Origin: Sutcliffiella sp. FSL R7-0096
GTDB taxonomy: Bacteria > Bacillota > Bacilli > Bacillales > Bacillaceae_I
Length of the DNA stretch: 64,000 bases
Assembly (NCBI RefSeq): GCF_038595065.1
Contig: NZ_CP152003.1
Coordinates: forward strand, 3,824,001 to 3,888,000
Direction: 5' to 3'
Positions 1 through 64,000 of this stretch are shown here, in pieces. The notes beneath the pieces are model-generated. The model saw only the letters and a list, made by a program, of their open reading frames with translations, ran no database searches and was not told the DNA's origin. The position numbers and the translations under genes are program-made. How positions within the stretch are numbered: position 1 is the first letter of the stretch; each line of letters starts with the position of its first letter.

Positions 1-2034
1 TATAGCCGTGTTGAAACGTAGGCCTTCGTAGTCTTCTGTTACTTTTTTCACGGTAGCATGGTACGTTTTCTCAAGAGTATCTTCTTCTGTCACTTCCACA
101 ACCTTGGAGCTTAGCTTGCCGTTTTCTTCTACAAACAATCTCCAAACGCGATCCAAGAAGCGACGGGAGCCGTCAAGTCCGTTGGTGGACCATGCGATGG
201 ATGCCTCAAGTGGCCCCATGAACATTTCATATAGACGAAGGGTGTCGGCACCGTGGGATTCAACGATGTGATCAGGGTTTACGACATTCCCTTTGGATTT
301 ACTCATCTTTTCATTATTTTCCCCTAGGATCATTCCTTGGTTAAATAGCTTTTGGAATGGCTCTTTTGTTGGAACCACACCGATATCGTATAGGAATTTG
401 TGCCAGAAACGTGCGTATAGTAAGTGAAGTACAGCGTGCTCTGCTCCACCGATGTAGATGTCGACTGGCAACCATTCTTTCAATTTTTCTGGGTCAGCTA
501 ATTTCTCGCTGTTTTTCGGGTCAATATAGCGCAAGTAGTACCAGCAGCTTCCGCCCCATTGTGGCATCGTGTTAGTTTCGCGACGGCCTCTTTTGCCTGT
601 TTCAGGGTCTACGACATTTACCCAGTCCTCAATGGCAGCAAGCGGGGATTCGCCTGTACCGGATGGACGGATTTCAGATGTTTTTGGTAATACAAGTGGA
701 AGCTGATCTTCCGGTACCGCTGTAGTCGTGCCATCTTCCCAATGAATGATTGGAATCGGCTCGCCCCAGTAACGCTGACGGCTGAACAACCAGTCACGAA
801 GGCGGTAGGATACTTTCTTTTCGCCTTTTGCATTAGCAGCTAACCATTCGATCATGTTGGAAATCGCTTCATCTTTACCAAGGCCATTTAAGAAATCGGA
901 GTTAACGTGTTCGCCATCACCTGTATAGGCTTCCTTGGAAACATCGCCACCTGCAACCACTTCTACGATAGGAAGGTCAAACTTCGTTGCGAATTCCCAG
1001 TCACGCTCGTCATGAGCAGGCACTGCCATGATGGCACCAGTTCCATAGCTCATTAATACGTAATCGGCAATCCAGATTGGCAATTTCTCGCCGTTAGCAG
1101 GGTTTACAGCAAATGCTCCCGTGAACTCACCGGATTTTTCTTTGGAAAGTTCAGTACGCTCAAGGTCACTCTTGCTTTGGACTTTTGCGATATAGGCTTC
1201 TACTGCGTCACGCTGCTCATCAGTTGTGATTTTTTTCACTAACGGATGCTCTGGAGCCAGTACTGCATAAGTGGCGCCGAAAAGTGTGTCCGGACGTGTC
1301 GTGAAAACGGTGAAGTTCTCATCTGTCCCGTCGATGCTGAAATGTACATTCGCACCTTCCGAACGGCCAATCCAGTTACGCTGCATATCCTTCAAGCTTT
1401 CTGGCCAATCCAACTCGTTCAAGTCTTCCAATAGTCGATCTGCGTATTCTGTGATTCTAAGGATCCATTGTCTCATCGGACGGCGTTCTACGGGATGGCC
1501 CCCACGCTCTGATTTCCCGTCGATTACTTCTTCATTTGCTAAAACCGTACCTAGTGCAGGGCACCAGTTTACAGGGACTTCGTCCACATATGCCAAGCCT
1601 TTTTCGTAAAGCTTTAAGAAAATCCATTGTGTCCATTTATAGTACTCAGGATCTGTTGTGTTTACTTCACGGTCCCAATCATAGGAGAATCCTAGGGACT
1701 TAATTTGTCTGCGGAATGTGTTAATGTTTTGCTCTGTGAATTCTGCAGGATCGTTTCCTGTATCCAAAGCATATTGCTCTGCAGGTAGACCGAATGCATC
1801 CCACCCCATTGGATGCAGGACATTTTGTCCTTGCATACGCTTCATGCGTGAAAGGATATCTGTTGCTGTGTAACCTTCCGGGTGACCTACGTGCAGGCCT
1901 GCGCCGGATGGGTAAGGGAACATGTCTAGTGCGTAGAATTTCTCTTTCCCTTTTTCCTCGTGTGTTTTAAATGTTTTATTTTCTTCCCAATACTTTTGCC
2001 ACTTTATTTCAATGGACTGATGGTGAAATGACAT
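1..2034 (-). CDS. leuS: Leucyl-tRNA synthetase, 3' end cut off by window edge
   Basis: Charges tRNA-Leu with leucine in the cytoplasm. Reading the minus strand from the ATG at 2034 gives 678 uninterrupted codons running off the left edge; the family is about 800 residues long, so the C-terminal anticodon-binding part is missing. The N-terminus has the class I signature with HVGH near residue 48 ([16 protein letters not shown]), followed by the large editing insertion, and KMSKS (seen as MSKSKGN) lies near 310-295. A GGAGGAAG ribosome binding site precedes the ATG. An upstream T-box leader makes expression depend on uncharged tRNA-Leu. The identity is secure. Confidence 0.97.
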
Positions 2035-2207
2035 CTTTTCTTCCTCCTGATAATTCAAATGGATAGGCTGTTATTCTTCATTAATTTGTTTGTTTATTTG
2101 AAGTTTGATCGTTTCTTTACGCTTCAGGCACTCGCCTTATGCTCCAATCCACTCAAATGTTTAACTTTAACGTAAAAATAATTTTTAAAAAACAGCCGAT
2201 AAATACA

Positions 2208-2486
2208 AAAAACCCCTCATCCCAATAAAGGGACGAGAGGTTTGAATATACTTAACCTACCGCGGTACCACCCAGATTATTGTCACAGCTACACCATGAC
2301 AATCACTCGAATCCTTAACGCGGATGATACGGCGAAATATTACTACCTTCTGCATGAAGGGTTCACACTTGCTACTCCAAGGCGAGTTCATGTACGATCG
2401 TTTGTTGACTTCCACCACCCGTCAACTCTCTATGCTCGTTTCGTCCACTACTAATCCTTTTCAACGTATAAATTTTAGTTGTTAGT
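2208..2486 (-). promoter_or_regulatory. T-box leader (tRNA-Leu riboswitch) of leuS
   Basis: Reading on the minus strand, the leader starts near 2486. It has a stem I region with AGAGAG and GGAGTAGCAAG-like segments, then the conserved T-box TGGGTGGTACCGCGG at about 2261-2275. It ends in a factor-independent terminator (CCTCTCGTCCC...GGGATGAGGGG followed by T residues) at about 2208-2241. A CTC triplet at 2386-2384 in the expected position is a plausible leucine specifier, although the specifier loop was not folded. Uncharged tRNA-Leu is expected to stabilise the antiterminator and switch leuS on. Confidence 0.92.
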
Positions 2487-2490
2487 TTGT

Positions 2491-2519
2491 ATTGTAATGA
2501 ATTTGCTTAAAAACTGCAA
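2491..2519 (-). promoter_or_regulatory. Sigma-A promoter of leuS T-box transcript
   Basis: On the minus strand TTGCAG (2519-2514) and TACAAT (2496-2491) are separated by 17 bases and lie just upstream of the T-box leader. Both differ from the sigma-A consensus by one or two bases. Confidence 0.7.
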
Positions 2520-2585
2520 GGGGTATTTTCCCTATCCATTATAAACGTTTTTCGGAAATGTATTCCATGCCATGTCACAGTAGCT

Positions 2586-2732
2586 TTAGCAACAGGATGA
2601 TACCTTTTCGTTCTGGCTTTCGTTGCAGCAATCCTCTTTTTTCACTTCTTCACAACATACGCGGTCTTCCTTCACTTCTATGATTTCCACTTCACAACAG
2701 TTGGATTCTTTCTTTTTTAAAAATGAGAACAT
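2586..2732 (-). CDS. Small Cys-rich protein with vicinal cysteine pairs (48 aa)
   Basis: I do not recognise a named family. The 48-codon frame begins MFSFLKKKESNCCEVEIIEV and ends SSCC; it contains four CC pairs (near residues 12, 26, 36 and 47) in an otherwise charged peptide. An AAAGGAGG site sits 7 bases before the ATG, which argues for real translation. The gene follows the 63-codon gene ending at 2784 in the same direction, and each has its own ATCAA-N6-TTGAT palindrome just upstream. Vicinal cysteines commonly bind soft metals or arsenite, so a metal(loid)-binding or metallochaperone role is an inference only. Confidence 0.7.
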   Translation of the reverse strand: MFSFLKKKESNCCEVEIIEVKEDRVCCEEVKKEDCCNESQNEKVSSCC

Positions 2733-2754
2733 ATCTTTTCCTCCTTTGTGTTAA

Positions 2755-2770
2755 ATCAATATTTTTTGAT
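2755..2770. promoter_or_regulatory. ATCAA-N6-TTGAT palindrome, ArsR-type operator candidate
   Basis: Exact inverted repeat ATCAA (2755-2759), six bases, TTGAT (2766-2770). It lies about 23 bases upstream of the 48-codon Cys-rich gene and immediately before its ribosome binding site. The same arrangement recurs at 2995-3010. As I recall, ArsR/AseR-type repressors of Bacillus use sites of this shape. The match to that family is from memory. Confidence 0.55.
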
Positions 2771-2783
2771 TTATTATACAAAA

Positions 2784-2975
2784 TTAATTTTGTGCACAGC
2801 ATGGATCTTTTTGTTGACTCTGGCTGTGTCTGATAACTTGGGCATATAAGTTTTGCAGATAGCTGATCATGTTTATTCTTCTTCCATTAGATTCCATTGC
2901 CAATCGGCTGTCATGTTGCAAGCTCTCTACTCTTTGTTCGTTCAATTTTGAAAGTGTATATGGATGTGTGTTCAT
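2784..2975 (-). CDS. Small protein with C-terminal CC motif (63 aa), unknown
   Basis: Function not recognised. The product is a 63-residue polar, probably helical protein with a single C-terminal PCCAQN motif. The start is supported by an AAGGAGGG site seven bases before the ATG. It is the first of two small co-directional genes whose only shared feature is a vicinal cysteine pair, and both are preceded by the same ATCAA-N6-TTGAT palindrome. Co-regulation by a thiol-based metal(loid) repressor is the simplest reading; no arsR-like gene is present in this window. Confidence 0.65.
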   Translation of the reverse strand: MNTHPYTLSKLNEQRVESLQHDSRLAMESNGRRINMISYLQNLYAQVIRHSQSQQKDPCCAQN

Positions 2976-2994
2976 ATTCTTCCCTCCTTCTTAT

Positions 2995-3010
2995 ATCAAA
3001 TATAATTGAT
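2995..3010. promoter_or_regulatory. ATCAA-N6-TTGAT palindrome upstream of 63-aa gene
   Basis: ATCAA (2995-2999), ATATAA spacer, TTGAT (3006-3010), placed 20 bases upstream of the ATG at 2975. It is the second exact copy of the palindrome found at 2755-2770, with a different spacer sequence. The half-sites are therefore conserved while the spacer is not, as expected for a repressor operator. Confidence 0.55.
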
Positions 3011-3109
3011 TAATTAGTTTTATTATATGTGCGGAGGAAAAATTATGCAACTAATAGATCAAAAAAATTGATTTTATTTTTCGACAGCTACATATTAGAG
3101 TTTAAATAC

Positions 3110-3151
3110 AAAAAGCCCCAGGTTCCACCTTCCTTAAAAAGTGGTAACCTG
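3110..3151 (-). terminator. Terminator of hydroxybutyrate dehydrogenase operon
   Basis: Minus-strand hairpin CAGGTTACCAC...GTGGAACCTG followed by GGGGCTTTTT, located about 20 bases after the stop codon of the SDR gene at 3172. Confidence 0.8.
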
Positions 3152-3171
3152 AGACTCAACCCATCAAAAGA

Positions 3172-3948
3172 TTATTGCACCGTATATCCACCATCTATCA
3201 CGACTGCTTGCCCGGTAACGCCTCCAGCCGCGTCGCTGCTTAAAAACATTGCATAATCGGCAATCTCCTTCACTTGCAGCAGTCTGCGCTGCGGGACAAG
3301 TGGGTAAATGACCTCTTCCAATACTTTTTCCAACGGTACCTTCCGTGTCTCTGCCAGATCCTTCAGCTGTCCTCGGACTAGCGGAGTATCCACATACCCA
3401 GGGCACAATGCATTAACAGTGATTCCATCGGCGGCTCCCTCTAAGGCAGAGACTTTTGTCAAACCAATGACTCCGTGTTTGGCACTGTTATATGCTGCCT
3501 TCCCTGCAAATCCGATCAAGCCGTTAATGGAAGCCATATTTAATATCCTCCCGAACCCTTGGGCTTTCATGACCGGAAAAGCGTGCTTTGTAGCGACAAA
3601 AGGTGCCACAAGCATGACTCGTGTCAGTAACTCGAATTTTTCTGTAGGGAATTCTTCAATCATAGATACATATTGCAATCCTGCATTATTTATCAGTACA
3701 TCCAACCGTCCAAACTCAGAGACCGTTGCATCAATCACAGATTTCAACTCTTCTTCCGAAGTTACATCACAACGTAAACCCATTGCTGTGAACCCCAGAC
3801 GGTTCAAGCCTTCTCCTGCTTCTACAACGTTCTCCTCATTCAGATCAGTCAAAACAACTTTTGCTCCAGCTTCGGCAAAACGTTTTCCTATTTCGTATCC
3901 TATTCCTTGGGCTGCTCCGGTGATGAGAACAACTTTATCTTTAACCAA
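3172..3948 (-). CDS. 3-hydroxybutyrate dehydrogenase (SDR family)
   Basis: Cytoplasmic NAD-dependent oxidation of D-3-hydroxybutyrate to acetoacetate is the likely reaction. The 258-residue protein is a classical short-chain dehydrogenase. It has the Rossmann motif TGAAQGIG near residue 11, NNAG at about 87, the catalytic Ser in NMASING near 138, and Tyr/Lys in YNSAKHG near 153. Its length matches HBDH (about 258). It lies 27 bases downstream of a GntP-type permease and shares that gene's sigma-54 promoter, which supports a substrate imported by the permease. Specificity for hydroxybutyrate rather than another hydroxy acid is inferred from overall resemblance (for example to YxjF/BdhA) and context. 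Confidence 0.85.
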   Translation of the reverse strand: MVKDKVVLITGAAQGIGYEIGKRFAEAGAKVVLTDLNEENVVEAGEGLNRLGFTAMGLRCDVTSEEELKSVIDATVSEFGRLDVLINNAGLQYVSMIEEFPTEKFELLTRVMLVAPFVATKHAFPVMKAQGFGRILNMASINGLIGFAGKAAYNSAKHGVIGLTKVSALEGAADGITVNALCPGYVDTPLVRGQLKDLAETRKVPLEKVLEEVIYPLVPQRRLLQVKEIADYAMFLSSDAAGGVTGQAVVIDGGYTVQ

Positions 3949-3975
3949 TGCCCCAAACTCCCTTCGAAGTAAATA

Positions 3976-5298
3976 TTAGATTCCAAGTCCCATAGAGAAC
4001 AATGCAATAGCTAACGCCAAGCCGATTAACGGAACGATGACTGTCACTGCTGCAACCGGGCCATATGCCGCCTGATGCGTCTCTCCACAGATGGCACGGA
4101 CAGTCGTTACGACATAACCGTTATGTGGCAAGGAATCGAGTGCCCCGGATGAAATGGCTACTGTACGATGCAGCGCTTCAGGATTGACTCCCATATCGAT
4201 ATAATGAGGGGCAATCAACGGCAAGGCGATTACTTGCCCACCTGAAGCAGATCCCGTCATACCTGCAATGACACTTACTGCGATTGCCGCCCCGATTAGT
4301 GGACTGCCTGGGATATTCGTCATTGCTTCAACCACTGTACCAAATGCCGGAACCGCTTTGGCAACTCCACCGAACCCGACTACTGCCGCCGTGTTACCAA
4401 TGGCAATTAAAGCACCCATCGTTCCTTCAGATATCGCATTCCAGAAATTCTTGAAGTACTTTCTTCCTAGTATATAGGTAGTGATGATTCCTCCGAGCAA
4501 TGCAACGATCAACGCAGATTGCATAAGGGAATCATGGAAAATGAATGAAATAACAAGAACAACAAACAACGGGATAAAACTTAAAAACGGATTAGGAAGT
4601 GGTCTTTCCCCATCGATTGTTGGATCGCTATCTCTAGAAACAAACGTCTCACCGCGACCAACCGCCTTGGAAATCATGCGCTTTAACCACCAGTAACCAA
4701 AAATCATCATAAACACGGCTACAAGTGCACTCACTTCCCAGCCTGCATATGGACTTGTGCCCAGATACTGAATAGGAATCCAGTTTTGAATCTCAGGAGA
4801 CCCCGCAGAAGTCATGGTAAATGTTACAGAACCAAAAGCAAGTGCCGCCGGAATGAATCGGCGCGGCAGGTTCGCTTGCTTGAACAAACTGATTGCCATC
4901 GGATAAACGGAGAAGGCTACTACGAATAAACTAACTCCCCCATAGGTTAAGATTGCACATGCTGCGACAATGGCCAAAACAGCAAAACGCATACCAAGTT
5001 TATCAACAACAAGCTTGGATACGGAATCCGCCGCTCCGCTGTCCTCCATCACCTTTCCAAAAATGGCACCAAGTAAGAACATCAGGTACCAGGATGTCAC
5101 AAAGGATGAGAAACCGCCCATATAACTGCTGACAAAGTTGACCTCTCCTTCACCTACAAGTTGTGGAAATAATGGCATCCCACTTAATAGTGCAACAAAC
5201 AATGCCGATAATGGGCCAACCACCAATAGGTTCATGCCTCTCATCGTTAGAAAAATCAATAATGCCAAACCGCCGATAAGACCAATCATACTCCACAT
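3976..5298 (-). CDS. GntP-family permease, probably for 3-hydroxybutyrate
   Basis: A 440-residue inner-membrane protein made almost entirely of hydrophobic helices, typical of the gluconate:H+ symporter (GntP) family. Features include an N-terminal MWSMIGLIGGLALLIFLTMR helix and the conserved MTGSASGGQ and DSLPHNG segments in the C-terminal half. It resembles B. subtilis YxjC, which sits with an SDR and CoA-transferase genes. Here the next gene, 27 bases on, is a 3-hydroxybutyrate dehydrogenase-like SDR, so hydroxybutyrate import is the best guess. The leader carries a sigma-54 promoter and a cre site, suggesting induction by substrate and repression by preferred sugars. Confidence 0.85.
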   Translation of the reverse strand: MWSMIGLIGGLALLIFLTMRGMNLLVVGPLSALFVALLSGMPLFPQLVGEGEVNFVSSYMGGFSSFVTSWYLMFLLGAIFGKVMEDSGAADSVSKLVVDKLGMRFAVLAIVAACAILTYGGVSLFVVAFSVYPMAISLFKQANLPRRFIPAALAFGSVTFTMTSAGSPEIQNWIPIQYLGTSPYAGWEVSALVAVFMMIFGYWWLKRMISKAVGRGETFVSRDSDPTIDGERPLPNPFLSFIPLFVVLVISFIFHDSLMQSALIVALLGGIITTYILGRKYFKNFWNAISEGTMGALIAIGNTAAVVGFGGVAKAVPAFGTVVEAMTNIPGSPLIGAAIAVSVIAGMTGSASGGQVIALPLIAPHYIDMGVNPEALHRTVAISSGALDSLPHNGYVVTTVRAICGETHQAAYGPVAAVTVIVPLIGLALAIALFSMGLGI

Positions 5299-5319
5299 CT
5301 GTCTTTCCCCCTCTACTTA

Positions 5320-5334
5320 GGTAAACGCTTTCAT
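5320..5334 (-). promoter_or_regulatory. cre site (CcpA operator) in permease leader
   Basis: The minus-strand sequence ATGAAAGCGTTTACC fits the catabolite-responsive element consensus WTGNAANCGNWNNCW except at the last base. It lies about 35 bases downstream of the predicted sigma-54 start site and 22 bases before the permease ATG, a position suited to CcpA acting as a roadblock. Confidence 0.7.
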
Positions 5335-5380
5335 TATCCAAAAAGCAAATACCTTTGTTTTTGTCTTCCGAAAATACTAA

Positions 5381-5397
5381 TGCAAGAAGCGTGCCAA
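5381..5397 (-). promoter_or_regulatory. Sigma-54 (-24/-12) promoter of permease-dehydrogenase operon
   Basis: The minus strand reads TTGGCACGCTTCTTGCAT, matching the sigma-54 consensus TTGGCACG-N4-TTGCA with both invariant dinucleotides (GG at -24, GC at -12). It lies about 83 bases upstream of the permease start and downstream of a sigma-54 activator gene. This is as good a match as the consensus allows. Confidence 0.93.
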
Positions 5398-5482
5398 CTT
5401 ACAAAGTTAATTGTTTCAATATTTTGAACAAAGTTTTTTTCCGGAAATCTGGACAAAAGCAGACGAACTGGTATTAAACAAA

Positions 5483-5524
5483 GGATTCCAGAATCCCGGA
5501 ATACTTTCCGGTTTCCTGGAATCC
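5483..5524. promoter_or_regulatory. Nested palindrome, candidate activator-binding enhancer
   Basis: Outer arms GGATTCCAG/CTGGAATCC (5483-5491 and 5516-5524) enclose inner arms CCGGAA/TTCCGG (5496-5501 and 5506-5511). It is centred about 110 bases upstream of the -24/-12 promoter, the usual distance for an upstream activating sequence of an AAA+ activator, and a further TTTCCGGAAA lies near 5436. On the minus strand it is followed by TTTGTTTAAT, so it could instead, or also, terminate the activator gene. Confidence 0.55.
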
Positions 5525-5548
5525 TTCTACTCATCCTAATTCTTTTTT

Positions 5549-6919
5549 TCATTGAATGGAGTATTTTTTCAACTTTTCATAAAGACTTGATTTACTGATA
5601 CCAAGCTGCTTGGCAGCCATCATCTTATCATTTTGATATTTTTCCAACGTTTGAGTCAATGCCTGCTTTTCTGCATCTTCCATGGTTTCCTTTAACGGCT
5701 TGGACCCAATCGGAATAGAAAAGGAATCTGTCAGGTAATCTGGGAGTGCCTCTAATGTCAGCTTTTCGCCTGTCGATAAGTGAACGGCTGCCTGGATGAC
5801 ATTCTCTAGCTCCCGGATATTTCCCGGCCAACGATAACGTGATAATGCTACCAAGGCATCATCCGCCACAGAAGTGACTCTCCTGCCGGTACGCTTGCAG
5901 ATTTTCTGAATAAAATGCTCCACAAGCTGCGGAATATCCTCTGTTCGTTCACTTAACGCTGGAATATGAAACGGGATGACATGAATTCTATAATAAAGGT
6001 CTTCACGGAACCGCTTCTCCTCCATCATCTTTTCCAAAGGACGGTTGGTGGCAGCAATGACACGGACATTCACCTGTACCGGCTTAATCGCACCAACCGG
6101 CTCCACTTCTCCTTCCTGCAATGCACGCAAAAGCTTAATTTGCATGGGCAGGGACATATCCCCGATCTCATCCAGGAAAAGGGTGCCGCCGTCGGCTAGT
6201 AGAAACTTCCCTTTCTTCCCGCCCTTCTTCGCTCCCGTAAATGCCCCTTCTTCATAACCGAACAATTCCGACTCCAGAAGGTGCTCTGGTATCGCTGCGC
6301 AATTCAATTTGATAAAAGGCATCTGGCTGCGGTTGCTTAACTGGTGGAGGCTGTGTGCAAACAATTCCTTCCCTGTTCCACTCTCACCCCGGATCAGGAT
6401 GGAAACATCACTGGCAGCGATCTGTTTCACCTTATCTTTCAATAATCGGATAAGCTTAGAGTTTCCGATAATGTCCTCAAGCGTGTATTTCACCCCGGTC
6501 TGTTGCTCATATTCCTGCAGATAGTTCCGGATCCGACCGAGCATGCTTTTGACATGACTGTTCATCTTATCCCATTCGCTCGTATCCCGGAAAATGACCG
6601 TTCCGTATGCTCCTATCACTTCTTTGTTCTTATTAAAAATCGGCACACGATTGGCAATCATATAATTCCCTTTAATATATTGAAGGTCTGCCAGCTCTTC
6701 CTTGCCGGTCTTGACCACTTCATGCATACGTGTATTTTCTATTACTTCGGTCACATGCTTGCCGATTACTTCTTTATTGTCCACCCCAATAAACTCACAA
6801 TAACTATCATTCATATAGATGATATTACCTTCATGATTGACGACCACTATCCACTCAAACGCATTTGCAATGATAGTATCCATCATTTCCTCTGTTAGTA
6901 AGCTTTCTTTTACTCCCAT
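5549..6919 (-). CDS. Sigma-54 dependent transcriptional activator (PAS-AAA+-Fis HTH)
   Basis: Activates sigma-54 RNA polymerase, most likely at the adjacent -24/-12 promoter. From the ATG at 6919 (preceded by AGGAGGGG; an upstream ATG at 6937 has no such site) the protein has 456 residues. An N-terminal PAS domain (about 10-110) probably senses the effector. The AAA+ domain (about 145-375) has Walker A GESGTGKE, the sigma-54 contact loop GAFTGA, Walker B GGTLFLDEIGD and the arginine-finger region. A C-terminal Fis-type helix-turn-helix ends ...LGISKSSLYEKLKKYSIQ. The architecture matches RocR/BkdR-type regulators of Bacillus. The hydroxybutyrate effector is inferred from neighbours. Confidence 0.92.
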   Translation of the reverse strand: MGVKESLLTEEMMDTIIANAFEWIVVVNHEGNIIYMNDSYCEFIGVDNKEVIGKHVTEVIENTRMHEVVKTGKEELADLQYIKGNYMIANRVPIFNKNKEVIGAYGTVIFRDTSEWDKMNSHVKSMLGRIRNYLQEYEQQTGVKYTLEDIIGNSKLIRLLKDKVKQIAASDVSILIRGESGTGKELFAHSLHQLSNRSQMPFIKLNCAAIPEHLLESELFGYEEGAFTGAKKGGKKGKFLLADGGTLFLDEIGDMSLPMQIKLLRALQEGEVEPVGAIKPVQVNVRVIAATNRPLEKMMEEKRFREDLYYRIHVIPFHIPALSERTEDIPQLVEHFIQKICKRTGRRVTSVADDALVALSRYRWPGNIRELENVIQAAVHLSTGEKLTLEALPDYLTDSFSIPIGSKPLKETMEDAEKQALTQTLEKYQNDKMMAAKQLGISKSSLYEKLKKYSIQ

Positions 6920-7052
6920 CTTATACCCCTCCTGCATAACTAAAATAAATATATCACAAAAGTCTGACGATTATGAGAGCGATTATATAATCATCAATAG
7001 TACAAATTTGATAGAATAGAAGTATCAAACAATTGATCGTGAGGAATGCATC

Positions 7053-8816
7053 ATGCCGGATTGGTCTTATCATGGAATATTCAGGCCTGTATTAAAAAAA
7101 ATTCCCCCAATATGGGCGAGGGAATTTATTCACCGTGGGATGAATATAATTGCCTCCCTTCCCCTTGGTGTAGGCGGACATATTATTAATTTTCTTGGCA
7201 GGGAGGAAAGCTCCCCTCATCTAGAAAAAGAGCACATGAATATCAGCTTCCAGAACCCGGTTGGATTATCGGGTGTTCTAGATCCCAATCTCAGTGGCAC
7301 GCGAGCATTCTCGAACCTTGGATTTGGATTTTTGGAAATCGGACCAGTAACATGGGAACCGACAGGGAACGGGGAAGCGCCAATAGTGAAGGAGGAAGCT
7401 CAGTCCATTCTCTTTCCAAAAGAATCGATAGGTTTCCAAGCAACCAAGGAAAAGCTAAAGAAGCTTCCACGTAAACAACCATTGCTAATTAGACTTCAGG
7501 GCAGCCAACAGGAAATAAAAGTAATGGCTGAAGGATTAGAACAATTTGCGATAGGTTTCATCGTGGAGGCTTCTGAAAGGATTGACATAGGATTTACCGA
7601 TAAACCTGTACTCTTATCGGTAAAAAATCCAAATAGCCTTTCGCTGACAAGCTTAACCTCTTTTTCCGGATTGATTGTGGAAGAAACAAACGGATTTGAA
7701 AACCTTAAAAAGGAAATCACCCAATTGAGATCACTTGGATGGAATAAAACCATCATTAGTTCAGGAGGAATACATGAACCGCTTCAAGCCATTGAATTGG
7801 CTGATGTTGGTGCAGATATGTTGATGGTAAAAGAAGGCTATGTCTTCTCGGGACCGGGACTAACCAAGCGAATCAAGGAATCCTTTTTAGATAAGGAGGG
7901 GAATACCAATCCATCTCAGGATGGTTGGTTTTCTTACTGGCTTTTCGGTTTGTTCATTCTGGCTGGAGGGTTGTTGGCCCTTCTTTTCAGCATCACTTCT
8001 ATCATTCTTCCATATGATGAACACTTTCTAAGAATGAAAAAAGAAGAAATTTGGATGTTCAATGAGCGTATCATGCTGTTTATGGCGCATGACAGGATGA
8101 CCCTTGCAGGAACGATGATTTCCGGTGGGATTGTGTATATGCAACTGGCCAAACATGGAGTCAAAAAAGGCTTGAAATGGGCTAAAGAGGCCATTGACCT
8201 TGCCGCAATAGTCGGCTTTCTAGGAATCTTTGCATTTATCGGCTACGGCTATTTCGACTGGTTGCACCTATTATTTTGGTTAATCCTATTGCCATTTTAC
8301 CTTCACGGTTATAGGAAGACAAAACGAATATCCGGTACACCCTCCTCTCCTAATAGGCTTAATAACAAGAGTTGGAAAGTGGGTATCTTTGGACAACTGG
8401 CATTTGTCGTTTTAGGGTTTTCCTTTGTAATGGGAGGCGTGATTATATCCGGTATTGGGGTATCCTCAGTATTTGTGGCAACGGATATTCAGTATATTTG
8501 TATGCCACCCGAGATGCTAGAACGCTTCAATCAAAATCTGATACCAGTTCTTGCCCATGATCGAGCTGGCTTCGGTAGCGCTCTTTTAAGTGTCGGACTC
8601 CTGGTATTGACCTTGGCACTATGGGGATACCAGCAAGGGAACCAGTGGGTATGGTGGACTTTCTTGATCGGAGGACTACCTGCTTTCATTGCTGGCATTT
8701 ACATTCACTTTGCGATAGGGTATACCACATTCATTCACCTGCTTCCAGCCTATTTTGCTCTAGGGTTATACCTTACAGGATTAGTATTATCCTATCGTTT
8801 TTTACATAGAAAATAA
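7053..8816 (+). CDS. Dihydroorotate-dehydrogenase-like domain fused to a membrane domain
   Basis: A 587-residue two-part protein. Residues about 1-285 resemble class 2 dihydroorotate dehydrogenases: NPVGLSG, GFGFLEIGPVT and, near the end, GADMLMVKEGYVFSGPGL correspond to FMN-barrel segments. The Asn/Ser active-site stretch expected in PyrD is not visible, so pyrimidine synthesis is doubtful. Residues about 292-587 form seven or more membrane helices with an internal repeat; each half carries an AHDR motif (LFMAHDRMTLAG near 345 and PVLAHDRAGFGS near 500). A membrane-bound flavoprotein or redox role is an inference. It is monocistronic, divergent from the sigma-54 activator, and ends in a terminator. 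Ribosome binding site GAGGA precedes the ATG. Confidence 0.8.
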   Translation: MPDWSYHGIFRPVLKKIPPIWAREFIHRGMNIIASLPLGVGGHIINFLGREESSPHLEKEHMNISFQNPVGLSGVLDPNLSGTRAFSNLGFGFLEIGPVTWEPTGNGEAPIVKEEAQSILFPKESIGFQATKEKLKKLPRKQPLLIRLQGSQQEIKVMAEGLEQFAIGFIVEASERIDIGFTDKPVLLSVKNPNSLSLTSLTSFSGLIVEETNGFENLKKEITQLRSLGWNKTIISSGGIHEPLQAIELADVGADMLMVKEGYVFSGPGLTKRIKESFLDKEGNTNPSQDGWFSYWLFGLFILAGGLLALLFSITSIILPYDEHFLRMKKEEIWMFNERIMLFMAHDRMTLAGTMISGGIVYMQLAKHGVKKGLKWAKEAIDLAAIVGFLGIFAFIGYGYFDWLHLLFWLILLPFYLHGYRKTKRISGTPSSPNRLNNKSWKVGIFGQLAFVVLGFSFVMGGVIISGIGVSSVFVATDIQYICMPPEMLERFNQNLIPVLAHDRAGFGSALLSVGLLVLTLALWGYQQGNQWVWWTFLIGGLPAFIAGIYIHFAIGYTTFIHLLPAYFALGLYLTGLVLSYRFLHRK

Positions 8817-8828
8817 GATTAACTACCA

Positions 8829-8866
8829 CGGCAATGTCAGTAGAGGCATTGCTTTTATTATTATTT
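8829..8866 (+). terminator. Terminator after DHOD-like fusion gene
   Basis: GGCAATG, nine-base loop, GCATTGC followed by TTTTATTATTATTT, 13 bases after the stop codon. Confidence 0.75.
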
Positions 8867-8968
8867 ACCAAAACATACCTTATACTCAGGACCATAGAAC
8901 TAATCAAAAATTAATAGTTTTTTAATATAATAGAAATTGACTTAAAATTTGAATAAGGGAGTGTTTAG

Positions 8969-10891
8969 ATGAAACAGATTAAACTTTCAATCGTCATGAT
9001 GCTGACCGTTTTATTAGCGCTTACAGGCTTCATGAACCCTGACTTTGTTAATGCGGGTCAAAATAAAAATGAACCTGTTACCAAAGGGGAATTTGTAAAA
9101 GAATTAGTACATACTCTCGATATTGACCTTCAGGACGGGGAAATACCTTATTCGGACGTAGATGCTGAATTAAAGCCTTACGTAGAAGCGGCTATTCGTA
9201 CGAATATCCTTACAGATGTGCAGGAAACCTCTTTCGGACCGAACGAGAAAATAACTCGTGAACAGGCTTATGTATTCTTGATTCGTTCCCTTAACCTTCG
9301 GGACTCCTATTCTAGTGATTCTTTGAAAAAATTCAAAGACCACCGAGCAATCAACCCTGACTTCGTACCAGAACTTTCAGCAGCAGTGGAACTTGGATTG
9401 GTTGATGACACAAGGGGTACACTCTTACCTAAAAAACCGGTAACCTATTCAGATTTAAACCAAATGATGAACAGCTACGAAAAGAACTTCGATTTCGTTA
9501 CGGTTGTTCATACAAACGACATGCACGGTAGGATCATGTATAACAAAACAAATAAAGAAATGGGGCTTGCGAAGATTAGTGAGCTCGCCAATAAAGCACG
9601 TAGCAAAAACCCCACGTTGCTTATTGACCTTGGTGATACGTTCCACGGTACCAACTATGTGACGATGAATAAAGGACAAGCAGCAGTTGATGCGATGAAT
9701 GAAATGGAATATGACGCAATGGTACCAGGTAACCATGATTTCAACTATGGACAGGACCATCTTTTGGCATTAAAGGACGAGTTGACTTTTCCTTTAGTGA
9801 GCGCAAATATTCTTAAAGATGGAAATCCGTTCCTTGATGGATATACCATTGTGGAAAAGGAAGGAAAGAAAATTGCATTGGTAGGCCTGACAGCAACCGA
9901 TACGGCAGAAAAAACCAACCCTGCCGGTATTGAGGGGATTACTTTCGAAGACGAAGTAACCGTTGCGAAAGAGATGGTCGATAAGCTACGTGATAAAGTG
10001 GATGTTATTGTAGCCATTTCCCATGCGGGACTTGATACTGATGAAAACATTGCAAACGAAGTAGATGGAATTGACGTGATATTTGGCGGACATAGCCATG
10101 ATACGATTGAGAGTCCAATTAAATTCGAATATTCTTATGTAACCCAAGCGAATGAATACGGAAAAGCCCTAGGGAATACGAACTTGATTTTTCATAAGGA
10201 CAACCTTATCGGTGTGAACGGCTTCCTTTACAGAGACAGCGAAGATAAACAAGAGAACCCTAAAGTTGCAGCTATACTGCAATCATATAAGGACGCAGTC
10301 GATGCGGAATTGAATGTGGTTATTGCCAACACTCCCGTACGATTAGATGGTGAAAGAGCAGATGTCAGAACGAAAGAGACGAACCTTGGTAACCTGATTA
10401 CGGATGCCATGCGTGAAAATCTTGGAACGGATATTGCCGTAACGAACGGCGGAGGAATTCGCGCTTCCATTCCTGCAGGTGATGTGACAAGGAACCATGT
10501 GTTAACCACATTGCCTTTTGATAATACCCTTGTAAGAACGACTCTGACAGGTGAAGAAATAAAGGCCGCGCTTGAACATTCCGTTCGTGTCTACCCTCAG
10601 GAGAATGGCGGATTCCTTCATGTCTCCGGTTTGACATTCACCTTTGATCCAGCAAAACCGGCCGGAAGCCGTGTGGAAGATGTTGTTATCAACGGTGAGC
10701 CTTTAATCAATGATCTAGCTTATTCTGTTGCAACCAACAATTTTACGGCTGTAGGTGGGGATGGTTTTGAGATGTTCAAAGCTGAGAATATTGAATTTGA
10801 CAGCGGAGAATTGTTAAGCTCCGTTCTGATTGAGGCATTGCAATCGAATGTTGCCATCCCTGGTGTGGAAGGCAGAATACAAGTGAAGTAA
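8969..10891 (+). CDS. SLH-domain 5'-nucleotidase / UshA-like metallophosphatase, secreted
   Basis: Probably hydrolyses extracellular nucleotides to nucleosides and phosphate at the cell surface. The 640-residue protein has a signal peptide (cleavage near ...FVNAG, residue 30). One to two S-layer-homology modules follow (about 38-165; VTKGEFVKELVH..., ITREQAYVFLIRSL) for anchoring to secondary cell-wall polymer. A metallophosphoesterase domain (about 180-400) has HTNDMHGR, LIDLGDTFHG, PGNHDFNYG and GGHSHD. The C-terminal 5'-nucleotidase substrate domain (about 430-640) contains NGGGIR. The ATG at 8969 has GGGAG upstream. It is monocistronic with its own terminator. The exact substrate is not determinable from sequence. 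Confidence 0.9.
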   Translation: MKQIKLSIVMMLTVLLALTGFMNPDFVNAGQNKNEPVTKGEFVKELVHTLDIDLQDGEIPYSDVDAELKPYVEAAIRTNILTDVQETSFGPNEKITREQAYVFLIRSLNLRDSYSSDSLKKFKDHRAINPDFVPELSAAVELGLVDDTRGTLLPKKPVTYSDLNQMMNSYEKNFDFVTVVHTNDMHGRIMYNKTNKEMGLAKISELANKARSKNPTLLIDLGDTFHGTNYVTMNKGQAAVDAMNEMEYDAMVPGNHDFNYGQDHLLALKDELTFPLVSANILKDGNPFLDGYTIVEKEGKKIALVGLTATDTAEKTNPAGIEGITFEDEVTVAKEMVDKLRDKVDVIVAISHAGLDTDENIANEVDGIDVIFGGHSHDTIESPIKFEYSYVTQANEYGKALGNTNLIFHKDNLIGVNGFLYRDSEDKQENPKVAAILQSYKDAVDAELNVVIANTPVRLDGERADVRTKETNLGNLITDAMRENLGTDIAVTNGGGIRASIPAGDVTRNHVLTTLPFDNTLVRTTLTGEEIKAALEHSVRVYPQENGGFLHVSGLTFTFDPAKPAGSRVEDVVINGEPLINDLAYSVATNNFTAVGGDGFEMFKAENIEFDSGELLSSVLIEALQSNVAIPGVEGRIQVK

Positions 10892-10903
10892 GATATGGAA
10901 GAG

Positions 10904-10932
10904 AAGGAGATCGGTTACCGGTCTCCTTTTTT
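10904..10932 (+). terminator. Terminator of 5'-nucleotidase gene
   Basis: Hairpin GGAGATCGGT/ACCGGTCTCC with a two-base loop followed by TTTTTT, starting 13 bases after the stop. Confidence 0.9.
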
Positions 10933-11139
10933 CGATGTAGCTTGTACTTCCTTCTAATGTCCTGATAACAATGGTGGACAAAACAGCTTTCCCTATCAAA
11001 ATTGCTTAGTTCTTATGTAGGAGTATCTAGTTAAGTTTACTTATTTTTCTGAATTTTCACCCTGTTAAGTTGACCTTCCTCTCCCTTAAACTTTACCCTT
11101 GGTATAGATATACATAAAAAAAGGAGTCGAGGTGGAAAA

Positions 11140-12903
11140 ATGAAAAGAAGAAACTTAAAATCTTTATGTTCCATTATTCTATCAATAGTCCTGTTAATTG
11201 CACTTGTTCCAAATTTCGGACATGCCCAAAAACCGGTGGAAGGCAGTAATGAAGTGGCCGTGGGCAAAGATGGCATGGTGTCTACATCACATCCACTTGC
11301 ATCTGAAATCGGGGCGGATATTCTGAGGAAAGGCGGAAATGCGATGGATGCTGCCATTGCGGTCCAATTCGCATTAAACGTTGTGGAACCGATGATGTCA
11401 GGCATTGGCGGCGGTGGATTTATGATGGTGTATGACGCAGAAACGGATGAAACAACGATTGTGAATAGTCGGGAACGCGCTCCAGCGGGTGCGACGCCTG
11501 ATATGTTCCTGAATCCTGATGGTAGCATCATTCCCTTTCAAGAACGTGTGAGGCATGGTAACTCTGTTGGAGTGCCAGGGACATTAAAGGGACTGGAAGC
11601 AGCACATGAGAAATGGGGAACCAGGCCTTTCCAACAGCTGATTACCCCGGCATTTCAACTTGCCCAAAATGGATTTTCCGTAGATAGACAGTTGGCATTA
11701 CAAATCGAAAACAATAAAGAAAAACTGGCAGGTACTGCTGCCAAGGAAGTGTTTCTACCAAAAGGCGAACCAATTAAAGAGGGAGATTGGCTTGTCCAGA
11801 AGGATCTAGCGAAAACGTTTAAACTAATTAGATCCCATGGTTCCGAAGTCTTTTACAATGGAGAGATCGGGGAAGCTCTTGCCGCGACCGTCCAAGATTT
11901 TGGAGGCAGCATGACGATAGAGGACCTTCAAAACTATGGAGTTACAGAGGACGAACCGGTATGGGGAGAATATAAGGGCTATGATATTGCAAGCATGCCA
12001 CCTCCAAGCTCAGGAGGATTGTTCTTGCTACAAATGTTAAAAACATTGGATGGCTTCGATATCAGCCAGTATGACCGTAGATCAAAAGAAGTGTATCACC
12101 TACTCGCTGAAGCCATGCATCTATCTTATGCAGATCGAGGGGCATATGCAGGGGACCCAGAATTCGTGGAAGTTCCGATGATAGGCTTACTTCACCCAGA
12201 TTACATCGCAGAACGCAGTGCCCTCATAGATATTAATTCTGTGAACACTAATCCACAGCCAGGAAATCCTTGGCAATATGAAGATGTTGACCCTAATTAT
12301 AATGTGATTGAGCAAAATGATGAGAAGGATATTGGAGAAACCACACACTTTACTGTTGCTGACAGATGGGGAAATCTGGTTTCCTATACCACGACCATTG
12401 AACAAGTATTCGGCTCAGGGATTATGGTACCAGGATACGGGTTGATGCTTAATAATGAGTTGACAGACTTTGATGCAAGACCAGGCGGAGCGAATGAAGT
12501 CCAACCTAATAAACGCCCCCTTAGTTCTATGACTCCTACCATTGTATTTGAAGATGGCAAACCCATTATGAGTGTCGGGTCACCTGGGGGACCTACCATC
12601 ATCACTTCCGTTCTACAAGTGGTGTTAAATGTTATGGATTATGAAATGGGACTAGAAGAAGCAATTGCCGAACCTCGTATTTATACTAATGCCATCAATA
12701 GCTATCGTTACGAAGATGGTATATCTGCTGAAGTCCTCTCGGAACTGAATTCAATGGGCCATCGTTTCCCAAACAATTCAGAACTGATCGGGAATGTGCA
12801 AAGTATTTTAATTGATTACGAAAATGGCGAATATGTCGGGGTTGCTGATGCTAGACGTGATGGAGCTTCGGTAGGCTACACACGTCCGGGCAAAAGAAAA
12901 TGA
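11140..12903 (+). CDS. ggt: Gamma-glutamyltranspeptidase, secreted
   Basis: Transfers or hydrolyses gamma-glutamyl groups of glutathione and related peptides, and in Bacillus can also trim poly-gamma-glutamate. The 587-residue precursor has a signal peptide ending near FGHAQ (residue 30). It includes the NSRERAPAGA substrate loop (about 109-118) and the autocatalytic site GETTHFTV, in which Thr401 should become the N-terminal nucleophile of the small subunit. The C-terminal GSPGGPTIITSV segment is also typical. Length and motifs are as expected for an active enzyme. The start is supported by AAAAGGAG upstream. Its original terminator hairpin has been split by a mobile repeat (12915-13194). 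Confidence 0.95.
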   Translation: MKRRNLKSLCSIILSIVLLIALVPNFGHAQKPVEGSNEVAVGKDGMVSTSHPLASEIGADILRKGGNAMDAAIAVQFALNVVEPMMSGIGGGGFMMVYDAETDETTIVNSRERAPAGATPDMFLNPDGSIIPFQERVRHGNSVGVPGTLKGLEAAHEKWGTRPFQQLITPAFQLAQNGFSVDRQLALQIENNKEKLAGTAAKEVFLPKGEPIKEGDWLVQKDLAKTFKLIRSHGSEVFYNGEIGEALAATVQDFGGSMTIEDLQNYGVTEDEPVWGEYKGYDIASMPPPSSGGLFLLQMLKTLDGFDISQYDRRSKEVYHLLAEAMHLSYADRGAYAGDPEFVEVPMIGLLHPDYIAERSALIDINSVNTNPQPGNPWQYEDVDPNYNVIEQNDEKDIGETTHFTVADRWGNLVSYTTTIEQVFGSGIMVPGYGLMLNNELTDFDARPGGANEVQPNKRPLSSMTPTIVFEDGKPIMSVGSPGGPTIITSVLQVVLNVMDYEMGLEEAIAEPRIYTNAINSYRYEDGISAEVLSELNSMGHRFPNNSELIGNVQSILIDYENGEYVGVADARRDGASVGYTRPGKRK

Positions 12904-12914
12904 ATAATTGAAAA

Positions 12915-12944
12915 AGCAGCTGTCAGGTCTATCTGACAGCTGCT
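12915..12944 (+). terminator. Terminator hairpin, left copy of 30-bp duplication
   Basis: The perfect palindrome AGCAGCTGTCAG...CTGACAGCTGCT follows ggt. An identical 30-base copy lies at 13165-13194, on the other side of the 220-bp element. This copy is preceded by five A residues, so it keeps a T-run only for minus-strand transcripts coming from the gas vesicle operon. Confidence 0.85.
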
Positions 12945-13164
12945 TAGTGTGTAGACAAAGTTAATAATTATTCAAAATGATGAGATTCTCGTGTTGATCG
13001 TAGTGAAAGGCGCGAAGACTCCTGCGGGAGGAAGGGACAGGTAAGACCCCGCAGGAGTAAGCCGAGGAGGCTTACGGACCGCCCGCTGGAAAGCGAAGCG
13101 GCCTGGAACGAAGATCAACAGTTACTTTCAAATTTAAAAATATATAAGGTTTGTCAACAGTCTG
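12945..13164 (-). mobile_element. Structured 220-bp repeat element, copy A
   Basis: One of three related copies (others at 24018-24227 and 37514-37724); this one is inverted relative to them. Ends are CAGACTGTTGACAAA (at 13164) and TAGTGTGTAGACAAA (at 12945), imperfect terminal inverted repeats. Inside, GTTGATC and GATCAAC form subterminal arms around a GC-rich core with CTCCTGCGGG...CCCGCAGGAG pairing. It encodes no credible protein. It is flanked by an exact 30-bp direct duplication of the ggt terminator hairpin. This looks like a non-autonomous element (MITE-like) that inserted into the terminator and duplicated it. Confidence 0.8.
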
Positions 13165-13194
13165 AGCAGCTGTCAGGTCTATCTGACAGCTGCT
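13165..13194 (+). terminator. Terminator hairpin, right copy, with T-run
   Basis: Identical to 12915-12944 and followed by TTTTTTT, so this is the copy able to terminate plus-strand ggt transcripts after they have read through the inserted element. Confidence 0.85.
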
Positions 13195-13219
13195 TTTTTT
13201 GACTGAACATTTATCCCAG

Positions 13220-13615
13220 TCAGGAACCACTATCTGAAATCCTTCCTAAAAAGAAACCGTCTACTTCGCTTAGTTTCCCTCTCCAAAGGATTTTCCCTTC
13301 TGATGGCGTAGGTTTACTATCACCACAATAAACCTTCGTATTTTTTAGATGGATGAAATTAACTTCGGCGCCTTTATTAGAATCCACGCCTTCCCCTGCA
13401 TTTGCAAGTTGTTCACTTATTTTTTGGGCAATTTCATTTCCATCTTCAAAGGTTTCACTCATCGTTTCAAAATAATCTTTTGCCGGTATAAGAGTACCGG
13501 ATATTACAGCACCGTTTACGTTTAAGGTAATATCAAGTGAAAAACCGTGTCTATTGGCAGCTTGCACAAAGAACTCTAAAATACTGTCCTTTTTGGCACC
13601 AAGCTCACTATTCAT
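13220..13615 (-). CDS. gvpU: Gas vesicle protein GvpU, short paralogue
   Basis: A 131-residue GvpU-family protein, last gene of the gas vesicle operon. It aligns along its whole length with the first 128 residues of the preceding gene (13678-14388): both share DITLNVNGA, SETFEDG, FIHLK, VYCG/VFCG and LWRG-LSE. In P. megaterium GvpU is reported to control clustering of gas vesicles. This copy has essentially no tail and so resembles the classical length. The start has AAAGGGGAAG upstream. The tandem duplication is unusual. Which of the two is the functional equivalent of the single GvpU is unknown. Confidence 0.88.
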   Translation of the reverse strand: MNSELGAKKDSILEFFVQAANRHGFSLDITLNVNGAVISGTLIPAKDYFETMSETFEDGNEIAQKISEQLANAGEGVDSNKGAEVNFIHLKNTKVYCGDSKPTPSEGKILWRGKLSEVDGFFLGRISDSGS

Positions 13616-13677
13616 TCACAACTTCCCCTTTCTTAAGTTGAAAAGAAAGTCAGAGGGTTTCTGCTCCCTGTCTTGCC

Positions 13678-14388
13678 TTATTCAGCTTTAGCTGTCTTTT
13701 TAGATGATGAAGTTTTCTTTTTCGTTTTGGTAGAACTAGATTTAGTTCCTGAGCGCTTTTTCTCACTCTTTTCTTTATTTTCATCATCCTTGGCATTGTC
13801 TTTCTTTGAATCTTGTTTTTCTGCAGATTCTGATTCAACTTCGGATTCTTCGGACTTATCCTCTTCATCGTCATCATCATCATCAGGGCTAAGTTGTGTT
13901 ATCATCTCTTCCAACTTTGCTATACGATCTGTGAGTTTACCGTTTTTCTCTTTTAATGATTGATAGTCACTATTATCATCGGAATCTTCATCCTCTTCCC
14001 CGCTGTCTGTGAAATCATCTAAAAAGAAGCCATTAATCTCGCTTAGCGGTCCTCTCCAAAGAGCTGATCCTTTAGAAGGGGATGGTTTACTGCTCCCACA
14101 AAATACTTTAGCATCCTTAAGATGGATGAAACTTGCTTCAGCCTCTTCCCCTGAATCAATGGATTCTCCTGCTTGAGCAAACTTTTCACTAAGTTGTTGA
14201 GCCACATCACTGCCGTCTTCAAAGGTTTCACTCAAACTAACGAAGTATTCTTTGGCTGAAACTATAGTTCCTGTAACAATGGCACCATTTACATTCAATG
14301 TGATATCGATAGAAAGATTATGTTTATTCGTTGCCTGGACAAGGAAAGCAAGAATGTTATCTTTCCCTGCCGATTGCTCATTAGTCAT
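13678..14388 (-). CDS. GvpU paralogue with acidic/basic C-terminal tail
   Basis: A 236-residue protein with three parts. Residues 1-128 are a GvpU domain similar to the next gene. Residues 142-166 are a heptad-like segment (YQSLKEKNGKLTDRIAKLEEM) almost the same as one in GvpT. A low-complexity tail follows that is first acidic (168-200, runs of Asp/Glu/Ser) and then basic (200-236, Lys/Ser/Thr). The tail looks disordered and polyampholytic. Given the reported role of GvpU in vesicle clustering, it may tune or drive condensation, but that is inference. RBS AAAGGGAG; the gene begins 22 bases after gvpT ends. Confidence 0.88.
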   Translation of the reverse strand: MTNEQSAGKDNILAFLVQATNKHNLSIDITLNVNGAIVTGTIVSAKEYFVSLSETFEDGSDVAQQLSEKFAQAGESIDSGEEAEASFIHLKDAKVFCGSSKPSPSKGSALWRGPLSEINGFFLDDFTDSGEEDEDSDDNSDYQSLKEKNGKLTDRIAKLEEMITQLSPDDDDDDEEDKSEESEVESESAEKQDSKKDNAKDDENKEKSEKKRSGTKSSSTKTKKKTSSSKKTAKAE

Positions 14389-14409
14389 ATTAATAACTCC
14401 CTTTCTTCA

Positions 14410-15228
14410 TTAAGATGAAGTATCGTCATCACTGGAAAGAGTGGTTTCATTGCTCTCTTTATCTTTTTTCTTCTTAGAAGACTTTTTAGCTGTAGAACGT
14501 TTCTTTTTTGGTTTACTTTTCTTTCCCTTTTCATCATCCTTACTATCATCTTTCTCTTCTGTATCGTCTTCCTCTTCGTCCTCTGATTCTTCCTCGCTAT
14601 CCTCTTCTTTATCTTCTTCGCTGTCTTCCTCACTATCCTCTTCGTTGTCTTCTTCGCTATCCTCTTCCTTTTCTTCTTTGCTGTCTTCTTCGCTATCCTC
14701 TTCGCTGTCTTCTTCGGAGCTATTGGCTGTTTCTTTATCTTCCGTTAATTTTGTCAGCATTTCCTCCAACTTTCCTAGTCGATCGGTAAGGTTTTTATTT
14801 TCCTTCTTCAAGGATTCGTAATCTTCATTTGTGGAGTCCTTTGTAGACTCTTTTGATGCAGCAACCTCTTTCTCACTCGAAGCATCTTCATTGGAAGTTT
14901 CATTTTCATTTTCGGACTCATCTTCACTCGTTTCCTCATCCTCTTTATTAAATAGACCTTTTGCTGAACTTTTGATAGAATCATAAGCTTTCTTGGATTT
15001 TTCCTTGGCTGTTTCTCCAAAACTAGAACTCTTAGATTTAAGCGCCTCGGTATCAATACTATCCATTAGTTTTTTCCCGTTCTCAGGAGTAGCTAAATAA
15101 CCGACTGTTGCCCCGATAATTCCTCCTGCAATGGAACGAGTAATTGGACCTGCAAATGACGTTTCTTCCTTATTTGTGTTTTGTTCCTCTGTTTGATTTT
15201 CTGTAGTGTTTGTTTTGTTTTCTGCCAT
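14410..15228 (-). CDS. gvpT: Gas vesicle protein GvpT with very long acidic tail
   Basis: The 272-residue product has a glycine-rich YtxH-like segment near 30-55 (SIAGGIIGATVGYLATPENG) related to that of GvpP, and a coiled coil at about 137-162 (YESLKKENKNLTDRLGKLEE). A Glu/Asp/Ser repeat tract at about 168-228 and a Lys-rich stretch at 229-260 follow. The acidic tract comes from a degenerate DNA repeat around GAAGA/CGAAGAGGA units (14560-14720), which could vary in length. GvpT is an accessory of Bacillus-type gas vesicle clusters with no settled function. The tail architecture is shared with the adjacent long GvpU paralogue. RBS AGGAGG. Confidence 0.85.
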   Translation of the reverse strand: MAENKTNTTENQTEEQNTNKEETSFAGPITRSIAGGIIGATVGYLATPENGKKLMDSIDTEALKSKSSSFGETAKEKSKKAYDSIKSSAKGLFNKEDEETSEDESENENETSNEDASSEKEVAASKESTKDSTNEDYESLKKENKNLTDRLGKLEEMLTKLTEDKETANSSEEDSEEDSEEDSKEEKEEDSEEDNEEDSEEDSEEDKEEDSEEESEDEEEDDTEEKDDSKDDEKGKKSKPKKKRSTAKKSSKKKKDKESNETTLSSDDDTSS

Positions 15229-15255
15229 GATAAAAACCTCCTATTTTTAGTTGAA

Positions 15256-15588
15256 TTAGTAGTTGAATTCAGTTGAATTTATTCGATTTGTACTTAGCTT
15301 TTTTTCAAGAGATTCAAGTCTCTCGTGTAACATTTTATTTTCCTCTTCCAATGCTTTGGTGTTGTTATCTACCGCTTTAGAGCTTAGGTAAGGATCAGTT
15401 TCCCACCAATCCATGCCAATCTCTTTCGCTTTATCAACAGATGCGACAATCAGTCGTATCTTGATGGTCAATAGCTCCACATCTGCGATACCCACTGTGA
15501 TGTCACCGGCGATTACGACACCTTTGTCTAGTATTTTCTCAAGCACATCCACTATCGTACTTGATTGTCCAGTCGTTTGAACTGCCAT
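15256..15588 (-). CDS. gvpJ: Gas vesicle protein GvpJ
   Basis: A minor GvpA-like structural or nucleation protein of 110 residues. Residues 10-55 follow the GvpA fold (VLEKILDKGVVIAGDITVGIADVELLTIKIRLIVASVD). The C-terminus adds a coiled-coil segment, ALEEENKMLHERLESLEKKL (78-98), resembling those in GvpP, GvpT and the long GvpU. GvpJ is thought to occur at vesicle tips in other systems. RBS AAGGAGGG precedes the ATG. There is a 208-base gap to gvpK upstream with no gene seen in it. Confidence 0.9.
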   Translation of the reverse strand: MAVQTTGQSSTIVDVLEKILDKGVVIAGDITVGIADVELLTIKIRLIVASVDKAKEIGMDWWETDPYLSSKAVDNNTKALEEENKMLHERLESLEKKLSTNRINSTEFNY

Positions 15589-15796
15589 TATATGAACCCT
15601 CCTTAGGGTAATGGATGAAGGCTGTCTCTCATATTTCTTTGCTTCTGAACATTTTAAACTTCAGGTAATATTTATTATTGTCGTCCTCTTTTCCTCTATC
15701 TACAAAGTGAATTACTTGCTATTTTCATAAAGGTAGATAGTTCAAAAGCCGACTTTTTACAAGCTCATAGCAACAAATATTGAGAACAGAGCCTGA

Positions 15797-16081
15797 TTAT
15801 AGCAAGCTTCCTAGTGGTCCTAGGTCCAGATTCAAGTCGTCTGCATCAAGGCCGAAAATATCTTTTAGTTCTTCCATCTTTTCTTCCAGATTCATCAAAG
15901 CTTCGCCTAAATCTTCAATCTGGTCATCGGTCAGCGTTCCGCCTTCCACGCGTCGCATGGCATGGCGTTCCACGATTTGTCTCAGAAGTTCCACCACAGT
16001 AAGGACAAGTTGAGCTAATCCATGTTCTGCTTTATCAGGATCCAAATTAATTCTTCCACTTGTCGGGTTGGCCGGTTGCAT
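15797..16081 (-). CDS. gvpK: Gas vesicle protein GvpK
   Basis: A 94-residue GvpK with the family core NLDPDKAEHGLAQLVLTVVELLRQIVERHAMRR-type helix and a GLxxLxE-like C-terminus ending LNLDLGPLGSLL. It is an accessory protein needed for vesicle formation. The start codon at 16081 lies inside gvpS (35-base overlap) and has its own strong AAGGGAGGG site, pointing to translational coupling. Confidence 0.92.
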   Translation of the reverse strand: MQPANPTSGRINLDPDKAEHGLAQLVLTVVELLRQIVERHAMRRVEGGTLTDDQIEDLGEALMNLEEKMEELKDIFGLDADDLNLDLGPLGSLL

Positions 16082-16322
16082 GTATTAATCCCTCCCTTTG
16101 GTTATCAAATTCTATGGAAGATACCGTTTTGCCATTTCCCTGCTTTGCCTGTACAAGGGATTCTACAGATGCAATCAAGACACGAAGATCCAAGTAAACA
16201 AGATCAACACCCGCTATGGAAATGACTAAATCCGCTTTTATTGCCACACCTTTATCAAGTATGACGTCTAAAATATCTATTAAAGCTATATCCTTATTTT
16301 CTATCGATTCTCTATGGGACAT
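16047..16322 (-). CDS. gvpS: Gas vesicle protein GvpS (GvpA-like)
   Basis: A 91-residue GvpA-family paralogue: IDILDVILDKGVAIKADLVISIAGVDLVYLDLRVLIASVES matches the amphipathic GvpA core, with a divergent C-terminus. In P. megaterium it belongs to the minimal accessory set. It overlaps gvpK by 35 bases and starts 17 bases after gvpL ends. Confidence 0.9.
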   Translation of the reverse strand: MSHRESIENKDIALIDILDVILDKGVAIKADLVISIAGVDLVYLDLRVLIASVESLVQAKQGNGKTVSSIEFDNQREGLIHATGQPDKWKN

Positions 16323-16338
16323 AAATAGTCATCCTCAC

Positions 16339-17145
16339 TTATGAAAAGCTTGAAAAGTGATAAGCAGGCCATGGCCCGGTCGGTTCAAACTGCCAGCCCA
16401 TCTCCCCCATTTTCTTTTCAAATTGCTGGATTTCTTCTAAAAACTGTTCCACTTTTGAGGATGAGATAAGATAGACGCTATTCCAGGTCATGTTTTCTTT
16501 CCTACCTGTCACATCTTTGCTCCAATTCCTCTTTACGTTCCCTTGCAAAACAAATTCCTTAAGATGTGTATGGATTCTTTCACTCACACGATCCTTTTCA
16601 TTCTCCACTTCATCCTCAATCAATTTATCGAGTTTTTTCTTTTCGAAGAATTGTTTCCCTTTAGATAAATGGCTGATTTCTTCTCTACGCTTCTCTATCG
16701 CGGGATTGCTCTGGCTTACTTGCTTCTTTAATAATTCATCATTGCAATATATTTTAAGATTCCATTCCTCATTGCCTTCTAGAAGCGCAAAAGTGTCTGT
16801 CATCTTGGAATGATTTTGCTGAACAATATCTATTAATCTAGTTTCATTTTTATATAACGTACAAAACTTTAAAGGTATTACAGTATACAATTTCGATAAT
16901 CCCATTACTGTTTCATGATGATGAAATGCTTTTTCCTGTAGCCATTCCATATCACCATTGATTTTCTCTTTGATGATTTCCTCTGAATACTCTTTTGCAT
17001 CCAATTTACATACAATAGCGGTTATTTCCCCTATTGATATGGTGTATATATCACCTTTTCCATCAAAACCTTTCATGGATGGAACAGGCAGGCTTACTGA
17101 TTCATTAGATGGGATTAACCCATATAAATAAATTAATTCCCCCAT
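16339..17145 (-). CDS. gvpL: Gas vesicle protein GvpL (GvpL/F family)
   Basis: A 268-residue GvpL/GvpF-family protein, beginning MGELIYLYGLIPSNE. It carries typical family segments: VIPLKFCTLYKNE near 90, a central helical region rich in Glu/Lys, and the C-terminal FEPTGPWPAYHFSSF, the conserved GPWPxYxF motif shared with GvpF. The family is thought to chaperone or nucleate GvpA assembly. It follows gvpG by 10 bases. RBS GAGGG. Confidence 0.93.
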   Translation of the reverse strand: MGELIYLYGLIPSNESVSLPVPSMKGFDGKGDIYTISIGEITAIVCKLDAKEYSEEIIKEKINGDMEWLQEKAFHHHETVMGLSKLYTVIPLKFCTLYKNETRLIDIVQQNHSKMTDTFALLEGNEEWNLKIYCNDELLKKQVSQSNPAIEKRREEISHLSKGKQFFEKKKLDKLIEDEVENEKDRVSERIHTHLKEFVLQGNVKRNWSKDVTGRKENMTWNSVYLISSSKVEQFLEEIQQFEKKMGEMGWQFEPTGPWPAYHFSSFS

Positions 17146-17155
17146 ATCCTAACCC

Positions 17156-17410
17156 TCACTTCTTTTTGGTCAACTGCTCCCATTGTTCCATTTCCAAATT
17201 CTTGGCTACTTCGTAACGGTGCAACAGTTCTGCTTCCTTCTCTTTATACGCTTCATCCGGAATTTCACCTAATTCATACATCATCTGTAACTGAATGAGC
17301 TTTTTTTGAATGGTTGGAAGGTCATACAGTTCTTTGTCCGCTTCCTCTTTTACTTTCTCGCCGATCTTAATGACAAGATTGATAGGTGCAGATATTAATT
17401 TATGGAGCAT
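17156..17410 (-). CDS. gvpG: Gas vesicle protein GvpG
   Basis: An 84-residue helical GvpG accessory protein starting MLHKLISAPINLVIKIGEKV. The central LYDLPTIQKKLIQLQMMYELGEIPDEAYKEKE segment is the family hallmark. The start codon abuts the gvpF stop, so translation is probably coupled. Confidence 0.93.
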   Translation of the reverse strand: MLHKLISAPINLVIKIGEKVKEEADKELYDLPTIQKKLIQLQMMYELGEIPDEAYKEKEAELLHRYEVAKNLEMEQWEQLTKKK

Positions 17411-18178
17411 TTAAGCACCCTCGACTGTTAATCTGATATTGACAAAGTTGTAGGCCGGCCATGGACCACTGTAATTGAAATCGACCTTATCCTTCCACTT
17501 TTCATGAGCTTCATTTACTTTCTCATCAAACTCCGCTTCCTTTTCCCTATCAATTAAAAAGGAGGCATTCAACAGCATTTTCTCACCAATAGGATCATTT
17601 ACCTTCGATGCTTCCGCTGTTTCCTTTAATGGTTGAAAAATTTCTGCTTGCATTTCTTCTTGGAGGGATTGGAAAAGCTTTTGAGCTGCCTCACCTAACT
17701 GGATTCGCTCATAATAACTGGCTGCTTCTGATTTCCCTCGGACCGTCTCCGCCATTTTCCCCATTTTTTCATTGCCACTAGCCAATTCTTCCAACCATTC
17801 CTTTTTCCCAATTAGTTTTAAGCCCAATTCGATTTTTCCTTTGATAGCTGGGAAAAGTTTCTCGAATTGAGGATATAAGTTTTCAAGCAGGACGGCTACA
17901 TCTTCTCTTGAATGAAAAACATTACCGAAGCTTACAGGAATGACGGTATCGTTTTGTTTCATCACAAGTGATATGGCTTGTTGATGCATCATCAAATTTT
18001 CCTTATTCGGATGGTAGATTTTCATTGGCACCTCTGCAGCCACCATGGCAGAGTCCTTATACGAAATCGTGAAGAGCTCTCTTCGCTCTCCTTCCAGTTC
18101 AATATGTCCGAATTCCTCTTCCGCATCTGTCTGAATTCCACAGATGATATATATACCCATTTTCTCTTCTTGGCTCAT
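17411..18178 (-). CDS. gvpF: Gas vesicle protein GvpF
   Basis: A 255-residue GvpL/F-family protein with MGIYIICGI near the N-terminus, VIPVSFGNVF near 100 and the C-terminal FNYSGPWPAYNFVNIRL motif shared with GvpL. GvpF is a GvpA-binding accessory or structural protein. The ATG at 18178 has AAAGGAG ten bases upstream. It follows gvpN by 17 bases. Confidence 0.93.
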   Translation of the reverse strand: MSQEEKMGIYIICGIQTDAEEEFGHIELEGERRELFTISYKDSAMVAAEVPMKIYHPNKENLMMHQQAISLVMKQNDTVIPVSFGNVFHSREDVAVLLENLYPQFEKLFPAIKGKIELGLKLIGKKEWLEELASGNEKMGKMAETVRGKSEAASYYERIQLGEAAQKLFQSLQEEMQAEIFQPLKETAEASKVNDPIGEKMLLNASFLIDREKEAEFDEKVNEAHEKWKDKVDFNYSGPWPAYNFVNIRLTVEGA

Positions 18179-18195
18179 GTTAAGACTCTCCTTTA

Positions 18196-19110
18196 TTACT
18201 CAGTGACCTCCATATTTTCACAGGCCTTTATTATCAATTTTTCTGCGTCTTTCAACGGCTGTTCACTATCCAGGCATCTGCCCAATGGATGTCCCAGAAT
18301 ATCCAAGCAAAGCCGCTTGAAATCCTCATTATCCCCGTCTATTGGAATATCTCCCTCCGATGCCAGCTTTGCTATCATCAGGGATGCACGTAAACTAGGA
18401 CCATTCTTATCGCATTCTTTACGAAGCTCTGCTACAAGACCAGTAATGGCTTTCGCTTCTCCTTCTTTCATATCGACTTTCTGGGAAACGATCTTTGCCT
18501 CCCTATCCACCTCTTTATAATCAACATGGATGGTAATCAGCCGGTCCAGCAAAGCATCCTGTGTATGAAAAACCCCAGCATATTCATCAGGGTTGCTCGT
18601 AAAGATTACTGCAAAGTCCGGGTGAACGGGTACAAAGGGTTCCGTCAGTTTAGATCCATATAGTGGAAGAACCCCTTCCTCCAAAATAGAAAGAAAGATA
18701 TTGTTTGTCGTTGGTTGAGACCTAGTAAATTCATCGTACACTAGCGTGTATCCATTTTTCACGGCCTCCAATAAACGCCCGTCCTTCCAAGTTTCTGTCA
18801 CATTTTCCTCTTTCTTATAGACGGAACGGATATAGTTATCTACAACCTTTTTCCGTGAATAACCAGTAAAATCACCTATTAAATCCTTATTGTTCAACTC
18901 ATGATTTCCGTGTATGAGCATAACAGGCTTTTTCCTTTTCTTTGCAAGAGCGAGTGCCATGGAAGTTTTACCTGCACCAGAAGGGCCTGTAAAATGAATA
19001 GGGTATCCGGCCTTTAGATATTGCAGTGAGCGAGAAAGCAAATCTTTCGTTTCTGAATCTTGAATTAGTGCCCTTGGATCTTTCTTTATTTTTTCTTTTA
19101 AAACCGTCAC
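18196..19110 (-). CDS. gvpN: Gas vesicle AAA+ ATPase GvpN
   Basis: A 304-residue MoxR-like AAA+ ATPase that promotes vesicle growth beyond small bicones in other organisms. Walker A is GPSGAGKTS at 42-50, Walker B LVYDEF near 138, sensor 1 IFTSNPDEYAG near 190 and an LLDRL arginine-finger region near 205. All key residues are present. It lies between gvpR and gvpF within the operon. Confidence 0.95.
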   Translation of the reverse strand: MTVLKEKIKKDPRALIQDSETKDLLSRSLQYLKAGYPIHFTGPSGAGKTSMALALAKKRKKPVMLIHGNHELNNKDLIGDFTGYSRKKVVDNYIRSVYKKEENVTETWKDGRLLEAVKNGYTLVYDEFTRSQPTTNNIFLSILEEGVLPLYGSKLTEPFVPVHPDFAVIFTSNPDEYAGVFHTQDALLDRLITIHVDYKEVDREAKIVSQKVDMKEGEAKAITGLVAELRKECDKNGPSLRASLMIAKLASEGDIPIDGDNEDFKRLCLDILGHPLGRCLDSEQPLKDAEKLIIKACENMEVTE

Positions 19111-19135
19111 TCCATTCCCTCCTACTCACTGCGTG

Positions 19136-19402
19136 CTATCCCTCGTGTTTAATGGAACTTCTATACCTGATATCGCGCCTTTTATATGAAACGACCTCTT
19201 TGTCTTTGTTTAAATGGACGTCATATATACCGAGCATTTCATCTTTTGCGTACTTTTTCATGTATTCTTTTTCTTCAATCACTTCCACTGTAAGCTTCCA
19301 TCCTTCGTTTTCACTTTCTTCAACGGAGGTGATTTTATGAAGGGGGGCGACAAATTCGTTGAAGAAATCAGCGACATTCCCCATTATTTTTTTGATTTCC
19401 AT
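19136..19402 (-). CDS. gvpR: Gas vesicle protein GvpR (GvpO family)
   Basis: The 88-residue protein from the ATG at 19402 (MEIKKIMGNVADFFNEF) is preferred, because AGGAGG lies just before it; an in-frame ATG at 19417 lacks a site. The segment GWKLTVEVIEEKEYMKKYAKDEMLGIYDVHLNKDKEVVSYKRRDIRYRS is typical of the GvpO/GvpR family. Its function is accessory and poorly defined. It follows gvpB by 67 bases. Confidence 0.88.
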   Translation of the reverse strand: MEIKKIMGNVADFFNEFVAPLHKITSVEESENEGWKLTVEVIEEKEYMKKYAKDEMLGIYDVHLNKDKEVVSYKRRDIRYRSSIKHEG

Positions 19403-19469
19403 ATGGACCTCCTGCATAAATAGAAGGGAAAGCCTGGGAAATATCCCCTGGCTGTTCCCATTCTAATAT

Positions 19470-19730
19470 CTAAATACTAAAGCGTGGACTTCGTTCATTT
19501 TGCTGCTCAGGTAGCCCGTTTTCTTCTACTTCATCACGAAGTAATCCCACTGCTTCTGCGTAACGTAACCATGTGTCAACGCTGGCAATGACCACCCTTG
19601 CCTCTACCGTCAGGATTTCAATTCCTACTACTGAAACCCTAACAAAGGCGTCAATGACAATCCCTTTATCTAATATACGGTCAATAACCTCTGCTAAACT
19701 TGAACTGTCTGTACTTTTTTGAACGGACAT
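19470..19730 (-). CDS. gvpB: Major gas vesicle structural protein, second copy (GvpB)
   Basis: An 86-residue GvpA-family shell protein. Its first 67 residues are nearly identical to GvpA at 20755-21009 (one substitution, VSVVG against VSLVG); the C-terminal 18 residues diverge ([19 protein letters not shown]). The GvpA core [16 protein letters not shown]...[29 protein letters not shown] is intact. It forms the hydrophobic-inside gas-permeable wall. RBS AAAGGAG. Confidence 0.96.
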
Positions 19731-19755
19731 CCATCATTTCTCCTTTCATCATTCA

Positions 19756-20205
19756 TCAAGACCCCATTGTCTTAATGTCATTTGAGGATTTGATATTTTT
19801 TGAGCTTTTGATATTAGTGGCACCTTTCATGTCGGTGTAGGTTTTGATGCTCTTTACACCTTTTACTTTGCGGTCATCATCATCTTCTTTAGTCGAGGAT
19901 ATCTTCTCTTGGAAGTCCTCTCCCGCTTCAACGACTTTCCCAATCTTGTCACGAACAGAAAGTAAAGCATCTTGTGCTTTTTCTTTTCCTTCTTCTGCCT
20001 TGTCTTCGAACTGTACAGCTTTTTCTTCTGTCGCTTCCTTCAGGTTCTCTGTAGCATCCTCGGCCTTTTCTTGAATACCGCCAATGAATTTTTCTTTCGC
20101 TTTTTCTTTGACTTTATCTTTGATTTCCTCTTTAATCGGCTCCGGAGTGTGTTCATACACCTTCTTTGCCGCCTTGCCTAATGTCTTTTTAATCTCTTTG
20201 CCCAT
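19756..20205 (-). CDS. gvpQ: Gas vesicle protein GvpQ
   Basis: A 149-residue lysine/glutamate-rich helical protein (KEKAKEKFIGGIQEKAEDATENLKEATEEKAVQFEDKAEEGKEKAQ) resembling LEA-like or coiled-coil proteins. Its C-terminus contains the near-repeat TNIKSSKNIKSSNDIKTMGS. Its position between gvpP and gvpB matches GvpQ of P. megaterium. Function unknown; it may be a stabilising or scaffold protein. RBS AAAGGTGG. Confidence 0.85.
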   Translation of the reverse strand: MGKEIKKTLGKAAKKVYEHTPEPIKEEIKDKVKEKAKEKFIGGIQEKAEDATENLKEATEEKAVQFEDKAEEGKEKAQDALLSVRDKIGKVVEAGEDFQEKISSTKEDDDDRKVKGVKSIKTYTDMKGATNIKSSKNIKSSNDIKTMGS

Positions 20206-20242
20206 CCAATTACCACCTTTGGATTCATTGAAAGAGGTCTAG

Positions 20243-20677
20243 TTATTTCTTAGAATCCACTAATTCACTCAGCATGCTTTCTATCTTATCGAGTCGATTA
20301 TTTATATTTTTGTTTTCTTCCTTTATTTCTTCCAATTCGGAAGATGAGTTATCGTCTTTAGCATCCTTCTTTTCATTACTTTTTGTTGGATTTAATAGGC
20401 TCATCACATTTTTACCCATATAACCTGAGGCCAACTGCTTGATCCCATTTTGCGCCTGTGCAGCAAGCATCTCTTGGGCCGATCTTCTTAATTGATTACC
20501 AGCAACCTTCACTACTTCTGATTCACTGATATTTTTATAAAGCTTTTTACTTGTGCCTGGGCTGGAAAGTAAACCAATACCTGCACCTACAACTCCTCCC
20601 ACAATAGCTAAATTGATAGAGTAATTGCCATTATCATTCTTTTCTTCTTGCTGTTCGTTTTTCTCTTTAACTGTCAT
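20243..20677 (-). CDS. gvpP: Gas vesicle protein GvpP (YtxH-like with coiled coil)
   Basis: A 144-residue product if started at the ATG at 20677 (MTVKEKNEQQ), which has GAGGTTGG upstream; longer in-frame starts at 20692 and 20716 are less well supported. A glycine-zipper hydrophobic segment (INLAIVGGVVGAGIGLLSSPGTSKKLY, about 21-47) is related to one in GvpT. The C-terminus is a coiled coil (LEEIKEENKNINNRLDKIESML, 115-136) of the type also seen in GvpJ, GvpT and the long GvpU. The segment suggests membrane or vesicle-surface association. Confidence 0.87.
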   Translation of the reverse strand: MTVKEKNEQQEEKNDNGNYSINLAIVGGVVGAGIGLLSSPGTSKKLYKNISESEVVKVAGNQLRRSAQEMLAAQAQNGIKQLASGYMGKNVMSLLNPTKSNEKKDAKDDNSSSELEEIKEENKNINNRLDKIESMLSELVDSKK

Positions 20678-20754
20678 GTAAACCAACCTCATCCCTTCTG
20701 TGTGTAAATCTTGCATTTTATTTATGAGAATTATTATTTAGTGAAAATTGATGA

Positions 20755-21009
20755 TTAGAAGCTGAATTGACCTTCTTGATTTCTATTAGCCAAACCTTCT
20801 TCTTGGACTTCATCACGTAAAAGACCAACTGCTTCTGCGTACCTTAACCATGTATCCACACTTGCAATTACCACACGTGCTTCTACTGTAAGAATTTCGA
20901 TTCCTACCAATGAAACTCTTACAAATGCGTCAATCACGATTCCTTTATCAAGAATCCGATCAATTACTTCTGCTAGACTTGAACTGTCTGTACTTTTTTG
21001 AACACTCAT
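20755..21009 (-). CDS. gvpA: Major gas vesicle structural protein GvpA
   Basis: An 84-residue GvpA, first gene of the 15-gene gas vesicle operon on the minus strand. It contains the complete conserved amphipathic core (about 12-65) that polymerises into the ribbed vesicle wall, and a short divergent C-terminus ([17 protein letters not shown]). AAAGGAG lies ten bases before the ATG. The upstream 21010-21290 region holds the probable operon promoter. Confidence 0.97.
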
Positions 21010-21086
21010 TTACGCATTGCTCCTTTCCACTTTATAAATGTAGTCCTCTGATCAAAGTTTTCTTATTTAATTGGCTTAGTAGGTAT

Positions 21087-21112
21087 ATAACCCATTAATC
21101 TGTGTCTAAAAC
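21087..21112 (-). promoter_or_regulatory. Candidate sigma-B-like promoter of gvp operon
   Basis: On the minus strand GTTTTA (21112-21107) and GGGTTAT (21093-21087) are separated by 13 bases, close to the sigma-B pattern GTTTAA-N12-14-GGGTAT. It lies about 78 bases upstream of gvpA. The same stretch can be read as a poor sigma-A promoter (TTGTTT and TTATAT). Elsewhere in 21010-21290 I see only AT-rich DNA without a gene. Confidence 0.4.
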
Positions 21113-21290
21113 AAGACTTAAGTTGTGATGTCTATAAAAATCCCAAGATATTCATTTTTTATTTCCCAAATCAGCATACATGTAATATCAGAAAGTGATA
21201 GCTATCCATATTTCTTGAAGATATAGGAAAATACTTGAAGTTATATTACAATAATAATACATTTTATTAAAAGGAGTTTTGAACGACAAA

Positions 21291-21322
21291 AAGAGAACAT
21301 GGCAAAACCACGTTCTCTCTTT
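21291..21322 (-). terminator. Terminator of VOC protein gene
   Basis: Minus-strand hairpin AGAGAACGTGG...CCATGTTCTCT followed by TTTTTG, about 105 bases after the stop codon at 21427. Confidence 0.8.
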
Positions 21323-21426
21323 ATGAAATACATCTAAGTTATTAGGTTTACTTGTTCACATAGGCTAAGTGGGTACTTTTTGCAACAGGAGGAGAATGAC
21401 AGATTGATTCATCCCCAAACTTAACA

Positions 21427-21807
21427 TCAGCAATTACAGATCATCACCACGTTCCCGTCAGGATCCTTAATATTGAACCATGCCGTATCCCCCACCCTTT
21501 CTATTTCACGTACCACTTCAATCTCTTTATTTTGAATAAATTGATATGCCTCTTCAATGTCTGGTGAATAAAAATTAAACAAAGGTGCGTTGCTTGGTTC
21601 ATGCTTAAACGTAGGATCGAATGTATGGTCATCAAGTGTCAAGGAAGTGCTTCCCTTCAATGGAATGTTATACACAGGAGACTCGACAGTACTAAGGTCC
21701 ACTTCTAAACCCAACAGGTTGGTATACCATTCTGCGGATTTTTTGAGATCTGCAACATGGATAAATACGCCGTTCATTTGATTTTTGATTGGAATTGTTT
21801 TTTGCAT
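21427..21807 (-). CDS. VOC (glyoxalase/bleomycin-resistance fold) family protein
   Basis: A 126-residue single vicinal-oxygen-chelate protein: GVFIHVADLKKSAEWYTNLLGLEVD at the start and VGDTAWFNIKDPDGNVVMICNC at the end are the paired beta-alpha-beta-beta-beta hallmarks. The substrate cannot be told from sequence; members include glyoxalases, dioxygenases and resistance proteins. It is monocistronic, between the gas vesicle promoter and htpG, with RBS GGAGGAG upstream of the ATG. Confidence 0.85.
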   Translation of the reverse strand: MQKTIPIKNQMNGVFIHVADLKKSAEWYTNLLGLEVDLSTVESPVYNIPLKGSTSLTLDDHTFDPTFKHEPSNAPLFNFYSPDIEEAYQFIQNKEIEVVREIERVGDTAWFNIKDPDGNVVMICNC

Positions 21808-22002
21808 CTTTCATCTCCTCCTTCGGGTTTCCTCCTTTTATGTATTCTTGATTCAAGGGAGATTTCCTTTGAGAAAATTCTTTCGGGGAAATTACTGTTC
21901 CTCCAATACCATTACATCAATCGAAACCACTTCCCAGAATGCAAAAAAACCAACCCCACTCGTTACTGAGCAGAATTGGCCTTTTTCAATATTAACTATT
22001 AT

Positions 22003-23883
22003 TTATACCATCACTTTACATACATCATTCGTAAACTCAACAGGGTCTTCCAACGGCAATCCTTCAATCAGCAGCGCTTGGCTGTAGAGAAGATTTGTGT
22101 ACAACGCCAGCTTTTCACGATCGCCTTCATGTGCACTTTTCAATGATGCAAACACATCATGGTTTGTGTTGATCTCGAGCACCTTGTTTGCTTTGATGTT
22201 TTGGTTATCAGGCATCGCGCTTAGGATTTTCTCCATCTCAATGGTTACTTCCCCTTCTGTTGATAGGCAGACAGGATGTGTTTTTAGACGTTTTGAGACC
22301 TTAACTGCTGAAACCTTATCAGCAAGAATTTCCTTCATCGCTTCAAATAGATCCTTGTTTGCTTCCTGTTCGGACTCCGTTTGCTTTTCGTCCTCTTCAG
22401 AGTCAATTCCAAGGTCCCCGCTTGATACGTTTTTAAACTCTTTTTCTTTATAGTTCATCAGCATCTTGATTGCGAACTCATCAATGTCCTCCGTAAAATA
22501 AAGGATTTCATAGCCTTTGTCCGAAACAAGTTCCGTTTGCGGAAGCTTTTCTATTCTTTCTTTGGACTCACCAGTTGCATAATAAATATATTTTTGATCC
22601 TCTTTCATACGGGAGATATACTCATCGAGCATCACTAGTTTCTTTTCTGTGGATGAATAGAACATCAACAAGTCTTGCAACTGCTCTTTGTTTGCCCCAT
22701 ATTCTGCATAAACACCATACTTCAGCTGACGGCCGAATGCCTCGAAGAACTTCACGTAATTGTCGCGCTCGTCCTTTAACATGCCAAGCAGGGCACTCTT
22801 GATTTTCTTGGCGAGGTTCTTCGCGATGAACTTCAGCTGACGATCCTGCTGCAGCATTTCACGAGAAATGTTAAGGGAAAGGTCCTCAGAATCCACCAAT
22901 CCTTTCACAAAACTGAAATGATCCGGCAACAAGTCAGCACACTTGTTCATGATCAAAACGCCGCTTGAATATAGCTCCAGGCCTTTTTCAAATTCCTTAG
23001 AATAGTAATCAAACGGGATATTCTCCGGAATATACAGTATAGAGTTATAGCGAATCGTACCGTCTACGCTAATATGGAGGTGCTTTAAAGGCTTGTCAAA
23101 ACCATAGTGCTTTTCATTATAAAATTTCTCATAATCTTCATCTTTAAGTTCTGATTTATTTTTACGCCAGATTGGCACCATGCTGTTGATGGTCTGCTCT
23201 TCTGTCACTTCTTCTAGTTCCTCTTCGTTGTCCGCTTTCGGTTTGGACGTGGTGACATCCATTTTAATCGGATAGCGGATGAAGTCGGAATACTTTTTAA
23301 TGATGGACTTTATTCGATACTCTTCCAAGTACTCGTCATAGCTTTCATCTTCCGTGTTTTCTTTTATTTTCAGAACGATTTCTGTACCGACAGAGTCTTT
23401 TTCAGCAGGCTCAATCGTGTAGCCATCTGCACCTTCTGATTGCCATTTAAAGGCCTCGTTGCTTCCAAGGGCCTTGCTTGTCACGGTAACCACATCCGCA
23501 ACCATGAATGCCGCGTAGAAACCGACGCCGAACTGACCGATAATGTCATGCCCGTCCTTGATTTCGTTTTCTTTTTTGAACGCCAAAGAACCACTCTTTG
23601 CAATAACACCCAAGTTGGCTTCCAATTCTTCTTTGGTCATCCCGATTCCTGTATCAACAATGGTTAAGGTTCTATCCGCTTTATTAGGGATTACCTTCAC
23701 AAAATAGTTGTCTTTATCAAATGTAAGAGAATCATCTGTCAATGCACGATAATAGATTTTATCCATCGCATCACTTGCATTAGAAATTAGTTCACGCAGA
23801 AATACTTCACGCTGGGAGTAAATGGAGTTGATCATCATTTCCAGCAGTCGTTTCGATTCAGCTTGGAATTCTTTTTTGGTCAT
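22003..23883 (-). CDS. htpG: Molecular chaperone HtpG (Hsp90)
   Basis: A cytosolic ATP-dependent chaperone of 626 residues, the usual bacterial length. N-terminal GHKL ATPase motifs are present: [19 protein letters not shown], and [13 protein letters not shown] with an intact lid glycine cluster. The middle-domain SREMLQQDR loop is also intact. An acidic linker-like stretch ([17 protein letters not shown]) lies near residue 490. It is monocistronic. A perfect CIRCE operator 40 bases upstream implies HrcA control, unlike B. subtilis htpG as I recall it. Confidence 0.97.
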
Positions 23884-23922
23884 GTTCTGATTTCTCCTTC
23901 CGGTTATGTATCATTGTATATT

Positions 23923-23949
23923 TTAGCACTCTAGGACGAAGAGTGCTAA
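23923..23949. promoter_or_regulatory. CIRCE operator (HrcA) upstream of htpG
   Basis: TTAGCACTC, nine bases, GAGTGCTAA: a perfect 9-9-9 inverted repeat matching the CIRCE consensus, centred about 52 bases upstream of the htpG ATG. Confidence 0.95.
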
Positions 23950-23997
23950 CGTTCAATAAATAATTATCATATTTGGTTAATTTATGTCAATAGGTTC

Positions 23998-24017
23998 TAC
24001 TATATTTTAAAATATTG
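23998..24017. repeat. Left flank of element B (20-bp imperfect direct repeat)
   Basis: AT-rich palindromic sequence ending TTTAAAATATTG. It matches 17 of 20 positions with 24228-24247 on the other side of the element, so it looks like a target duplication. Confidence 0.65.
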
Positions 24018-24227
24018 CAGACTGTTGACAAACTATAAACTAGTTAGGTTATCTGTTGGAAGAGTTGATCTTCGTTGCAGGAGCTTCGCTTTCCGCGGGC
24101 AGTCCGGAAGCCTCCTCGGGCTACGCCCTGCGGGGTCTTCCATGTCCTTTCCTCCCGCAGGAGTCTTCGCTCCTTCCACTGCGATCAACTAGAGAATTTC
24201 ATTATTTTAAGCTTTGGCTACACACTG
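24018..24227 (+). mobile_element. Structured 210-bp repeat element, copy B
   Basis: Begins CAGACTGTTGACAAAC and ends GGCTACACACTG, with subterminal GTTGATC/GATCAAC arms and the GC-rich core found in copies A and C. It is nearly identical to copy C at 37514-37724. It lies between htpG and the TRAP permease gene. A short open frame across it occurs in more than one copy but has no ribosome binding site and reads into different flanks, so it is not a gene. Confidence 0.8.
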
Positions 24228-24247
24228 TAATATTCTTTAAAATATTG
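24228..24247. repeat. Right flank of element B (20-bp imperfect direct repeat)
   Basis: Partner of 23998-24017, sharing TTTAAAATATTG exactly plus scattered matches. Palindromic AATATT arms suggest the insertion target was itself an inverted repeat. Confidence 0.65.
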
Positions 24248-24253
24248 CTTCCA

Positions 24254-24292
24254 CTAAAAAAACCAGCACCCTTTTGAAAGAGTGCCAGTTCT
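24254..24292 (-). terminator. Terminator of TAXI-TRAP operon
   Basis: Minus-strand hairpin AACTGGCACTCTTTCAAAAGGGTGCTGGTT followed by seven T residues, immediately after the permease stop codon. Confidence 0.88.
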
Positions 24293-24295
24293 TCT

Positions 24296-26263
24296 TTAAA
24301 CCGCCTTGTTAGTCGTGATCGGGGGGCCTGATTTACTTTTCAGCCTTTGGATTACAACTGCTACAGCAGCGATACCAATAGCAATCAAATCTGAAACTAA
24401 TCCTGCATTAATAAGTGTCAGTGCAGCGGCAAGCAATAAGATACGGACCAGCAAATTCGTTTTGCTACCTGCAAACCAACCTTGGACCATCGCTGCCAAG
24501 AAATAGATTCCCACGGACGCGGTGATGGTCGCGAGGAGGATTTTCCACCCAGCTCCCATCATCATCAATTCTTGGCTATAAATGAACATAAATGGAACAA
24601 TGAATGCCGCGATTCCTAGCTTGAAGGCAGTTACTCCTGTTTTAAACGGGTCAGTACCCGCGACACCCGCCGCAGCATAGGCAGCTAGTGCAACTGGAGG
24701 GGTTATGGCAGACATAACAGCAAAATAGAAAACAAACATGTGAGCTGCTAGAGGTTCTAGCCCCATTTGTATCAAGCCAGGGGCAACCACAGAAGCAGCA
24801 ACAGCATAGGCAGCAGTTGTCGGCATCCCCATTCCTAGAATGATGGAGATAAGCATAGCAAAAACAAGTGCTACTAGCATATTGTTATCTGCAATACTCA
24901 ATAAAAGGGAACTAAATCGTTGTCCAACACCAGTAAGAGCGATAACACCTACAATAATTCCTGCACATGCACATACTGCAAGTAATTGGATGGTATTTTT
25001 CATACCAAGTTCCAACGCATATATGACTTTTTTCAGCCCCATTCTCGTGGAAGGATGAATCCAGCTCACCACTAAACAAGCAAGAATGGAAATGGTCCCC
25101 GAGCGAATGACTGAATACCCCATCACTAAAGACGTGATCAAGATAATAATTGGGATGAACAGATATGCCTGTTTCAGGATTCCTTTTAAAGAAGGCAATT
25201 CATTACGCTTCAGTCCGCGCATATTATTTTTTACAGCCTGTAAATCTACCATAAAATAAACAGAAATGAAATATAGCAAGGCTGGAATGGTTGCGGCGAT
25301 GATGATCTCAGAGTATTTTATACCGGTAACCTCTGCCATGATAAATGCCCCCGCACCCATGATCGGTACCATGATCTGACCGCCTGCAGATGCGGTGGCT
25401 TCCGTTGCCGCTGCAAATCGACCACTATAGCCGACCCTTCGCATCAAAGGTATTGTAAGGGAGCCTGTTGCCACTGCATTTCCTGCTGATGTACCATTCA
25501 TCATACCCATCAGTCCGCTTGAGATAACTGCAACCTTAGCCGGACCACCACGCATTCCACCAGCCAATGAAAAGGCAAAGTCAATAAAATAACGACCAAC
25601 ACCTGACATTTGCAGGAAAGCCCCAAAAACGATAAATAACAGGATGTATTTAGATGATACATCTAGCGTGACACCGAAGATGCCATTATCTTTAAAAATA
25701 TAAGTGACAAATCGTTCAAAACTGTAGCCTCTATGATTAAGGATCCCTGGCAAATATGGACCAATAAAGGCATATAAAGAAAAGATTCCTGCAAGGATAG
25801 GTAATGTCCACCCACTTGTTCTGCGAGTAAGTTCCAAAACTACAATAAAGCCTAGTACAGCAACTATAGTGTCTTGCGTTTGCGGAACGGTCCCGAACCG
25901 GCTAAGGACTGCTTGTAGATTCGTATAAATATAGAAGGTTACGTATAGAATTGCGGCAATTAATAACCAATCCAATATGGATACTTTGTTCGAATTTGTC
26001 TTCCATCCCTTAAATAAGATAAAGCCAAGTACAGCACCGAATGCTAGGTGAATACTTCTAAATATCATGGGATCGATGGGATGGAAATTCAGGATATATA
26101 AATGAAACAATGCTCCTGCTACTGCAATTGTCATGAAAGAATACTTTATCCAGCCAGTCAACACCCTCATGTTAGAATTTCCATCGACTGCTTCCTCTAG
26201 CTCTTTTGCTTTCTCATCACTGACTATGGATTGCTTCTTTTCTTCATTTGTTAGTTTATCCAA
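24296..26263 (-). CDS. TRAP transporter fused permease (TAXI type, 4TM-12TM)
   Basis: A membrane protein of 655 residues, a DctQ-DctM fusion typical of TAXI-TRAP systems. An N-terminal charged stretch is followed by about four helices (DctQ-like). The large DctM-like domain carries GMMNGTSAGNAVATGSLTIPLM and GMGMPTTAAYAVAASVVAPGL, the hallmark scaffold motifs. The preferred start is TTG at 26263 because GGGAGG sits eight bases upstream; the ATG at 26290 has no site. It forms an operon with the TAXI binding protein upstream. It is a secondary, ion-driven importer; the substrate may be a dicarboxylate or amino acid such as glutamate, which cannot be settled here. Confidence 0.92.
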   Translation of the reverse strand: MDKLTNEEKKQSIVSDEKAKELEEAVDGNSNMRVLTGWIKYSFMTIAVAGALFHLYILNFHPIDPMIFRSIHLAFGAVLGFILFKGWKTNSNKVSILDWLLIAAILYVTFYIYTNLQAVLSRFGTVPQTQDTIVAVLGFIVVLELTRRTSGWTLPILAGIFSLYAFIGPYLPGILNHRGYSFERFVTYIFKDNGIFGVTLDVSSKYILLFIVFGAFLQMSGVGRYFIDFAFSLAGGMRGGPAKVAVISSGLMGMMNGTSAGNAVATGSLTIPLMRRVGYSGRFAAATEATASAGGQIMVPIMGAGAFIMAEVTGIKYSEIIIAATIPALLYFISVYFMVDLQAVKNNMRGLKRNELPSLKGILKQAYLFIPIIILITSLVMGYSVIRSGTISILACLVVSWIHPSTRMGLKKVIYALELGMKNTIQLLAVCACAGIIVGVIALTGVGQRFSSLLLSIADNNMLVALVFAMLISIILGMGMPTTAAYAVAASVVAPGLIQMGLEPLAAHMFVFYFAVMSAITPPVALAAYAAAGVAGTDPFKTGVTAFKLGIAAFIVPFMFIYSQELMMMGAGWKILLATITASVGIYFLAAMVQGWFAGSKTNLLVRILLLAAALTLINAGLVSDLIAIGIAAVAVVIQRLKSKSGPPITTNKAV

Positions 26264-26295
26264 GCTAAAAACCTCCCTTACTTCTATCATTTTTT

Positions 26296-26393
26296 CAAAT
26301 GGTATTCTAAAAGGTTTCTATGGAATAAACGCCTTTTGGAATACCATTTTCTAAAAGAACACTCACTCTCCAAACCACTGAGGAGAGTGAATG
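26296..26393 (-). other. Intercistronic inverted repeats in TAXI-TRAP operon
   Basis: Two hairpins occupy the gap between the binding protein and permease genes. AAATGGTATTC/GAATACCATTT arms lie about 26298-26308 and 26340-26350, and CACTCTCC...GGAGAGTG at about 26366-26391. The second is followed on the minus strand by TTCTTTTA. They may stabilise the upstream message or partly terminate it, giving more binding protein than permease. Confidence 0.55.
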
Positions 26394-26399
26394 ATGTAA

Positions 26400-27446
26400 T
26401 TATTCGTTCTTATATTCAGGTGGATAGACAGATTCCGGGAGCTCTATGCCGATTTCTTCGTAATACTTGATAGCACCAGGATGCAATGGAACTGTTTCAT
26501 TCAAGAGTATTGCTTCTGGCACTGCTTCTTCTGCAGAAGAATGGGTTGTTAGTAGAAGGTCATTGTTCTCATGGTATGCCTTCACTAACTCATAAACAAA
26601 ATCAATATTCATTGTCTTATGAACGATTCCAAAATTAAACTGTGCAATTGTTTCAATATCCCCATGTTCGATGTTCTCATATGTTCCTGCTTCGATGGTG
26701 AAAGGAGTAAAAAATGGAAATTCCTCTATAACCTTGTCACGTTGTTCCCCATCAATCCCAAAAAGTGTTACATCTCGTAGTGCGGCTACTTCTTGAACAG
26801 CAGGAATAGGAAGTCCGGCCGCAAATCCAATAACATCAAGTTGTCCATCTTGTTGTTGAGAAGCCATGTCCCCTGCCCCAGCAAAGACAGGCGTAACATC
26901 CATCCCTAATAGTTCATGGATTTGAGGAAGATATGTTCCAGAAGTCCCTCCCATTGGGCCAACACCTGCACGATTAACGCCTTTGTCGATCATATCCTGA
27001 AGAGAACCAACCCCACTTGATTCAAGTGCCCACCAATGAAATGGCGTGTAGTACATTGGGAAAATGACACGAATGTCGTCATGTTTATTTCCATCAAACT
27101 CCGTTCCAACACCATTCATCGCTTCATAACCAGGACCAGTTGTTATCATTCCGAGGTCTTGATCACCATTTTGAATCAAGCGAATATTATCGACTGGACC
27201 TCCTGTTACTTCCACATTTGCCGTAACATTCAATTTAGATTCAAGCAGTTGTCCTAATCCACCACCATAAATGTAATAGACCCCGCCTTGGGATGCTGTT
27301 CCTATTACTACTGTCGATGGTGCATCTTGGTATTGAATTTCTGTATCATCACCACCACTGCCACCTGTTTCATTCCCTCCACAAGCAGCTGAAAAAATCA
27401 ACCCAACGCTCGCAACAGAAGCTAATAAAGTACGTTTTAAATTCAT
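26400..27446 (-). CDS. TAXI-family TRAP transporter substrate-binding lipoprotein
   Basis: A 348-residue extracytoplasmic binding protein. It has a lipoprotein signal (VGLIFSAACGGN, Cys near 22), a Gly/Asp-rich linker, and then the TAXI fold starting VVIGTASQGGVYYIYGGGLGQLLE. It delivers substrate to the fused permease encoded downstream. A cre-like sequence overlaps the promoter region, suggesting carbon catabolite repression. Confidence 0.92.
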   Translation of the reverse strand: MNLKRTLLASVASVGLIFSAACGGNETGGSGGDDTEIQYQDAPSTVVIGTASQGGVYYIYGGGLGQLLESKLNVTANVEVTGGPVDNIRLIQNGDQDLGMITTGPGYEAMNGVGTEFDGNKHDDIRVIFPMYYTPFHWWALESSGVGSLQDMIDKGVNRAGVGPMGGTSGTYLPQIHELLGMDVTPVFAGAGDMASQQQDGQLDVIGFAAGLPIPAVQEVAALRDVTLFGIDGEQRDKVIEEFPFFTPFTIEAGTYENIEHGDIETIAQFNFGIVHKTMNIDFVYELVKAYHENNDLLLTTHSSAEEAVPEAILLNETVPLHPGAIKYYEEIGIELPESVYPPEYKNE

Positions 27447-27485
27447 ATTGCTTTCCCCCTTTGATTTTATCTAACTATTCAAATT

Positions 27486-27500
27486 ATAAAGCGCTTACAT
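27486..27500 (-). promoter_or_regulatory. cre-like site upstream of TAXI binding protein
   Basis: Minus strand ATGTAAGCGCTTTAT matches the cre consensus WTGNAANCGNWNNCW except for the penultimate C. It lies 40 bases upstream of the ATG and runs into a TATAAT-like -10 (CTTTATAATTTG). Confidence 0.5.
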
Positions 27501-27550
27501 TTTATTGTGGTTATTTGCTCTTATTTTTCTTTTTGGTCTTTTTGGTCAGC

Positions 27551-27579
27551 AAAAAAAACAGCCTTCATAAAGGCTGTTT
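27551..27579 (-). terminator. Terminator of dctS-dctR-dctB unit
   Basis: Minus-strand AAACAGCC TTTATGAA GGCTGTTT followed by a T-run, 14 bases after the binding-protein stop codon. Confidence 0.9.
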
Positions 27580-27592
27580 CCGATACAGATAG

Positions 27593-28639
27593 TTAATCTT
27601 CACTGTAAAGTAGCTCGTTCACTAATTCTTCTCCAATGACATTGGAATATTTCTGATAGACTGGGGTCAGCTCATTTCTCCATAGCTGTTTCTCTTCTTC
27701 TGTTAAATAATGAACTTCTAGGGAGTTTTCACCCTTAAGCTTTTCCAGCATTTCTTGGTTATGTGATTTAGCATATTCACGTAGCCATTCCGTCACTTCT
27801 CCCATCGCATCTTCAATGTTTTTCTGGTGATCGAGGGGCAGCGCATCCCAGAATTCAGCATTCATTAACACTGCGTATCCTAAATAATTATGATTAGTAA
27901 CTGTCATATACTCCTGTTGTTTATAGAATCCTTTAGAATAGATATTGGAGAAAGTATTTTCGGTTCCGTCAATTCGACCTGAGCTTAAGGTTTCATAGAC
28001 TTCATTGAATGAATATGTACTAGGTGATGCTCCAAGGTGTTTGTACGTATCCATCAATACATCACTTGGCATCACTCTTACAGCGATGCCTTCTACATCC
28101 CTTGGGTTCACGATTGGACGTATCCTGTTGGTAAATTGCTTAAAGCCGTTGTCCCAATAAGCGATGCCCTTATAACCACGAGTCCCGATGCTTTCAAAAA
28201 GCTTACTTCCTAATTCCCCTTCAAAAGCACGTCTCACCTCTAACTCGTCTTCAAAAACGAAGGGAAGATCCATCACCATCCAATTGGGATCATGAACTGT
28301 AACTTCAGAAAAAGCTGGAGCTATTAGGTGCACCTCATTCTCCAACAATGCCACAAACTCCTCCTGAGCATCATAAAGTACGCCGTTTGGGAATATCTGC
28401 ACCTCCACCCAGCCATCAGTCTTTTCTCTCACTAACTTTGCAAACATCGCTGCTGCCAAACCTTTTGGAGTATTTTCTGCCACGACATGACTGAACTTAA
28501 GTACATACTTTTCATTTAACCCTTCCATTTCCACGTCAATGGCTTTAGGTTCCGATTTTACATCTCTCCCAAAACCGATATAAAAGGCAGAAATGACACC
28601 AAGACATAAAAATGCCACAATGGCAATAAAACCTTTCAT
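27593..28639 (-). CDS. dctB: DctP-type TRAP dicarboxylate-binding protein (DctB-like)
   Basis: An extracytoplasmic binding protein of about 348 residues with an N-terminal signal anchor (MKGFIAIVAFLCLGVISAFYIG). The DctP-family core is YVLKFSHVVAENTPKGLAAAMFAKLV...GWVEVQIFPNGVLYDAQEE, and RVMPSDV and NTFSNIY follow. ATG 28639 is preferred; a GTG at 28648 sits too close to the GGGG site. It is encoded directly after dctS-dctR, the arrangement of B. subtilis dctB, where the binding protein acts with the kinase as co-sensor for C4-dicarboxylates. No partner permease is encoded in this unit. Confidence 0.85.
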   Translation of the reverse strand: MKGFIAIVAFLCLGVISAFYIGFGRDVKSEPKAIDVEMEGLNEKYVLKFSHVVAENTPKGLAAAMFAKLVREKTDGWVEVQIFPNGVLYDAQEEFVALLENEVHLIAPAFSEVTVHDPNWMVMDLPFVFEDELEVRRAFEGELGSKLFESIGTRGYKGIAYWDNGFKQFTNRIRPIVNPRDVEGIAVRVMPSDVLMDTYKHLGASPSTYSFNEVYETLSSGRIDGTENTFSNIYSKGFYKQQEYMTVTNHNYLGYAVLMNAEFWDALPLDHQKNIEDAMGEVTEWLREYAKSHNQEMLEKLKGENSLEVHYLTEEEKQLWRNELTPVYQKYSNVIGEELVNELLYSED

Positions 28640-28648
28640 CTCATTCAC

Positions 28649-29338
28649 CTACCCCTTAAAACGATACATTTGTATCGGCCTTCCGATTGTGCCATATGTT
28701 AATTCCATCTCCACTTTTCCGACAGATTCTAAATAGCTCAAATACCTTCTGGCCGTTACTCTAGCAAGGCCGACATTTTTCCCGATTTCCTCAGCTGATT
28801 GTGCTTCTTTCAACTCATTTATATAGTTAATGACCTGATTAAGCGTTTGATGCTGCAGCCCTTTCGGTAAATGATCCACGCTTTCTTTTTTGGAAGTAAC
28901 CATCACCTTATCCCATTTATCCTGGGAAATGGATGCTTCCCTATACAGTTGCCTTTGAACTTCCTTATATTGATGGAAAGCCTTTTCCAGTCGCTCAAAG
29001 GTAAATGGCTTTACAATATAATCTATTACTCCATTCCTCATGAATGACTTAACTGTGCTCGTATCGTTTGCTGCAGTCACTGCAATGATATCTACATCTA
29101 TCTGATCCTGTCTAAGCTCTTGTATCAAAGAAAGACCATCTTGCCCCGGCATGTAGACATCCAAGAGAACCAAATCGGGCTCTAATTCTTCCATTAACTT
29201 TTTTCCTTCCACTCCAGAAGCAGCAACACCAGCAACGATAAAACCTTCTATTTTCTCTATAAAAAGTTTATTGACATGCTGCACCATAGGATCATCTTCA
29301 ATCAATAAAACCTGAATCAATGAATCTTTTCTACCCAT
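28649..29338 (-). CDS. dctR: Response regulator DctR (CitB/DcuR family)
   Basis: A 229-residue two-component regulator. It has a receiver domain (about 8-125) with LLIEDD at the acidic pocket, phospho-acceptor Asp in LVLLDVYMPG near 59, and conserved Lys in DYIVKPF near 107. A C-terminal helix-turn-helix (about 160-220) includes IGKNVGLARVTARRYLSYLESVGKV. It overlaps dctS by eight bases. Expected to activate a dicarboxylate transporter gene elsewhere and possibly dctB. Confidence 0.9.
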   Translation of the reverse strand: MGRKDSLIQVLLIEDDPMVQHVNKLFIEKIEGFIVAGVAASGVEGKKLMEELEPDLVLLDVYMPGQDGLSLIQELRQDQIDVDIIAVTAANDTSTVKSFMRNGVIDYIVKPFTFERLEKAFHQYKEVQRQLYREASISQDKWDKVMVTSKKESVDHLPKGLQHQTLNQVINYINELKEAQSAEEIGKNVGLARVTARRYLSYLESVGKVEMELTYGTIGRPIQMYRFKG

Positions 29339-30944
29339 GTTCCCACACCCTCCTTTTCATCGGGAGCTTGATGTTGAATTCCGTTCCTTCTTGCGGCTGA
29401 CTTTTGAAAGTAATTTTCCCGTCGACCCGTGACACGATGGAATGAATAAGAAACAACCCGATGCCCCTCCCTTGTTTCGCTTTGGTAGAATAGCCCCGTG
29501 AAAAGACTTTTTCTTTTTCTACGGTAAACATTCCTCCCCCATTGTCCTTGACTGTTATATGTAATTCCTCATCTGATTGCATTAACAGAATGCATACTTC
29601 CTTCCACTCATTCTTTGATTCGCTCAAGGCATCGAAGCTGTTATCTATTAGATTTCCAAGGATGACAACTAAATCATGATTGGTAATCCCCTCAGGATAC
29701 TCCTCAAAACAACTCTCGGGATTAATCTTCACCTGATAGTTCAGTTCCTTTCCTCTACTAATTTTTCCAAGCAATAACCCCGCCACGTTATCGTCGTGAA
29801 TCTTCTTTTGGAGCACCTGGGAAATACCTGTTTCCTCATCCTGCAAGGAAAAAATATATTCCAATGCCTTTGAGCTTTCTTCAAGCTGGATCAGCCCTGC
29901 AATCGTGTGCAATTTATTCGAGTATTCATGGTTTTGCACCCTAAGCGCCTCCACAAATGCTTGAACCCCTGTAAGCTCCTGCGCCAAACGATTAACTTCC
30001 GTCCTATCTTGGAAAATAGCCAACGCCCCAACATTCCTCTCCCCAACAGTTATGGGGACCCGATTACTCAAAATCGCCTTGTTTTGCACAAATAAATCCC
30101 GCTGGAAAATCGGCTTTCCCAATTCCAGTATTTCAGGCAATCTGGTATCAGGGATCACCTCACGGATCTTTGCACCGACTACATCCCCTTTAACGCCAAG
30201 CATCTTTTTTGCTGCATGGTTTATGACAGTGATCCGCTCCTTATCATCGATGGCAATGACCCCTTCATGGATGGCATTAAAAGTAGCTGTTCTTTCCACA
30301 AGTACACGAGCCAATTCGCCTGGCTCCATTTCAAATGTCTGCTTTTTAATGTGGTTGGCCAATAGCCAAGCTCCCCATACACCAAATAAAGTAGTGATAA
30401 AAACGATTACAATAATGGATTGTAAATATTCATAAACGATGTCTTTCATGGTCGGTAAGACATTCCCGACAACTACAACACCTATTTGATCTTGGACCTG
30501 ATCTGCCTTTTTGATAGGGACAAATGCCCGTACTGAAGTATTGCCGTCGGCTACCTCTGCTTTAGAGATATAAATATGTTCCGCAAATGCAGGACCTTCG
30601 TCTCCTCCCATAAACGAAGTATTCACTCGCTCTTGTATAGGATGGGTAAGTCTGACCTTATCCATATTAAGGATGACAATATAATCATGGTTATTAATGA
30701 CCCTTATCCGTTCCACAAGCGGCCTTAATAATTCTGGAGCATTTGGTTCTTCAACAGACTGTTGAACGACCGGGTTGGTAGCGACTACTTGAGCCGTAAT
30801 TAATGCCCTTTGGGAAAATTGCTCTTCTTTTACACTTGACATATATCCCAACAAAATAATTCCAATGATGAGAAGGGAAAATAAGACAATGCCAAATGAT
30901 AAGCCTGTTATTTTCCAACGAATCGGTAAATGGATTCTTTTCAT
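29331..30944 (-). CDS. dctS: Sensor histidine kinase DctS (CitA/DcuS family)
   Basis: A 537-residue membrane kinase with two transmembrane helices (about 11-33 and 172-195) flanking an extracytoplasmic sCache/PASC sensor containing VIVLNMDKVRLTHPI. A cytoplasmic PAS domain (about 210-320) follows, then a SPOB_a-type dimerisation helix with the probable phospho-acceptor His in RVQNHEYSNKLHTIAGL near 343, and an HATPase domain (NLIDNSFDAL, DNGGGM, GRGIGLFLI). These features define the citrate/C4-dicarboxylate sensor group. First gene of the dctS-dctR-dctB unit. Confidence 0.9.
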   Translation of the reverse strand: MKRIHLPIRWKITGLSFGIVLFSLLIIGIILLGYMSSVKEEQFSQRALITAQVVATNPVVQQSVEEPNAPELLRPLVERIRVINNHDYIVILNMDKVRLTHPIQERVNTSFMGGDEGPAFAEHIYISKAEVADGNTSVRAFVPIKKADQVQDQIGVVVVGNVLPTMKDIVYEYLQSIIVIVFITTLFGVWGAWLLANHIKKQTFEMEPGELARVLVERTATFNAIHEGVIAIDDKERITVINHAAKKMLGVKGDVVGAKIREVIPDTRLPEILELGKPIFQRDLFVQNKAILSNRVPITVGERNVGALAIFQDRTEVNRLAQELTGVQAFVEALRVQNHEYSNKLHTIAGLIQLEESSKALEYIFSLQDEETGISQVLQKKIHDDNVAGLLLGKISRGKELNYQVKINPESCFEEYPEGITNHDLVVILGNLIDNSFDALSESKNEWKEVCILLMQSDEELHITVKDNGGGMFTVEKEKVFSRGYSTKAKQGRGIGLFLIHSIVSRVDGKITFKSQPQEGTEFNIKLPMKRRVWEHG

Positions 30945-30992
30945 ATTAAACCTCTGTCTAAATTTTTTGATTATTTAAATAATCATACATGA

Positions 30993-31032
30993 TAAAAAAA
31001 ATCAGCGCAATCCATGTTGGAATCTACGCTGT
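30993..31032 (-). terminator. Terminator of MFS transporter gene
   Basis: Minus-strand arms CAGCG...CGCTG with partly paired interior (ATTCC/GGATT), then ATTTTTTTTA, ten bases after the MFS stop codon. Confidence 0.75.
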
Positions 31033-31040
31033 GTCTATGT

Positions 31041-32243
31041 TCAAGATACATTTTTGGAAAGTACGGTAATCGGCACTTCTTTTAACTTTTTATCATATAC
31101 CAAGGTTGTAAATATCGCTATCACCATAAAGGACATTAAAACACCAAACAACATTCCCATTCCAGAAAGGTCCACCAATACCCCTCCCATAAAGGGACCT
31201 AGCATCCTTCCGCCTGTTGCAGTCGAGTTGACGATTCCTTGATAGAACCCTTCCCGTCCTTTTGGGGCTAGTTGATTAGCCACAGTTGGAACAGCCGGCC
31301 AGACGAACATTTCACCGATTGTAATGATGATCATTGCTACAACAAAAGCTGTGTATTGCTCAGCTACTCCCACTACCGCGAAGGAAATAATGAATATGAC
31401 CAATCCCACAATGATCTGGGTTTTCAACGTTTTTGTGTATTTTTTTACTACCCATGAAATGATGGGTTGTGCCAGTACGATTAATGCTCCATTTATTGTC
31501 CATAAAATGCTGTACTGCTTTAGGGATATCCCAAGTGATTGTGTATGTGTGGCAATGGTCGTCTGCCATTGGACATAGCCCATCCAGCACAGAAGATACC
31601 CGATACACACTGTTAATAAAGCGTACAGCTTAGTATGTTCCTTAATTCTTTGCTTTTGATCCAATACGGAGGTCTGGCTAGTAGGATTAGCCTGTATCTT
31701 CCGATAGCCAAATAATGCGATGATGAAAAAGATTGCGTACGTGACTGTATTCGCGAGGAATATGTAGTCAAAACGAATATCCGCCACAAGCCCCCCGAGT
31801 GCCGCTCCAATAGCCACACCAAGATTCTGTGATACATACATGGCATTGAACGATTTGCGTCCACCTTCCTTCCACACGGAACCTGCCATCGCGTACATGG
31901 ATGGGAACACAATCCCTGATCCGAATCCAATGATGGTCAAGTACACCACATAGAAATTCCAAGTGTGATTGATGGTCAAGCCAATGAGTGCAATGATGGT
32001 GATGGAAATCCCTAAAAGAATGGACCGGTATCCACCAATTTTATCAAAAAGCACACCACCTATCAGGTTTCCTATTACACTTGCACCGGCATTAACCATT
32101 AGAACAAGTCCCGCCACAGAAAGCGACTTTCCAAGGATGTCATGAATGTATATAGTATTTAACGGCCATAAAAAAGAAGCCCCAGTTACGTTTATTGCCA
32201 TACCAATAACTAATAACCAAAGGGCTCTGGGCATTTTAAACAT
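31041..32243 (-). CDS. Major facilitator superfamily transporter
   Basis: About 400 residues and 12 predicted helices. The loop motif GGVLFDKIGGYRSIL between helices 2 and 3 is the MFS signature, and GGVLVDLSGMGMLF occurs in the second half. It resembles drug-efflux-type MFS proteins such as YttB, but the substrate is unknown. The ATG at 32243 (MFKMPRALWLL) has AAGGAGG ten bases upstream; a TTG at 32267 also opens the frame but overlaps no good site. It is monocistronic with its own terminator. Confidence 0.85.
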   Translation of the reverse strand: MFKMPRALWLLVIGMAINVTGASFLWPLNTIYIHDILGKSLSVAGLVLMVNAGASVIGNLIGGVLFDKIGGYRSILLGISITIIALIGLTINHTWNFYVVYLTIIGFGSGIVFPSMYAMAGSVWKEGGRKSFNAMYVSQNLGVAIGAALGGLVADIRFDYIFLANTVTYAIFFIIALFGYRKIQANPTSQTSVLDQKQRIKEHTKLYALLTVCIGYLLCWMGYVQWQTTIATHTQSLGISLKQYSILWTINGALIVLAQPIISWVVKKYTKTLKTQIIVGLVIFIISFAVVGVAEQYTAFVVAMIIITIGEMFVWPAVPTVANQLAPKGREGFYQGIVNSTATGGRMLGPFMGGVLVDLSGMGMLFGVLMSFMVIAIFTTLVYDKKLKEVPITVLSKNVS

Positions 32244-32430
32244 AACTGCATGCCCTCCTTCAACCAATTATTTCGAAATCCAAAATAATTGTAATCCGTT
32301 TTGGGGGCAGTTTCAATATAAAAAAACAGAAATGAGAAAATGTATTTATTCTGACTTTTGGGACAGGGTGGGAGAGCTTATTATTTCGTATTCAGTTCGG
32401 TAATATCATGCATATCTTCAGTAATGGTCG

Positions 32431-32598
32431 ATTATTGTGGCTTTTCTAGGAGGGGGAAGTGTAAGTTTTTCATGGTGATTGTACTTTTTCAGGTCTGATT
32501 GTGACTTTTTCGAGGGTTATTGTGACTTTTCCAGGTGTGATTGTGACTTTTTCGGGGGTTATTGTGACTTTTCCCCAGGGTATTGTGACTTTTGGCAT
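32431..32598. repeat. Tandem repeat of ~21-bp ATTGTGACTTTT units
   Basis: About seven imperfect copies of a roughly 21-base unit, ATTGTGACTTTTTCNRGGGT, lie in the gap between the MFS gene and the small gene at 32669. The copies alternate between TTTTTCGRGGGT and TTTTCCAGG variants, as if a 42-base double unit had duplicated. No reading frame or CRISPR-like spacer structure is present. The rest of 32244-32430 shows nothing I can name. Confidence 0.75.
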
Positions 32599-32640
32599 AT
32601 AATTCAAAATTCATACCAATTTTCAAATGCCTTCATCATA

Positions 32641-32666
32641 TAAAAAAAGCAGCACCAAGGCTGCTC
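32641..32666 (-). terminator. Terminator of small 54-aa gene
   Basis: Minus-strand AGCAGC CTTGGT GCTGCT followed by seven T residues, directly after the stop codon at 32669. Confidence 0.8.
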
Positions 32667-32668
32667 TC

Positions 32669-32833
32669 CTACTCATTCTCGCTATGATTCTTGGATCTGA
32701 CTGGTTGGGCTTTTTTCAGATTCTTCTGCTTTACTTCCCTAACCGGATTATATTCTGCACCCATTTCTACTGCCGTATTTTCGGCGTTTCTCGTTTTTTG
32801 CTCCGGGTTATTTTGCTTGGAACGTTTCTTCAT
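32669..32833 (-). CDS. Small basic hydrophilic protein (54 aa), unknown
   Basis: Not recognised. A 54-codon frame starting MKKRSKQNNPEQKTRNAENT and ending NHSENE, without hydrophobic segment or cysteine and rich in Lys, Asn, Gln and Glu. A GGGAG site nine bases before the ATG and an immediate terminator after the stop support expression as a real gene. The composition resembles small spore-associated proteins of Bacillus, which is only a suggestion. It lies 27 bases downstream of ytzC on the same strand and may be co-transcribed with it. Confidence 0.65.
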   Translation of the reverse strand: MKKRSKQNNPEQKTRNAENTAVEMGAEYNPVREVKQKNLKKAQPVRSKNHSENE

Positions 32834-32859
32834 ATTGGAGTTCTCCCTTCCACAAACAG

Positions 32860-33123
32860 TTAATGTCTCAATAAAGTCATTTCATTTTGAAGATTTTGCA
32901 ACTGCAGGCGCATGCGATTTAATTGCTCGCGTTGCTGAGCATTACAACTCTGGGAAAGATGCATAAGGTCATTGTACGTTGCTTCGATTTGCTCTTGGGC
33001 ACTTGTGAATTCGGTATCGTTATAGTGCTCCAGTTGCTTTGCTTCACTATATTGTGCATGTGCATTGCGCAGTGCATCTTCACATTGTTGAATAAATTGT
33101 TCAACAGATTCTCTTGTTGCCAT
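32860..33123 (-). CDS. ytzC: YtzC family protein (DUF2524)
   Basis: An 87-residue protein matching the Bacillus YtzC/DUF2524 family: MATRESVEQFIQQCEDAL at the start and QQREQLNRMRLQLQNLQNEM near the end. It is helical; function unknown. The ATG at 33123 (GGGGTGA upstream) is preferred over the longer frame from 33189, whose extra 22 residues are not family-like. It is divergent from ytqA, as in B. subtilis. Confidence 0.9.
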   Translation of the reverse strand: MATRESVEQFIQQCEDALRNAHAQYSEAKQLEHYNDTEFTSAQEQIEATYNDLMHLSQSCNAQQREQLNRMRLQLQNLQNEMTLLRH

Positions 33124-33279
33124 GGTTCCATTCACCCCACAATTTTTCTGTGTACTCGGCTTTATTTTGCGCATTTTTTTCAAGTCCATGCTAAAAAAGT
33201 GAACGGCATTGAAGCTGGTTGTGGATACATGCTAAAATAGTTTGTTAGCATTAGTTGGACAAAAAGAGGAGGAGTACGG

Positions 33280-34257
33280 ATGACTAAACAAACAACGCAA
33301 AATCCGTTTCCATATTCCGTTGAAGATAAACGATATCACACGTGGAATTATCATTTACGTAATCATTTCGGACATAAAGTATTCAAAGTGGCTTTAGATG
33401 GTGGTTTTGACTGCCCTAACCGTGATGGCACAGTAGCTCATGGCGGTTGCACATTTTGCAGTGCCGCAGGTTCCGGTGATTTTGCAGGAAACCGTGCAGA
33501 TGATTTAATCACCCAATTTAATGAGATAAAAGCTAAAATGCATCATAAATGGAAAGACGGCAAATATATGGCCTATTTCCAGGCCTTCACCAATACGCAC
33601 GCACCAGTAGAGGTCTTAAGGGAAAAATACGAAACCGTGCTACAGCAGGATGGGGTGGTCGGCCTTTCCATTGGAACACGGCCTGATTGCTTGCCAGATG
33701 ATGTGGTGGAATATTTAGCCGAGTTGAATCAGCGCACTTATCTTTGGGTGGAGCTTGGTTTGCAAACGGTTCATGAGAGAACCGCCCTCCTGATCAATCG
33801 TGCCCATGACTTTGAAACATATGTGGAAGGTGTCAACAAATTGCGTAAGCATGGCATCCGTGTATGTTCCCATATCATTGACGGTCTGCCATTGGAAGAT
33901 AATAAAATGATGATGGAAACGGCAGAGGCTGTTGCAAAGCTGGATGTGCAGGGAATCAAAATTCATTTGCTTCACCTCCTGAAGGGCACTCCTATGGTAA
34001 AGCAATATGAAAAAGGCATGCTGGAATTCCTTTCCTTCGAGGATTACATCCAACTAGTTTGCGATCAGTTGGAGATTTTGCCACCTGAAATGATCGTCCA
34101 TCGCATTACAGGGGACGGCCCCATTGATATCATGATCGGTCCGATGTGGAGTGTGGATAAGTGGTCGGTACTGAATGCCATTGATGCTGAACTGAAAAGA
34201 AGAGACAGTTGGCAAGGAAAGTATTATGTTGGGAAAGGCGCTGAGGATGCACGATGA
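33280..34257 (+). CDS. ytqA: Radical SAM protein YtqA (TIGR01212 family)
   Basis: A 325-residue Elp3-like radical SAM protein. The cluster cysteines appear in the spaced motif DCPNRDGTVAHGGCTFC near residue 45, with the long Cys spacing typical of TIGR01212, followed by the SAM-binding SIGTRPDCLPDDV near 130. The function is unproven; roles in tRNA or other modification are suspected for relatives. RBS AGGAGGAG. It overlaps ytqB by four bases (ATGA), so the two are translationally coupled. Confidence 0.93.
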   Translation: MTKQTTQNPFPYSVEDKRYHTWNYHLRNHFGHKVFKVALDGGFDCPNRDGTVAHGGCTFCSAAGSGDFAGNRADDLITQFNEIKAKMHHKWKDGKYMAYFQAFTNTHAPVEVLREKYETVLQQDGVVGLSIGTRPDCLPDDVVEYLAELNQRTYLWVELGLQTVHERTALLINRAHDFETYVEGVNKLRKHGIRVCSHIIDGLPLEDNKMMMETAEAVAKLDVQGIKIHLLHLLKGTPMVKQYEKGMLEFLSFEDYIQLVCDQLEILPPEMIVHRITGDGPIDIMIGPMWSVDKWSVLNAIDAELKRRDSWQGKYYVGKGAEDAR

Positions 34258-34826
34258 AATTGGAACGAGTCTTACCATACAGTAAAAAGATTTTGAAACT
34301 TGCTGTGTCAGAGGGTGATATTGCTGTTGATTGTACAGTTGGAAACGGACACGATACCCTCTTCCTTGCAGAGCTTGTTGGAGAGTCTGGCCATGTGTAT
34401 GGCTTTGATATCCAACGTGAGGCTATAACGAACACTGATGCTCTGCTAGGGGAACATGGTGCTGAACCTCGTGTCACGCTGTTTGAAGCAAGCCATGCAG
34501 AGGTACTGGATAGAATTCCTTCTGAAAAACATGACCAGATCAGGGGGGCCATTTTCAATCTGGGTTACCTTCCTGGTGGAGACAAAGAAATTGTAACGGT
34601 ACCAGAGAGTACGATCATCGCCGTGGACAAACTTCTTTCCGTCATGAAAAAAGAGGGAGTCATCATCATTGTCGTCTATCACGGCCACCCAGAAGGCCAG
34701 GTCGAACGGGATGCCCTTCTCGACTACGTCACCAAACTGGACCAGAAAAAAGCACATGTCCTGCAATACCGCTTCCTGAACCAAGTGAACAACCCACCAT
34801 TCATCATCGCCTTAGAAAAAAAATAA
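34254..34826 (+). CDS. ytqB: Class I SAM-dependent methyltransferase YtqB
   Basis: A 190-residue rRNA-methylase-like protein. SAM motif I is DCTVGNGHDTLFLAE near 24-38, and AIFNLGYLPGGDKEI near 100 is a characteristic NLGYLPG motif. Its length and partner ytqA match B. subtilis YtqB, for which SAM binding is described and which may act on tRNA. Ends with a strong terminator. Confidence 0.92.
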   Translation: MKLERVLPYSKKILKLAVSEGDIAVDCTVGNGHDTLFLAELVGESGHVYGFDIQREAITNTDALLGEHGAEPRVTLFEASHAEVLDRIPSEKHDQIRGAIFNLGYLPGGDKEIVTVPESTIIAVDKLLSVMKKEGVIIIVVYHGHPEGQVERDALLDYVTKLDQKKAHVLQYRFLNQVNNPPFIIALEKK

Positions 34827-34860
34827 CAAAGGATCCGGCACAAAAGCCGGATCCTTTGTC
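34827..34860 (+). terminator. Terminator of ytqA-ytqB
   Basis: ACAAAGGATCCGGC ACAAAA GCCGGATCCTTTGT, a 14-bp perfect stem directly after the stop. The T-run is short, and it could serve both directions. Confidence 0.85.
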
Positions 34861-34861
34861 G

Positions 34862-35015
34862 CTTTAACGTGGTGAGGGTCAGACCCCTTTTAACGCTTTA
34901 TAACTTTAACGCAGTGAGGGTCAGACCCTTTTTAACATTTTATAACTTTAACGCAGTGAGGGTCAGACCCCTTTTAACACTTTATAACTTTAACACAGTG
35001 AGGGTCAGACCCCTT
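34862..35015. repeat. 42-bp tandem repeat with GGGTCAGACCC palindromes (3.7 units)
   Basis: Three full 42-base units (34862-34903, 34904-34945, 34946-34987) and a 28-base partial unit that stops at the ytpB stop codon. The unit reads CTTTAACGCAGTGAGGGTCAG... and centres on the palindrome GGGTCAGACCC. Copies differ at only a few positions. The repeat makes a spurious open frame with period 14 residues. A related GGGGTCAGACCCC motif recurs at 51856-51870. Confidence 0.9.
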
Positions 35016-36090
35016 AAGCTCCACGCCAGCTTTGAAAACGTCGATAGGCCCTCCCGTTCATGTAGAAGAAGTAGGCGGTACCGCCACTTGCTTTGATGAT
35101 GCTTTTTGCCATGGCGGAGATGTCTTTGCAGTCGTGGACTTTGCGATCTGAAAGATAGACACCGAGCAGACCACGGTTGATCAAGCGGTGAAATTTTTCA
35201 AAAGGCAAGCCTGCCGTATAGATATCCGCCTGCTCCATGAAATGCCTTAACCTGTCCATGAACACAGACTCATTCTCATAATACGTGCAGAAATTAAGAT
35301 CTCCACCTTCCAGATCTTCTTCTTGATCAATGAAATAATCCAGTAGTATATGCAGTCCTTGTATATAAGGAAAATATCCTCCCACAATCTTTTCCGCATG
35401 ATCTGCGGTAAAAGATTCACGGAAGGCCTGCGATACCAGACAAAAAATCCCTAAAGTGGATCCAGAACAAGCAGAGAACTCATACCATTCCATCGGTGGT
35501 AGCTCTTCCTTATAAATGGAGAACCACTCCTCAAGCCTTGGCACCCTTTCCTCCACCACTACATGCTTATGTACTTGCAAATCGCAATAATATCCGGCAA
35601 GCTTCACCAAGTGCGGAGCTATCAGGGCATAATTACCCAAAGAACTCAACACACTTTGGCAAGTTGTCACCAAACTTGCAAGGTACCCTCCATCTTCCTG
35701 CTCTTCCCTGAATCGGTAATAATTTTTCAAAGGGGCTCCGACAGTCAATGCATCCGGCATGGATTCATGAAGGGCTGAGAAATCCTCAGGATCCATCGAA
35801 GTACTCCTGTCGCATAGATTATCCAAATAATCACTTATGGTCTGATAAGCAACGATAAACTTTACCGCCTCACGAAAATCGACTCCTGCAAGCAACGATA
35901 GAATACCGCCACCTTCACAATGGAAGGCTTTCGCCTCGATACTTGCCAGCGCCTGCTTGCGAAGCTCCTCATCGGGAATATCAGACGCTCTCTTCTTCCA
36001 ACACTCCAACTCCTCATATACCACAGGAAAAACATCTCGATACACCCTTTTCATCAAGGAAAAAGGATGGGTGGGTACCTTCAAATTCAT
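35014..36090 (-). CDS. ytpB: Tetraprenyl-beta-curcumene synthase YtpB
   Basis: A 358-residue DUF2600-family class IB terpene synthase, which in B. subtilis converts tetraprenyl diphosphate to tetraprenyl-beta-curcumene (C35 sesquarterpenes linked to spores and lipid stress). Helical protein with acidic stretches such as SDYLDNLCDRST near 87 and LLDYFIDQEEDLEGGD near 240 that fit diphosphate-Mg binding. It overlaps ytpA by four bases as in B. subtilis, so the two are coupled. The stop codon abuts the 42-bp tandem repeat. Confidence 0.92.
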   Translation of the reverse strand: MNLKVPTHPFSLMKRVYRDVFPVVYEELECWKKRASDIPDEELRKQALASIEAKAFHCEGGGILSLLAGVDFREAVKFIVAYQTISDYLDNLCDRSTSMDPEDFSALHESMPDALTVGAPLKNYYRFREEQEDGGYLASLVTTCQSVLSSLGNYALIAPHLVKLAGYYCDLQVHKHVVVEERVPRLEEWFSIYKEELPPMEWYEFSACSGSTLGIFCLVSQAFRESFTADHAEKIVGGYFPYIQGLHILLDYFIDQEEDLEGGDLNFCTYYENESVFMDRLRHFMEQADIYTAGLPFEKFHRLINRGLLGVYLSDRKVHDCKDISAMAKSIIKASGGTAYFFYMNGRAYRRFQSWRGA

Positions 36091-36878
36091 TCACTTCCTT
36101 CTATTTGTAAGTCCACAAAAGCTTTGGCATAACGGAATACGCGATCCCGCTCAGGTTCATTAAAAATTTCGTGATAAAGACCTTTCCATTCCTTGTAGCT
36201 TTTTTCTTTTGCAGAAAGGGAATTGAACCATGTCTCTGAAGCAAACTTTTCCACAATCAGATCGTCGCCTGCCTGCATAAGTAATACAGGAATATCCGGA
36301 AACTTATCAATCCCCGTAAAGGCCTGATTCATGGACTGAACCAGCTCACGGTACCATCTAACAGATACTTTCGTGATATAAAGCTCATCTCCTGCAGCGC
36401 TTCTCCAGATTTCTTCATTTCTCGTCGCTTTGTCAATGGTGATCCCTGTTTCGAATTTCGTCTTTGGCAAGATAAAATTCAGTCCTTTTGATAGGACATC
36501 CAACCTTTTTGTTGGAGGTTGTATCAGCTTCAAACATGGAGAAGATAAAATAACTCCCTCTACCATCAATGGTTTCTTCTCCTGAAGTGTACGGATAACC
36601 GCCAGACCTCCCATGCTATGACCAATGACAAAAACGGGCGGCTTCAGAAGATATGCTTCTTTGATCCAGTTTTCCACTTCATCTATATATTCATCGAAAT
36701 TATCGATATGTCCCCTTCTACGTGTGGAAAGTCCTTGTCCTGGCAAATCCCCCATGATGACATTGAATCCATTTGATTTCCACTGATCCATCAACCACTT
36801 ATATCTCCCGTGATGTTCCTGAGCGCCATGAACAATAACGATGGTTCCCTTAGGTTCTTCTGCCTCCCATTTCCACAT
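36087..36878 (-). CDS. ytpA: Alpha/beta hydrolase YtpA (lysophospholipase-like)
   Basis: A 263-residue monoglyceride-lipase-like hydrolase starting MWKWEAEEPKGTIVIVHGAQEHHGRY. It has the oxyanion HGAQEHHGR, nucleophile elbow GHSMGG near 87, an Asp in AGDDLIV and a His in LYHEIFNEPERD. In B. subtilis ytpA is linked to bacilysocin (a lysophosphatidylglycerol) formation. The ATG at 36878 is preferred because GGGAG precedes it; the frame upstream to 36938 has no site. It is upstream of and overlaps ytpB. Confidence 0.88.
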   Translation of the reverse strand: MWKWEAEEPKGTIVIVHGAQEHHGRYKWLMDQWKSNGFNVIMGDLPGQGLSTRRRGHIDNFDEYIDEVENWIKEAYLLKPPVFVIGHSMGGLAVIRTLQEKKPLMVEGVILSSPCLKLIQPPTKRLDVLSKGLNFILPKTKFETGITIDKATRNEEIWRSAAGDELYITKVSVRWYRELVQSMNQAFTGIDKFPDIPVLLMQAGDDLIVEKFASETWFNSLSAKEKSYKEWKGLYHEIFNEPERDRVFRYAKAFVDLQIEGSE

Positions 36879-36960
36879 TCTCGAACACTCCCTCAAAATA
36901 ATGACATTCTTTCTGATATAATAAAATAAAACAAACATTTCTTACAAGCCGGAGGAACTT

Positions 36961-37479
36961 ATGTATAAAATATACCCATATCTTGATAAAAAACCACAGA
37001 TTGATGAAACCGCCTATCTCGCTGATTTCTCGGTTATCACAGGAGATGTGACCATCGGTAAGGAAAGCAGCATCTGGTTCCACACAGTCATTCGTGGCGA
37101 TGTAGCCCCTACGATCATTGGGGAGAGGGTTAACATCCAGGATCAATCCCTGCTTCATCAAAGTCCCAACAAACCTTTGATAATAGAAGATGATGTCACA
37201 GTTGGGCACCAATGTACACTACATAGCGCATTTGTTCGTAAAAACGCCTTAATTGGCATGGGCTCCATCATTCTAGACGGAGCTGAAATTGGCGAGGGAG
37301 CCTTTATTGGGGCCGGCAGCCTTGTGCCACCTGGAAAGCGTATTCCACCTAATTCGCTAGCATTCGGCCGGCCTGCCAAAGTCGTTCGCGAACTGACGGA
37401 AGTAGACAAGCAGGACATGGCACGAATCCGAAGAGAATACGTCGAAAAAGGACAATTTTATAAATCTGTCCAAAACTGA
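36961..37479 (+). CDS. ytoA: Gamma-class carbonic anhydrase-like protein YtoA
   Basis: A 172-residue left-handed beta-helix hexapeptide-repeat protein. The zinc-ligand histidines are at the expected sites: FHTVIRGD (His40 region), VGHQCTLHSA with two His near 80-85. RGD and QDQSLLHQ segments are typical of gamma-CA/YrdA relatives. It may be a carbonic anhydrase or a metal-dependent acyl-type enzyme of unknown activity. RBS GGAGG. Its terminator hairpin has been duplicated around element C. Confidence 0.9.
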   Translation: MYKIYPYLDKKPQIDETAYLADFSVITGDVTIGKESSIWFHTVIRGDVAPTIIGERVNIQDQSLLHQSPNKPLIIEDDVTVGHQCTLHSAFVRKNALIGMGSIILDGAEIGEGAFIGAGSLVPPGKRIPPNSLAFGRPAKVVRELTEVDKQDMARIRREYVEKGQFYKSVQN

Positions 37480-37489
37480 TAATCCATAC

Positions 37490-37513
37490 ACACCACCCAC
37501 TTTCGGGTTGTGT
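37490..37513 (+). repeat. Left hairpin flank of element C (24-bp duplication)
   Basis: ACACCACCCACTTTCGGGTTGTGT matches 37725-37748 at 22 of 24 positions. It is the ytoA terminator hairpin without its T-run. Confidence 0.8.
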
Positions 37514-37724
37514 CAGACTGTTGACAAACTATAAACTAGTTAGGTTATCTGTTGGAAGAGTTGATCTTCGTTGCAGGAGCTTCGCTTTCCGCGGGCGGTC
37601 CGGGAGCCTCCTCGGGCTAACGCCCTGCGGGGTCTCCCATGTCCCTTCCTCCCGCAGGAGTCTTCGCTCCTTCCACTGCGATCAACTAGAGAATTTCATT
37701 ATTTTAAGCTTTGTCTACACACTG
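37514..37724 (+). mobile_element. Structured 211-bp repeat element, copy C
   Basis: Begins CAGACTGTTGACAAAC and ends TTTGTCTACACACTG; the two ends match as inverted repeats at 12 of 15 positions. The core is nearly identical to copy B. It lies inside the former terminator of ytoA, and the hairpin is present on both sides while the T-run remains only on the right. Confidence 0.82.
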
Positions 37725-37755
37725 ACACCACCCACTTTAGGGTGGTGTATTTTTT
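37725..37755 (+). terminator. ytoA terminator, right copy with T-run
   Basis: ACACCACCC ACTTTA GGGTGGTGT followed by ATTTTTTATT. Transcripts from ytoA must cross element C before reaching it. Confidence 0.85.
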
Positions 37756-37882
37756 ATTCTTAAGTTTCTGTTAATTTTCCACGAGCTAACTCTAACCCTT
37801 TCTTTACAAAAGCTTATAACTTCCTAAATATTTGCCATTTAAAATGAAAGTAAGAATTTAGTCTAGATGAAAAGGAGTCCTG

Positions 37883-38425
37883 ATGATGGAGAAATTACTC
37901 TTAAATTTCTACGAATTGGAATGTAATCTGTTCCGCAGTGTGAATCAGCATTTTGACAGAAAGCATGTGAACTTCTTTTTCCGCAACATCACGCATGTTG
38001 GAGGGGCTGCTTTCACTATTTGTATCCTTCTGCTTCTAATCATCTTCAGCAATCATTCTCTTAAATATACAGCTATGGCAGCAGGGCTTTCATTGGCGCT
38101 CAGTCATATTCCGGTGGCAATTGCCAAAAAACTTTATCCAAGACGCCGCCCTTATCTAGCTTTGGAAGCGACCAAAGTGGCTACCAATCCGTTAAAGGAT
38201 CATTCATTCCCATCTGGCCATACCACCGCAGTCTTTTCCAGCGTCATCCCTTTTATTCTATTCATGCCACCTCTTGCAATTCTTTTAATCCCTATTGCGC
38301 TCTGTGTAGCAGTTTCAAGGATCTACCTTGGGCTCCATTATCCATCTGATGTTGCAGTCGGGGCGGTGCTTGGAACCAGCACAGGTATCCTGTCTTACAT
38401 GATGGGTGTTCCACAATTTTATTAA
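37883..38425 (+). CDS. PAP2-family phosphatase (undecaprenyl-diphosphatase-like)
   Basis: A 180-residue membrane phosphatase with the three PAP2 signatures: KKLYPRRRP near 88, PSGHT near 113, and SRIYLGLHYPSDV near 152, with Arg/His/Asp all present. It has about five transmembrane helices. Likely recycles undecaprenyl pyrophosphate (BcrC-like) or dephosphorylates another lipid phosphate. RBS AAAGGAG. It is followed after 16 bases by a glycosyltransferase gene, hinting at a shared envelope-lipid role. Confidence 0.88.
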   Translation: MMEKLLLNFYELECNLFRSVNQHFDRKHVNFFFRNITHVGGAAFTICILLLLIIFSNHSLKYTAMAAGLSLALSHIPVAIAKKLYPRRRPYLALEATKVATNPLKDHSFPSGHTTAVFSSVIPFILFMPPLAILLIPIALCVAVSRIYLGLHYPSDVAVGAVLGTSTGILSYMMGVPQFY

Positions 38426-38441
38426 TTGAAGGAGGTTTATT

Positions 38442-39587
38442 ATGAAAATTGCTATCTTTACAGATACGTTTGCTCCAGATGTTAATGGTGTAGCCAAAAC
38501 CTTGCAACGTCTTACCAATTACTTGGACAGTCATGGGATGGAGTATAGGGTGTTTGCCCCGGAAAGTACAAGCAAGGATCTGTTCACAAGCCATGTTCAC
38601 CGCTTCGCCAGTCTGCCATTTTTCTTGTATCCGGAATGCCGGCTCGCCCTGCCGAACATGCTCTCTGTCAAGGCGGAACTTCAAAGATTCAAACCTGACC
38701 TCATTCATGTTGCAACTCCCTTTAATATCGGTCTTTGCGGGCTTCACTATGCAAAAAAACTCGATATTCCAGTAGTAGGTTCCTACCACACCGATTTTGA
38801 TAAATACCTCGAATACTACGACCTTCAATTTCTCACAAAAGTACTCTGGAGCTACATGCGCTGGTTCCATCGCCCATTGCGGAAGATTTTTGTTCCATCC
38901 ACCGACACGCAAAATCACCTTAAGAAACATGGGTTCACCAATACTACCGTCTGGCCAAGAGGCGTGGACTGTTCGGTATTTCATCCTGCTGCCTCCTACT
39001 CAAAACAGTTGAAGAGCAAATATAAAATAAAAGAGAAATTTATCCTTTCTTATGTAGGAAGGCTCGCACCGGAGAAAGATGTTACGCTTCTTCCTGAAAT
39101 TGCTGCAGCACTGCCGGAATCCATCCGTGATGAGGTACACTGGCTATTGGTAGGGGACGGTCCATTGAAACAGGAACTATACAAAAACGCCCCTCCTAAT
39201 ATGACCTTTGCCGGTTTCCAATCAGGTCAAAACCTTGTGGAAGTTTATGCAGGTTCCGATTTGTTCGTTTTTCCTTCCGCTACCGAAACCTTTGGCAATG
39301 TGGTGTTGGAATCCCTTGCATCCGGAACTCCCGTAGTGGGCGCAAAGGCCGGCGGAGTCAAAACCATCATACAGCAGGGTCTGACAGGGCATCTATGCAG
39401 TCAAGGCGATTCCAAAGCTTTTGCTGCAGCTATCACCAGCCTTCTGGTGGATGAAGAAAAACGGGACCAGATGGCCCTGGCAGGGCGTCAATATGCTCTC
39501 GAACAATCTTGGAATGCCATTTTTGATAAACTACTGAAAGACTATAAAGGCACATTGGCGCAAGAAAACTTACAAGAGCTTGCTTAA
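38442..39587 (+). CDS. Glycosyltransferase family 4 (GT-B)
   Basis: A 381-residue GT-B enzyme. The N-terminal FTDTFAPDVNGVAKTLQRL is typical of alpha-mannosyl/glucosyl transferases acting on lipids. The C-terminal nucleotide-sugar site carries SYVGRLAPEKD and the E-x7-E motif in FPSATETFGNVVLESLASGTPVVG. Donor and acceptor are not determinable; lipid glycosylation is plausible given the PAP2 neighbour in the same operon. RBS AAGGAGG. Confidence 0.9.
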   Translation: MKIAIFTDTFAPDVNGVAKTLQRLTNYLDSHGMEYRVFAPESTSKDLFTSHVHRFASLPFFLYPECRLALPNMLSVKAELQRFKPDLIHVATPFNIGLCGLHYAKKLDIPVVGSYHTDFDKYLEYYDLQFLTKVLWSYMRWFHRPLRKIFVPSTDTQNHLKKHGFTNTTVWPRGVDCSVFHPAASYSKQLKSKYKIKEKFILSYVGRLAPEKDVTLLPEIAAALPESIRDEVHWLLVGDGPLKQELYKNAPPNMTFAGFQSGQNLVEVYAGSDLFVFPSATETFGNVVLESLASGTPVVGAKAGGVKTIIQQGLTGHLCSQGDSKAFAAAITSLLVDEEKRDQMALAGRQYALEQSWNAIFDKLLKDYKGTLAQENLQELA

Positions 39588-39663
39588 AAATTAATAATTT
39601 GCAACTTTTAAAGAAATCATTATATAATATAGACATCTTACTTGTTCGGAAGGAGGGAAAAAG

Positions 39664-39795
39664 ATGTTACTATCTGTTAATGCTCGCACACAATACATGG
39701 CATACTTGCATATTTGTCGTGCAATTTTTCATGATTCAGCTTTCAACAGGACACGTATGTCCTTTTTTAGAAAGCTGAATAGAAAAGACAGATAG
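39664..39795 (+). CDS. Leader peptide of ABC-F gene (43 aa)
   Basis: ATG at 39664 with AAGGAGGG upstream opens a 43-codon frame (MLLSVNARTQYMAYLHICRA...LNRKDR). It lies between a promoter-like TATAAT (about 39622-39627) and a terminator hairpin in front of the ABC-F gene. The arrangement is that of ribosome-mediated attenuation, in which drug-stalled ribosomes on the leader prevent termination. The peptide itself probably has no other function. The stall codon cannot be predicted. Confidence 0.7.
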   Translation: MLLSVNARTQYMAYLHICRAIFHDSAFNRTRMSFFRKLNRKDR

Positions 39796-39867
39796 TGAGA
39801 GATCTTTTGCCCAAAAGCACACCGGATGGAACCTGTACTCTTTTTTGTACACCACCTGTGTCTAAAT

Positions 39868-39910
39868 AAAACCATGGGAAAGAAGGCTTCTTCTTACTCA
39901 TGGTTTTTTT
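39868..39910 (+). terminator. Attenuator terminator upstream of ABC-F gene
   Basis: AAACCATG...GAAG GCTT CTTC...CATGGTTTTTTT, a long stem with T-run located between the leader peptide and the ABC-F start codon. A transcriptional attenuator is the natural interpretation. Confidence 0.85.
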
Positions 39911-39943
39911 GTGCTTTTAATTTCTGAAGGAGATGAAATTAAC

Positions 39944-41833
39944 ATGATGATATGTACGTTAAATAATATAAGTAAAAGTTTTGCAGGAACGATGATTTTT
40001 GAGGATGTTTCAATGGAAATCCAGGCAAATGACCGCATTGGACTTGTGGGAAAAAACGGAAGTGGAAAGACGACACTCTTTCAACTGATAAGCAGTTTGG
40101 AAGCCCCTGATAAAGGCGCCATTCATATAAAAAAAGGCGCAAGAATTGGATACCTTGCCCAGATTCCTTCCTATCCTGAAGGGACAACGGGAGAAGATGT
40201 ATTACGCTCGGCTTTTCAGGAAACATTGGATCTGCAACATAAGCTTCGGGCTTTGGAGGAGCAAATGACAGTGGTAGCTGAAGAGAGCAAATTGAACAAG
40301 ATAATGCTTGAATATGGCGTCCTGCAAGAACGGTTCGGTTTTATGGGAGGGTATGAAATGGACGCCTCCATCCAGCGAATTGCAAATGGGCTAAAAATCA
40401 CCCATTTACTATCTCAGCCATTCTCAAGCTTGAGTGGCGGAGAGCAAACAAAGATTTGCCTTGGGTTTATTTTATTACAAAATCCTGACCTGCTTCTTCT
40501 TGATGAACCGACCAATCATCTTGATATATTTTCTGTAGAGTGGCTGGAACATTATTTAAAAGAATATGATGGGACAGTTGTTGCCATCTCACATGACCGT
40601 TATTTCCTAGATGAGGTAGCAACTAAAATCATAGATTTAGAGGACGGGGAGATTCACACTTATCACACCAACTACAGTGGTTTCCTAAAGGAAAAAGAAG
40701 AGAGATTGCTGTTGGAATTCTCCGCGTATCAAGAACAACAGAAAAAAATCAAGAAAATGAAAGAGGCAATCAAGCGCCTGAAGGAATGGGCGAATCAGAG
40801 TAATCCTCCAAATGCGGCCATGCACCGCCGTGCAAAAAGCATGGAAAAAGCATTAAATAGAATGGAAAAAATAAAACGTCCCATCCTTGAAAGGAAGGCA
40901 ATGGGACTTCAATTTGATGCCACAGATCGCACCGGAAAAGATGCTGTCATAATGGAAAAGGTAAGTAAAGCTTTTGGTACGAAAGCTCTTTTCCAAGAAA
41001 TTGATCTTGCGGTTTATTTTAGAGAGCGGGCTGCGATTGTTGGTCAAAATGGTACAGGTAAATCTACTCTGTTAAAGATATTACTTGGAAAACTGGATGC
41101 GGATAGTGGATTAATAAAACTTGGAAGTAATGCAAAAGTCGGTTATCTTTCTCAGCACATCCATGCTAGCAATCCGAACCAAACATTGATTGAAGCTTTC
41201 CGTGAGGACATTTCCATCACATTGGAACATGCAAGGCATGTGTTGGCGAAATTCTTGTTCTATGGACCTTCTGTATTCAAGAAAGTAGAGAATTTAAGTG
41301 GCGGGGAGAAAATGCGGTTACGTCTGGCCCAGCTAATGCACCAGGACATCAATTTGTTGATATTGGATGAGCCGACCAACCACCTCGATATCGATTCAAG
41401 AGAAGTTCTTGAAGAAGCATTAGAGGATTTCAATGGCACCATCCTTGCAGTCTCCCATGATCGATACTTCTTAAATAAATATTTTGAAAAAACATGTTGG
41501 CTAGAAGATGGGAGACTTGTATCCTATGAAGGGAATTACCAATATGCCCGTGGAAAGCGGGAGGAGTTGGAGAGGAAAAAGATTGTGAAAAATATCCCTC
41601 AATTGGTAGGGATTCAGAATAAGAAAGAGCACTCACCCCCTAACGGGAATAATATTAAAAGCTTTGAAGAGTTAGAAAGGAATTTAGAAGATTTGGAAAC
41701 GAAAATCGTTGGGGTAGAAGCTCAAATGAGCAATGAAGATGATCTACAAACTCTTCAAAATTTACAAAATGAACTCACCCTTTTAGAATCCAAGAGAGAA
41801 TCATTATATGTAAAATTAGAGGAAATCCTTTAG
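39944..41833 (+). CDS. ABC-F family ATPase, probable ribosome-protection protein
   Basis: A soluble protein of 629 residues with two ABC domains and no membrane segment. Walker A GKNGSGKTT (about 34) and GQNGTGKST (about 365) are paired with LSGGE signatures and LLLLDEPTNHLDI / LLILDEPTNHLDI Walker B motifs; the inter-domain linker (about 235-320) is rich in Lys/Arg. The C-terminus adds a Glu/Lys coiled coil. The start is ATG 39944 with GGAG upstream. Attenuation-type upstream architecture matches antibiotic-resistance ABC-Fs (VmlR/Lsa/Msr-like) more than housekeeping ones. Which antibiotics are involved is unknown. Confidence 0.85.
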   Translation: MMICTLNNISKSFAGTMIFEDVSMEIQANDRIGLVGKNGSGKTTLFQLISSLEAPDKGAIHIKKGARIGYLAQIPSYPEGTTGEDVLRSAFQETLDLQHKLRALEEQMTVVAEESKLNKIMLEYGVLQERFGFMGGYEMDASIQRIANGLKITHLLSQPFSSLSGGEQTKICLGFILLQNPDLLLLDEPTNHLDIFSVEWLEHYLKEYDGTVVAISHDRYFLDEVATKIIDLEDGEIHTYHTNYSGFLKEKEERLLLEFSAYQEQQKKIKKMKEAIKRLKEWANQSNPPNAAMHRRAKSMEKALNRMEKIKRPILERKAMGLQFDATDRTGKDAVIMEKVSKAFGTKALFQEIDLAVYFRERAAIVGQNGTGKSTLLKILLGKLDADSGLIKLGSNAKVGYLSQHIHASNPNQTLIEAFREDISITLEHARHVLAKFLFYGPSVFKKVENLSGGEKMRLRLAQLMHQDINLLILDEPTNHLDIDSREVLEEALEDFNGTILAVSHDRYFLNKYFEKTCWLEDGRLVSYEGNYQYARGKREELERKKIVKNIPQLVGIQNKKEHSPPNGNNIKSFEELERNLEDLETKIVGVEAQMSNEDDLQTLQNLQNELTLLESKRESLYVKLEEIL

Positions 41834-41836
41834 AAC

Positions 41837-41895
41837 TAAAAAACCGCCCTAGAATAAAGCTCCTCAAAGAGCCTTATTCCCGGGCGGTTTTCCTT
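41837..41895. terminator. Bidirectional terminator between ABC-F gene and metK
   Basis: AAACCGCCC...GGGCGGTTT with an inner AATAAAGCTC.../GAGCCTTATT stem. T residues on the plus side and A residues on the other side allow termination in both directions. Confidence 0.88.
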
Positions 41896-41905
41896 ATTAC
41901 CTATA

Positions 41906-43105
41906 TTAAGCGTTCGCTTGCTCCTTCAAAGCAGCCGCTTTGTCTGTTTGCTCCCAAGGAAGATCCAGATCATTACGTCCGAAGTGGCCGTATGCTGCAG
42001 TTTGCTTGTAGATAGGACGACGAAGGTCTAGCATTTTAATGATGCCTGCTGGACGAAGGTCGAAGTTGTTGCGAACCAATTCAACTAATTTTTCTTCAGA
42101 AACTTTACCAGTTCCGAATGTATCAACTGCGATGGATACCGGTTGAGCGACACCGATCGCGTAAGCCAATTGCACTTCACACTTGTCAGCAAGTCCGCTT
42201 GCGACGATGTTTTTAGCTACATAGCGTGCAGCGTATGCACCAGAACGGTCTACTTTCGTTGCATCCTTACCGGAGAATGCTCCACCACCGTGGCGAGCGT
42301 ATCCACCGTAAGTATCAACGATGATCTTACGTCCTGTAAGACCTGCATCCCCTTGAGGTCCACCGATTACGAAACGGCCAGTTGGGTTGATGAAATATTT
42401 TGTATTCTCGTCGATCAATTCAGCAGGAACCACCGGCTTGATTACATATTCCTTGATGTTTCGTTGGATACGATCCAAGGAAACCTCTGGGTGATGTTGA
42501 GTAGAGATTACGATTGTATCAATACGAACTGGTTGGTCGTTCTCATCATATTCCACTGTCACTTGCGTTTTACCGTCTGGACGTAAGTAAGGAAGAACCT
42601 CATCTTTTCTTACTTCTGTTAAACGGCGAGAAAGCTTGTGCGCCAGTGAGATAGGTAAGGGCATTAATTCCTTTGTTTCATTACAAGCAAATCCGAACAT
42701 TAGACCTTGGTCTCCCGCTCCGATCGCTTCGATTTCTGCATCTGACATTTGACCTTCACGAGCTTCTAGAGCTTGGTCCACACCCATTGCGATGTCAGCA
42801 GACTGCTCATCGATGGAAGTAAGTACTGCACAAGTTTCCGCATCAAAACCGTACTTTGCACGAGTATAACCGATGCCTTGGATTGTTTCACGAACAATCT
42901 TAGGAATATCTACATAAGTGGAAGTGGTGATTTCTCCAGCTACCAATACCAATCCAGTAGTAACGGATGTTTCACACGCTACACGTGCATTCGGATCATT
43001 AGTTAGGATCGCATCCAGGATTGAATCGGAAATTTGGTCACAAATCTTATCCGGGTGCCCTTCCGTTACGGACTCAGAAGTAAATAAACGACGTTGTTTA
43101 GTCAT
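41906..43105 (-). CDS. metK: S-adenosylmethionine synthetase
   Basis: Makes SAM from methionine and ATP. 399 residues from ATG 43105 (RBS AAGGAGG; a longer frame from 43156 lacks a site). Family motifs include [59 protein letters not shown] and [16 protein letters not shown]. Transcription is preceded by a SAM (S-box) riboswitch, the usual feedback control. Divergent from pckA as in B. subtilis. Confidence 0.98.
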
Positions 43106-43225
43106 TAAAAAAAGTTCCTCCTTTTTGTTTATGAAAAGCGTTTGACTTCTCTTCACTTACAGCAGTTATATTTGATACGGATCTCAGTTCCTATTGTGAT
43201 GTTCTATGTTATCTTGTGTAAAAAT

Positions 43226-43450
43226 AGAAAAAACCTTCCCACAAAATTGAGGAAAGGTTTGATGTCGAGAATTAGCCTTTCACTCTTATCGGTCAAGGTC
43301 ATAGCCTTGCTCAGGTTTAGCACCTTTTCTCAAGCGACCAAAGAACTTGGCCTAATACAAAACAGCGGCGTGCTTTTTCGCGCTCGCTCATCCTTTGAGC
43401 AGGTTGCTGGGTTTCATAGGGCCTGTCCCTCCACCAGCTCGGAATAAGAG
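43226..43450 (-). promoter_or_regulatory. SAM-I (S-box) riboswitch of metK
   Basis: On the minus strand CTCTTAT (43450) pairs with ATAAGAG as P1, with conserved GAGGGA, GAAACCCAGCAACC and GGTGCTAA segments. The downstream terminator ACCTTTCC...GGGAAGGTTTTTTC is at 43226-43260. SAM binding should favour termination. Confidence 0.95.
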
Positions 43451-43467
43451 TATCCGTTCAAGGTTCT

Positions 43468-43497
43468 ATATTAGCGTACTAAAACCTTTCATGTCAA
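43468..43497 (-). promoter_or_regulatory. Sigma-A promoter of metK
   Basis: TTGACA (43497-43492) and TAATAT (43473-43468) with an 18-base spacer, starting transcription just before the S-box. Confidence 0.8.
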
Positions 43498-43853
43498 CAA
43501 AAAAGAGAAATAATTCGACATCGATTTACAGGAAATAATTGCTTCCTTATTATTATCGTCTTTCCTTTGTTTATACAGATATTCTAAGCCTTGAGAAATT
43601 GATCCATCATTCTCTTTTACTTATGGGAAACAGGGTTTATAATGGTAGAGGGAATCGGGCTCGTCCCCTCTTACTTTAGGAGAGAGTTGGTAACGCTTTC
43701 AATTTAGTTTTGCCAAAAATTCAATTCAAATGGTCTACTTTACATAATGACTCATAGCTTTTCCATTGGGATAAGCCTGTTTTTCACAAAATGTTAACGA
43801 ATTCACATTAATTTTCATAAAATAAGCTAATTAGTATGGACTATTAGTTTAAA

Positions 43854-43864
43854 TGTGTTATACT
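43854..43864 (+). promoter_or_regulatory. CcpN-box-like sequence at pckA promoter
   Basis: TGTGTTATACT fits the CcpN consensus TRTGHYATAYW (from memory of the gapB/pckA work) and contains the likely -10 hexamer TATACT. This suggests repression of pckA during glycolysis. The rest of 43500-43923 is non-coding with no other feature I can name. Confidence 0.55.
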
Positions 43865-43923
43865 TTTTAACAGATGAGAAAAAACAAAAATAATTAATAA
43901 TTCAAATTGAAGGAGAGTTATCC

Positions 43924-45513
43924 ATGATGAAAACGGTTGGGATCGATAATGGGTTAACAAAATTAATTTACGGAAGTAACACACATGTACAGCTTTCTGT
44001 TCCGCAATTGGTGGAAAAAGTATTAAACCGTAACGAAGGCTGCTTGACCTCTACAGGTGCTGTGCTCGCAACCACTGGAAAATACACGGGTCGCTCCCCT
44101 AAAGATAAATTTATTGTGGAAGAAGAGTTAAGCAAAGATAAAATCGATTGGGGAACCGTAAACAGCCCTATCTCAGAAGACGTGTTTGACCGCTTGTATA
44201 ATAAAGTACTAACATACTTAGAAAATAAAGAGGAGATTTTTGTTTTTAAAGGATTTGCCGGAGCTGATGAAAAATATCAATTACCTATCCAGGTAATTAA
44301 TGAGTTTGCATGGCACAACCTTTTTGCTCAACAGTTATTCATCAAACCAAACGAAGAGCAGTTGGCCAAACATGAAACCTCCTTCAGCATTGTATCTGCA
44401 CCAAACTTCAAGGCTGACCCAGCTGTGGATGGCACCAACTCAGAAGCATTCATCATCATTTCCTTCAGCAAACGCGTCGTTCTTATCGGTGGTACGGAAT
44501 ATGCTGGAGAAATGAAAAAGTCCATCTTCTCTGTTATGAACTACCTTTTACCGGAAAACGGCATCATGCCGATGCACTGCTCTGCAAATGTAGGCCGTGA
44601 AGGCGATGTAGCCTTATTCTTCGGACTATCCGGAACAGGTAAAACAACCCTATCCGCTGATCCAAACCGCAAGCTTATTGGTGATGATGAGCACGGTTGG
44701 TCCAACACGGGCGTATTCAACATTGAGGGCGGCTGCTATGCAAAATGCATCGGCCTGACACATGAAAAAGAACCACAAATCTTTGATGCAATCCGTTTCG
44801 GATCTGTGTTAGAAAATGTGGTCATTGATGGACAATCCAGAATTGCCGACTATGATAACTCTACACTAACAGAAAACACACGTGCAGCATATTCCTTGGA
44901 TGCAATGGAAAATATCGTCCAACCTAGCATTGCCGGCCATCCGACAACCATCGTCTTTTTGACAGCTGATGCAACGGGCGTATTGCCTCCTATCTCCAAG
45001 CTTTCAAAAGAACAGGCGATGTTCCACTTCTTAAGTGGTTACACGAGTAAGCTTGCAGGTACAGAGCGCGGAATCACATCACCACAAGCAACATTCTCTA
45101 CTTGCTTCGGTTCACCGTTCCTGCCGCTTCCAGCTACGACTTATGCAGAGATGCTCGGTAAGAAAATCGATGAGCACAACGTCCAAGTCTACCTTGTCAA
45201 CACAGGCTGGACTGGCGGAGAATATGGTGTTGGAAACCGCATGAAGCTTTCTTACACTAGAGCGATGGTACAGGCGGCACTTGAAGGCGACCTGACAAAT
45301 GTAGAAGTGGAAACAGACCCTTACTTCGGAGTTTCCATCCCTGTGCATGTCCCTGGTGTACCTGATGAAGTGTTGCAACCGAAGAAAACTTGGCATGACG
45401 AAGAAAAATACGATCAGTTTGCTCGTGAGCTTGCAGGCAAATTCAAAGCAAACTTCAAGAAATTTGAGAATGTACCGGCGGAAGTCCTTGAGATGGGCGG
45501 GCCTACGGTTTAA
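43924..45513 (+). CDS. pckA: Phosphoenolpyruvate carboxykinase (ATP)
   Basis: Gluconeogenic conversion of oxaloacetate to phosphoenolpyruvate. 529 residues with the ATP-type kinase motifs [18 protein letters not shown] (P-loop near 237) and [10 protein letters not shown], a [10 protein letters not shown] segment and the substrate-binding RSPKDKFIV near 59. RBS GAAGGAGAG. Likely controlled by CcpN. Its terminator is shared with the convergent ytmA. Confidence 0.97.
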
Positions 45514-45519
45514 TACAGA

Positions 45520-45560
45520 GAAGAGCGGAAACCATCATCATTGGTTCCGCTCTTTCTTTT
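45520..45560. terminator. Bidirectional terminator between pckA and ytmA
   Basis: AAGAGCGGAAACC...GGTTCCGCTCTTTCTTTT; it overlaps the last codons of ytmA. Confidence 0.88.
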
Positions 45561-46338
45561 GTTCTTTCATCCACAATGTCAACCGCTCCACAATCCTCCG
45601 GTTCTCCCTTGGCGGAAAATAATGCGTGTACTCCGGATAATACCATGCCTCCACCTTCTTTCCCATCTCCTTCGCACACCTTTCTAATCGATAGGAGTGC
45701 TCAATGGAAACGTTCTTGTCCCGCTCCCCGTGGATAAGCAAGATTGGAGCATCCAACCTATCAAGCTCCAGTAAAGGCGTCCGCCATTCATATCGTTCCG
45801 GATACTTATTCGGCGTTCCTCCTATCACACGTTTCATCATGCGGCGCAAATCCACTCTTTCCTCGTAGGTGAGAAACATATCAGATACCCCGCCCCAGGA
45901 TACAACAGAACACACTTCAGGAAACTCTATTCCTGTCATAAGAGCCATCACGCCCCCACGTGAGAAACCGAACACATGAATGCGGTCAGCCTTCACCTTT
46001 TTTAGACCTGCTAACAACTTATAAGCAGAAAACGCATCCACCCTGTCATCCCCAGCAAAGTCTTCATTTCCCTCCCCACCTTGATTACCACGGTAAAAAG
46101 GTGCCATTACCACAAACCCTTCCGAGGCGAACTGAACGATCCTACCAACCCGGACCTGTCCGACATTTTTGATTCCGCCCCTTAAATATAGAAATCCATC
46201 ATACTTCCCCTCCGCTTTCGGTTCGGCAAGTAACCCCTTCACCTTCAACCCACCGCTATAATATGTTACCGAAAAAACAAGGATATGCGGACTTGGTGAT
46301 GGATATGGAGTTTTTTCAACAATCATCCCGTCTTGCAA
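45538..46338 (-). CDS. ytmA: Prolyl-oligopeptidase-type alpha/beta hydrolase YtmA
   Basis: A 266-residue S9-family-like hydrolase: nucleophile GFSRGG near 121, oxyanion region LRGGIKN near 51, Asp in LLIHGERDKNVS near 206 and catalytic His in YTHYFPPREN near 240. Substrate unknown. The frame opens with TTG at 46338, seven bases after GGGGGG; an ATG at 46326 (MIVEK, the family's usual N-terminus) is the alternative start. Confidence 0.85.
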   Translation of the reverse strand: MQDGMIVEKTPYPSPSPHILVFSVTYYSGGLKVKGLLAEPKAEGKYDGFLYLRGGIKNVGQVRVGRIVQFASEGFVVMAPFYRGNQGGEGNEDFAGDDRVDAFSAYKLLAGLKKVKADRIHVFGFSRGGVMALMTGIEFPEVCSVVSWGGVSDMFLTYEERVDLRRMMKRVIGGTPNKYPERYEWRTPLLELDRLDAPILLIHGERDKNVSIEHSYRLERCAKEMGKKVEAWYYPEYTHYFPPRENRRIVERLTLWMKEQKKERNQ

Positions 46339-46449
46339 AATATTGCCCCCCTTTTACGCACTAGGCATTCACACATATTTAGCACAAATCATACGCTACT
46401 CTATACAAACATACAAAGCATATGCCCAAAATTTCTGAGGAGGTTGGAC

Positions 46450-47445
46450 ATGAAAGGTTTACGAATAGCATCAAGTATTTTATTATCATTTATTTTAATC
46501 GTTGCCCTTGCAGCTTGCGGTGGTGGCAAAACAGAAAAGGTCCGGATTGCCGAAGTTACCCGTTCTATTTTCTATGCTCCCCAATATGTTGCGATTGAAA
46601 AAGGCTTTTTTGAAGAAGAAGGACTTGAAGTGGAACTTACCACAACTTGGGGTGGGGATAAAACGATGACCACCCTTTTGGCTGACGGTGCGGAAGTGGC
46701 ATTGGTAGGTTCGGAGACATCCATTTATGTGTATGCGCAAGGCTCGAATGACCCAATCATCAACTTTGCCCAGCTAACGCAGACAGACGGAACATTTTTA
46801 GTGTCCAGAGAAAAGCTTGAAACCTTTTCGTGGGACGATTTAAAAGGCAGGACATTCCTTGGTCAGCGCAAAGGTGGGATGCCACAAATGGCTGGAGAGT
46901 TTGTCCTTAAAAAACATGGTATTGATCCACAAAATGATTTGAATCTCATCCAAAATGTCGACTTTGCTAATATCCCTAGTGCCTTCGCTTCAGGAACAGG
47001 AGAATTCGTGCAGCTGTTCGAACCGCAGGCTAGTATTTTTGAAGCGGAAGGCATTGGTTATATCGTCGCTTCTTTCGGGGAAGAATCAGGCCACCTTCCA
47101 TATACGACATTCATGGCCAAAGAAAGCTTTTTAAAAGAGAATGCAGAAGCAGCTCAAAAATTCACCCGCGCCCTCTACAAGGCACAGCAATGGGTGGAAA
47201 ATAATCCTGCCTCTGAAACAGCCAAAGTCATTCTCCCATATTTTGAGGATACATCGGTGGAGTTGATTGAAACCGTAATAGACCGCTATAAGAGTCAAGG
47301 CTCCTTCGCAACTGACCCAATCCTTGACCAAGAGGAGTGGGAAAACCTGCAGAACATCATGCAAGAAGCCGGTGAGCTACCCAAATATGTAGAACATGGC
47401 ACACTGGTCAATACCACCATTGCAGAAGAGGTAATGGAAGAATAG
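46450..47445 (+). CDS. ytlA: ABC transporter substrate-binding lipoprotein YtlA
   Basis: A 331-residue NMT1/SsuA-type binding protein with lipobox ALAAC (Cys near 23), followed by VRIAEVTRSIFYAPQYVAIEKGFFEEEGLEVEL, typical of the family that binds pyrimidine precursors, sulfonates or taurine. It is exported and lipid-anchored. The ATG at 46450 with GAGGAGG upstream is preferred over the longer frame. It starts the ytlA-ytlC-ytlD importer operon. The substrate is not established. Confidence 0.88.
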   Translation: MKGLRIASSILLSFILIVALAACGGGKTEKVRIAEVTRSIFYAPQYVAIEKGFFEEEGLEVELTTTWGGDKTMTTLLADGAEVALVGSETSIYVYAQGSNDPIINFAQLTQTDGTFLVSREKLETFSWDDLKGRTFLGQRKGGMPQMAGEFVLKKHGIDPQNDLNLIQNVDFANIPSAFASGTGEFVQLFEPQASIFEAEGIGYIVASFGEESGHLPYTTFMAKESFLKENAEAAQKFTRALYKAQQWVENNPASETAKVILPYFEDTSVELIETVIDRYKSQGSFATDPILDQEEWENLQNIMQEAGELPKYVEHGTLVNTTIAEEVMEE

Positions 47446-47456
47446 GATGATGAACG

Positions 47457-48236
47457 ATGAGTTTATTATCAATCAATAACATTGGACATATTTATTTCAC
47501 ACCGGAACGGGCCACAAAGGTCCTAGAGGACATTTCCATCACAATCGAGGAGGGGGAGTTCATCTCCATTCTCGGCCCTAGTGGCTGTGGGAAAACGACG
47601 CTGCTCTCCATCATCGCAGGCCTGCTTAAGCCAACAGAGGGAAAGGTTCTGCTTGGAGAAAAACCTTCAAGGGACTGCATTGCTGATATCGGCTATATGC
47701 TCCAACAGGATTACCTTTTTCCTTGGAAAACAATTGAAGAAAATGTACTCCTTGGTTTGAAAATATCAAATAAACGTTCCAAAAAAACGATAGAAAAAAC
47801 TTTGCAGTTATTAAAAGATATGGGACTTCCTGATGTGGAAAAACTATATCCTTCCCAGCTTTCAGGCGGGATGAGGCAACGGGCCGCACTTGTCCGCACA
47901 CTTGCTACAGACCCTGCGCTCCTTCTACTTGATGAACCGTTTTCGGCCCTCGATTATCAAACAAAGTTAAAACTCGAGGACCTTGTTTTTTCCACACTCA
48001 AATCCTTTAAAAAAACTGCGTTGCTTGTTACCCATGATATCGGGGAAGCCATTGCCATGAGTGACCGGATTTTCTTGTTAAAAGCAAATCCAGGCCGTTT
48101 GGCAAAAACGTTCATCGTCCCAGAAGAATTAAGAAACATGGTCCCATTCGAAGCAAGGCAACATAAGGATTTCTCCACCTTGTTCCAAAAGATCTGGAAG
48201 GAGCTGGAGCAACTTGAACAAGAAAGCGAACATTGA
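47457..48236 (+). CDS. ytlC: ABC transporter ATP-binding protein YtlC
   Basis: A 259-residue nitrate/sulfonate/taurine-type ATPase: Walker [10 protein letters not shown] near 39, Q-loop LQQDYLFPW, signature LSGGMRQR, Walker [13 protein letters not shown] and H-loop VTHD. Begins 11 bases after ytlA and overlaps ytlD by 23 bases. Confidence 0.92.
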
Positions 48237-49020
48237 CCTCCTTCATGCTGATTTCCTGAAGCAAAGAAAAAAAGTGACCTATAAAGTAAGGTTATATCAA
48301 TTAATCATTTTCGTCGTGTTCTTCGCTTCATGGGAAATGGCAGGAAAAAACAGTTGGATCAATCCCCTGCTGTTCAGCTATCCAAGCCGGATCTGGAATC
48401 TTTTCATTGATAAAATTCGGGACGGTACACTGCTTTCCAATATCAGTATCACCGTTACAGAAACCATCTTTGGATTTATCCTAGGTACACTCATCGGTAC
48501 TATTATGGCAGCGATCCTATGGTGGTCGCCTATGATTTCAAGAGTACTCGAGCCTTACCTGGTCATCCTAAACGCGATGCCTAAAGTGGCGCTTGGACCT
48601 ATCTTGATTGTTGCCATTGGACCTAATATGGGGTCCATCATCACAATGGGAGCCATCATCTCGGTGATCATCACCACCATTGTGGTCTACACCGCCTTTA
48701 AAGAAGTGGATACCAACTACCTGAAGGTACTGAGGACCTTCGGGGCGACCCGTGCACAGCTCTTCCAACAAGCCGTGCTTCCTGCATCCTATCCCACCAT
48801 CATTTCCACCTTGAAGGTGAACGTCGGTCTCGCATGGGTGGGGGTCATAGTCGGAGAGTTCCTGGTCAGTTCCAAAGGGCTTGGCTATATGATCATCTAT
48901 GGGTTCCAAGTATTCAACTTCACCCTGGTGCTGTTGAGCCTGCTGATCATCGCTGTATTTGCCACCATCATGTACCAGCTGGTGGAGTATTTGGAGAGAA
49001 AATTGGTTAAACACACTTAA
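48214..49020 (+). CDS. ytlD: ABC transporter permease YtlD
   Basis: A 268-residue permease of the BPD family with about six helices; the EAA-type loop is [26 protein letters not shown] near 185. The start is a TTG within ytlC, with GGAG upstream, implying coupling. With ytlA and ytlC it completes an importer. Confidence 0.9.
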
Positions 49021-49035
49021 CTCAATGAAAATGTA

Positions 49036-49071
49036 AAGAGCAACCCCGGTTAAATGGAGTTGCTCTTTTTA
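49036..49071 (+). terminator. Terminator of ytlA-ytlC-ytlD
   Basis: AAGAGCAACCCCGG...GGAGTTGCTCTTTTTA, 15 bases after the ytlD stop. Confidence 0.88.
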
Positions 49072-49242
49072 ATTGGCTCTTTTCTCAAAGGTTGTTGCCA
49101 TTTACTAGGAAAAAGTTGGCAATTGGACCTTTTGCCGCACACATACTCTAAACTATATATGCAGTCTAATCATTCAGCCGGGAAAAGGGCACGATAGTAA
49201 GGGATATAACGGTAAATTTATAAATACTATGAAGTAACAAGT

Positions 49243-49713
49243 TTACGAAAACAATTTCTTAATTTTCTCAAGGCTATATGTCAGCACATCATCTTTCATT
49301 ATAAAGCTGAATCGACTATCTTTTTTGACATTTCCGGGAATCTGCCTCAATAAGACAGGTCCATTTGTTTCAAAATATGTATCCTGCTTTTCAAGCTTTT
49401 CGATGATGGCAAAGTAAACATTTTTGATAATGATCTTCTCTCTTCCATCCACTTTATATTGCCCTATGTATTGCAACTGGGCCACATGCCCACCTGTTTC
49501 TTCCTTCACTTCCCTGATTGCTCCCTGATCTGCAGTTTCCCCAATCTCTACTTTTCCGCCCGGAAACTCCAGTCCACGGTTTTTATGGCTGGTCAACAAC
49601 CACTGGTCCTCATATCGGCAAATAACCCAGACGTGTTTGGGGTCTCGAGAAAAAGGATGGTCTTCAAAGGATAACATCACTCGGTTGTTATAAATATCTT
49701 CAAACTCATACAT
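49243..49713 (-). CDS. ytkD: Nudix hydrolase YtkD (8-oxo-dGTP-type)
   Basis: A 156-residue Nudix protein with a complete box, GGKVEIGETADQGAIREVKE plus ETG (about 51-74). In B. subtilis YtkD hydrolyses 8-oxo-dGTP and can act as an RNA pyrophosphohydrolase (RppH-like). N- and C-terminal lengths agree with the family. Located as in B. subtilis, near dps. Confidence 0.9.
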   Translation of the reverse strand: MYEFEDIYNNRVMLSFEDHPFSRDPKHVWVICRYEDQWLLTSHKNRGLEFPGGKVEIGETADQGAIREVKEETGGHVAQLQYIGQYKVDGREKIIIKNVYFAIIEKLEKQDTYFETNGPVLLRQIPGNVKKDSRFSFIMKDDVLTYSLEKIKKLFS

Positions 49714-49819
49714 ACTATCGAAACTCCAATATCTCTTTTTTTCTTATTTATCTTATCATAGTAGCATCGAAAATGTGAGAGTCAAGTACCCCATTTAGAC
49801 CATCATTCCTAAAAAAATT

Positions 49820-50140
49820 CTATTCAATTACATCATCCATCAGCCCTTGGTTCTTTATATGGGCCTTCGTTGCATCATCCCCAAGCTCATAAATCATCTT
49901 GAAAGCGTGTTGCAACCCGTTGTCGTAAGCATCATTTTCACGGTCGTAATGGTATTGTATAAACGGAATGTGCGCTCTCCAAAAGCTTTGCCAATCGGAA
50001 GAATAGTTCTGATCAAAGATCTCTCTTAATTGTGTGATTTCATCATCAGTAGCCTGAATTTGATAATCCCAAGGAGTTGATGTGCTCACTTGTGAAATAG
50101 ATCCTTCTGCAAGAGAAATATAATATGTTTTTCGCTCCAT
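49820..50140 (-). CDS. Conserved hypothetical protein (106 aa)
   Basis: A 106-residue soluble acidic protein, MERKTYYISLAEGSISQ..., with an aromatic WRAHIPFIQYHYDREND motif. I recall similar Bacillus proteins loosely labelled as hydrolases, without catalytic evidence, and I see no active-site motif. The ATG has no striking ribosome binding site (AAAGGGTGAAAAC). It lies between ytkD and the holin-like gene. Confidence 0.7.
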   Translation of the reverse strand: MERKTYYISLAEGSISQVSTSTPWDYQIQATDDEITQLREIFDQNYSSDWQSFWRAHIPFIQYHYDRENDAYDNGLQHAFKMIYELGDDATKAHIKNQGLMDDVIE

Positions 50141-50213
50141 ATGTTTTCACCCTTTCCAGTGTCTTCTCTTATTTTCACTCAAACTCCGCGCTTTATTCTT
50201 CCAAGTCAACTTG

Positions 50214-50612
50214 TTAAGAATCCGCTTTTTTCTTGATTGCTTCAACTACTTTTTTTAACATTTTCGGAATTGGCACTCCCATGCGAGATGCATTTTCCAT
50301 TATAGAAATGAACTCATTCACTAGATAAAATAAAATGGTGACATCCTTTATCATGTTTGTACCCAAGATAGTATCCACCACATGGGCAATACTCACCAGG
50401 ACAAAAATGAAAACCTTTTGTGCGATTCCCTTTAAGCCTACCCGACTCGATAAGCGCTTTTCTACATAGGCAGCCAATATTCCCGTCACATAATCTACTA
50501 TGACAAATGCAATCAAAAAAATTAAAAGCTTATTGAAACCACCGTACAAAAGCGAAGCAATATAGCCGAATATAGAAACTGCACCCAAATACATCAAACT
50601 GTACTTGTCCAT
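50214..50612 (-). CDS. ytkC: Phage-holin-family membrane protein (YtkC-like)
   Basis: A 132-residue protein with three to four hydrophobic helices, of the toxin-secretion/phage-lysis holin (holin 4) family: LLIFLIAFVIVDYVTGILAAYVEKRLSSRVGLKGIAQKV is the family core. There is no adjacent endolysin or other phage gene, so this is a chromosomal holin-like protein as in B. subtilis ytkC rather than a prophage remnant. Function unknown. Confidence 0.85.
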   Translation of the reverse strand: MDKYSLMYLGAVSIFGYIASLLYGGFNKLLIFLIAFVIVDYVTGILAAYVEKRLSSRVGLKGIAQKVFIFVLVSIAHVVDTILGTNMIKDVTILFYLVNEFISIMENASRMGVPIPKMLKKVVEAIKKKADS

Positions 50613-50782
50613 GACAACTCCCCACTCAACTCAATTTTTATTTTTGATAATAAACCAACTAATTTCCATACAGCATAATATGCAATCTGCCAGCTTCCGG
50701 TTACGAGTTAGTAGAGTTTTTTGTATGAACAGGGAAAAATCGTGAAAACTAACTATTACTTTACTAGAGGAGATAGTTTATC

Positions 50783-51019
50783 ATGAAAACCTTTGAAACG
50801 TTCGTAAATAAATACCATAAAAAATGGATAAGAGAAGATGAAGACATTGATGCAGTCGCATTTTCGATTGTAAACAGCTTTACAAGGGAACAATGCTTAG
50901 ACCTTCTTAACGAATTATCGGATGAGGAGCTTCATCTAGTGGTAGCTCAGTTAGTGATGGAGCAAGTGAAAGAATTTCTGATAAAGGGGGAATACGGAGA
51001 AGGTGGGTTACTCCATTAA
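50783..51019 (+). CDS. Small acidic hypothetical protein (78 aa)
   Basis: A 78-residue helical protein (MKTFETFVNKYHKKWIREDEDIDAV...FLIKGEYGEGGLLH), reminiscent of small Bacillus proteins of the DUF6154 kind, which is a weak recollection. GAGGAG precedes the ATG and a strong terminator follows. Function unknown. Confidence 0.7.
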   Translation: MKTFETFVNKYHKKWIREDEDIDAVAFSIVNSFTREQCLDLLNELSDEELHLVVAQLVMEQVKEFLIKGEYGEGGLLH

Positions 51020-51030
51020 CTGATATTGTC

Positions 51031-51077
51031 AAAAAAAAGCCCGAGCCCCTAAAACTTCTTTCGGGCTTCGGGCTTTC
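51031..51077. terminator. Bidirectional terminator between small gene and dps
   Basis: AAAAAAGCCCGAGCCCC...and TTCGGGCTTCGGGCTTTCTC pair as an 11-bp stem. The T-run is strong for minus-strand dps transcripts. Confidence 0.85.
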
Positions 51078-51080
51078 TCA

Positions 51081-51521
51081 TTATTTTCCTAAAAATGCAT
51101 GTAACATCCAATTGTGTTTTTCCACACTCTGGTGAATGGCAAGTAGCATGTCCCCAGTAGTTTCATCTCCTGCCTGGTCTGCAATCTCCATACCTTCCTT
51201 TAACTCGTCAATAAGGGTCGAAAAGTCATTCGCAATGGACTCGACCATCTGCTTAGCAGACTCTTTCCCTTCCGCTTCATTGATAGTAGAAATCTCAAGG
51301 ATCTCCTTCATTGTTCCAACCGGAGTCCCTTCGATTGCCAACAGTCTTTCTGCCAACTCGTCGATATGGGTGGCAGCCTCTCCATATAACTCCTCAAACT
51401 TTTCATGGAGTGTGAAGAACTCAGGACCTTTAACAAACCAATGATAATTATGTAATTTGATAAAAAGGACACTCCAGTTAGCTACCTGCTTATTTACTAC
51501 TTCCGTTAGTTGTTGAGACAT
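51081..51521 (-). CDS. dps: Dps-family DNA-protecting mini-ferritin
   Basis: A 146-residue Dps/MrgA-like protein starting [16 protein letters not shown]. The ferroxidase ligands are seen as [10 protein letters not shown] (His near 30), [25 protein letters not shown] (His, Asp, Glu). It oxidises and stores iron as a dodecamer and protects DNA. The ATG at 51521 with AGGAGG seven bases upstream is chosen. Corresponds to B. subtilis dps (ytkB). Confidence 0.95.
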
Positions 51522-51679
51522 AAAAAAACCTCCTATAGACATAGCAATTTATATACTTTATTTACCCCCTTTAGCGTCTCCTTAAACAGATGACTTATGC
51601 CTCATTATAAAGCTTTTTATAAACCTCCACTTTAATGATAGAATAAGAAAAGCCATTATTAAAGGAGGATTTCCATCAA

Positions 51680-51841
51680 ATGATGACCATCTTGATCATC
51701 TGCATCATCATCGTAATTGTCGTGCTATTCCTGACCCTGCTCTCCACCAACAAAGCATACAAATACGAACACACCATAGACCCCGTCGACCAAGAAACAA
51801 CACACACCGAAAGCCGCCCCGACGTAGAGGAGAAAAAGTAA
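51680..51841 (+). CDS. ytzI: YtzI family small membrane protein (53 aa)
   Basis: A 53-codon frame beginning MMTILIICIIIVIVVLFLTL: one N-terminal transmembrane helix followed by a polar tail TNKAYKYEHTIDPVDQET, which resembles the B. subtilis YtzI protein (…KGYEYKHTVDP…). AAAGGAGG lies 11 bases before the first ATG. It sits between dps and luxS as in B. subtilis. Function unknown. Confidence 0.8.
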   Translation: MMTILIICIIIVIVVLFLTLLSTNKAYKYEHTIDPVDQETTHTESRPDVEEKK

Positions 51842-51855
51842 AGAAATTTTAAAAA

Positions 51856-51870
51856 AGGGGTCAGACCCCT
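51856..51870. repeat. Dispersed AGGGGTCAGACCCCT palindrome
   Basis: A perfect 15-base palindrome with the same core (GGGTCAGACCC) as the 42-bp tandem repeat near ytpB, located just after the ytzI stop codon. Confidence 0.6.
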
Positions 51871-51895
51871 AAAGGGATTTTACTCCTAACGTCGA

Positions 51896-51933
51896 AACCC
51901 CCTGAGCACCGACTGCTCAGGGGGTTCTTTTCT
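51896..51933 (+). terminator. Terminator downstream of ytzI
   Basis: AACCCCCTGAGCA...TGCTCAGGGGGTTCTTTTCTT, a 13-bp perfect stem. Confidence 0.88.
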
Positions 51934-51988
51934 TAATACTTATTTCATTATATTTCTTCTCATACTTTTCTTTTCATTAGCTTTAGGG

Positions 51989-52990
51989 TTAGTAGTATTC
52001 ATAGATGTAAGGTGAATCGGGTTGTTCGACTTTCTCCAGAGTGTCGACTTCGACGTATGGGAGCGTCCAGTTGTTGTATTGTGTTGTTGTCAACGTTCCG
52101 CTCACCTTAACCCAATCATCATTTTCCAGATCCGCTGCACCGCTCATAGTTGATAATGTTCCATAAACACTTGCGTCTGCTACACAACAAGATAGACCAA
52201 AACGAGCCACGACAAACTGGTTCTCTGAGAAGTCGGCTTCACGATACACAAACCCTACCATCTCAATCTTTTTACCGACAAACTCATTGATGCTCATATC
52301 AATTATGTTCATCATCGGAATATATCTGTCCTCATCGACGACAATCGTATCCATCTCAAGCATTTCAGCCTTCAATTCCTCATAATAACCCTCAGGTGGT
52401 TCTTGCAGTTCAAAGCCATCCGGGTGCTCCAAAGGTGCATCCGCTAACTGCTCATCAATGGAAGGTTGATTCTCTTGATCTTCCATATACCCTTCTGGAT
52501 CATCCAAATATGCTTCCGCCCTGGAGGTATCTGATTCTGAAGTATCCCCCTCTTCACCAGAACCACCTGCCGGCCCATCAAATGCCCCTGCCTGTTGTCG
52601 TTGCTCCACAATCTGCTTGGAATTCGTAAACCCCCGCTTATCAATGATGGAACTATCCAGAATGTTATCAGGAAACATAAAACCTGTCACAACAGGCAAC
52701 ACGAACATGGAATAGATCAAAATGGATTGAATCGGGGTGGAAGATTCCCCATGGTCAAATCCACAATTACACACCAATTCATCTTTATTTTTCGAGCCGC
52801 TCCGCCATATCTGCACAATACCCAGTATAAACAACGTCCCCGCTGCAAAATACATGAACGGCATCATTCGGGGAGCGATGAAATTCGTAATATCACCTGT
52901 CACCAAAAGCTTAAAAAACAAGAGAGTAAATCCTAATAGAATGATTCCACGTAAATAAATATGGAACCCATAGTCTCGATTATTTTCCAT
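51989..52990 (-). CDS. TIGR03943-family putative permease subunit (YcgQ-like)
   Basis: A 333-residue protein with four hydrophobic helices in the first 115 residues, a cysteine/histidine stretch CNCGFDHGE between them, a low-complexity acidic linker (about 130-190) and a C-terminal soluble domain with GLSCCVADASVYG. It is the usual partner of the permease encoded just upstream (18 bases apart, including its own site GGAGAGG). The Cys/His motifs suggest metal handling, and the neighbouring Zur-regulated genes fit that, but transport is unproven. Confidence 0.82.
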   Translation of the reverse strand: MENNRDYGFHIYLRGIILLGFTLLFFKLLVTGDITNFIAPRMMPFMYFAAGTLFILGIVQIWRSGSKNKDELVCNCGFDHGESSTPIQSILIYSMFVLPVVTGFMFPDNILDSSIIDKRGFTNSKQIVEQRQQAGAFDGPAGGSGEEGDTSESDTSRAEAYLDDPEGYMEDQENQPSIDEQLADAPLEHPDGFELQEPPEGYYEELKAEMLEMDTIVVDEDRYIPMMNIIDMSINEFVGKKIEMVGFVYREADFSENQFVVARFGLSCCVADASVYGTLSTMSGAADLENDDWVKVSGTLTTTQYNNWTLPYVEVDTLEKVEQPDSPYIYEYY

Positions 52991-53007
52991 ATGTCGTCAT
53001 CCTCTCC

Positions 53008-54018
53008 TTACAGCACCAGCTGTTGGAAAATAAGTATGCTCGCAAATACCACAACAGTCACAACAGCCATAAACACTAGTACGAATTTTGTACGGAAGTA
53101 GGCAAATAACATAAAAGTATTTTTCAAATCCAACATCGGACCATAAATCATGAACGCAAGTAACGATCCGGTGGTAAAGGTTGTCCCGAACGAAGCAGCA
53201 ACAAAAGCATCAGCCTCTGAACAAAGTGACAACACATAGGCAAATGCCATCATCACAGCCGGAGACAATACATCGTTCTGCCCTAATGCAAGCAAGATAC
53301 TGCGATCAAGAAATGTCTGGAATAAACTCGCAATGAACGCACCAGCAATCAAGTATTTACCCATATCAAAAAACTCATCGCTTGCATGATAGAACGTCGC
53401 CTTCCATTTGTTTTGCTGTAGCACAGGCTGCTCCAATTCAACGTCCTGCCTGCCCTGCAGCTCACTTTTCGTCCAGCGCAATTGGTTCTTATTATCAAAA
53501 AGCAACAACATCAATAACCCAATGACAATACATAATACAAAAGCAAGTCCAAAACGGCCATATAGAATGGTCGGATTTCCATTAAACGCGAAATATGTAG
53601 ATGCGACAACAACCGGATTCAGGATAGGTGCACCCACTAACAGCACTACCCCAACATGAAGAGGCATCCCTTTTTTGATCAATCTTCGCACTACAGGAAT
53701 GATCGCACATTCACATATTGGAAAAATGGCACCTAAAATAGCCGCAGGAATGATCGCAGCAAATGCATTTTTCGGAAGGAACTTTTTTATTGTTTCCTCT
53801 GACACGAATGTCTGGATAAGTGCAGAGGCGAAAACTCCAAGTAAAATAAACGGAATTGCTTCTATGACAATACTAAGAAATATCGTATTTACGTTCAGCC
53901 ACGAACTTGGAATATCAAATGGGATTTCTTTAAAATCCACAAAAAAGAACAGATACAAAAATACCCCAATCAACGCAAGTCCGATAGAATCTTTCAAAAG
54001 ACTATTGCTTGTCCTCAT
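53008..54018 (-). CDS. Permease, DUF318/ArsP-like (YcgR-like)
   Basis: A 336-residue membrane protein with eight or more helices. It contains the family's ICECAIIPVVRRLIKKGMPLHVGVVLLVGAPILNPVV and SEADAFVAASF motifs, with Cys and Glu in the membrane. Relatives include ArsP-type efflux proteins and putative divalent-cation permeases. The ATG at 54018 is chosen because AGGAG precedes it. It forms an operon with the YcgQ-like gene and is divergent from a Zur-boxed oxidoreductase gene. Confidence 0.85.
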   Translation of the reverse strand: MRTSNSLLKDSIGLALIGVFLYLFFFVDFKEIPFDIPSSWLNVNTIFLSIVIEAIPFILLGVFASALIQTFVSEETIKKFLPKNAFAAIIPAAILGAIFPICECAIIPVVRRLIKKGMPLHVGVVLLVGAPILNPVVVASTYFAFNGNPTILYGRFGLAFVLCIVIGLLMLLLFDNKNQLRWTKSELQGRQDVELEQPVLQQNKWKATFYHASDEFFDMGKYLIAGAFIASLFQTFLDRSILLALGQNDVLSPAVMMAFAYVLSLCSEADAFVAASFGTTFTTGSLLAFMIYGPMLDLKNTFMLFAYFRTKFVLVFMAVVTVVVFASILIFQQLVL

Positions 54019-54198
54019 ACTTCTACTCCTATCATATTTTCTATTTTGTATTATAACATATGAAACTTCCACTGCTTCATCTTAGATACTAGCAATATAT
54101 GTATAATCTATTTACTATATGATAGAAAAGTTTGAAAAGGGTTCCCCCTTTTACTTCTTGATTCCTAATGCATCTTACTATACTATATGTAATATCAT

Positions 54199-54219
54199 AA
54201 ATCGTAATAATTACTATTT
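54199..54219. promoter_or_regulatory. Zur box upstream of FAD oxidoreductase gene
   Basis: AAATCGTAAT-A-ATTACTATTT matches the Bacillus Zur consensus (AAATCGTAAT-N-ATTACGATTT) at all but one position. It is centred about 34 bases upstream of the ATG at 54243. The divergent permease start is 180 bases away on the other side. Confidence 0.85.
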
Positions 54220-54242
54220 TCACGAAGTGAGGAGTGTTTCCT

Positions 54243-55415
54243 ATGCTTAAATGGGTTATTGTTGGTGGAGGAATTCAAGGAATAACAGTAGCTTCCTTTT
54301 TACTTAAAAAGAAGAAGACTTCCAATAATCAGTTGCGAATTATTGATCCAAATCCAAATCCTTTGGATAATTGGAAAAGGTGTACATCCTCCATTTCTAT
54401 GGCACACTTGAGATCGCCTTCGGTCCATCACATTGATACAGAACCATTCAGCTTGCAGTCTTTTTCTAAAAAGGAACATAAGTATCATCCAAACACCGAT
54501 TTTTATGGGAGATATAAAAGACCATCATTGGAAATGTTCAATGACCATTGTGATCATCTGATGGACGAATTAGATATCCAACAGTCTTATGTGGCTTCTA
54601 AAGTGGAGAATATCGAAAAGAAGGATGGGTACTGGAGGGTGTACCTGCAAAGCGGTGAGGTATTAGAAACGGAAAAGGTAGTGATAGCTATTGGAATAAG
54701 TGACCAATTACACCTTCCGGATTGGGCCAAGGACCTAAAACAGGATCATCCCAACTCTTTGTATCACGTGTTTGACAAAGACCTACCACTTTTTGAGAGT
54801 ATGATAGCACCATTTATCATAATAGGTGGAGGTATTACCGCCACCCACTTAGCTATCAAACTGGCTTCCTTGTTCCCGGGTGAGGTGACTATGCTGAAAC
54901 GTCATCCATTCAGAGTCCATGATTTTGACAGCAATCCAGAATGGCTCGGTCCTAAAATGCGTCAGCCTTTTGTCCAAATAAAAGACTATGAAAAAAGGCG
55001 TAAAACCATAAGAACAGCAAGGCATAAAGGCTCTATTCCCTCAGAATTAAGGAACAGACTTAGCCATTTAGTCCGAACAGAAAAATTGAAATTGAAGGAC
55101 GGAACGGTAACAGATTATAAGGTTCAATCTAACAAGGTAGAGCTGTTTTTAGACAATGGAGAATCAATAATAGGTGGGACCATTCTTCTGGCAACAGGAT
55201 TTGAACAAGGGCTTCCTGGCAGAGAATGGCTAGAGCCTGTCATAAAACAAGAGAATCTTCCGTGTGCAAAGTGCGGCTATCCTATTGTTAACCAGATGTT
55301 AGAATGGGCTCCAAATCTTTTTGTAAGTGGCGCTCTGGCAGAACTTGAAGTCGGTCCAATTGCACGTAATATTTCTGGCGCAAGAGTGGCTGCCAACATC
55401 ATATCCTCCATTTAA
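54243..55415 (+). CDS. FAD/NAD(P)-binding oxidoreductase under Zur control
   Basis: A 390-residue flavoprotein resembling lysine/ornithine N-monooxygenase-like and YpdA-like oxidoreductases. An N-terminal dinucleotide fold WVIVGGGIQGITVASFLL is followed by a second GGGITATHLAIKLASLFPG near 200 and the ATGFEQGLPG segment near 320. Cys-x-x-Cys (PCAKCGY) lies near 345. Substrate unknown. ATG 54243 (GGAG eight bases upstream) is preferred over a GTG at 54234. A Zur box in the promoter suggests synthesis under zinc starvation, an unusual regulon member. Confidence 0.82.
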   Translation: MLKWVIVGGGIQGITVASFLLKKKKTSNNQLRIIDPNPNPLDNWKRCTSSISMAHLRSPSVHHIDTEPFSLQSFSKKEHKYHPNTDFYGRYKRPSLEMFNDHCDHLMDELDIQQSYVASKVENIEKKDGYWRVYLQSGEVLETEKVVIAIGISDQLHLPDWAKDLKQDHPNSLYHVFDKDLPLFESMIAPFIIIGGGITATHLAIKLASLFPGEVTMLKRHPFRVHDFDSNPEWLGPKMRQPFVQIKDYEKRRKTIRTARHKGSIPSELRNRLSHLVRTEKLKLKDGTVTDYKVQSNKVELFLDNGESIIGGTILLATGFEQGLPGREWLEPVIKQENLPCAKCGYPIVNQMLEWAPNLFVSGALAELEVGPIARNISGARVAANIISSI

Positions 55416-55452
55416 AAAAGGATGACCCAAAATGAGTCATCCTTTCCCTTTT
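55415..55452. terminator. Bidirectional terminator between oxidoreductase and luxS
   Basis: AAAAAAGGATGACCC...GAGTCATCCTTTCCCTTTT, nine-base-pair stem, usable in both directions. Confidence 0.82.
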
Positions 55453-55924
55453 ATCCGAATACTTTTTTCAAATCTTCTTTATCCTGCTCTAACCAGAATT
55501 TCATCAATCGTTTTGCTCCCTCAAGATCGTGAAGCTTTGCTTGACCGCATTGTTTTTCATTGGCTGCCGGAATTTCTACAATCTGAACAGCATCCTTTAA
55601 CGTGTCTTCCATCAAGTCAACAATTTCATCTACTGTCGGCTCGCCGCTTACCACTAAATAGTAACCAGTTTGGCAGCCCATTGGAGAAATGTCGATGATA
55701 TCAAAATGGCTGTACTTTTCCGCATGTGTACGGATATTGAATGCCAATAAGTGCTCCAGTGTGTGAATTGCGTCTGGCTTCATCGCTTGTTTGTTTGGCT
55801 GGCAAAAACGAATATCATATTTATTGACAACACCGTCTGTTCCTACTTTGTGTACTCCACAATGACGAACATAAGGAGCTTTTACCGCATTATGATCTAG
55901 TTCAAAACTTTCTACTGAAGGCAT
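55451..55924 (-). CDS. luxS: S-ribosylhomocysteine lyase LuxS
   Basis: Cleaves S-ribosylhomocysteine to homocysteine and DPD, the precursor of AI-2, in the activated methyl cycle. 157 residues; metal site HTLEHLLA (His, Glu, His near 53-58), and the catalytic region [12 protein letters not shown] (Cys near 83) are complete. Located near metK-region genes as in B. subtilis. Confidence 0.97.
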
Positions 55925-56063
55925 AATTGCACTCTCCCTTTATTAAAAGTTATTTACAGTATAACACAGATTTAATCCCAATTAAATTCATCTGATTTAT
56001 AAGAATTTAATAAATTTTTTCTTTCTCAAATTTTCGATTATAATTTATATGAGGTGACCGTAT

Positions 56064-56291
56064 ATGAAACATGTCTTTTTATTCATCATTCGTTTTTATA
56101 GAAAATTCATTTCCCCCTTAACCCCTCCAACTTGCCGATTTTACCCGACGTGTTCCCATTATGGAATGGAAGCGATTGGACGTTTTGGAGCAATTAAAGG
56201 CGGTTGGCTGACGATAAAAAGAATTCTAAAATGCCACCCATTTCATCCTGGTGGCATCGATCATGTTCCGGAAAAGAAGGAAAAACGTTAA
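56064..56291 (+). CDS. yidD: Membrane protein insertion efficiency factor YidD (YtjA)
   Basis: A 75-residue protein with the YidD hallmark [44 protein letters not shown]. It helps membrane protein insertion with YidC. RBS GAGGTGA. Its stop codon overlaps that of the convergent carbonic anhydrase gene. Confidence 0.95.
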
Positions 56292-56854
56292 TTTTGTTCA
56301 TACCCATCAACAACAAGATCCAGTTTACCTGTGTGCGGGTCGATGACCAATCCATGCACAGGTACCCCGTCTGGCATAAGTGGATGGTTTGCAATCATAT
56401 CCACACTCTCCCTAACGCTTTCCTCCACACTATCAAACCCTTTTAAGAATCCTTTTACATCAATGCCTGCATATTTCAAGTCATCAATTTTTTCTTTCGT
56501 TACTCCCCTTGCTTCCATCTTTTCACGCATGCCCTCGGGATTGATTTTTCCCATTCCGCAATCGTGATGACCAACAACCAATACTTCATCTGCATTAAGC
56601 TCAAACACTGCCACCAATATACTTCTCATGATACTTCCAAAAGGGTGCGATACAATCGCTCCGGCATTCTTTACGATTTTCATATCCCCATGCTTTAGGT
56701 TCATCGCTTTTGGCAAAAGGTCCATCAGCCTTGTATCCATGCATGATAAAACCACTAATTTTTTATCAGGAAATTTGGTGGTTTGGTATTGAATATACTC
56801 CTCTTTTTCTACAAAATCCGAATTATGTTCTAAAATTTCATCCAGTAACTTCAT
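56288..56854 (-). CDS. ytiB: Beta-class carbonic anhydrase (YtiB-like)
   Basis: A 188-residue beta-CA with zinc ligands in CMDTRL (Cys near 39, with the Asp-Arg dyad) and VVGHHDCGM (His and Cys near 98-102). Interconverts CO2 and bicarbonate. Corresponds to B. subtilis ytiB beside ytjA. Divergent from the Zur-boxed GTPase gene, whose Zur box begins 122 bases from this start. Confidence 0.92.
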
Positions 56855-56975
56855 CTTTTTAACCTCTTTCTGAATAATAGTTTAGATTCCCTTCTTTCAA
56901 TATGACAAACTCAAAACAAAATGACAATAAAAATAGCTTGTTTTCTTTTTAGGTTTTTAGTACTATTTTATATGT

Positions 56976-56996
56976 AAATCGTAAAGATTACGCTTT
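56976..56996. promoter_or_regulatory. Zur box upstream of CobW-family GTPase
   Basis: AAATCGTAA-AG-ATTACG-CTTT keeps both half-sites of the Zur consensus with two or three mismatches, centred about 36 bases upstream of the ATG at 57022. Confidence 0.8.
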
Positions 56997-57021
56997 GTAC
57001 AAGAAAGGAAGTTTACATTTT

Positions 57022-58206
57022 ATGAAGAAGAAGATACCTGTAACGGTACTAAGTGGTTATCTTGGTGCAGGAAAAACAACACTGTTAAATCATATCTTAT
57101 CAAATAGAGAAGGTTTGAAAATTGCGGTAATCGTAAACGATATGAGTGAAGTTAATGTGGACGCGGCACTGATCCATCAAGGGGGATTCTCCAGAACCGA
57201 AGAAAAGTTGATAGAAATGCAAAACGGCTGTATCTGCTGCACATTGCGGGAAGACCTAATGAAGGAAGTAGAGCGCCTTGTTGATGAAGGCAACATCGAC
57301 TATATCGTTATCGAGTCCTCCGGGATAAGTGAACCAATTCCTGTTGCCCAAACCTTTACTTACTTAGATGAGGAATTTGAGATTGACCTAACAGAAAAGT
57401 GCCGCTTGGATGCGATGATTACCGTAGTAGATGGATTCCGCTTCTATGATGACTATCAATCCGGAGAAAGCCTTCTAGATCGAAAACAAGGAACGGACGA
57501 ATCGGATATCCGAGAAATTTCTGACCTTTTAATTGATCAAATTGAATTTGCCGACATCCTTTTATTAAACAAAACAGACTTACTAGATCCCCGATATGTA
57601 GTTGAATTGGAGGCGCTGTTAAGAAAATTAAATCCAGATGCCAAGATTATTAAAACGGTTAATAGTGAAGTAGAGCTAACGTCCATCTTAAATACAGGGC
57701 TGTTCGATTTTGAAAAAGCAAGCCAAGCTGCTGGTTGGATCAAGGAATTGAACGAAGAGCACACCCCTGAAACCGAAGAATATGGAATATCCTCTTTCGT
57801 ATACCGCCGCAAGAAACCATTTCACCCCGAACGATTCAAGAACTGGCTCGATAACTGGCCTGAAAACATTGTCCGTGCGAAAGGCTTCTTCTGGCTTGCT
57901 TCAAGAAATGATATGGCTGGATTGATTTCCCAAGCTGGTGCATCCATTATGATTCAAGGTGCTGGAGAATGGGTCGCAAGCTACAGTGAAGAGGCGAAAA
58001 AGCTAACATTGGAAGAAGAACCAGAATTACTGGAAAGATGGGACGAAACATATGGAGATAGAATGACAGAACTTGTATTCATCGGCATTGAAATGGACCA
58101 AAAGCAAATTGAACGCTCATTGGACACTTGTCTCCTAACAGAAAAAGAAATGAACGAGGACTGGTCCAACCTCCCAGACCCAGTACCTGCTTTTATAGTA
58201 GACTAA
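57022..58206 (+). CDS. CobW/COG0523 zinc-metallochaperone GTPase (ZagA/YciC-like)
   Basis: A 394-residue G3E-family GTPase: Walker A SGYLGAGKTTLLNHIL near 10, the CxCC metal motif in NGCICCTLREDL near 73-76, guanine specificity NKTDL near 190, and a C-terminal CobW_C domain. Members such as B. subtilis ZagA deliver zinc to essential enzymes when zinc is scarce. The Zur box supports this. Start ATG 57022 (AAAGGAAG upstream) is preferred over ATG 56995, which lies within the Zur box. Confidence 0.92.
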   Translation: MKKKIPVTVLSGYLGAGKTTLLNHILSNREGLKIAVIVNDMSEVNVDAALIHQGGFSRTEEKLIEMQNGCICCTLREDLMKEVERLVDEGNIDYIVIESSGISEPIPVAQTFTYLDEEFEIDLTEKCRLDAMITVVDGFRFYDDYQSGESLLDRKQGTDESDIREISDLLIDQIEFADILLLNKTDLLDPRYVVELEALLRKLNPDAKIIKTVNSEVELTSILNTGLFDFEKASQAAGWIKELNEEHTPETEEYGISSFVYRRKKPFHPERFKNWLDNWPENIVRAKGFFWLASRNDMAGLISQAGASIMIQGAGEWVASYSEEAKKLTLEEEPELLERWDETYGDRMTELVFIGIEMDQKQIERSLDTCLLTEKEMNEDWSNLPDPVPAFIVD

Positions 58207-58243
58207 TTGTAAAAATTTTATAACATTTGTCTTTTTAGTTCTC

Positions 58244-58264
58244 AAATCGTAATAGTTACGATAT
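58244..58264. promoter_or_regulatory. Zur box upstream of znuA-like gene
   Basis: AAATCGTAAT-A-GTTACGATAT matches the Zur consensus at all but three positions, and ends 34 bases before the ATG at 58299. Confidence 0.85.
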
Positions 58265-58298
58265 AATGTGGTGGGATACAAAACGAGAGGAGAAAACA

Positions 58299-59510
58299 AT
58301 GAAAACTAAATCTATTTTTATCGCAATGATGTTAGTAGTTTTTACATTCCTTGTTGGATGTAATTCAGATAACCAGGCTTCTGACGGCAGCGAAAAGCTA
58401 AATGTCTATACGACCATCTTCCCGTTGGAGGACTTTACAAAGAAAATTGGTGGTGAACATGTTGAGGTAACTTCCGTGTACCCACCTGGTGCCGATGCAC
58501 ATACTTTTGAACCTTCAACAAGAACGATGAGTGAAATGGCTTCAGCTGATGCTTTCATCTACTCAGGAGTTGGAGCGGAAGGATTTGCTGATAAGGCAAA
58601 AGGCGTTTTAGAAAACGAGGACGTAAAGGTTGTTGCGGCTGGTCATGGTATTGAGCTTCGTAGTGAGGATGATCACGATCATGAGGAAGAAGCTCACGGT
58701 GACGATCATGACCACGAGCATGAGGAAGAAGCCCACGGTGACGATCATGACCACGATCATGAGGAAGAAGCTCACAGTGACGACCATGATCACGAGCATG
58801 AGGAAGAAGCTCACGGTGACGATCATGACCACGATCATGAGGAAGAAGCTCACAGTGACGACCATGATCACGAGCATGAGGAAGAAGCTCACGGTGATGA
58901 CCATGACCACGAGCATGAGGAAGAAGCTCACAATGACGACCACGATCACGAGCATGAAGAAGATGGACACGAAGGTCACGACCATTCTGATGGAGACCCT
59001 CATGTATGGTTAGATCCAACTCTTTCCATTACTCTTGCTGAAAATATTAAAAAAGCTCTTGTTGAGTTAAAGCCAGAAGCAAAAGAGGACTTTGAGGCAA
59101 ATTTCGAAAAACTGAAAGCCGACCTCGAAGAATTAGATGCAGAATTCAAGGAAACAGTCGATACTGCAAACACGAACAAAATATTAGTTTCCCATGCAGC
59201 ATACGGTTACTGGGAGCACCGCTATGGATTGGAACAGATTAGCGTAACTGGCTTATCTCCAACCCAGGAGCCTTCTCAAAAACAACTGACTGAAATAATC
59301 AATACTGCAAAAGAAAATGAGATCAAATATGTCATCTTTGATCAGAACATCAGCGGCAAAATTGCAGAAGTCGTGAAGAATGAGATAAAGGCTGAAGCAC
59401 TAGTACTTCATAATTTAGAGGCAGTGACAGAAGAAGATGTTAATAACGAGGAAGATTATTTCAGCTTGATGCGTCAGAACTTAGAGACGTTGCAGAAGGC
59501 TTTGAATTAA
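58299..59510 (+). CDS. znuA: Zinc ABC transporter substrate-binding lipoprotein, His-rich
   Basis: A 403-residue ZnuA/AdcA-type binding protein. Lipobox FLVGC gives Cys near 21; the zinc ligands occur in ADAHTFEPS, DGDPHVWLDP and LVSHAAYGYWEHRYGL, and FDQNIS supplies the fourth position. Between them is a roughly 105-residue Asp/His/Glu loop built from 13-residue repeats (58668-58990), far longer than the usual His-rich loop of ZnuA. It captures Zn2+ for an ABC importer; no znuB or znuC is nearby. The start ATG 58299 has GAGGAG upstream; Zur-box controlled; own terminator. Confidence 0.93.
   Translation: MKTKSIFIAMMLVVFTFLVGCNSDNQASDGSEKLNVYTTIFPLEDFTKKIGGEHVEVTSVYPPGADAHTFEPSTRTMSEMASADAFIYSGVGAEGFADKAKGVLENEDVKVVAAGHGIELRSEDDHDHEEEAHGDDHDHEHEEEAHGDDHDHDHEEEAHSDDHDHEHEEEAHGDDHDHDHEEEAHSDDHDHEHEEEAHGDDHDHEHEEEAHNDDHDHEHEEDGHEGHDHSDGDPHVWLDPTLSITLAENIKKALVELKPEAKEDFEANFEKLKADLEELDAEFKETVDTANTNKILVSHAAYGYWEHRYGLEQISVTGLSPTQEPSQKQLTEIINTAKENEIKYVIFDQNISGKIAEVVKNEIKAEALVLHNLEAVTEEDVNNEEDYFSLMRQNLETLQKALN
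58668..58990 (+). repeat. 39-bp in-frame tandem repeat encoding His/Asp/Glu units
   Basis: Seven 39-base units plus a shorter first unit, each encoding DDHDHEHEEEAHG or variants (EH/DH, G/S/N at the end). The units alternate between two versions, so pairs of 78 bases are almost identical. This suggests recent expansion by slippage or unequal recombination. Confidence 0.9.
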
Positions 59511-59520
59511 TTCCATGTGG

Positions 59521-59557
59521 AAACAGGCAGCCGAAGGTGGGCTGCCTGTTTTTTATT
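59521..59557 (+). terminator. Terminator of znuA-like gene
   Basis: AAACAGGCAGCC GAAGGTG GGCTGCCTGTTTTTTATT, 11 bases after the stop. Confidence 0.9.
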
Positions 59558-59747
59558 GTGTACGTTCAAATTCATATCCTCTTTTTTCAAGTTCCAGATA
59601 CCATCTTTTTATTGTAGAGATGATTTACAGGGTTTTGTTTTTTCTAGGTCCCGATTGGACGATTATGTTAACTTCTGCAACTATTTTCTTTCTAGAATCC
59701 CAGTAGTAGATGATAAATCACGAGCGACACAAAAGTCTTTTTGAATT

Positions 59748-59783
59748 GACACAAAACTCTTTAATATATCGGAGTTTTGTGTC
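59748..59783. repeat. 12-bp perfect inverted repeat, unassigned
   Basis: GACACAAAACTC...GAGTTTTGTGTC with a 12-base AT-rich loop, 50 bases downstream of the MDR reductase stop. A partial copy of the arm (CGACACAAAAGTC) lies at about 59725. It has no T-run on the plus side and could be a weak terminator or a protein site. The remainder of 59558-59832 shows nothing recognisable. Confidence 0.5.
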
Positions 59784-59832
59784 ATAAGTTTCTTCAATTA
59801 AAACTCCCGATTCTTTAATAAAAAGTCTTTAA

Positions 59833-60828
59833 TCAGCTTGTCAAAAAAATTTTCCCTTTACCTTTTTTAGAAGATTCAACAACACTAACAGCTTCTTTTA
59901 CTTCTAACAAATCGTAATGAGAATCTGTCGTCATTAGTCTTAATTGGTTATCCTTTATTAATGTTATCAAATGATCGAATGTTTCTTGCCATTTATCTGT
60001 TGAGACATTCTTATTCCAATTCCGTAAATGGAACATATTAGCCTTCACTTTTGCTTTATTTATAATATCTGCCCAGTTTACCTGTACTCCTGATAAAAGA
60101 CCGATGGTTAAAAAATCCCCTTTAGGATGGACACAAAAAGCTAATTCGTTTCCAGATGACCCTCCAACAGAATCAATAGCAGCATCTGCACCCATTCCAT
60201 TTGTTAATTCCATAACCGTTTCATAGAGTAGATTTTTGGATGTATCAATTACAAAAGAAGCACCTAGATGTAGTAATCCCTTTGTATGTTTATTATTTCT
60301 AGTAACTGCAATCAATTTAAACCCTAAAACCTTCGATAATTGAGCAAAAATGTGACCAATTGCAGATCCGCACGCATTAACCAATAAAACATCATTCGGT
60401 CTTAATTTTAATACTTCTGTACAAACCACCCATGCTGTAAGCGGATTTATATACATCTGTGCTGCCGTAAAATCATCAATAGTATCAGGTATGCAAACTG
60501 CATATTCTACTGATGTTTTAACGAATTCTTGCCACGTACCTTCCCCTCGTAAAGGTAATACACGTTTACCAATAAGATTTTTAGAAACTAAGGGACCTAT
60601 TTCTTCTACAATTCCAACTCCTTCATACCCCGGAATAATAGGTAAAGAAATTCTGTGAGAATATGATCCTCTAATCGGTATTAAATCAGAGGGATTTATT
60701 GGACGAGCTAACATACGCACAAGAACTTCATTATCTTTTGGTGGTTCAATAGCTTTATATTCAACTTTTAGCACATCTTTAGGACTACCGAATTCGTAGA
60801 ATTTAATACATTTTGCATCCAAAACCAT
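59833..60828 (-). CDS. MDR-family quinone/enoyl reductase
   Basis: A 331-residue zinc-independent medium-chain dehydrogenase/reductase. GroES-like N-terminal domain LVRMLARPINPSDLIPIRGSY and IPGYEGVGIVEEIG resemble trans-2-enoyl-CoA reductases and quinone oxidoreductases. The NADPH fold is NACGSAIGHIFAQLSKVLG near 153. No structural-zinc cysteines are seen. Substrate unknown. The gene begins an AT-rich stretch with weaker ribosome binding signals, different from the core genes before it. Confidence 0.87.
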   Translation of the reverse strand: MVLDAKCIKFYEFGSPKDVLKVEYKAIEPPKDNEVLVRMLARPINPSDLIPIRGSYSHRISLPIIPGYEGVGIVEEIGPLVSKNLIGKRVLPLRGEGTWQEFVKTSVEYAVCIPDTIDDFTAAQMYINPLTAWVVCTEVLKLRPNDVLLVNACGSAIGHIFAQLSKVLGFKLIAVTRNNKHTKGLLHLGASFVIDTSKNLLYETVMELTNGMGADAAIDSVGGSSGNELAFCVHPKGDFLTIGLLSGVQVNWADIINKAKVKANMFHLRNWNKNVSTDKWQETFDHLITLIKDNQLRLMTTDSHYDLLEVKEAVSVVESSKKGKGKIFLTS

Positions 60829-61023
60829 TAGTCTCCTTAATCAAAGTAATAATATTTATTATATCACTTTCTACTAACTACCCTTACCTTTACTCATTCC
60901 ATTTAATGGAACTAAAATACAAAATGAGCACCTATTCTTCTTCAAGAATGGCGCCTGATAATTGAATAAATTCCTACTTAGTGAAGAAAACCCTGAATTC
61001 TACTCCTTGAAAATAAACTATGT

Positions 61024-61314
61024 TTACTGAACAACTGTCTTTTCTACGATTTTATAAATGTAATCAGCATTCTCTAGTGGATTTTCTTTATTAAGGTAGT
61101 AATCTTTAGCTAACCAATATCTTTTTTGATATTTTTCGATTCTTGTTTGATAAGTACCAAGATAAACATCTCTGCCCAATACTCTCTTTGACCTTAACTC
61201 ATGGCTACATTGAAGAAAAATACTAAAATCAAAGAAACTACGCCATTCTTTTCATAGTAAGAAAACACCAAAAGGTGAACGATGAACTACAGAAAAATCA
61301 TAAAAAATCCTCAT
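61024..61314 (-). pseudogene. Remnant of a uridine-kinase-like P-loop gene
   Basis: The minus-strand frame from 61314 to 61024 reads MRIFYDFSVVHRSPFGVFLL, an in-frame TGA at 61254-61252, then KEWRSFFDFSIFLQCSHELRSKRVLGRDVYLG...NADYIYKIVEKTVVQ and stop. The GVFL-(stop)-KEWRSFFDF junction looks like the GVFLQRxEWRxFFD segment of nucleoside-kinase-like P-loop proteins with a changed codon. The N-terminal half with the Walker A motif is missing. It is therefore a truncated, decayed gene. The rest of 60829-61382 is AT-rich with no other feature seen. Confidence 0.6.
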
Positions 61315-61382
61315 GTTTTAATCAGCACGAACATTCATTCGTGTATAATTAATATATTGTGTTAACCTAAGGAGGAATTTAA

Positions 61383-61853
61383 ATGAATTCAATTGATTTA
61401 ATTACATTAAATTTCAATGAAGTTAGAAGAAGAAGCATAAAAGTCTGGACCTCTATTCCTGATGAAATGCTCTATTGGAAGCCAGATGATAAAGCATTGA
61501 ACTGCTTAGAAATGATTAGGCATGTACTAGAAAGTGAACATTATTATCACCTAGCTATAAAAAATCGAGCTAGTTTATCCGAATTCGATTCACCTTTTGC
61601 CGATCGTCCTTTTAAATCTGTAAATACAGAATTAGAATTTGCAGAACCTTATCGAAAACAGTTCATGACTACTATTAAGTCGTTTTCGGAAGAGGATTTA
61701 AGTAATATTAAAATTGATCGCTCAGAGTCAGGTTATATAAGAGAACTTGGTGATATGCTTTTACGAATTGCTTATCATGAATCAGTTCATACTGGTCAGT
61801 TATTAGATTATTTAAGAACAGCAGATATTCCAAGGGTCCGTATCTGGGATTAA
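61383..61853 (+). CDS. DinB family protein
   Basis: A 156-residue four-helix DinB/YfiT-like protein with the three metal-binding histidines at typical positions: RHVLESEHYY near 41-47 and IAYHESVHTGQLLDYLR near 133-140. Such proteins include thiol-dependent transferases, but the function here is unknown. AAGGAGG precedes the ATG. Monocistronic in an AT-rich accessory stretch. Confidence 0.85.
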   Translation: MNSIDLITLNFNEVRRRSIKVWTSIPDEMLYWKPDDKALNCLEMIRHVLESEHYYHLAIKNRASLSEFDSPFADRPFKSVNTELEFAEPYRKQFMTTIKSFSEEDLSNIKIDRSESGYIRELGDMLLRIAYHESVHTGQLLDYLRTADIPRVRIWD

Positions 61854-62057
61854 TACTTTAAATTGGTGCAATCACATTAGTGGAGCACCTTTTCTTTTAC
61901 TCCTCTTCAGTCAAGCGGCTTATCCATGAGACAGGAAAGTGCCTGTTCGCGTTTATTGAATAGATTCCTTGTATTGAGTAGTAAAAAAATCTTTTGTTTT
62001 TCATTCAGCTTTCTTGTTCAACATAAGCTCCAAGTTAGTTGAACAATTTCCCTTCAT

Positions 62058-62612
62058 TTATTTTAGAAAAATCTGAATTTCCCCTTCGTTATCTTCTACT
62101 AATTTATCTAATATCATATTCGCTTTTTCGACATATTCGCTTCCATCATTCATAGGCTCATCTAGCATTTCTTCTGTATAGGCTGTCACATAAACAACCA
62201 TTGCCTGTGTTTTTTCAACATACATCTCATAATATTCTTCTGGGACCATTCCAAATTTCTTAGCCTGAGCATCTACGAACGCACGAATATCATTTGCATA
62301 GTCAGTATCATCTTCATCAAAAGTATTAACACTTTTTCCACTTATCCTATCTTTAATTTCCTGTAGTTCTTGTGATACATCAAGGTTTAATTCTGTTACT
62401 TCTTGCTCAGCTAATTTTGCTTTTATAGTACCATCTAAGTTGTCAATTAGACTATCATCAGAATACAAAAAACGTAAATCCCCAACTGTTATTTCTTCAC
62501 CTCTTACAATTGCTGCAACTTCAGTATCAACAAAATCCGATATCAGAGCTTCATTACATCCAACTATGAAAAGCATACAAACTAGAAATAAATAAATAAA
62601 CAACCTTTTCAT
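62058..62612 (-). CDS. Lipoprotein with SurA/PrsA-like N-terminal segment
   Basis: A 184-residue exported lipoprotein: signal MKRLFIYLFLVCMLFIVGC with Cys19. The segment VAAIVRGEEITVGDLRFLYSDDSLIDNLDGTIKAKLAEQEV resembles the N-terminal chaperone part of SurA/PrsA-like foldases. There is no parvulin domain, so isomerase activity is not expected. Function unknown. The upstream region 62613-63016 contains a hairpin and a possible broken small gene. Confidence 0.78.
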   Translation of the reverse strand: MKRLFIYLFLVCMLFIVGCNEALISDFVDTEVAAIVRGEEITVGDLRFLYSDDSLIDNLDGTIKAKLAEQEVTELNLDVSQELQEIKDRISGKSVNTFDEDDTDYANDIRAFVDAQAKKFGMVPEEYYEMYVEKTQAMVVYVTAYTEEMLDEPMNDGSEYVEKANMILDKLVEDNEGEIQIFLK

Positions 62613-62709
62613 ATTTATCCCCCTATTAATCTATCCTCCCGTTTGCTTAGTTCCAATTATTTCATAATCTAAAAATTCCTTCAATATGATATATTCATTG
62701 ACCTATACA

Positions 62710-62743
62710 ATAAACAAGCGCTAATCCTTGTTACAGGATAGCG
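62710..62743 (-). terminator. Hairpin downstream of MFS gene, possible terminator
   Basis: Minus-strand GGGCGCTATCCT GTAACA AGGATTAGCGCT followed by TGTTTATTGT; one bulged base. It is about 275 bases after the MFS stop codon, so the link to that gene is loose. Confidence 0.5.
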
Positions 62744-62911
62744 CCCTTTAGTAACTAATTTATAGCTAATCTCAAATTTACTTAAAGCTTCTTGTACTAA
62801 CGCCCCGTACCTGATGAAAATTAACATCAATTCAAAAAATATTGAAACAAAACTAGTTACTTCTCCCTAAAACTATGTTAATGATTTAAAATTTTCTAGA
62901 GGGAGGGATTA

Positions 62912-63007
62912 TGATGACTAAACTAAACGCTTAATAATCAAGATATAAAACAAGCATTAAGTGAACTAAAAAGAAAAATAGCTCATCTTTCAATCTCTAA
63001 AAGATGA
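62912..63007 (+). pseudogene. Possible frameshifted small gene
   Basis: A strong GAGGGAGGG site precedes ATGATG, but the frame stops after seven codons (MMTKLNA). One base over, the frame continues NNQDIKQALSELKRKIAHLSISKR to a stop at about 63007. The combination reads like a roughly 30-residue helical peptide split by a one-base change. Too short to name. Confidence 0.3.
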
Positions 63008-63016
63008 TAGAAGATT

Positions 63017-64000
63017 TTAATGAACGACACGCTTCCATAAAGCCAAACCTCCAACCATCATAAACACCAACCAAGGTAACCATGAAATTTCCGTTCTCAC
63101 AGAATAGTCAAAGAGAAACCCGCCTAGCATGTTTCCGAATAAACCACCAACTGCCAGAGCCAAACCATTGAAACCATAGAAGGAACCAATATGGCTTAAT
63201 GGTGCAAGTTCAGCTATTCGCTTGCTAATCATGGGTTGAATGAACATTTGGCCCATGCTGAATGTGATAACACCCATACACAAGAAATAAAAATTAGACG
63301 ACCATCCTATTAAAACAAGACCCAGAGTAATCAAGGCAGTCCCTAGCCTGAGCAAACCAGTGGTGGAAATATGTTTCCCTAATTTGTGAATGGCAGGTAC
63401 TTGTGTACACACTACAACAAACGCACCAGTAGTATAAATGATCCCTATCTTACCTTGCTCCAGACCTAGCAGTTGTACTTTCACCGGGACGGCCAGATAA
63501 AGCTGAACAACTAGAAACCAAACCCCGATCATCTTCAGACAAAAATGTACATACACTTTATTAGACAAAATTAAGGATGTATTTTCTATTAATGGCTTGC
63601 TCTCAGCACTATTGTTGAGGTTGGGCAAGCCAAGTAGTGTGAGTAAAAAGACGATGATAAACATCCCCCCAGCAAATAGGCATACCCATTGGAAATCGTA
63701 AGTAAGCAAAAATGCTCCTATTACCGGACCAAGTACAAAACCTGTATTACTGAGCATCTCCCTGATTGAATAAATCAATGATCGGTTCTTATCGTTGGAA
63801 AGGACTGTATAAAATGAAAAGCTGGAAGGGTGAAACAGAGCACCACCAAGTCCTGATAATACAGCAGCCAGGACTAATAGCAAGGGTCCTTCCACAAAAC
63901 CGAACAGGATAAAACCACTGGCACGAACTAGAACTCCAGAGCAAATCACATATTTGTAGCTTACCCTATCGGAAATGAAACCGCCTAAGACCATGAGTCC
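63017..64000 (-). CDS. Major facilitator superfamily transporter, 5' end cut off
   Basis: 327 codons run from the right edge to the stop at 63017. The first visible residues GLMVLGGFISDRVSYKYVI correspond to the loop between helices 2 and 3 of an MFS protein (G-x3-D-R motif), so about 50 N-terminal residues lie outside the window. The methionine at 63994 is internal and not the start. About ten helices remain; RSLIYSIREMLSNTGFVLGPVIGAFLL resembles drug-efflux types such as MdtH/YttB relatives. Substrate unknown. Confidence 0.85.
   Translation of the reverse strand, partial: GLMVLGGFISDRVSYKYVICSGVLVRASGFILFGFVEGPLLLVLAAVLSGLGGALFHPSSFSFYTVLSNDKNRSLIYSIREMLSNTGFVLGPVIGAFLLTYDFQWVCLFAGGMFIIVFLLTLLGLPNLNNSAESKPLIENTSLILSNKVYVHFCLKMIGVWFLVVQLYLAVPVKVQLLGLEQGKIGIIYTTGAFVVVCTQVPAIHKLGKHISTTGLLRLGTALITLGLVLIGWSSNFYFLCMGVITFSMGQMFIQPMISKRIAELAPLSHIGSFYGFNGLALAVGGLFGNMLGGFLFDYSVRTEISWLPWLVFMMVGGLALWKRVVH

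Follow-up and report, generated by a model that had tools for sequence, protein, structure and literature searches.

The gas vesicle (gvp) gene cluster of Sutcliffiella sp. FSL R7-0096 encodes two adjacent proteins of the GvpU family, one of which (GvpU2) extends beyond its GvpU domain into a tail carrying a GvpT-type coiled coil; this coil is specifically shared in Sutcliffiella, where it recurs in GvpT, GvpP and GvpJ. Judging from these sequences, we suggest, with a probability of about 0.5, that GvpU2 may act as a bridge linking a GvpU assembly to the GvpT/GvpP/GvpJ layers of vesicle clustering. Reports on the part of GvpU in gathering gas vesicles within the cell conflict. The initial annotation of this DNA took GvpU to control clustering, a view on which the literature is divided: a phase transition of GvpU controlling clustering was reported by Li et al. 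(2024), as related in the accessible parts of PMC11445434 and PMC10903477, but the effect could not be confirmed in PMC11223475, as far as the available text of that study goes.

The window, a stretch of 64,000 nucleotides from a genome of 4.9 Mb (genus Sutcliffiella), contains a gvp cluster on the minus strand with the full transcriptional order A2-P-Q-A1-R-N-F-G-L-S-K-J-T-U2-U1, in which gvpA1 and gvpA2 are our own labels. Its features are listed below in window coordinates; the segment borders within the GvpU2 tail are our own placement.

12914..12945, minus strand: terminator-like hairpin 3' of gvpU1, a consensus match only, such sites being fewer in the region than in shuffles
13220..13615, minus strand: gvpU1, canonical short GvpU of 131 aa, without coil (BLASTP, NCBIfam GvpU)
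13678..14388, minus strand: gvpU2, tailed GvpU paralogue of 236 aa (BLASTP, NCBIfam GvpU)
14017..14388, minus strand: GvpU domain of gvpU2, residues 1-124 (NCBIfam GvpU match to residues 10-123)
13966..14016, minus strand: acidic linker of gvpU2, residues 125-141 (17 residues; from sequence)
13888..13965, minus strand: GvpT-type coiled coil of gvpU2, residues 142-167 (26 residues; coil profile, E 6.8e-9 in the whole genome)
13771..13887, minus strand: acidic stretch of gvpU2, residues 168-206 (39 residues), net charge per residue -0.38
13681..13770, minus strand: basic Lys/Ser/Thr stretch of gvpU2, residues 207-236 (30 residues), net charge per residue +0.33
14410..15228, minus strand: gvpT, 272 aa, with coil, acidic run, basic run and C-terminal TTLSSDDDT (NCBIfam GvpT, 150 bits)
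14740..14826, minus strand: GvpT coil (coil profile, E 2.4e-14, the window GvpT coil being one of the 22 profile rows)
15256..15588, minus strand: gvpJ, GvpA-like shell domain (Pfam Gas_vesicle) and C-terminal coil at 15292-15354 (E 8.0e-4)
15797..21009, minus strand: remaining gvp genes, in transcriptional order A2-P-Q-A1-R-N-F-G-L-S-K
20243..20716, minus strand: gvpP, of the GvpT/GvpP family (NCBIfam, 88.7 bits), with coil at 20258-20338 (E 1.4e-4)

Shine-Dalgarno-like sequences precede the start codons of both gvpU2 and gvpU1. Just downstream of gvpU1, at 12915-13195, two identical 31-base copies of the terminator-like hairpin flank an interspersed repeat of about 200 bp; of 234 candidates for this repeat in the genome, 40 were scored and displayed 80-100% identity. 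A tandem array with a 39-base unit (7.6 copies) occupies 58669-58963, and one plus-strand frame through it reads as a His/Asp/Glu-rich repeat.

The presence of two adjacent GvpU-domain genes, as initially annotated, was borne out together with their coordinates: both lie on the minus strand, and their products share 74 of 123 aligned residues (60%; BLASTP, E 3e-51). Located at the end of the cluster, both exceed the curated cut-off of 70 bits for GvpU (NF041667), with 184.9 bits for GvpU1 and 158.3 bits for GvpU2. The tailed copy directly follows gvpT and is transcriptionally upstream of gvpU1, and it alone has the coiled coil, acidic run and basic run, the coil being absent from GvpU1. Most surveyed relatives have one short, coil-less GvpU, to which GvpU2 adds 112 residues of linker, coil, acidic and basic sequence. 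No convincing relative of GvpU was found by sequence in the PDB (best E 0.26).

Matches to the GvpU model are not confined to gvp clusters. The same genome encodes, at contig positions 625551-625916 (our locus L075, 7537-7965), a third GvpU-domain protein of 142 aa that is only distantly related (74.2 bits, cut-off 70); it is located away from the gvp cluster and beside transporter-like genes, and such a match is present in 12/16 genomes of the genus. A protein annotated as GvpU is encoded on a 5.6 kb mobilizable plasmid of Enterobacter roggenkampii (NZ_CP083856.1; L242, 2187-2627), adjoining a YafO-family toxin gene, and one Salinivibrio plasmid and one Calothrix plasmid yielded weaker or similar matches. 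These plasmid matches argue against GvpU being exclusive to Bacillota, as stated in the accessible part of PMC10903477.

A survey for two-GvpU arrangements, proposed with the initial annotation, was carried out on 397 genomes of the order: 99 had a GvpU-domain match, and in seven, that of the window included, two such matches were side by side within a gvp cluster. The pair is present in 11 genomes overall, the order gvpT-gvpU2-gvpU1 recurring in ten besides the window: five Sutcliffiella, three of Alkalihalophilus type, one Halalkalibacter and one MAG binned, under the label given, as 'Clostridiales'. On the contig of the MAG, found in a scan of 78 loci, the end of gvpT is followed by genes for a tailed GvpU (231 aa) and a short one. 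That the tail results from an assembly or frameshift error, which had been named as grounds for abandoning the idea, is practically excluded by the same intact arrangement in ten other genomes and by purifying selection on the tail. Of 41 genomes from the family to which Alkalihalophilus and Halalkalibacter belong, seven have GvpU and four have the pair; no further pair was found in samples of the phylum (398 genomes) or the class (398). In a third genus, the extended open frames of G199, G224 and G326 proved to be tailless. The hosts of the pair (L056-L061, L108-L110 and L224) belong to lineages regarded as alkaliphilic or alkali-tolerant, which is a hint only, because other alkaliphiles have a single GvpU.

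Among the 16 Sutcliffiella genomes searched, 14 have GvpA-type genes and six of these have the pair. The other eight all have a distinct, minimal cluster, Q-A-R-N-F-G-L-S-K-J, without P, T or U (L148-L153, L243 and L244), and kinship of the minimal and paired cluster types was rejected (AU p about 1e-97, with six of the eight minimal clusters in the tree).

The tail of GvpU2 repeats the plan of its upstream neighbour, GvpT, with the same order of coil, acidic run and basic run. GvpU2 does not reach the cut-off of 80 bits for the GvpT/GvpP family (NF041669), scoring 32.5 bits over residues 57-166, the coil included. This match was dropped as proof of kinship for the tail: YtxH-like proteins encoded away from the gvp genes score about 31 bits with the same model in every genome tried, and the kinship argument is therefore carried by a coil profile. 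The NCBIfam model also matches GvpJ (profile positions 93-121 of 123). The conserved C-terminal end of GvpT, TTLSSDDDT-like or TYLLL-like, is absent from all seven GvpU tails compared. In GvpT of ordinary length, the T, D, D and T positions of this end (window 14410-14450) show at least 90% conservation across 41 aligned sequences; a strict pattern for the motif is matched by 25/74, the remainder being mostly variants by eye, and long GvpT has the TYLLL-like end in place of the TTLSSDDDT-like one.

The coils of GvpT and GvpU2 are identical at 16/26 positions (BLASTP). Clusters lacking a GvpU pair supplied 38 coils labelled as GvpT for a profile, which was searched against 5642 ORFs from 81 regions that comprised both gas vesicle clusters and other loci. 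At a domain E<0.01, it matched GvpT (49/53, most of them training rows), GvpP (48/51), GvpJ (45/59), Sutcliffiella GvpU2 (6/6) and nothing else. The six Sutcliffiella coils have E-values of 1e-10 to 6e-9 and their tails score 34-40 bits, against a top score of 7.8 bits among 5000 shuffled tails (500 for each of ten tails, six from Sutcliffiella and four others). In the separate scan of 78 loci (7723 ORFs, E<0.01), partly from the same genomes, matches were obtained for GvpT (78/82), GvpP (65/69), GvpJ (64/76) and Sutcliffiella GvpU2 (3/3), and for no other labelled Gvp family; none of 81 GvpU ORFs labelled short matched, four of these being tailed copies from outside Sutcliffiella, and two unlabelled ORFs did, a GvpT-like fragment and an unrelated ORF at E 0.005. 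In the whole genome of the window strain, a 22-row profile that includes the window GvpT coil found the coils of GvpT, GvpU2, GvpP and GvpJ at the E-values listed above, the next place being at E 0.22. Across 25 genomes (E<=0.1), 37 of 39 matches fell, when assigned by coordinates within gvp clusters, in GvpT (11), GvpP (11), GvpU2 (8) and GvpJ (7); the 14 genomes without a coil match also lack a GvpT/GvpP match above the curated cut-off. Generic coiled coils do not explain these matches, because they are almost confined to the four proteins. A sub-threshold Pfam match of the GvpU2 coil to GreA_GreB_N (E 0.00095, 19.8 versus 24.5 bits) is a generic coiled-coil likeness.

Tailed copies outside Sutcliffiella keep the plan of the tail, with shorter coils and weak profile scores. 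Their five tails reach 10.4-13.2 bits (E 0.03-0.21), singly not significant, and lie above the best shuffle of 7.8 bits, the MAG tail not being among the tails shuffled; none of the four in the 78 loci matched at E<0.01, and two of four did so at E<=0.1 in the whole-genome search. A cluster of Priestia aryabhattai, closely akin to the B. megaterium system, has the coil in GvpT, GvpP and GvpJ, and not in GvpU. GvpJ of the eight minimal Sutcliffiella clusters gave no coil match at E<=0.1 in whole genomes and, in a small search, seven of the eight scored only 8-12 bits.

The four coils of the window follow one heptad register, which we set from sequence only, with N-(L/I)-(L/I) at the a positions and L/I at d throughout, except in GvpJ, where the last d is Asn. 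The core of GvpU2 reads N-I-I at a and L-L-L-L at d. Leucine zippers of the GCN4 type have Leu at d positions and one Asn at an a position, features shared by the gvp coils, and a core Asn at a is a classical mark of parallel two-stranded zippers. With its 4-3 heptads, hydrophobic a/d core and single core Asn, the GvpU2 coil conforms to the sequence pattern of a putative parallel dimeric leucine zipper. The gvp coils differ from GCN4-type zippers in having only about three and a half heptads, and their pairing is putative. The coil of GvpJ, a homologue of the shell protein, has the same register and core Asn as that of GvpU2 and differs from it in being joined to a GvpA-like shell domain, with no charged tail. 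A crude count of g-e' charges is equally mild for all coil pairs except J-J; it does not separate homodimers from heterodimers, and nothing in it forbids hetero-pairing.

The coil of GvpU2 is under purifying selection in Sutcliffiella. Among the GvpU2 of the six Sutcliffiella genomes, compared by simple counting over 15 pairs, dN/dS was 0.097 in the domain, 0.121 in the linker, 0.059 in the coil, 0.291 in the acidic part and 0.25 in the basic part, rough values given that synonymous sites are near saturation in the short segments. The coil is the most constrained segment of the tail, and its value is also below that of its own GvpU domain; the GvpT coil reached 0.023 and the GvpU1 domain 0.071. 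These values bear on whether GvpU2 is a redundant duplicate, neutral or relaxed, that gained its tail by recombination with gvpT and has no function of its own. Its domain evolves somewhat faster than that of GvpU1 in Sutcliffiella, and a sister-genus cluster (G001), like most relatives, has a single GvpU, as such a reading would have it; retention of GvpU2 in 11 genomes and a dN/dS well below 1 in every segment, if only roughly estimated, make it very unlikely.

The origin of the pair was addressed with trees of GvpU proteins and of clusters. Ninety GvpU ORFs were reduced to 88 by dropping fragments, and 30 more distant or non-gvp rows were then removed. The 88-row tree gives no resolution at the Sutcliffiella copies, and the 58- and 60-row trees do not join the two. 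The initial annotation spoke of a tandem duplication; the tandem arrangement fits that term, but a recent local duplication within Sutcliffiella is not favoured by these two trees, although not rejected (AU p 0.298, 58-row tree). Both trees group all tailed copies together, at low support values (82/85 in the 58-row tree, 69/89 in the 60-row tree). A first cluster tree placed the Alkalihalophilus/Halalkalibacter clusters beside those of Sutcliffiella and G001 (SH-aLRT 92); in a more careful tree, with other rows, without GvpQ and with three long-branched clusters left out, this grouping is absent, although not rejected (AU p 0.11). Between lineages, no more than 3-10 of 24 residues are shared by the GvpU2 coils, in line with coils that were either acquired separately or homogenised with the gvpT of the same cluster. 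Three of the six Sutcliffiella GvpU2 coils were compared, and these are nearest to Sutcliffiella GvpT coils (16-18/24 identical), with another GvpT tied for one of them. Recent copying of the gvpT coil as DNA is ruled out, because the two coils are only 63-68% identical in nucleotides in Sutcliffiella.

The charged part of the tail was the focus of the initial annotation, and its polyampholytic nature was confirmed. After the coil, the window tail has a fraction of charged residues (FCR) of 0.59 and a net charge per residue (NCPR) of -0.07, and its charges are segregated above its own shuffles (kappa about 0.33 versus 0.13, P = 0.002); it is a block polyampholyte, as a role in phase behaviour would need. 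Segregation was also above shuffles for the MAG tail (P=0.026), and was not significant for the GvpU tail of A. pseudofirmus (P=0.12). An internal repeat within the acidic part of the GvpU2 tail from a relative (L060) indicates that this part can vary freely in length, whereas the coil is kept. In the alternative initially put forward, the disordered charged tail would set phase behaviour, one copy would promote clustering and the other limit it, and the coil would be only a homodimeriser. The block pattern of the window and MAG tails is in keeping with this, as is the difference between the two GvpU domains at 40% of positions, but the A. pseudofirmus result is not, and the most constrained tail segment is the coil, of GvpT type, rather than the charged part. 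The idea of one copy driving and one limiting clustering found no support for either sign, and this alternative seems unlikely. The initial annotation missed the GvpT plan of the tail, in which the informative element is the coil common to GvpT, GvpP and GvpJ.

The interactions reported for B. megaterium place these coils in context. In the accessible text of PMC11445434, GvpT interacts with itself and gives a dimer band, GvpT contacts G and J, and GvpU contacts L and J. The shared zipper is a ready candidate for the T-T and T-J contacts, since GvpT, GvpP and GvpJ of Priestia have the coil and GvpU does not; it would not be needed for contact between GvpU and GvpJ, because the coil-less B. megaterium GvpU already interacts with GvpJ. 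GvpU2 looks like a GvpU given entry to the putative GvpT/GvpJ zipper network. No GvpU pair or shared coil is mentioned in the accessible parts of the literature surveyed, which included PMC11445434, PMC11223475, PMC10903477, PMC12695634 and PMC4586473, subscription literature being outside its scope; the coiled coils of haloarchaeal GvpF and GvpL and the possible leucine zipper in GvpE, described in the available text of PMC4586473, belong to other proteins.

In the bridging role that we favour, the GvpU domain of GvpU2 would enter the assembly to which the short, canonical GvpU1 also belongs, and the zipper would form in-register pairs, both between GvpU2 molecules and with the matching coils in GvpT, GvpP and GvpJ. 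The block-charged tail would add weak, salt-sensitive, multivalent contacts. The GvpU assembly would thus be coupled both to GvpT and to vesicles that bear GvpJ, and the tightness of vesicle clustering would change. For GvpU2 itself, we infer the helix, zipper pairing, choice of partners, disorder and effect on clustering, including its sign, from the protein sequence.

The zipper might instead serve assembly rather than clustering, with J, T, P and U2 meeting in early vesicle formation, for example at the cone tips. GvpJ, which has the coil, is a shell homologue called essential in the part of PMC11223475 available, and T and U are tied to the initiation stage through GvpJ in the accessible text of PMC11445434, which suggests that GvpJ may occupy the tips. 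B. megaterium does not, however, need T and U to form vesicles, according to the available text of PMC11223475, and all eight minimal Sutcliffiella clusters, putative vesicle producers, keep their ten other genes without P, T and U; a role in assembly is accordingly quite unlikely. A wider version of the bridging role is speculative and, on balance, doubtful: Bacillota gas vesicles might have a dedicated zipper code, with one interchangeable coil in GvpJ, GvpT and GvpP and with GvpU2 as a natural adaptor adding the GvpU condensate, in which case clustering would depend on specific zipper contacts (possibly at the tips), with charged tails as a tunable glue, and not on GvpU phase behaviour alone.

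Gas vesicles are used as ultrasound reporters, and their clustering affects the signal. Comparison with the minimal Sutcliffiella clusters offers a natural way to examine the contribution of P, T and U, and in GvpU2, next to a GvpU that has no tail, nature has itself set up a gain-of-tail experiment. The shared coil is a concrete, mutable candidate for the measured GvpT-GvpJ contacts and the GvpT dimer. As a variant of a known family, GvpU2 is real, conserved and under selection, and it is of interest chiefly for the zipper that it has in common with three other gas vesicle proteins.
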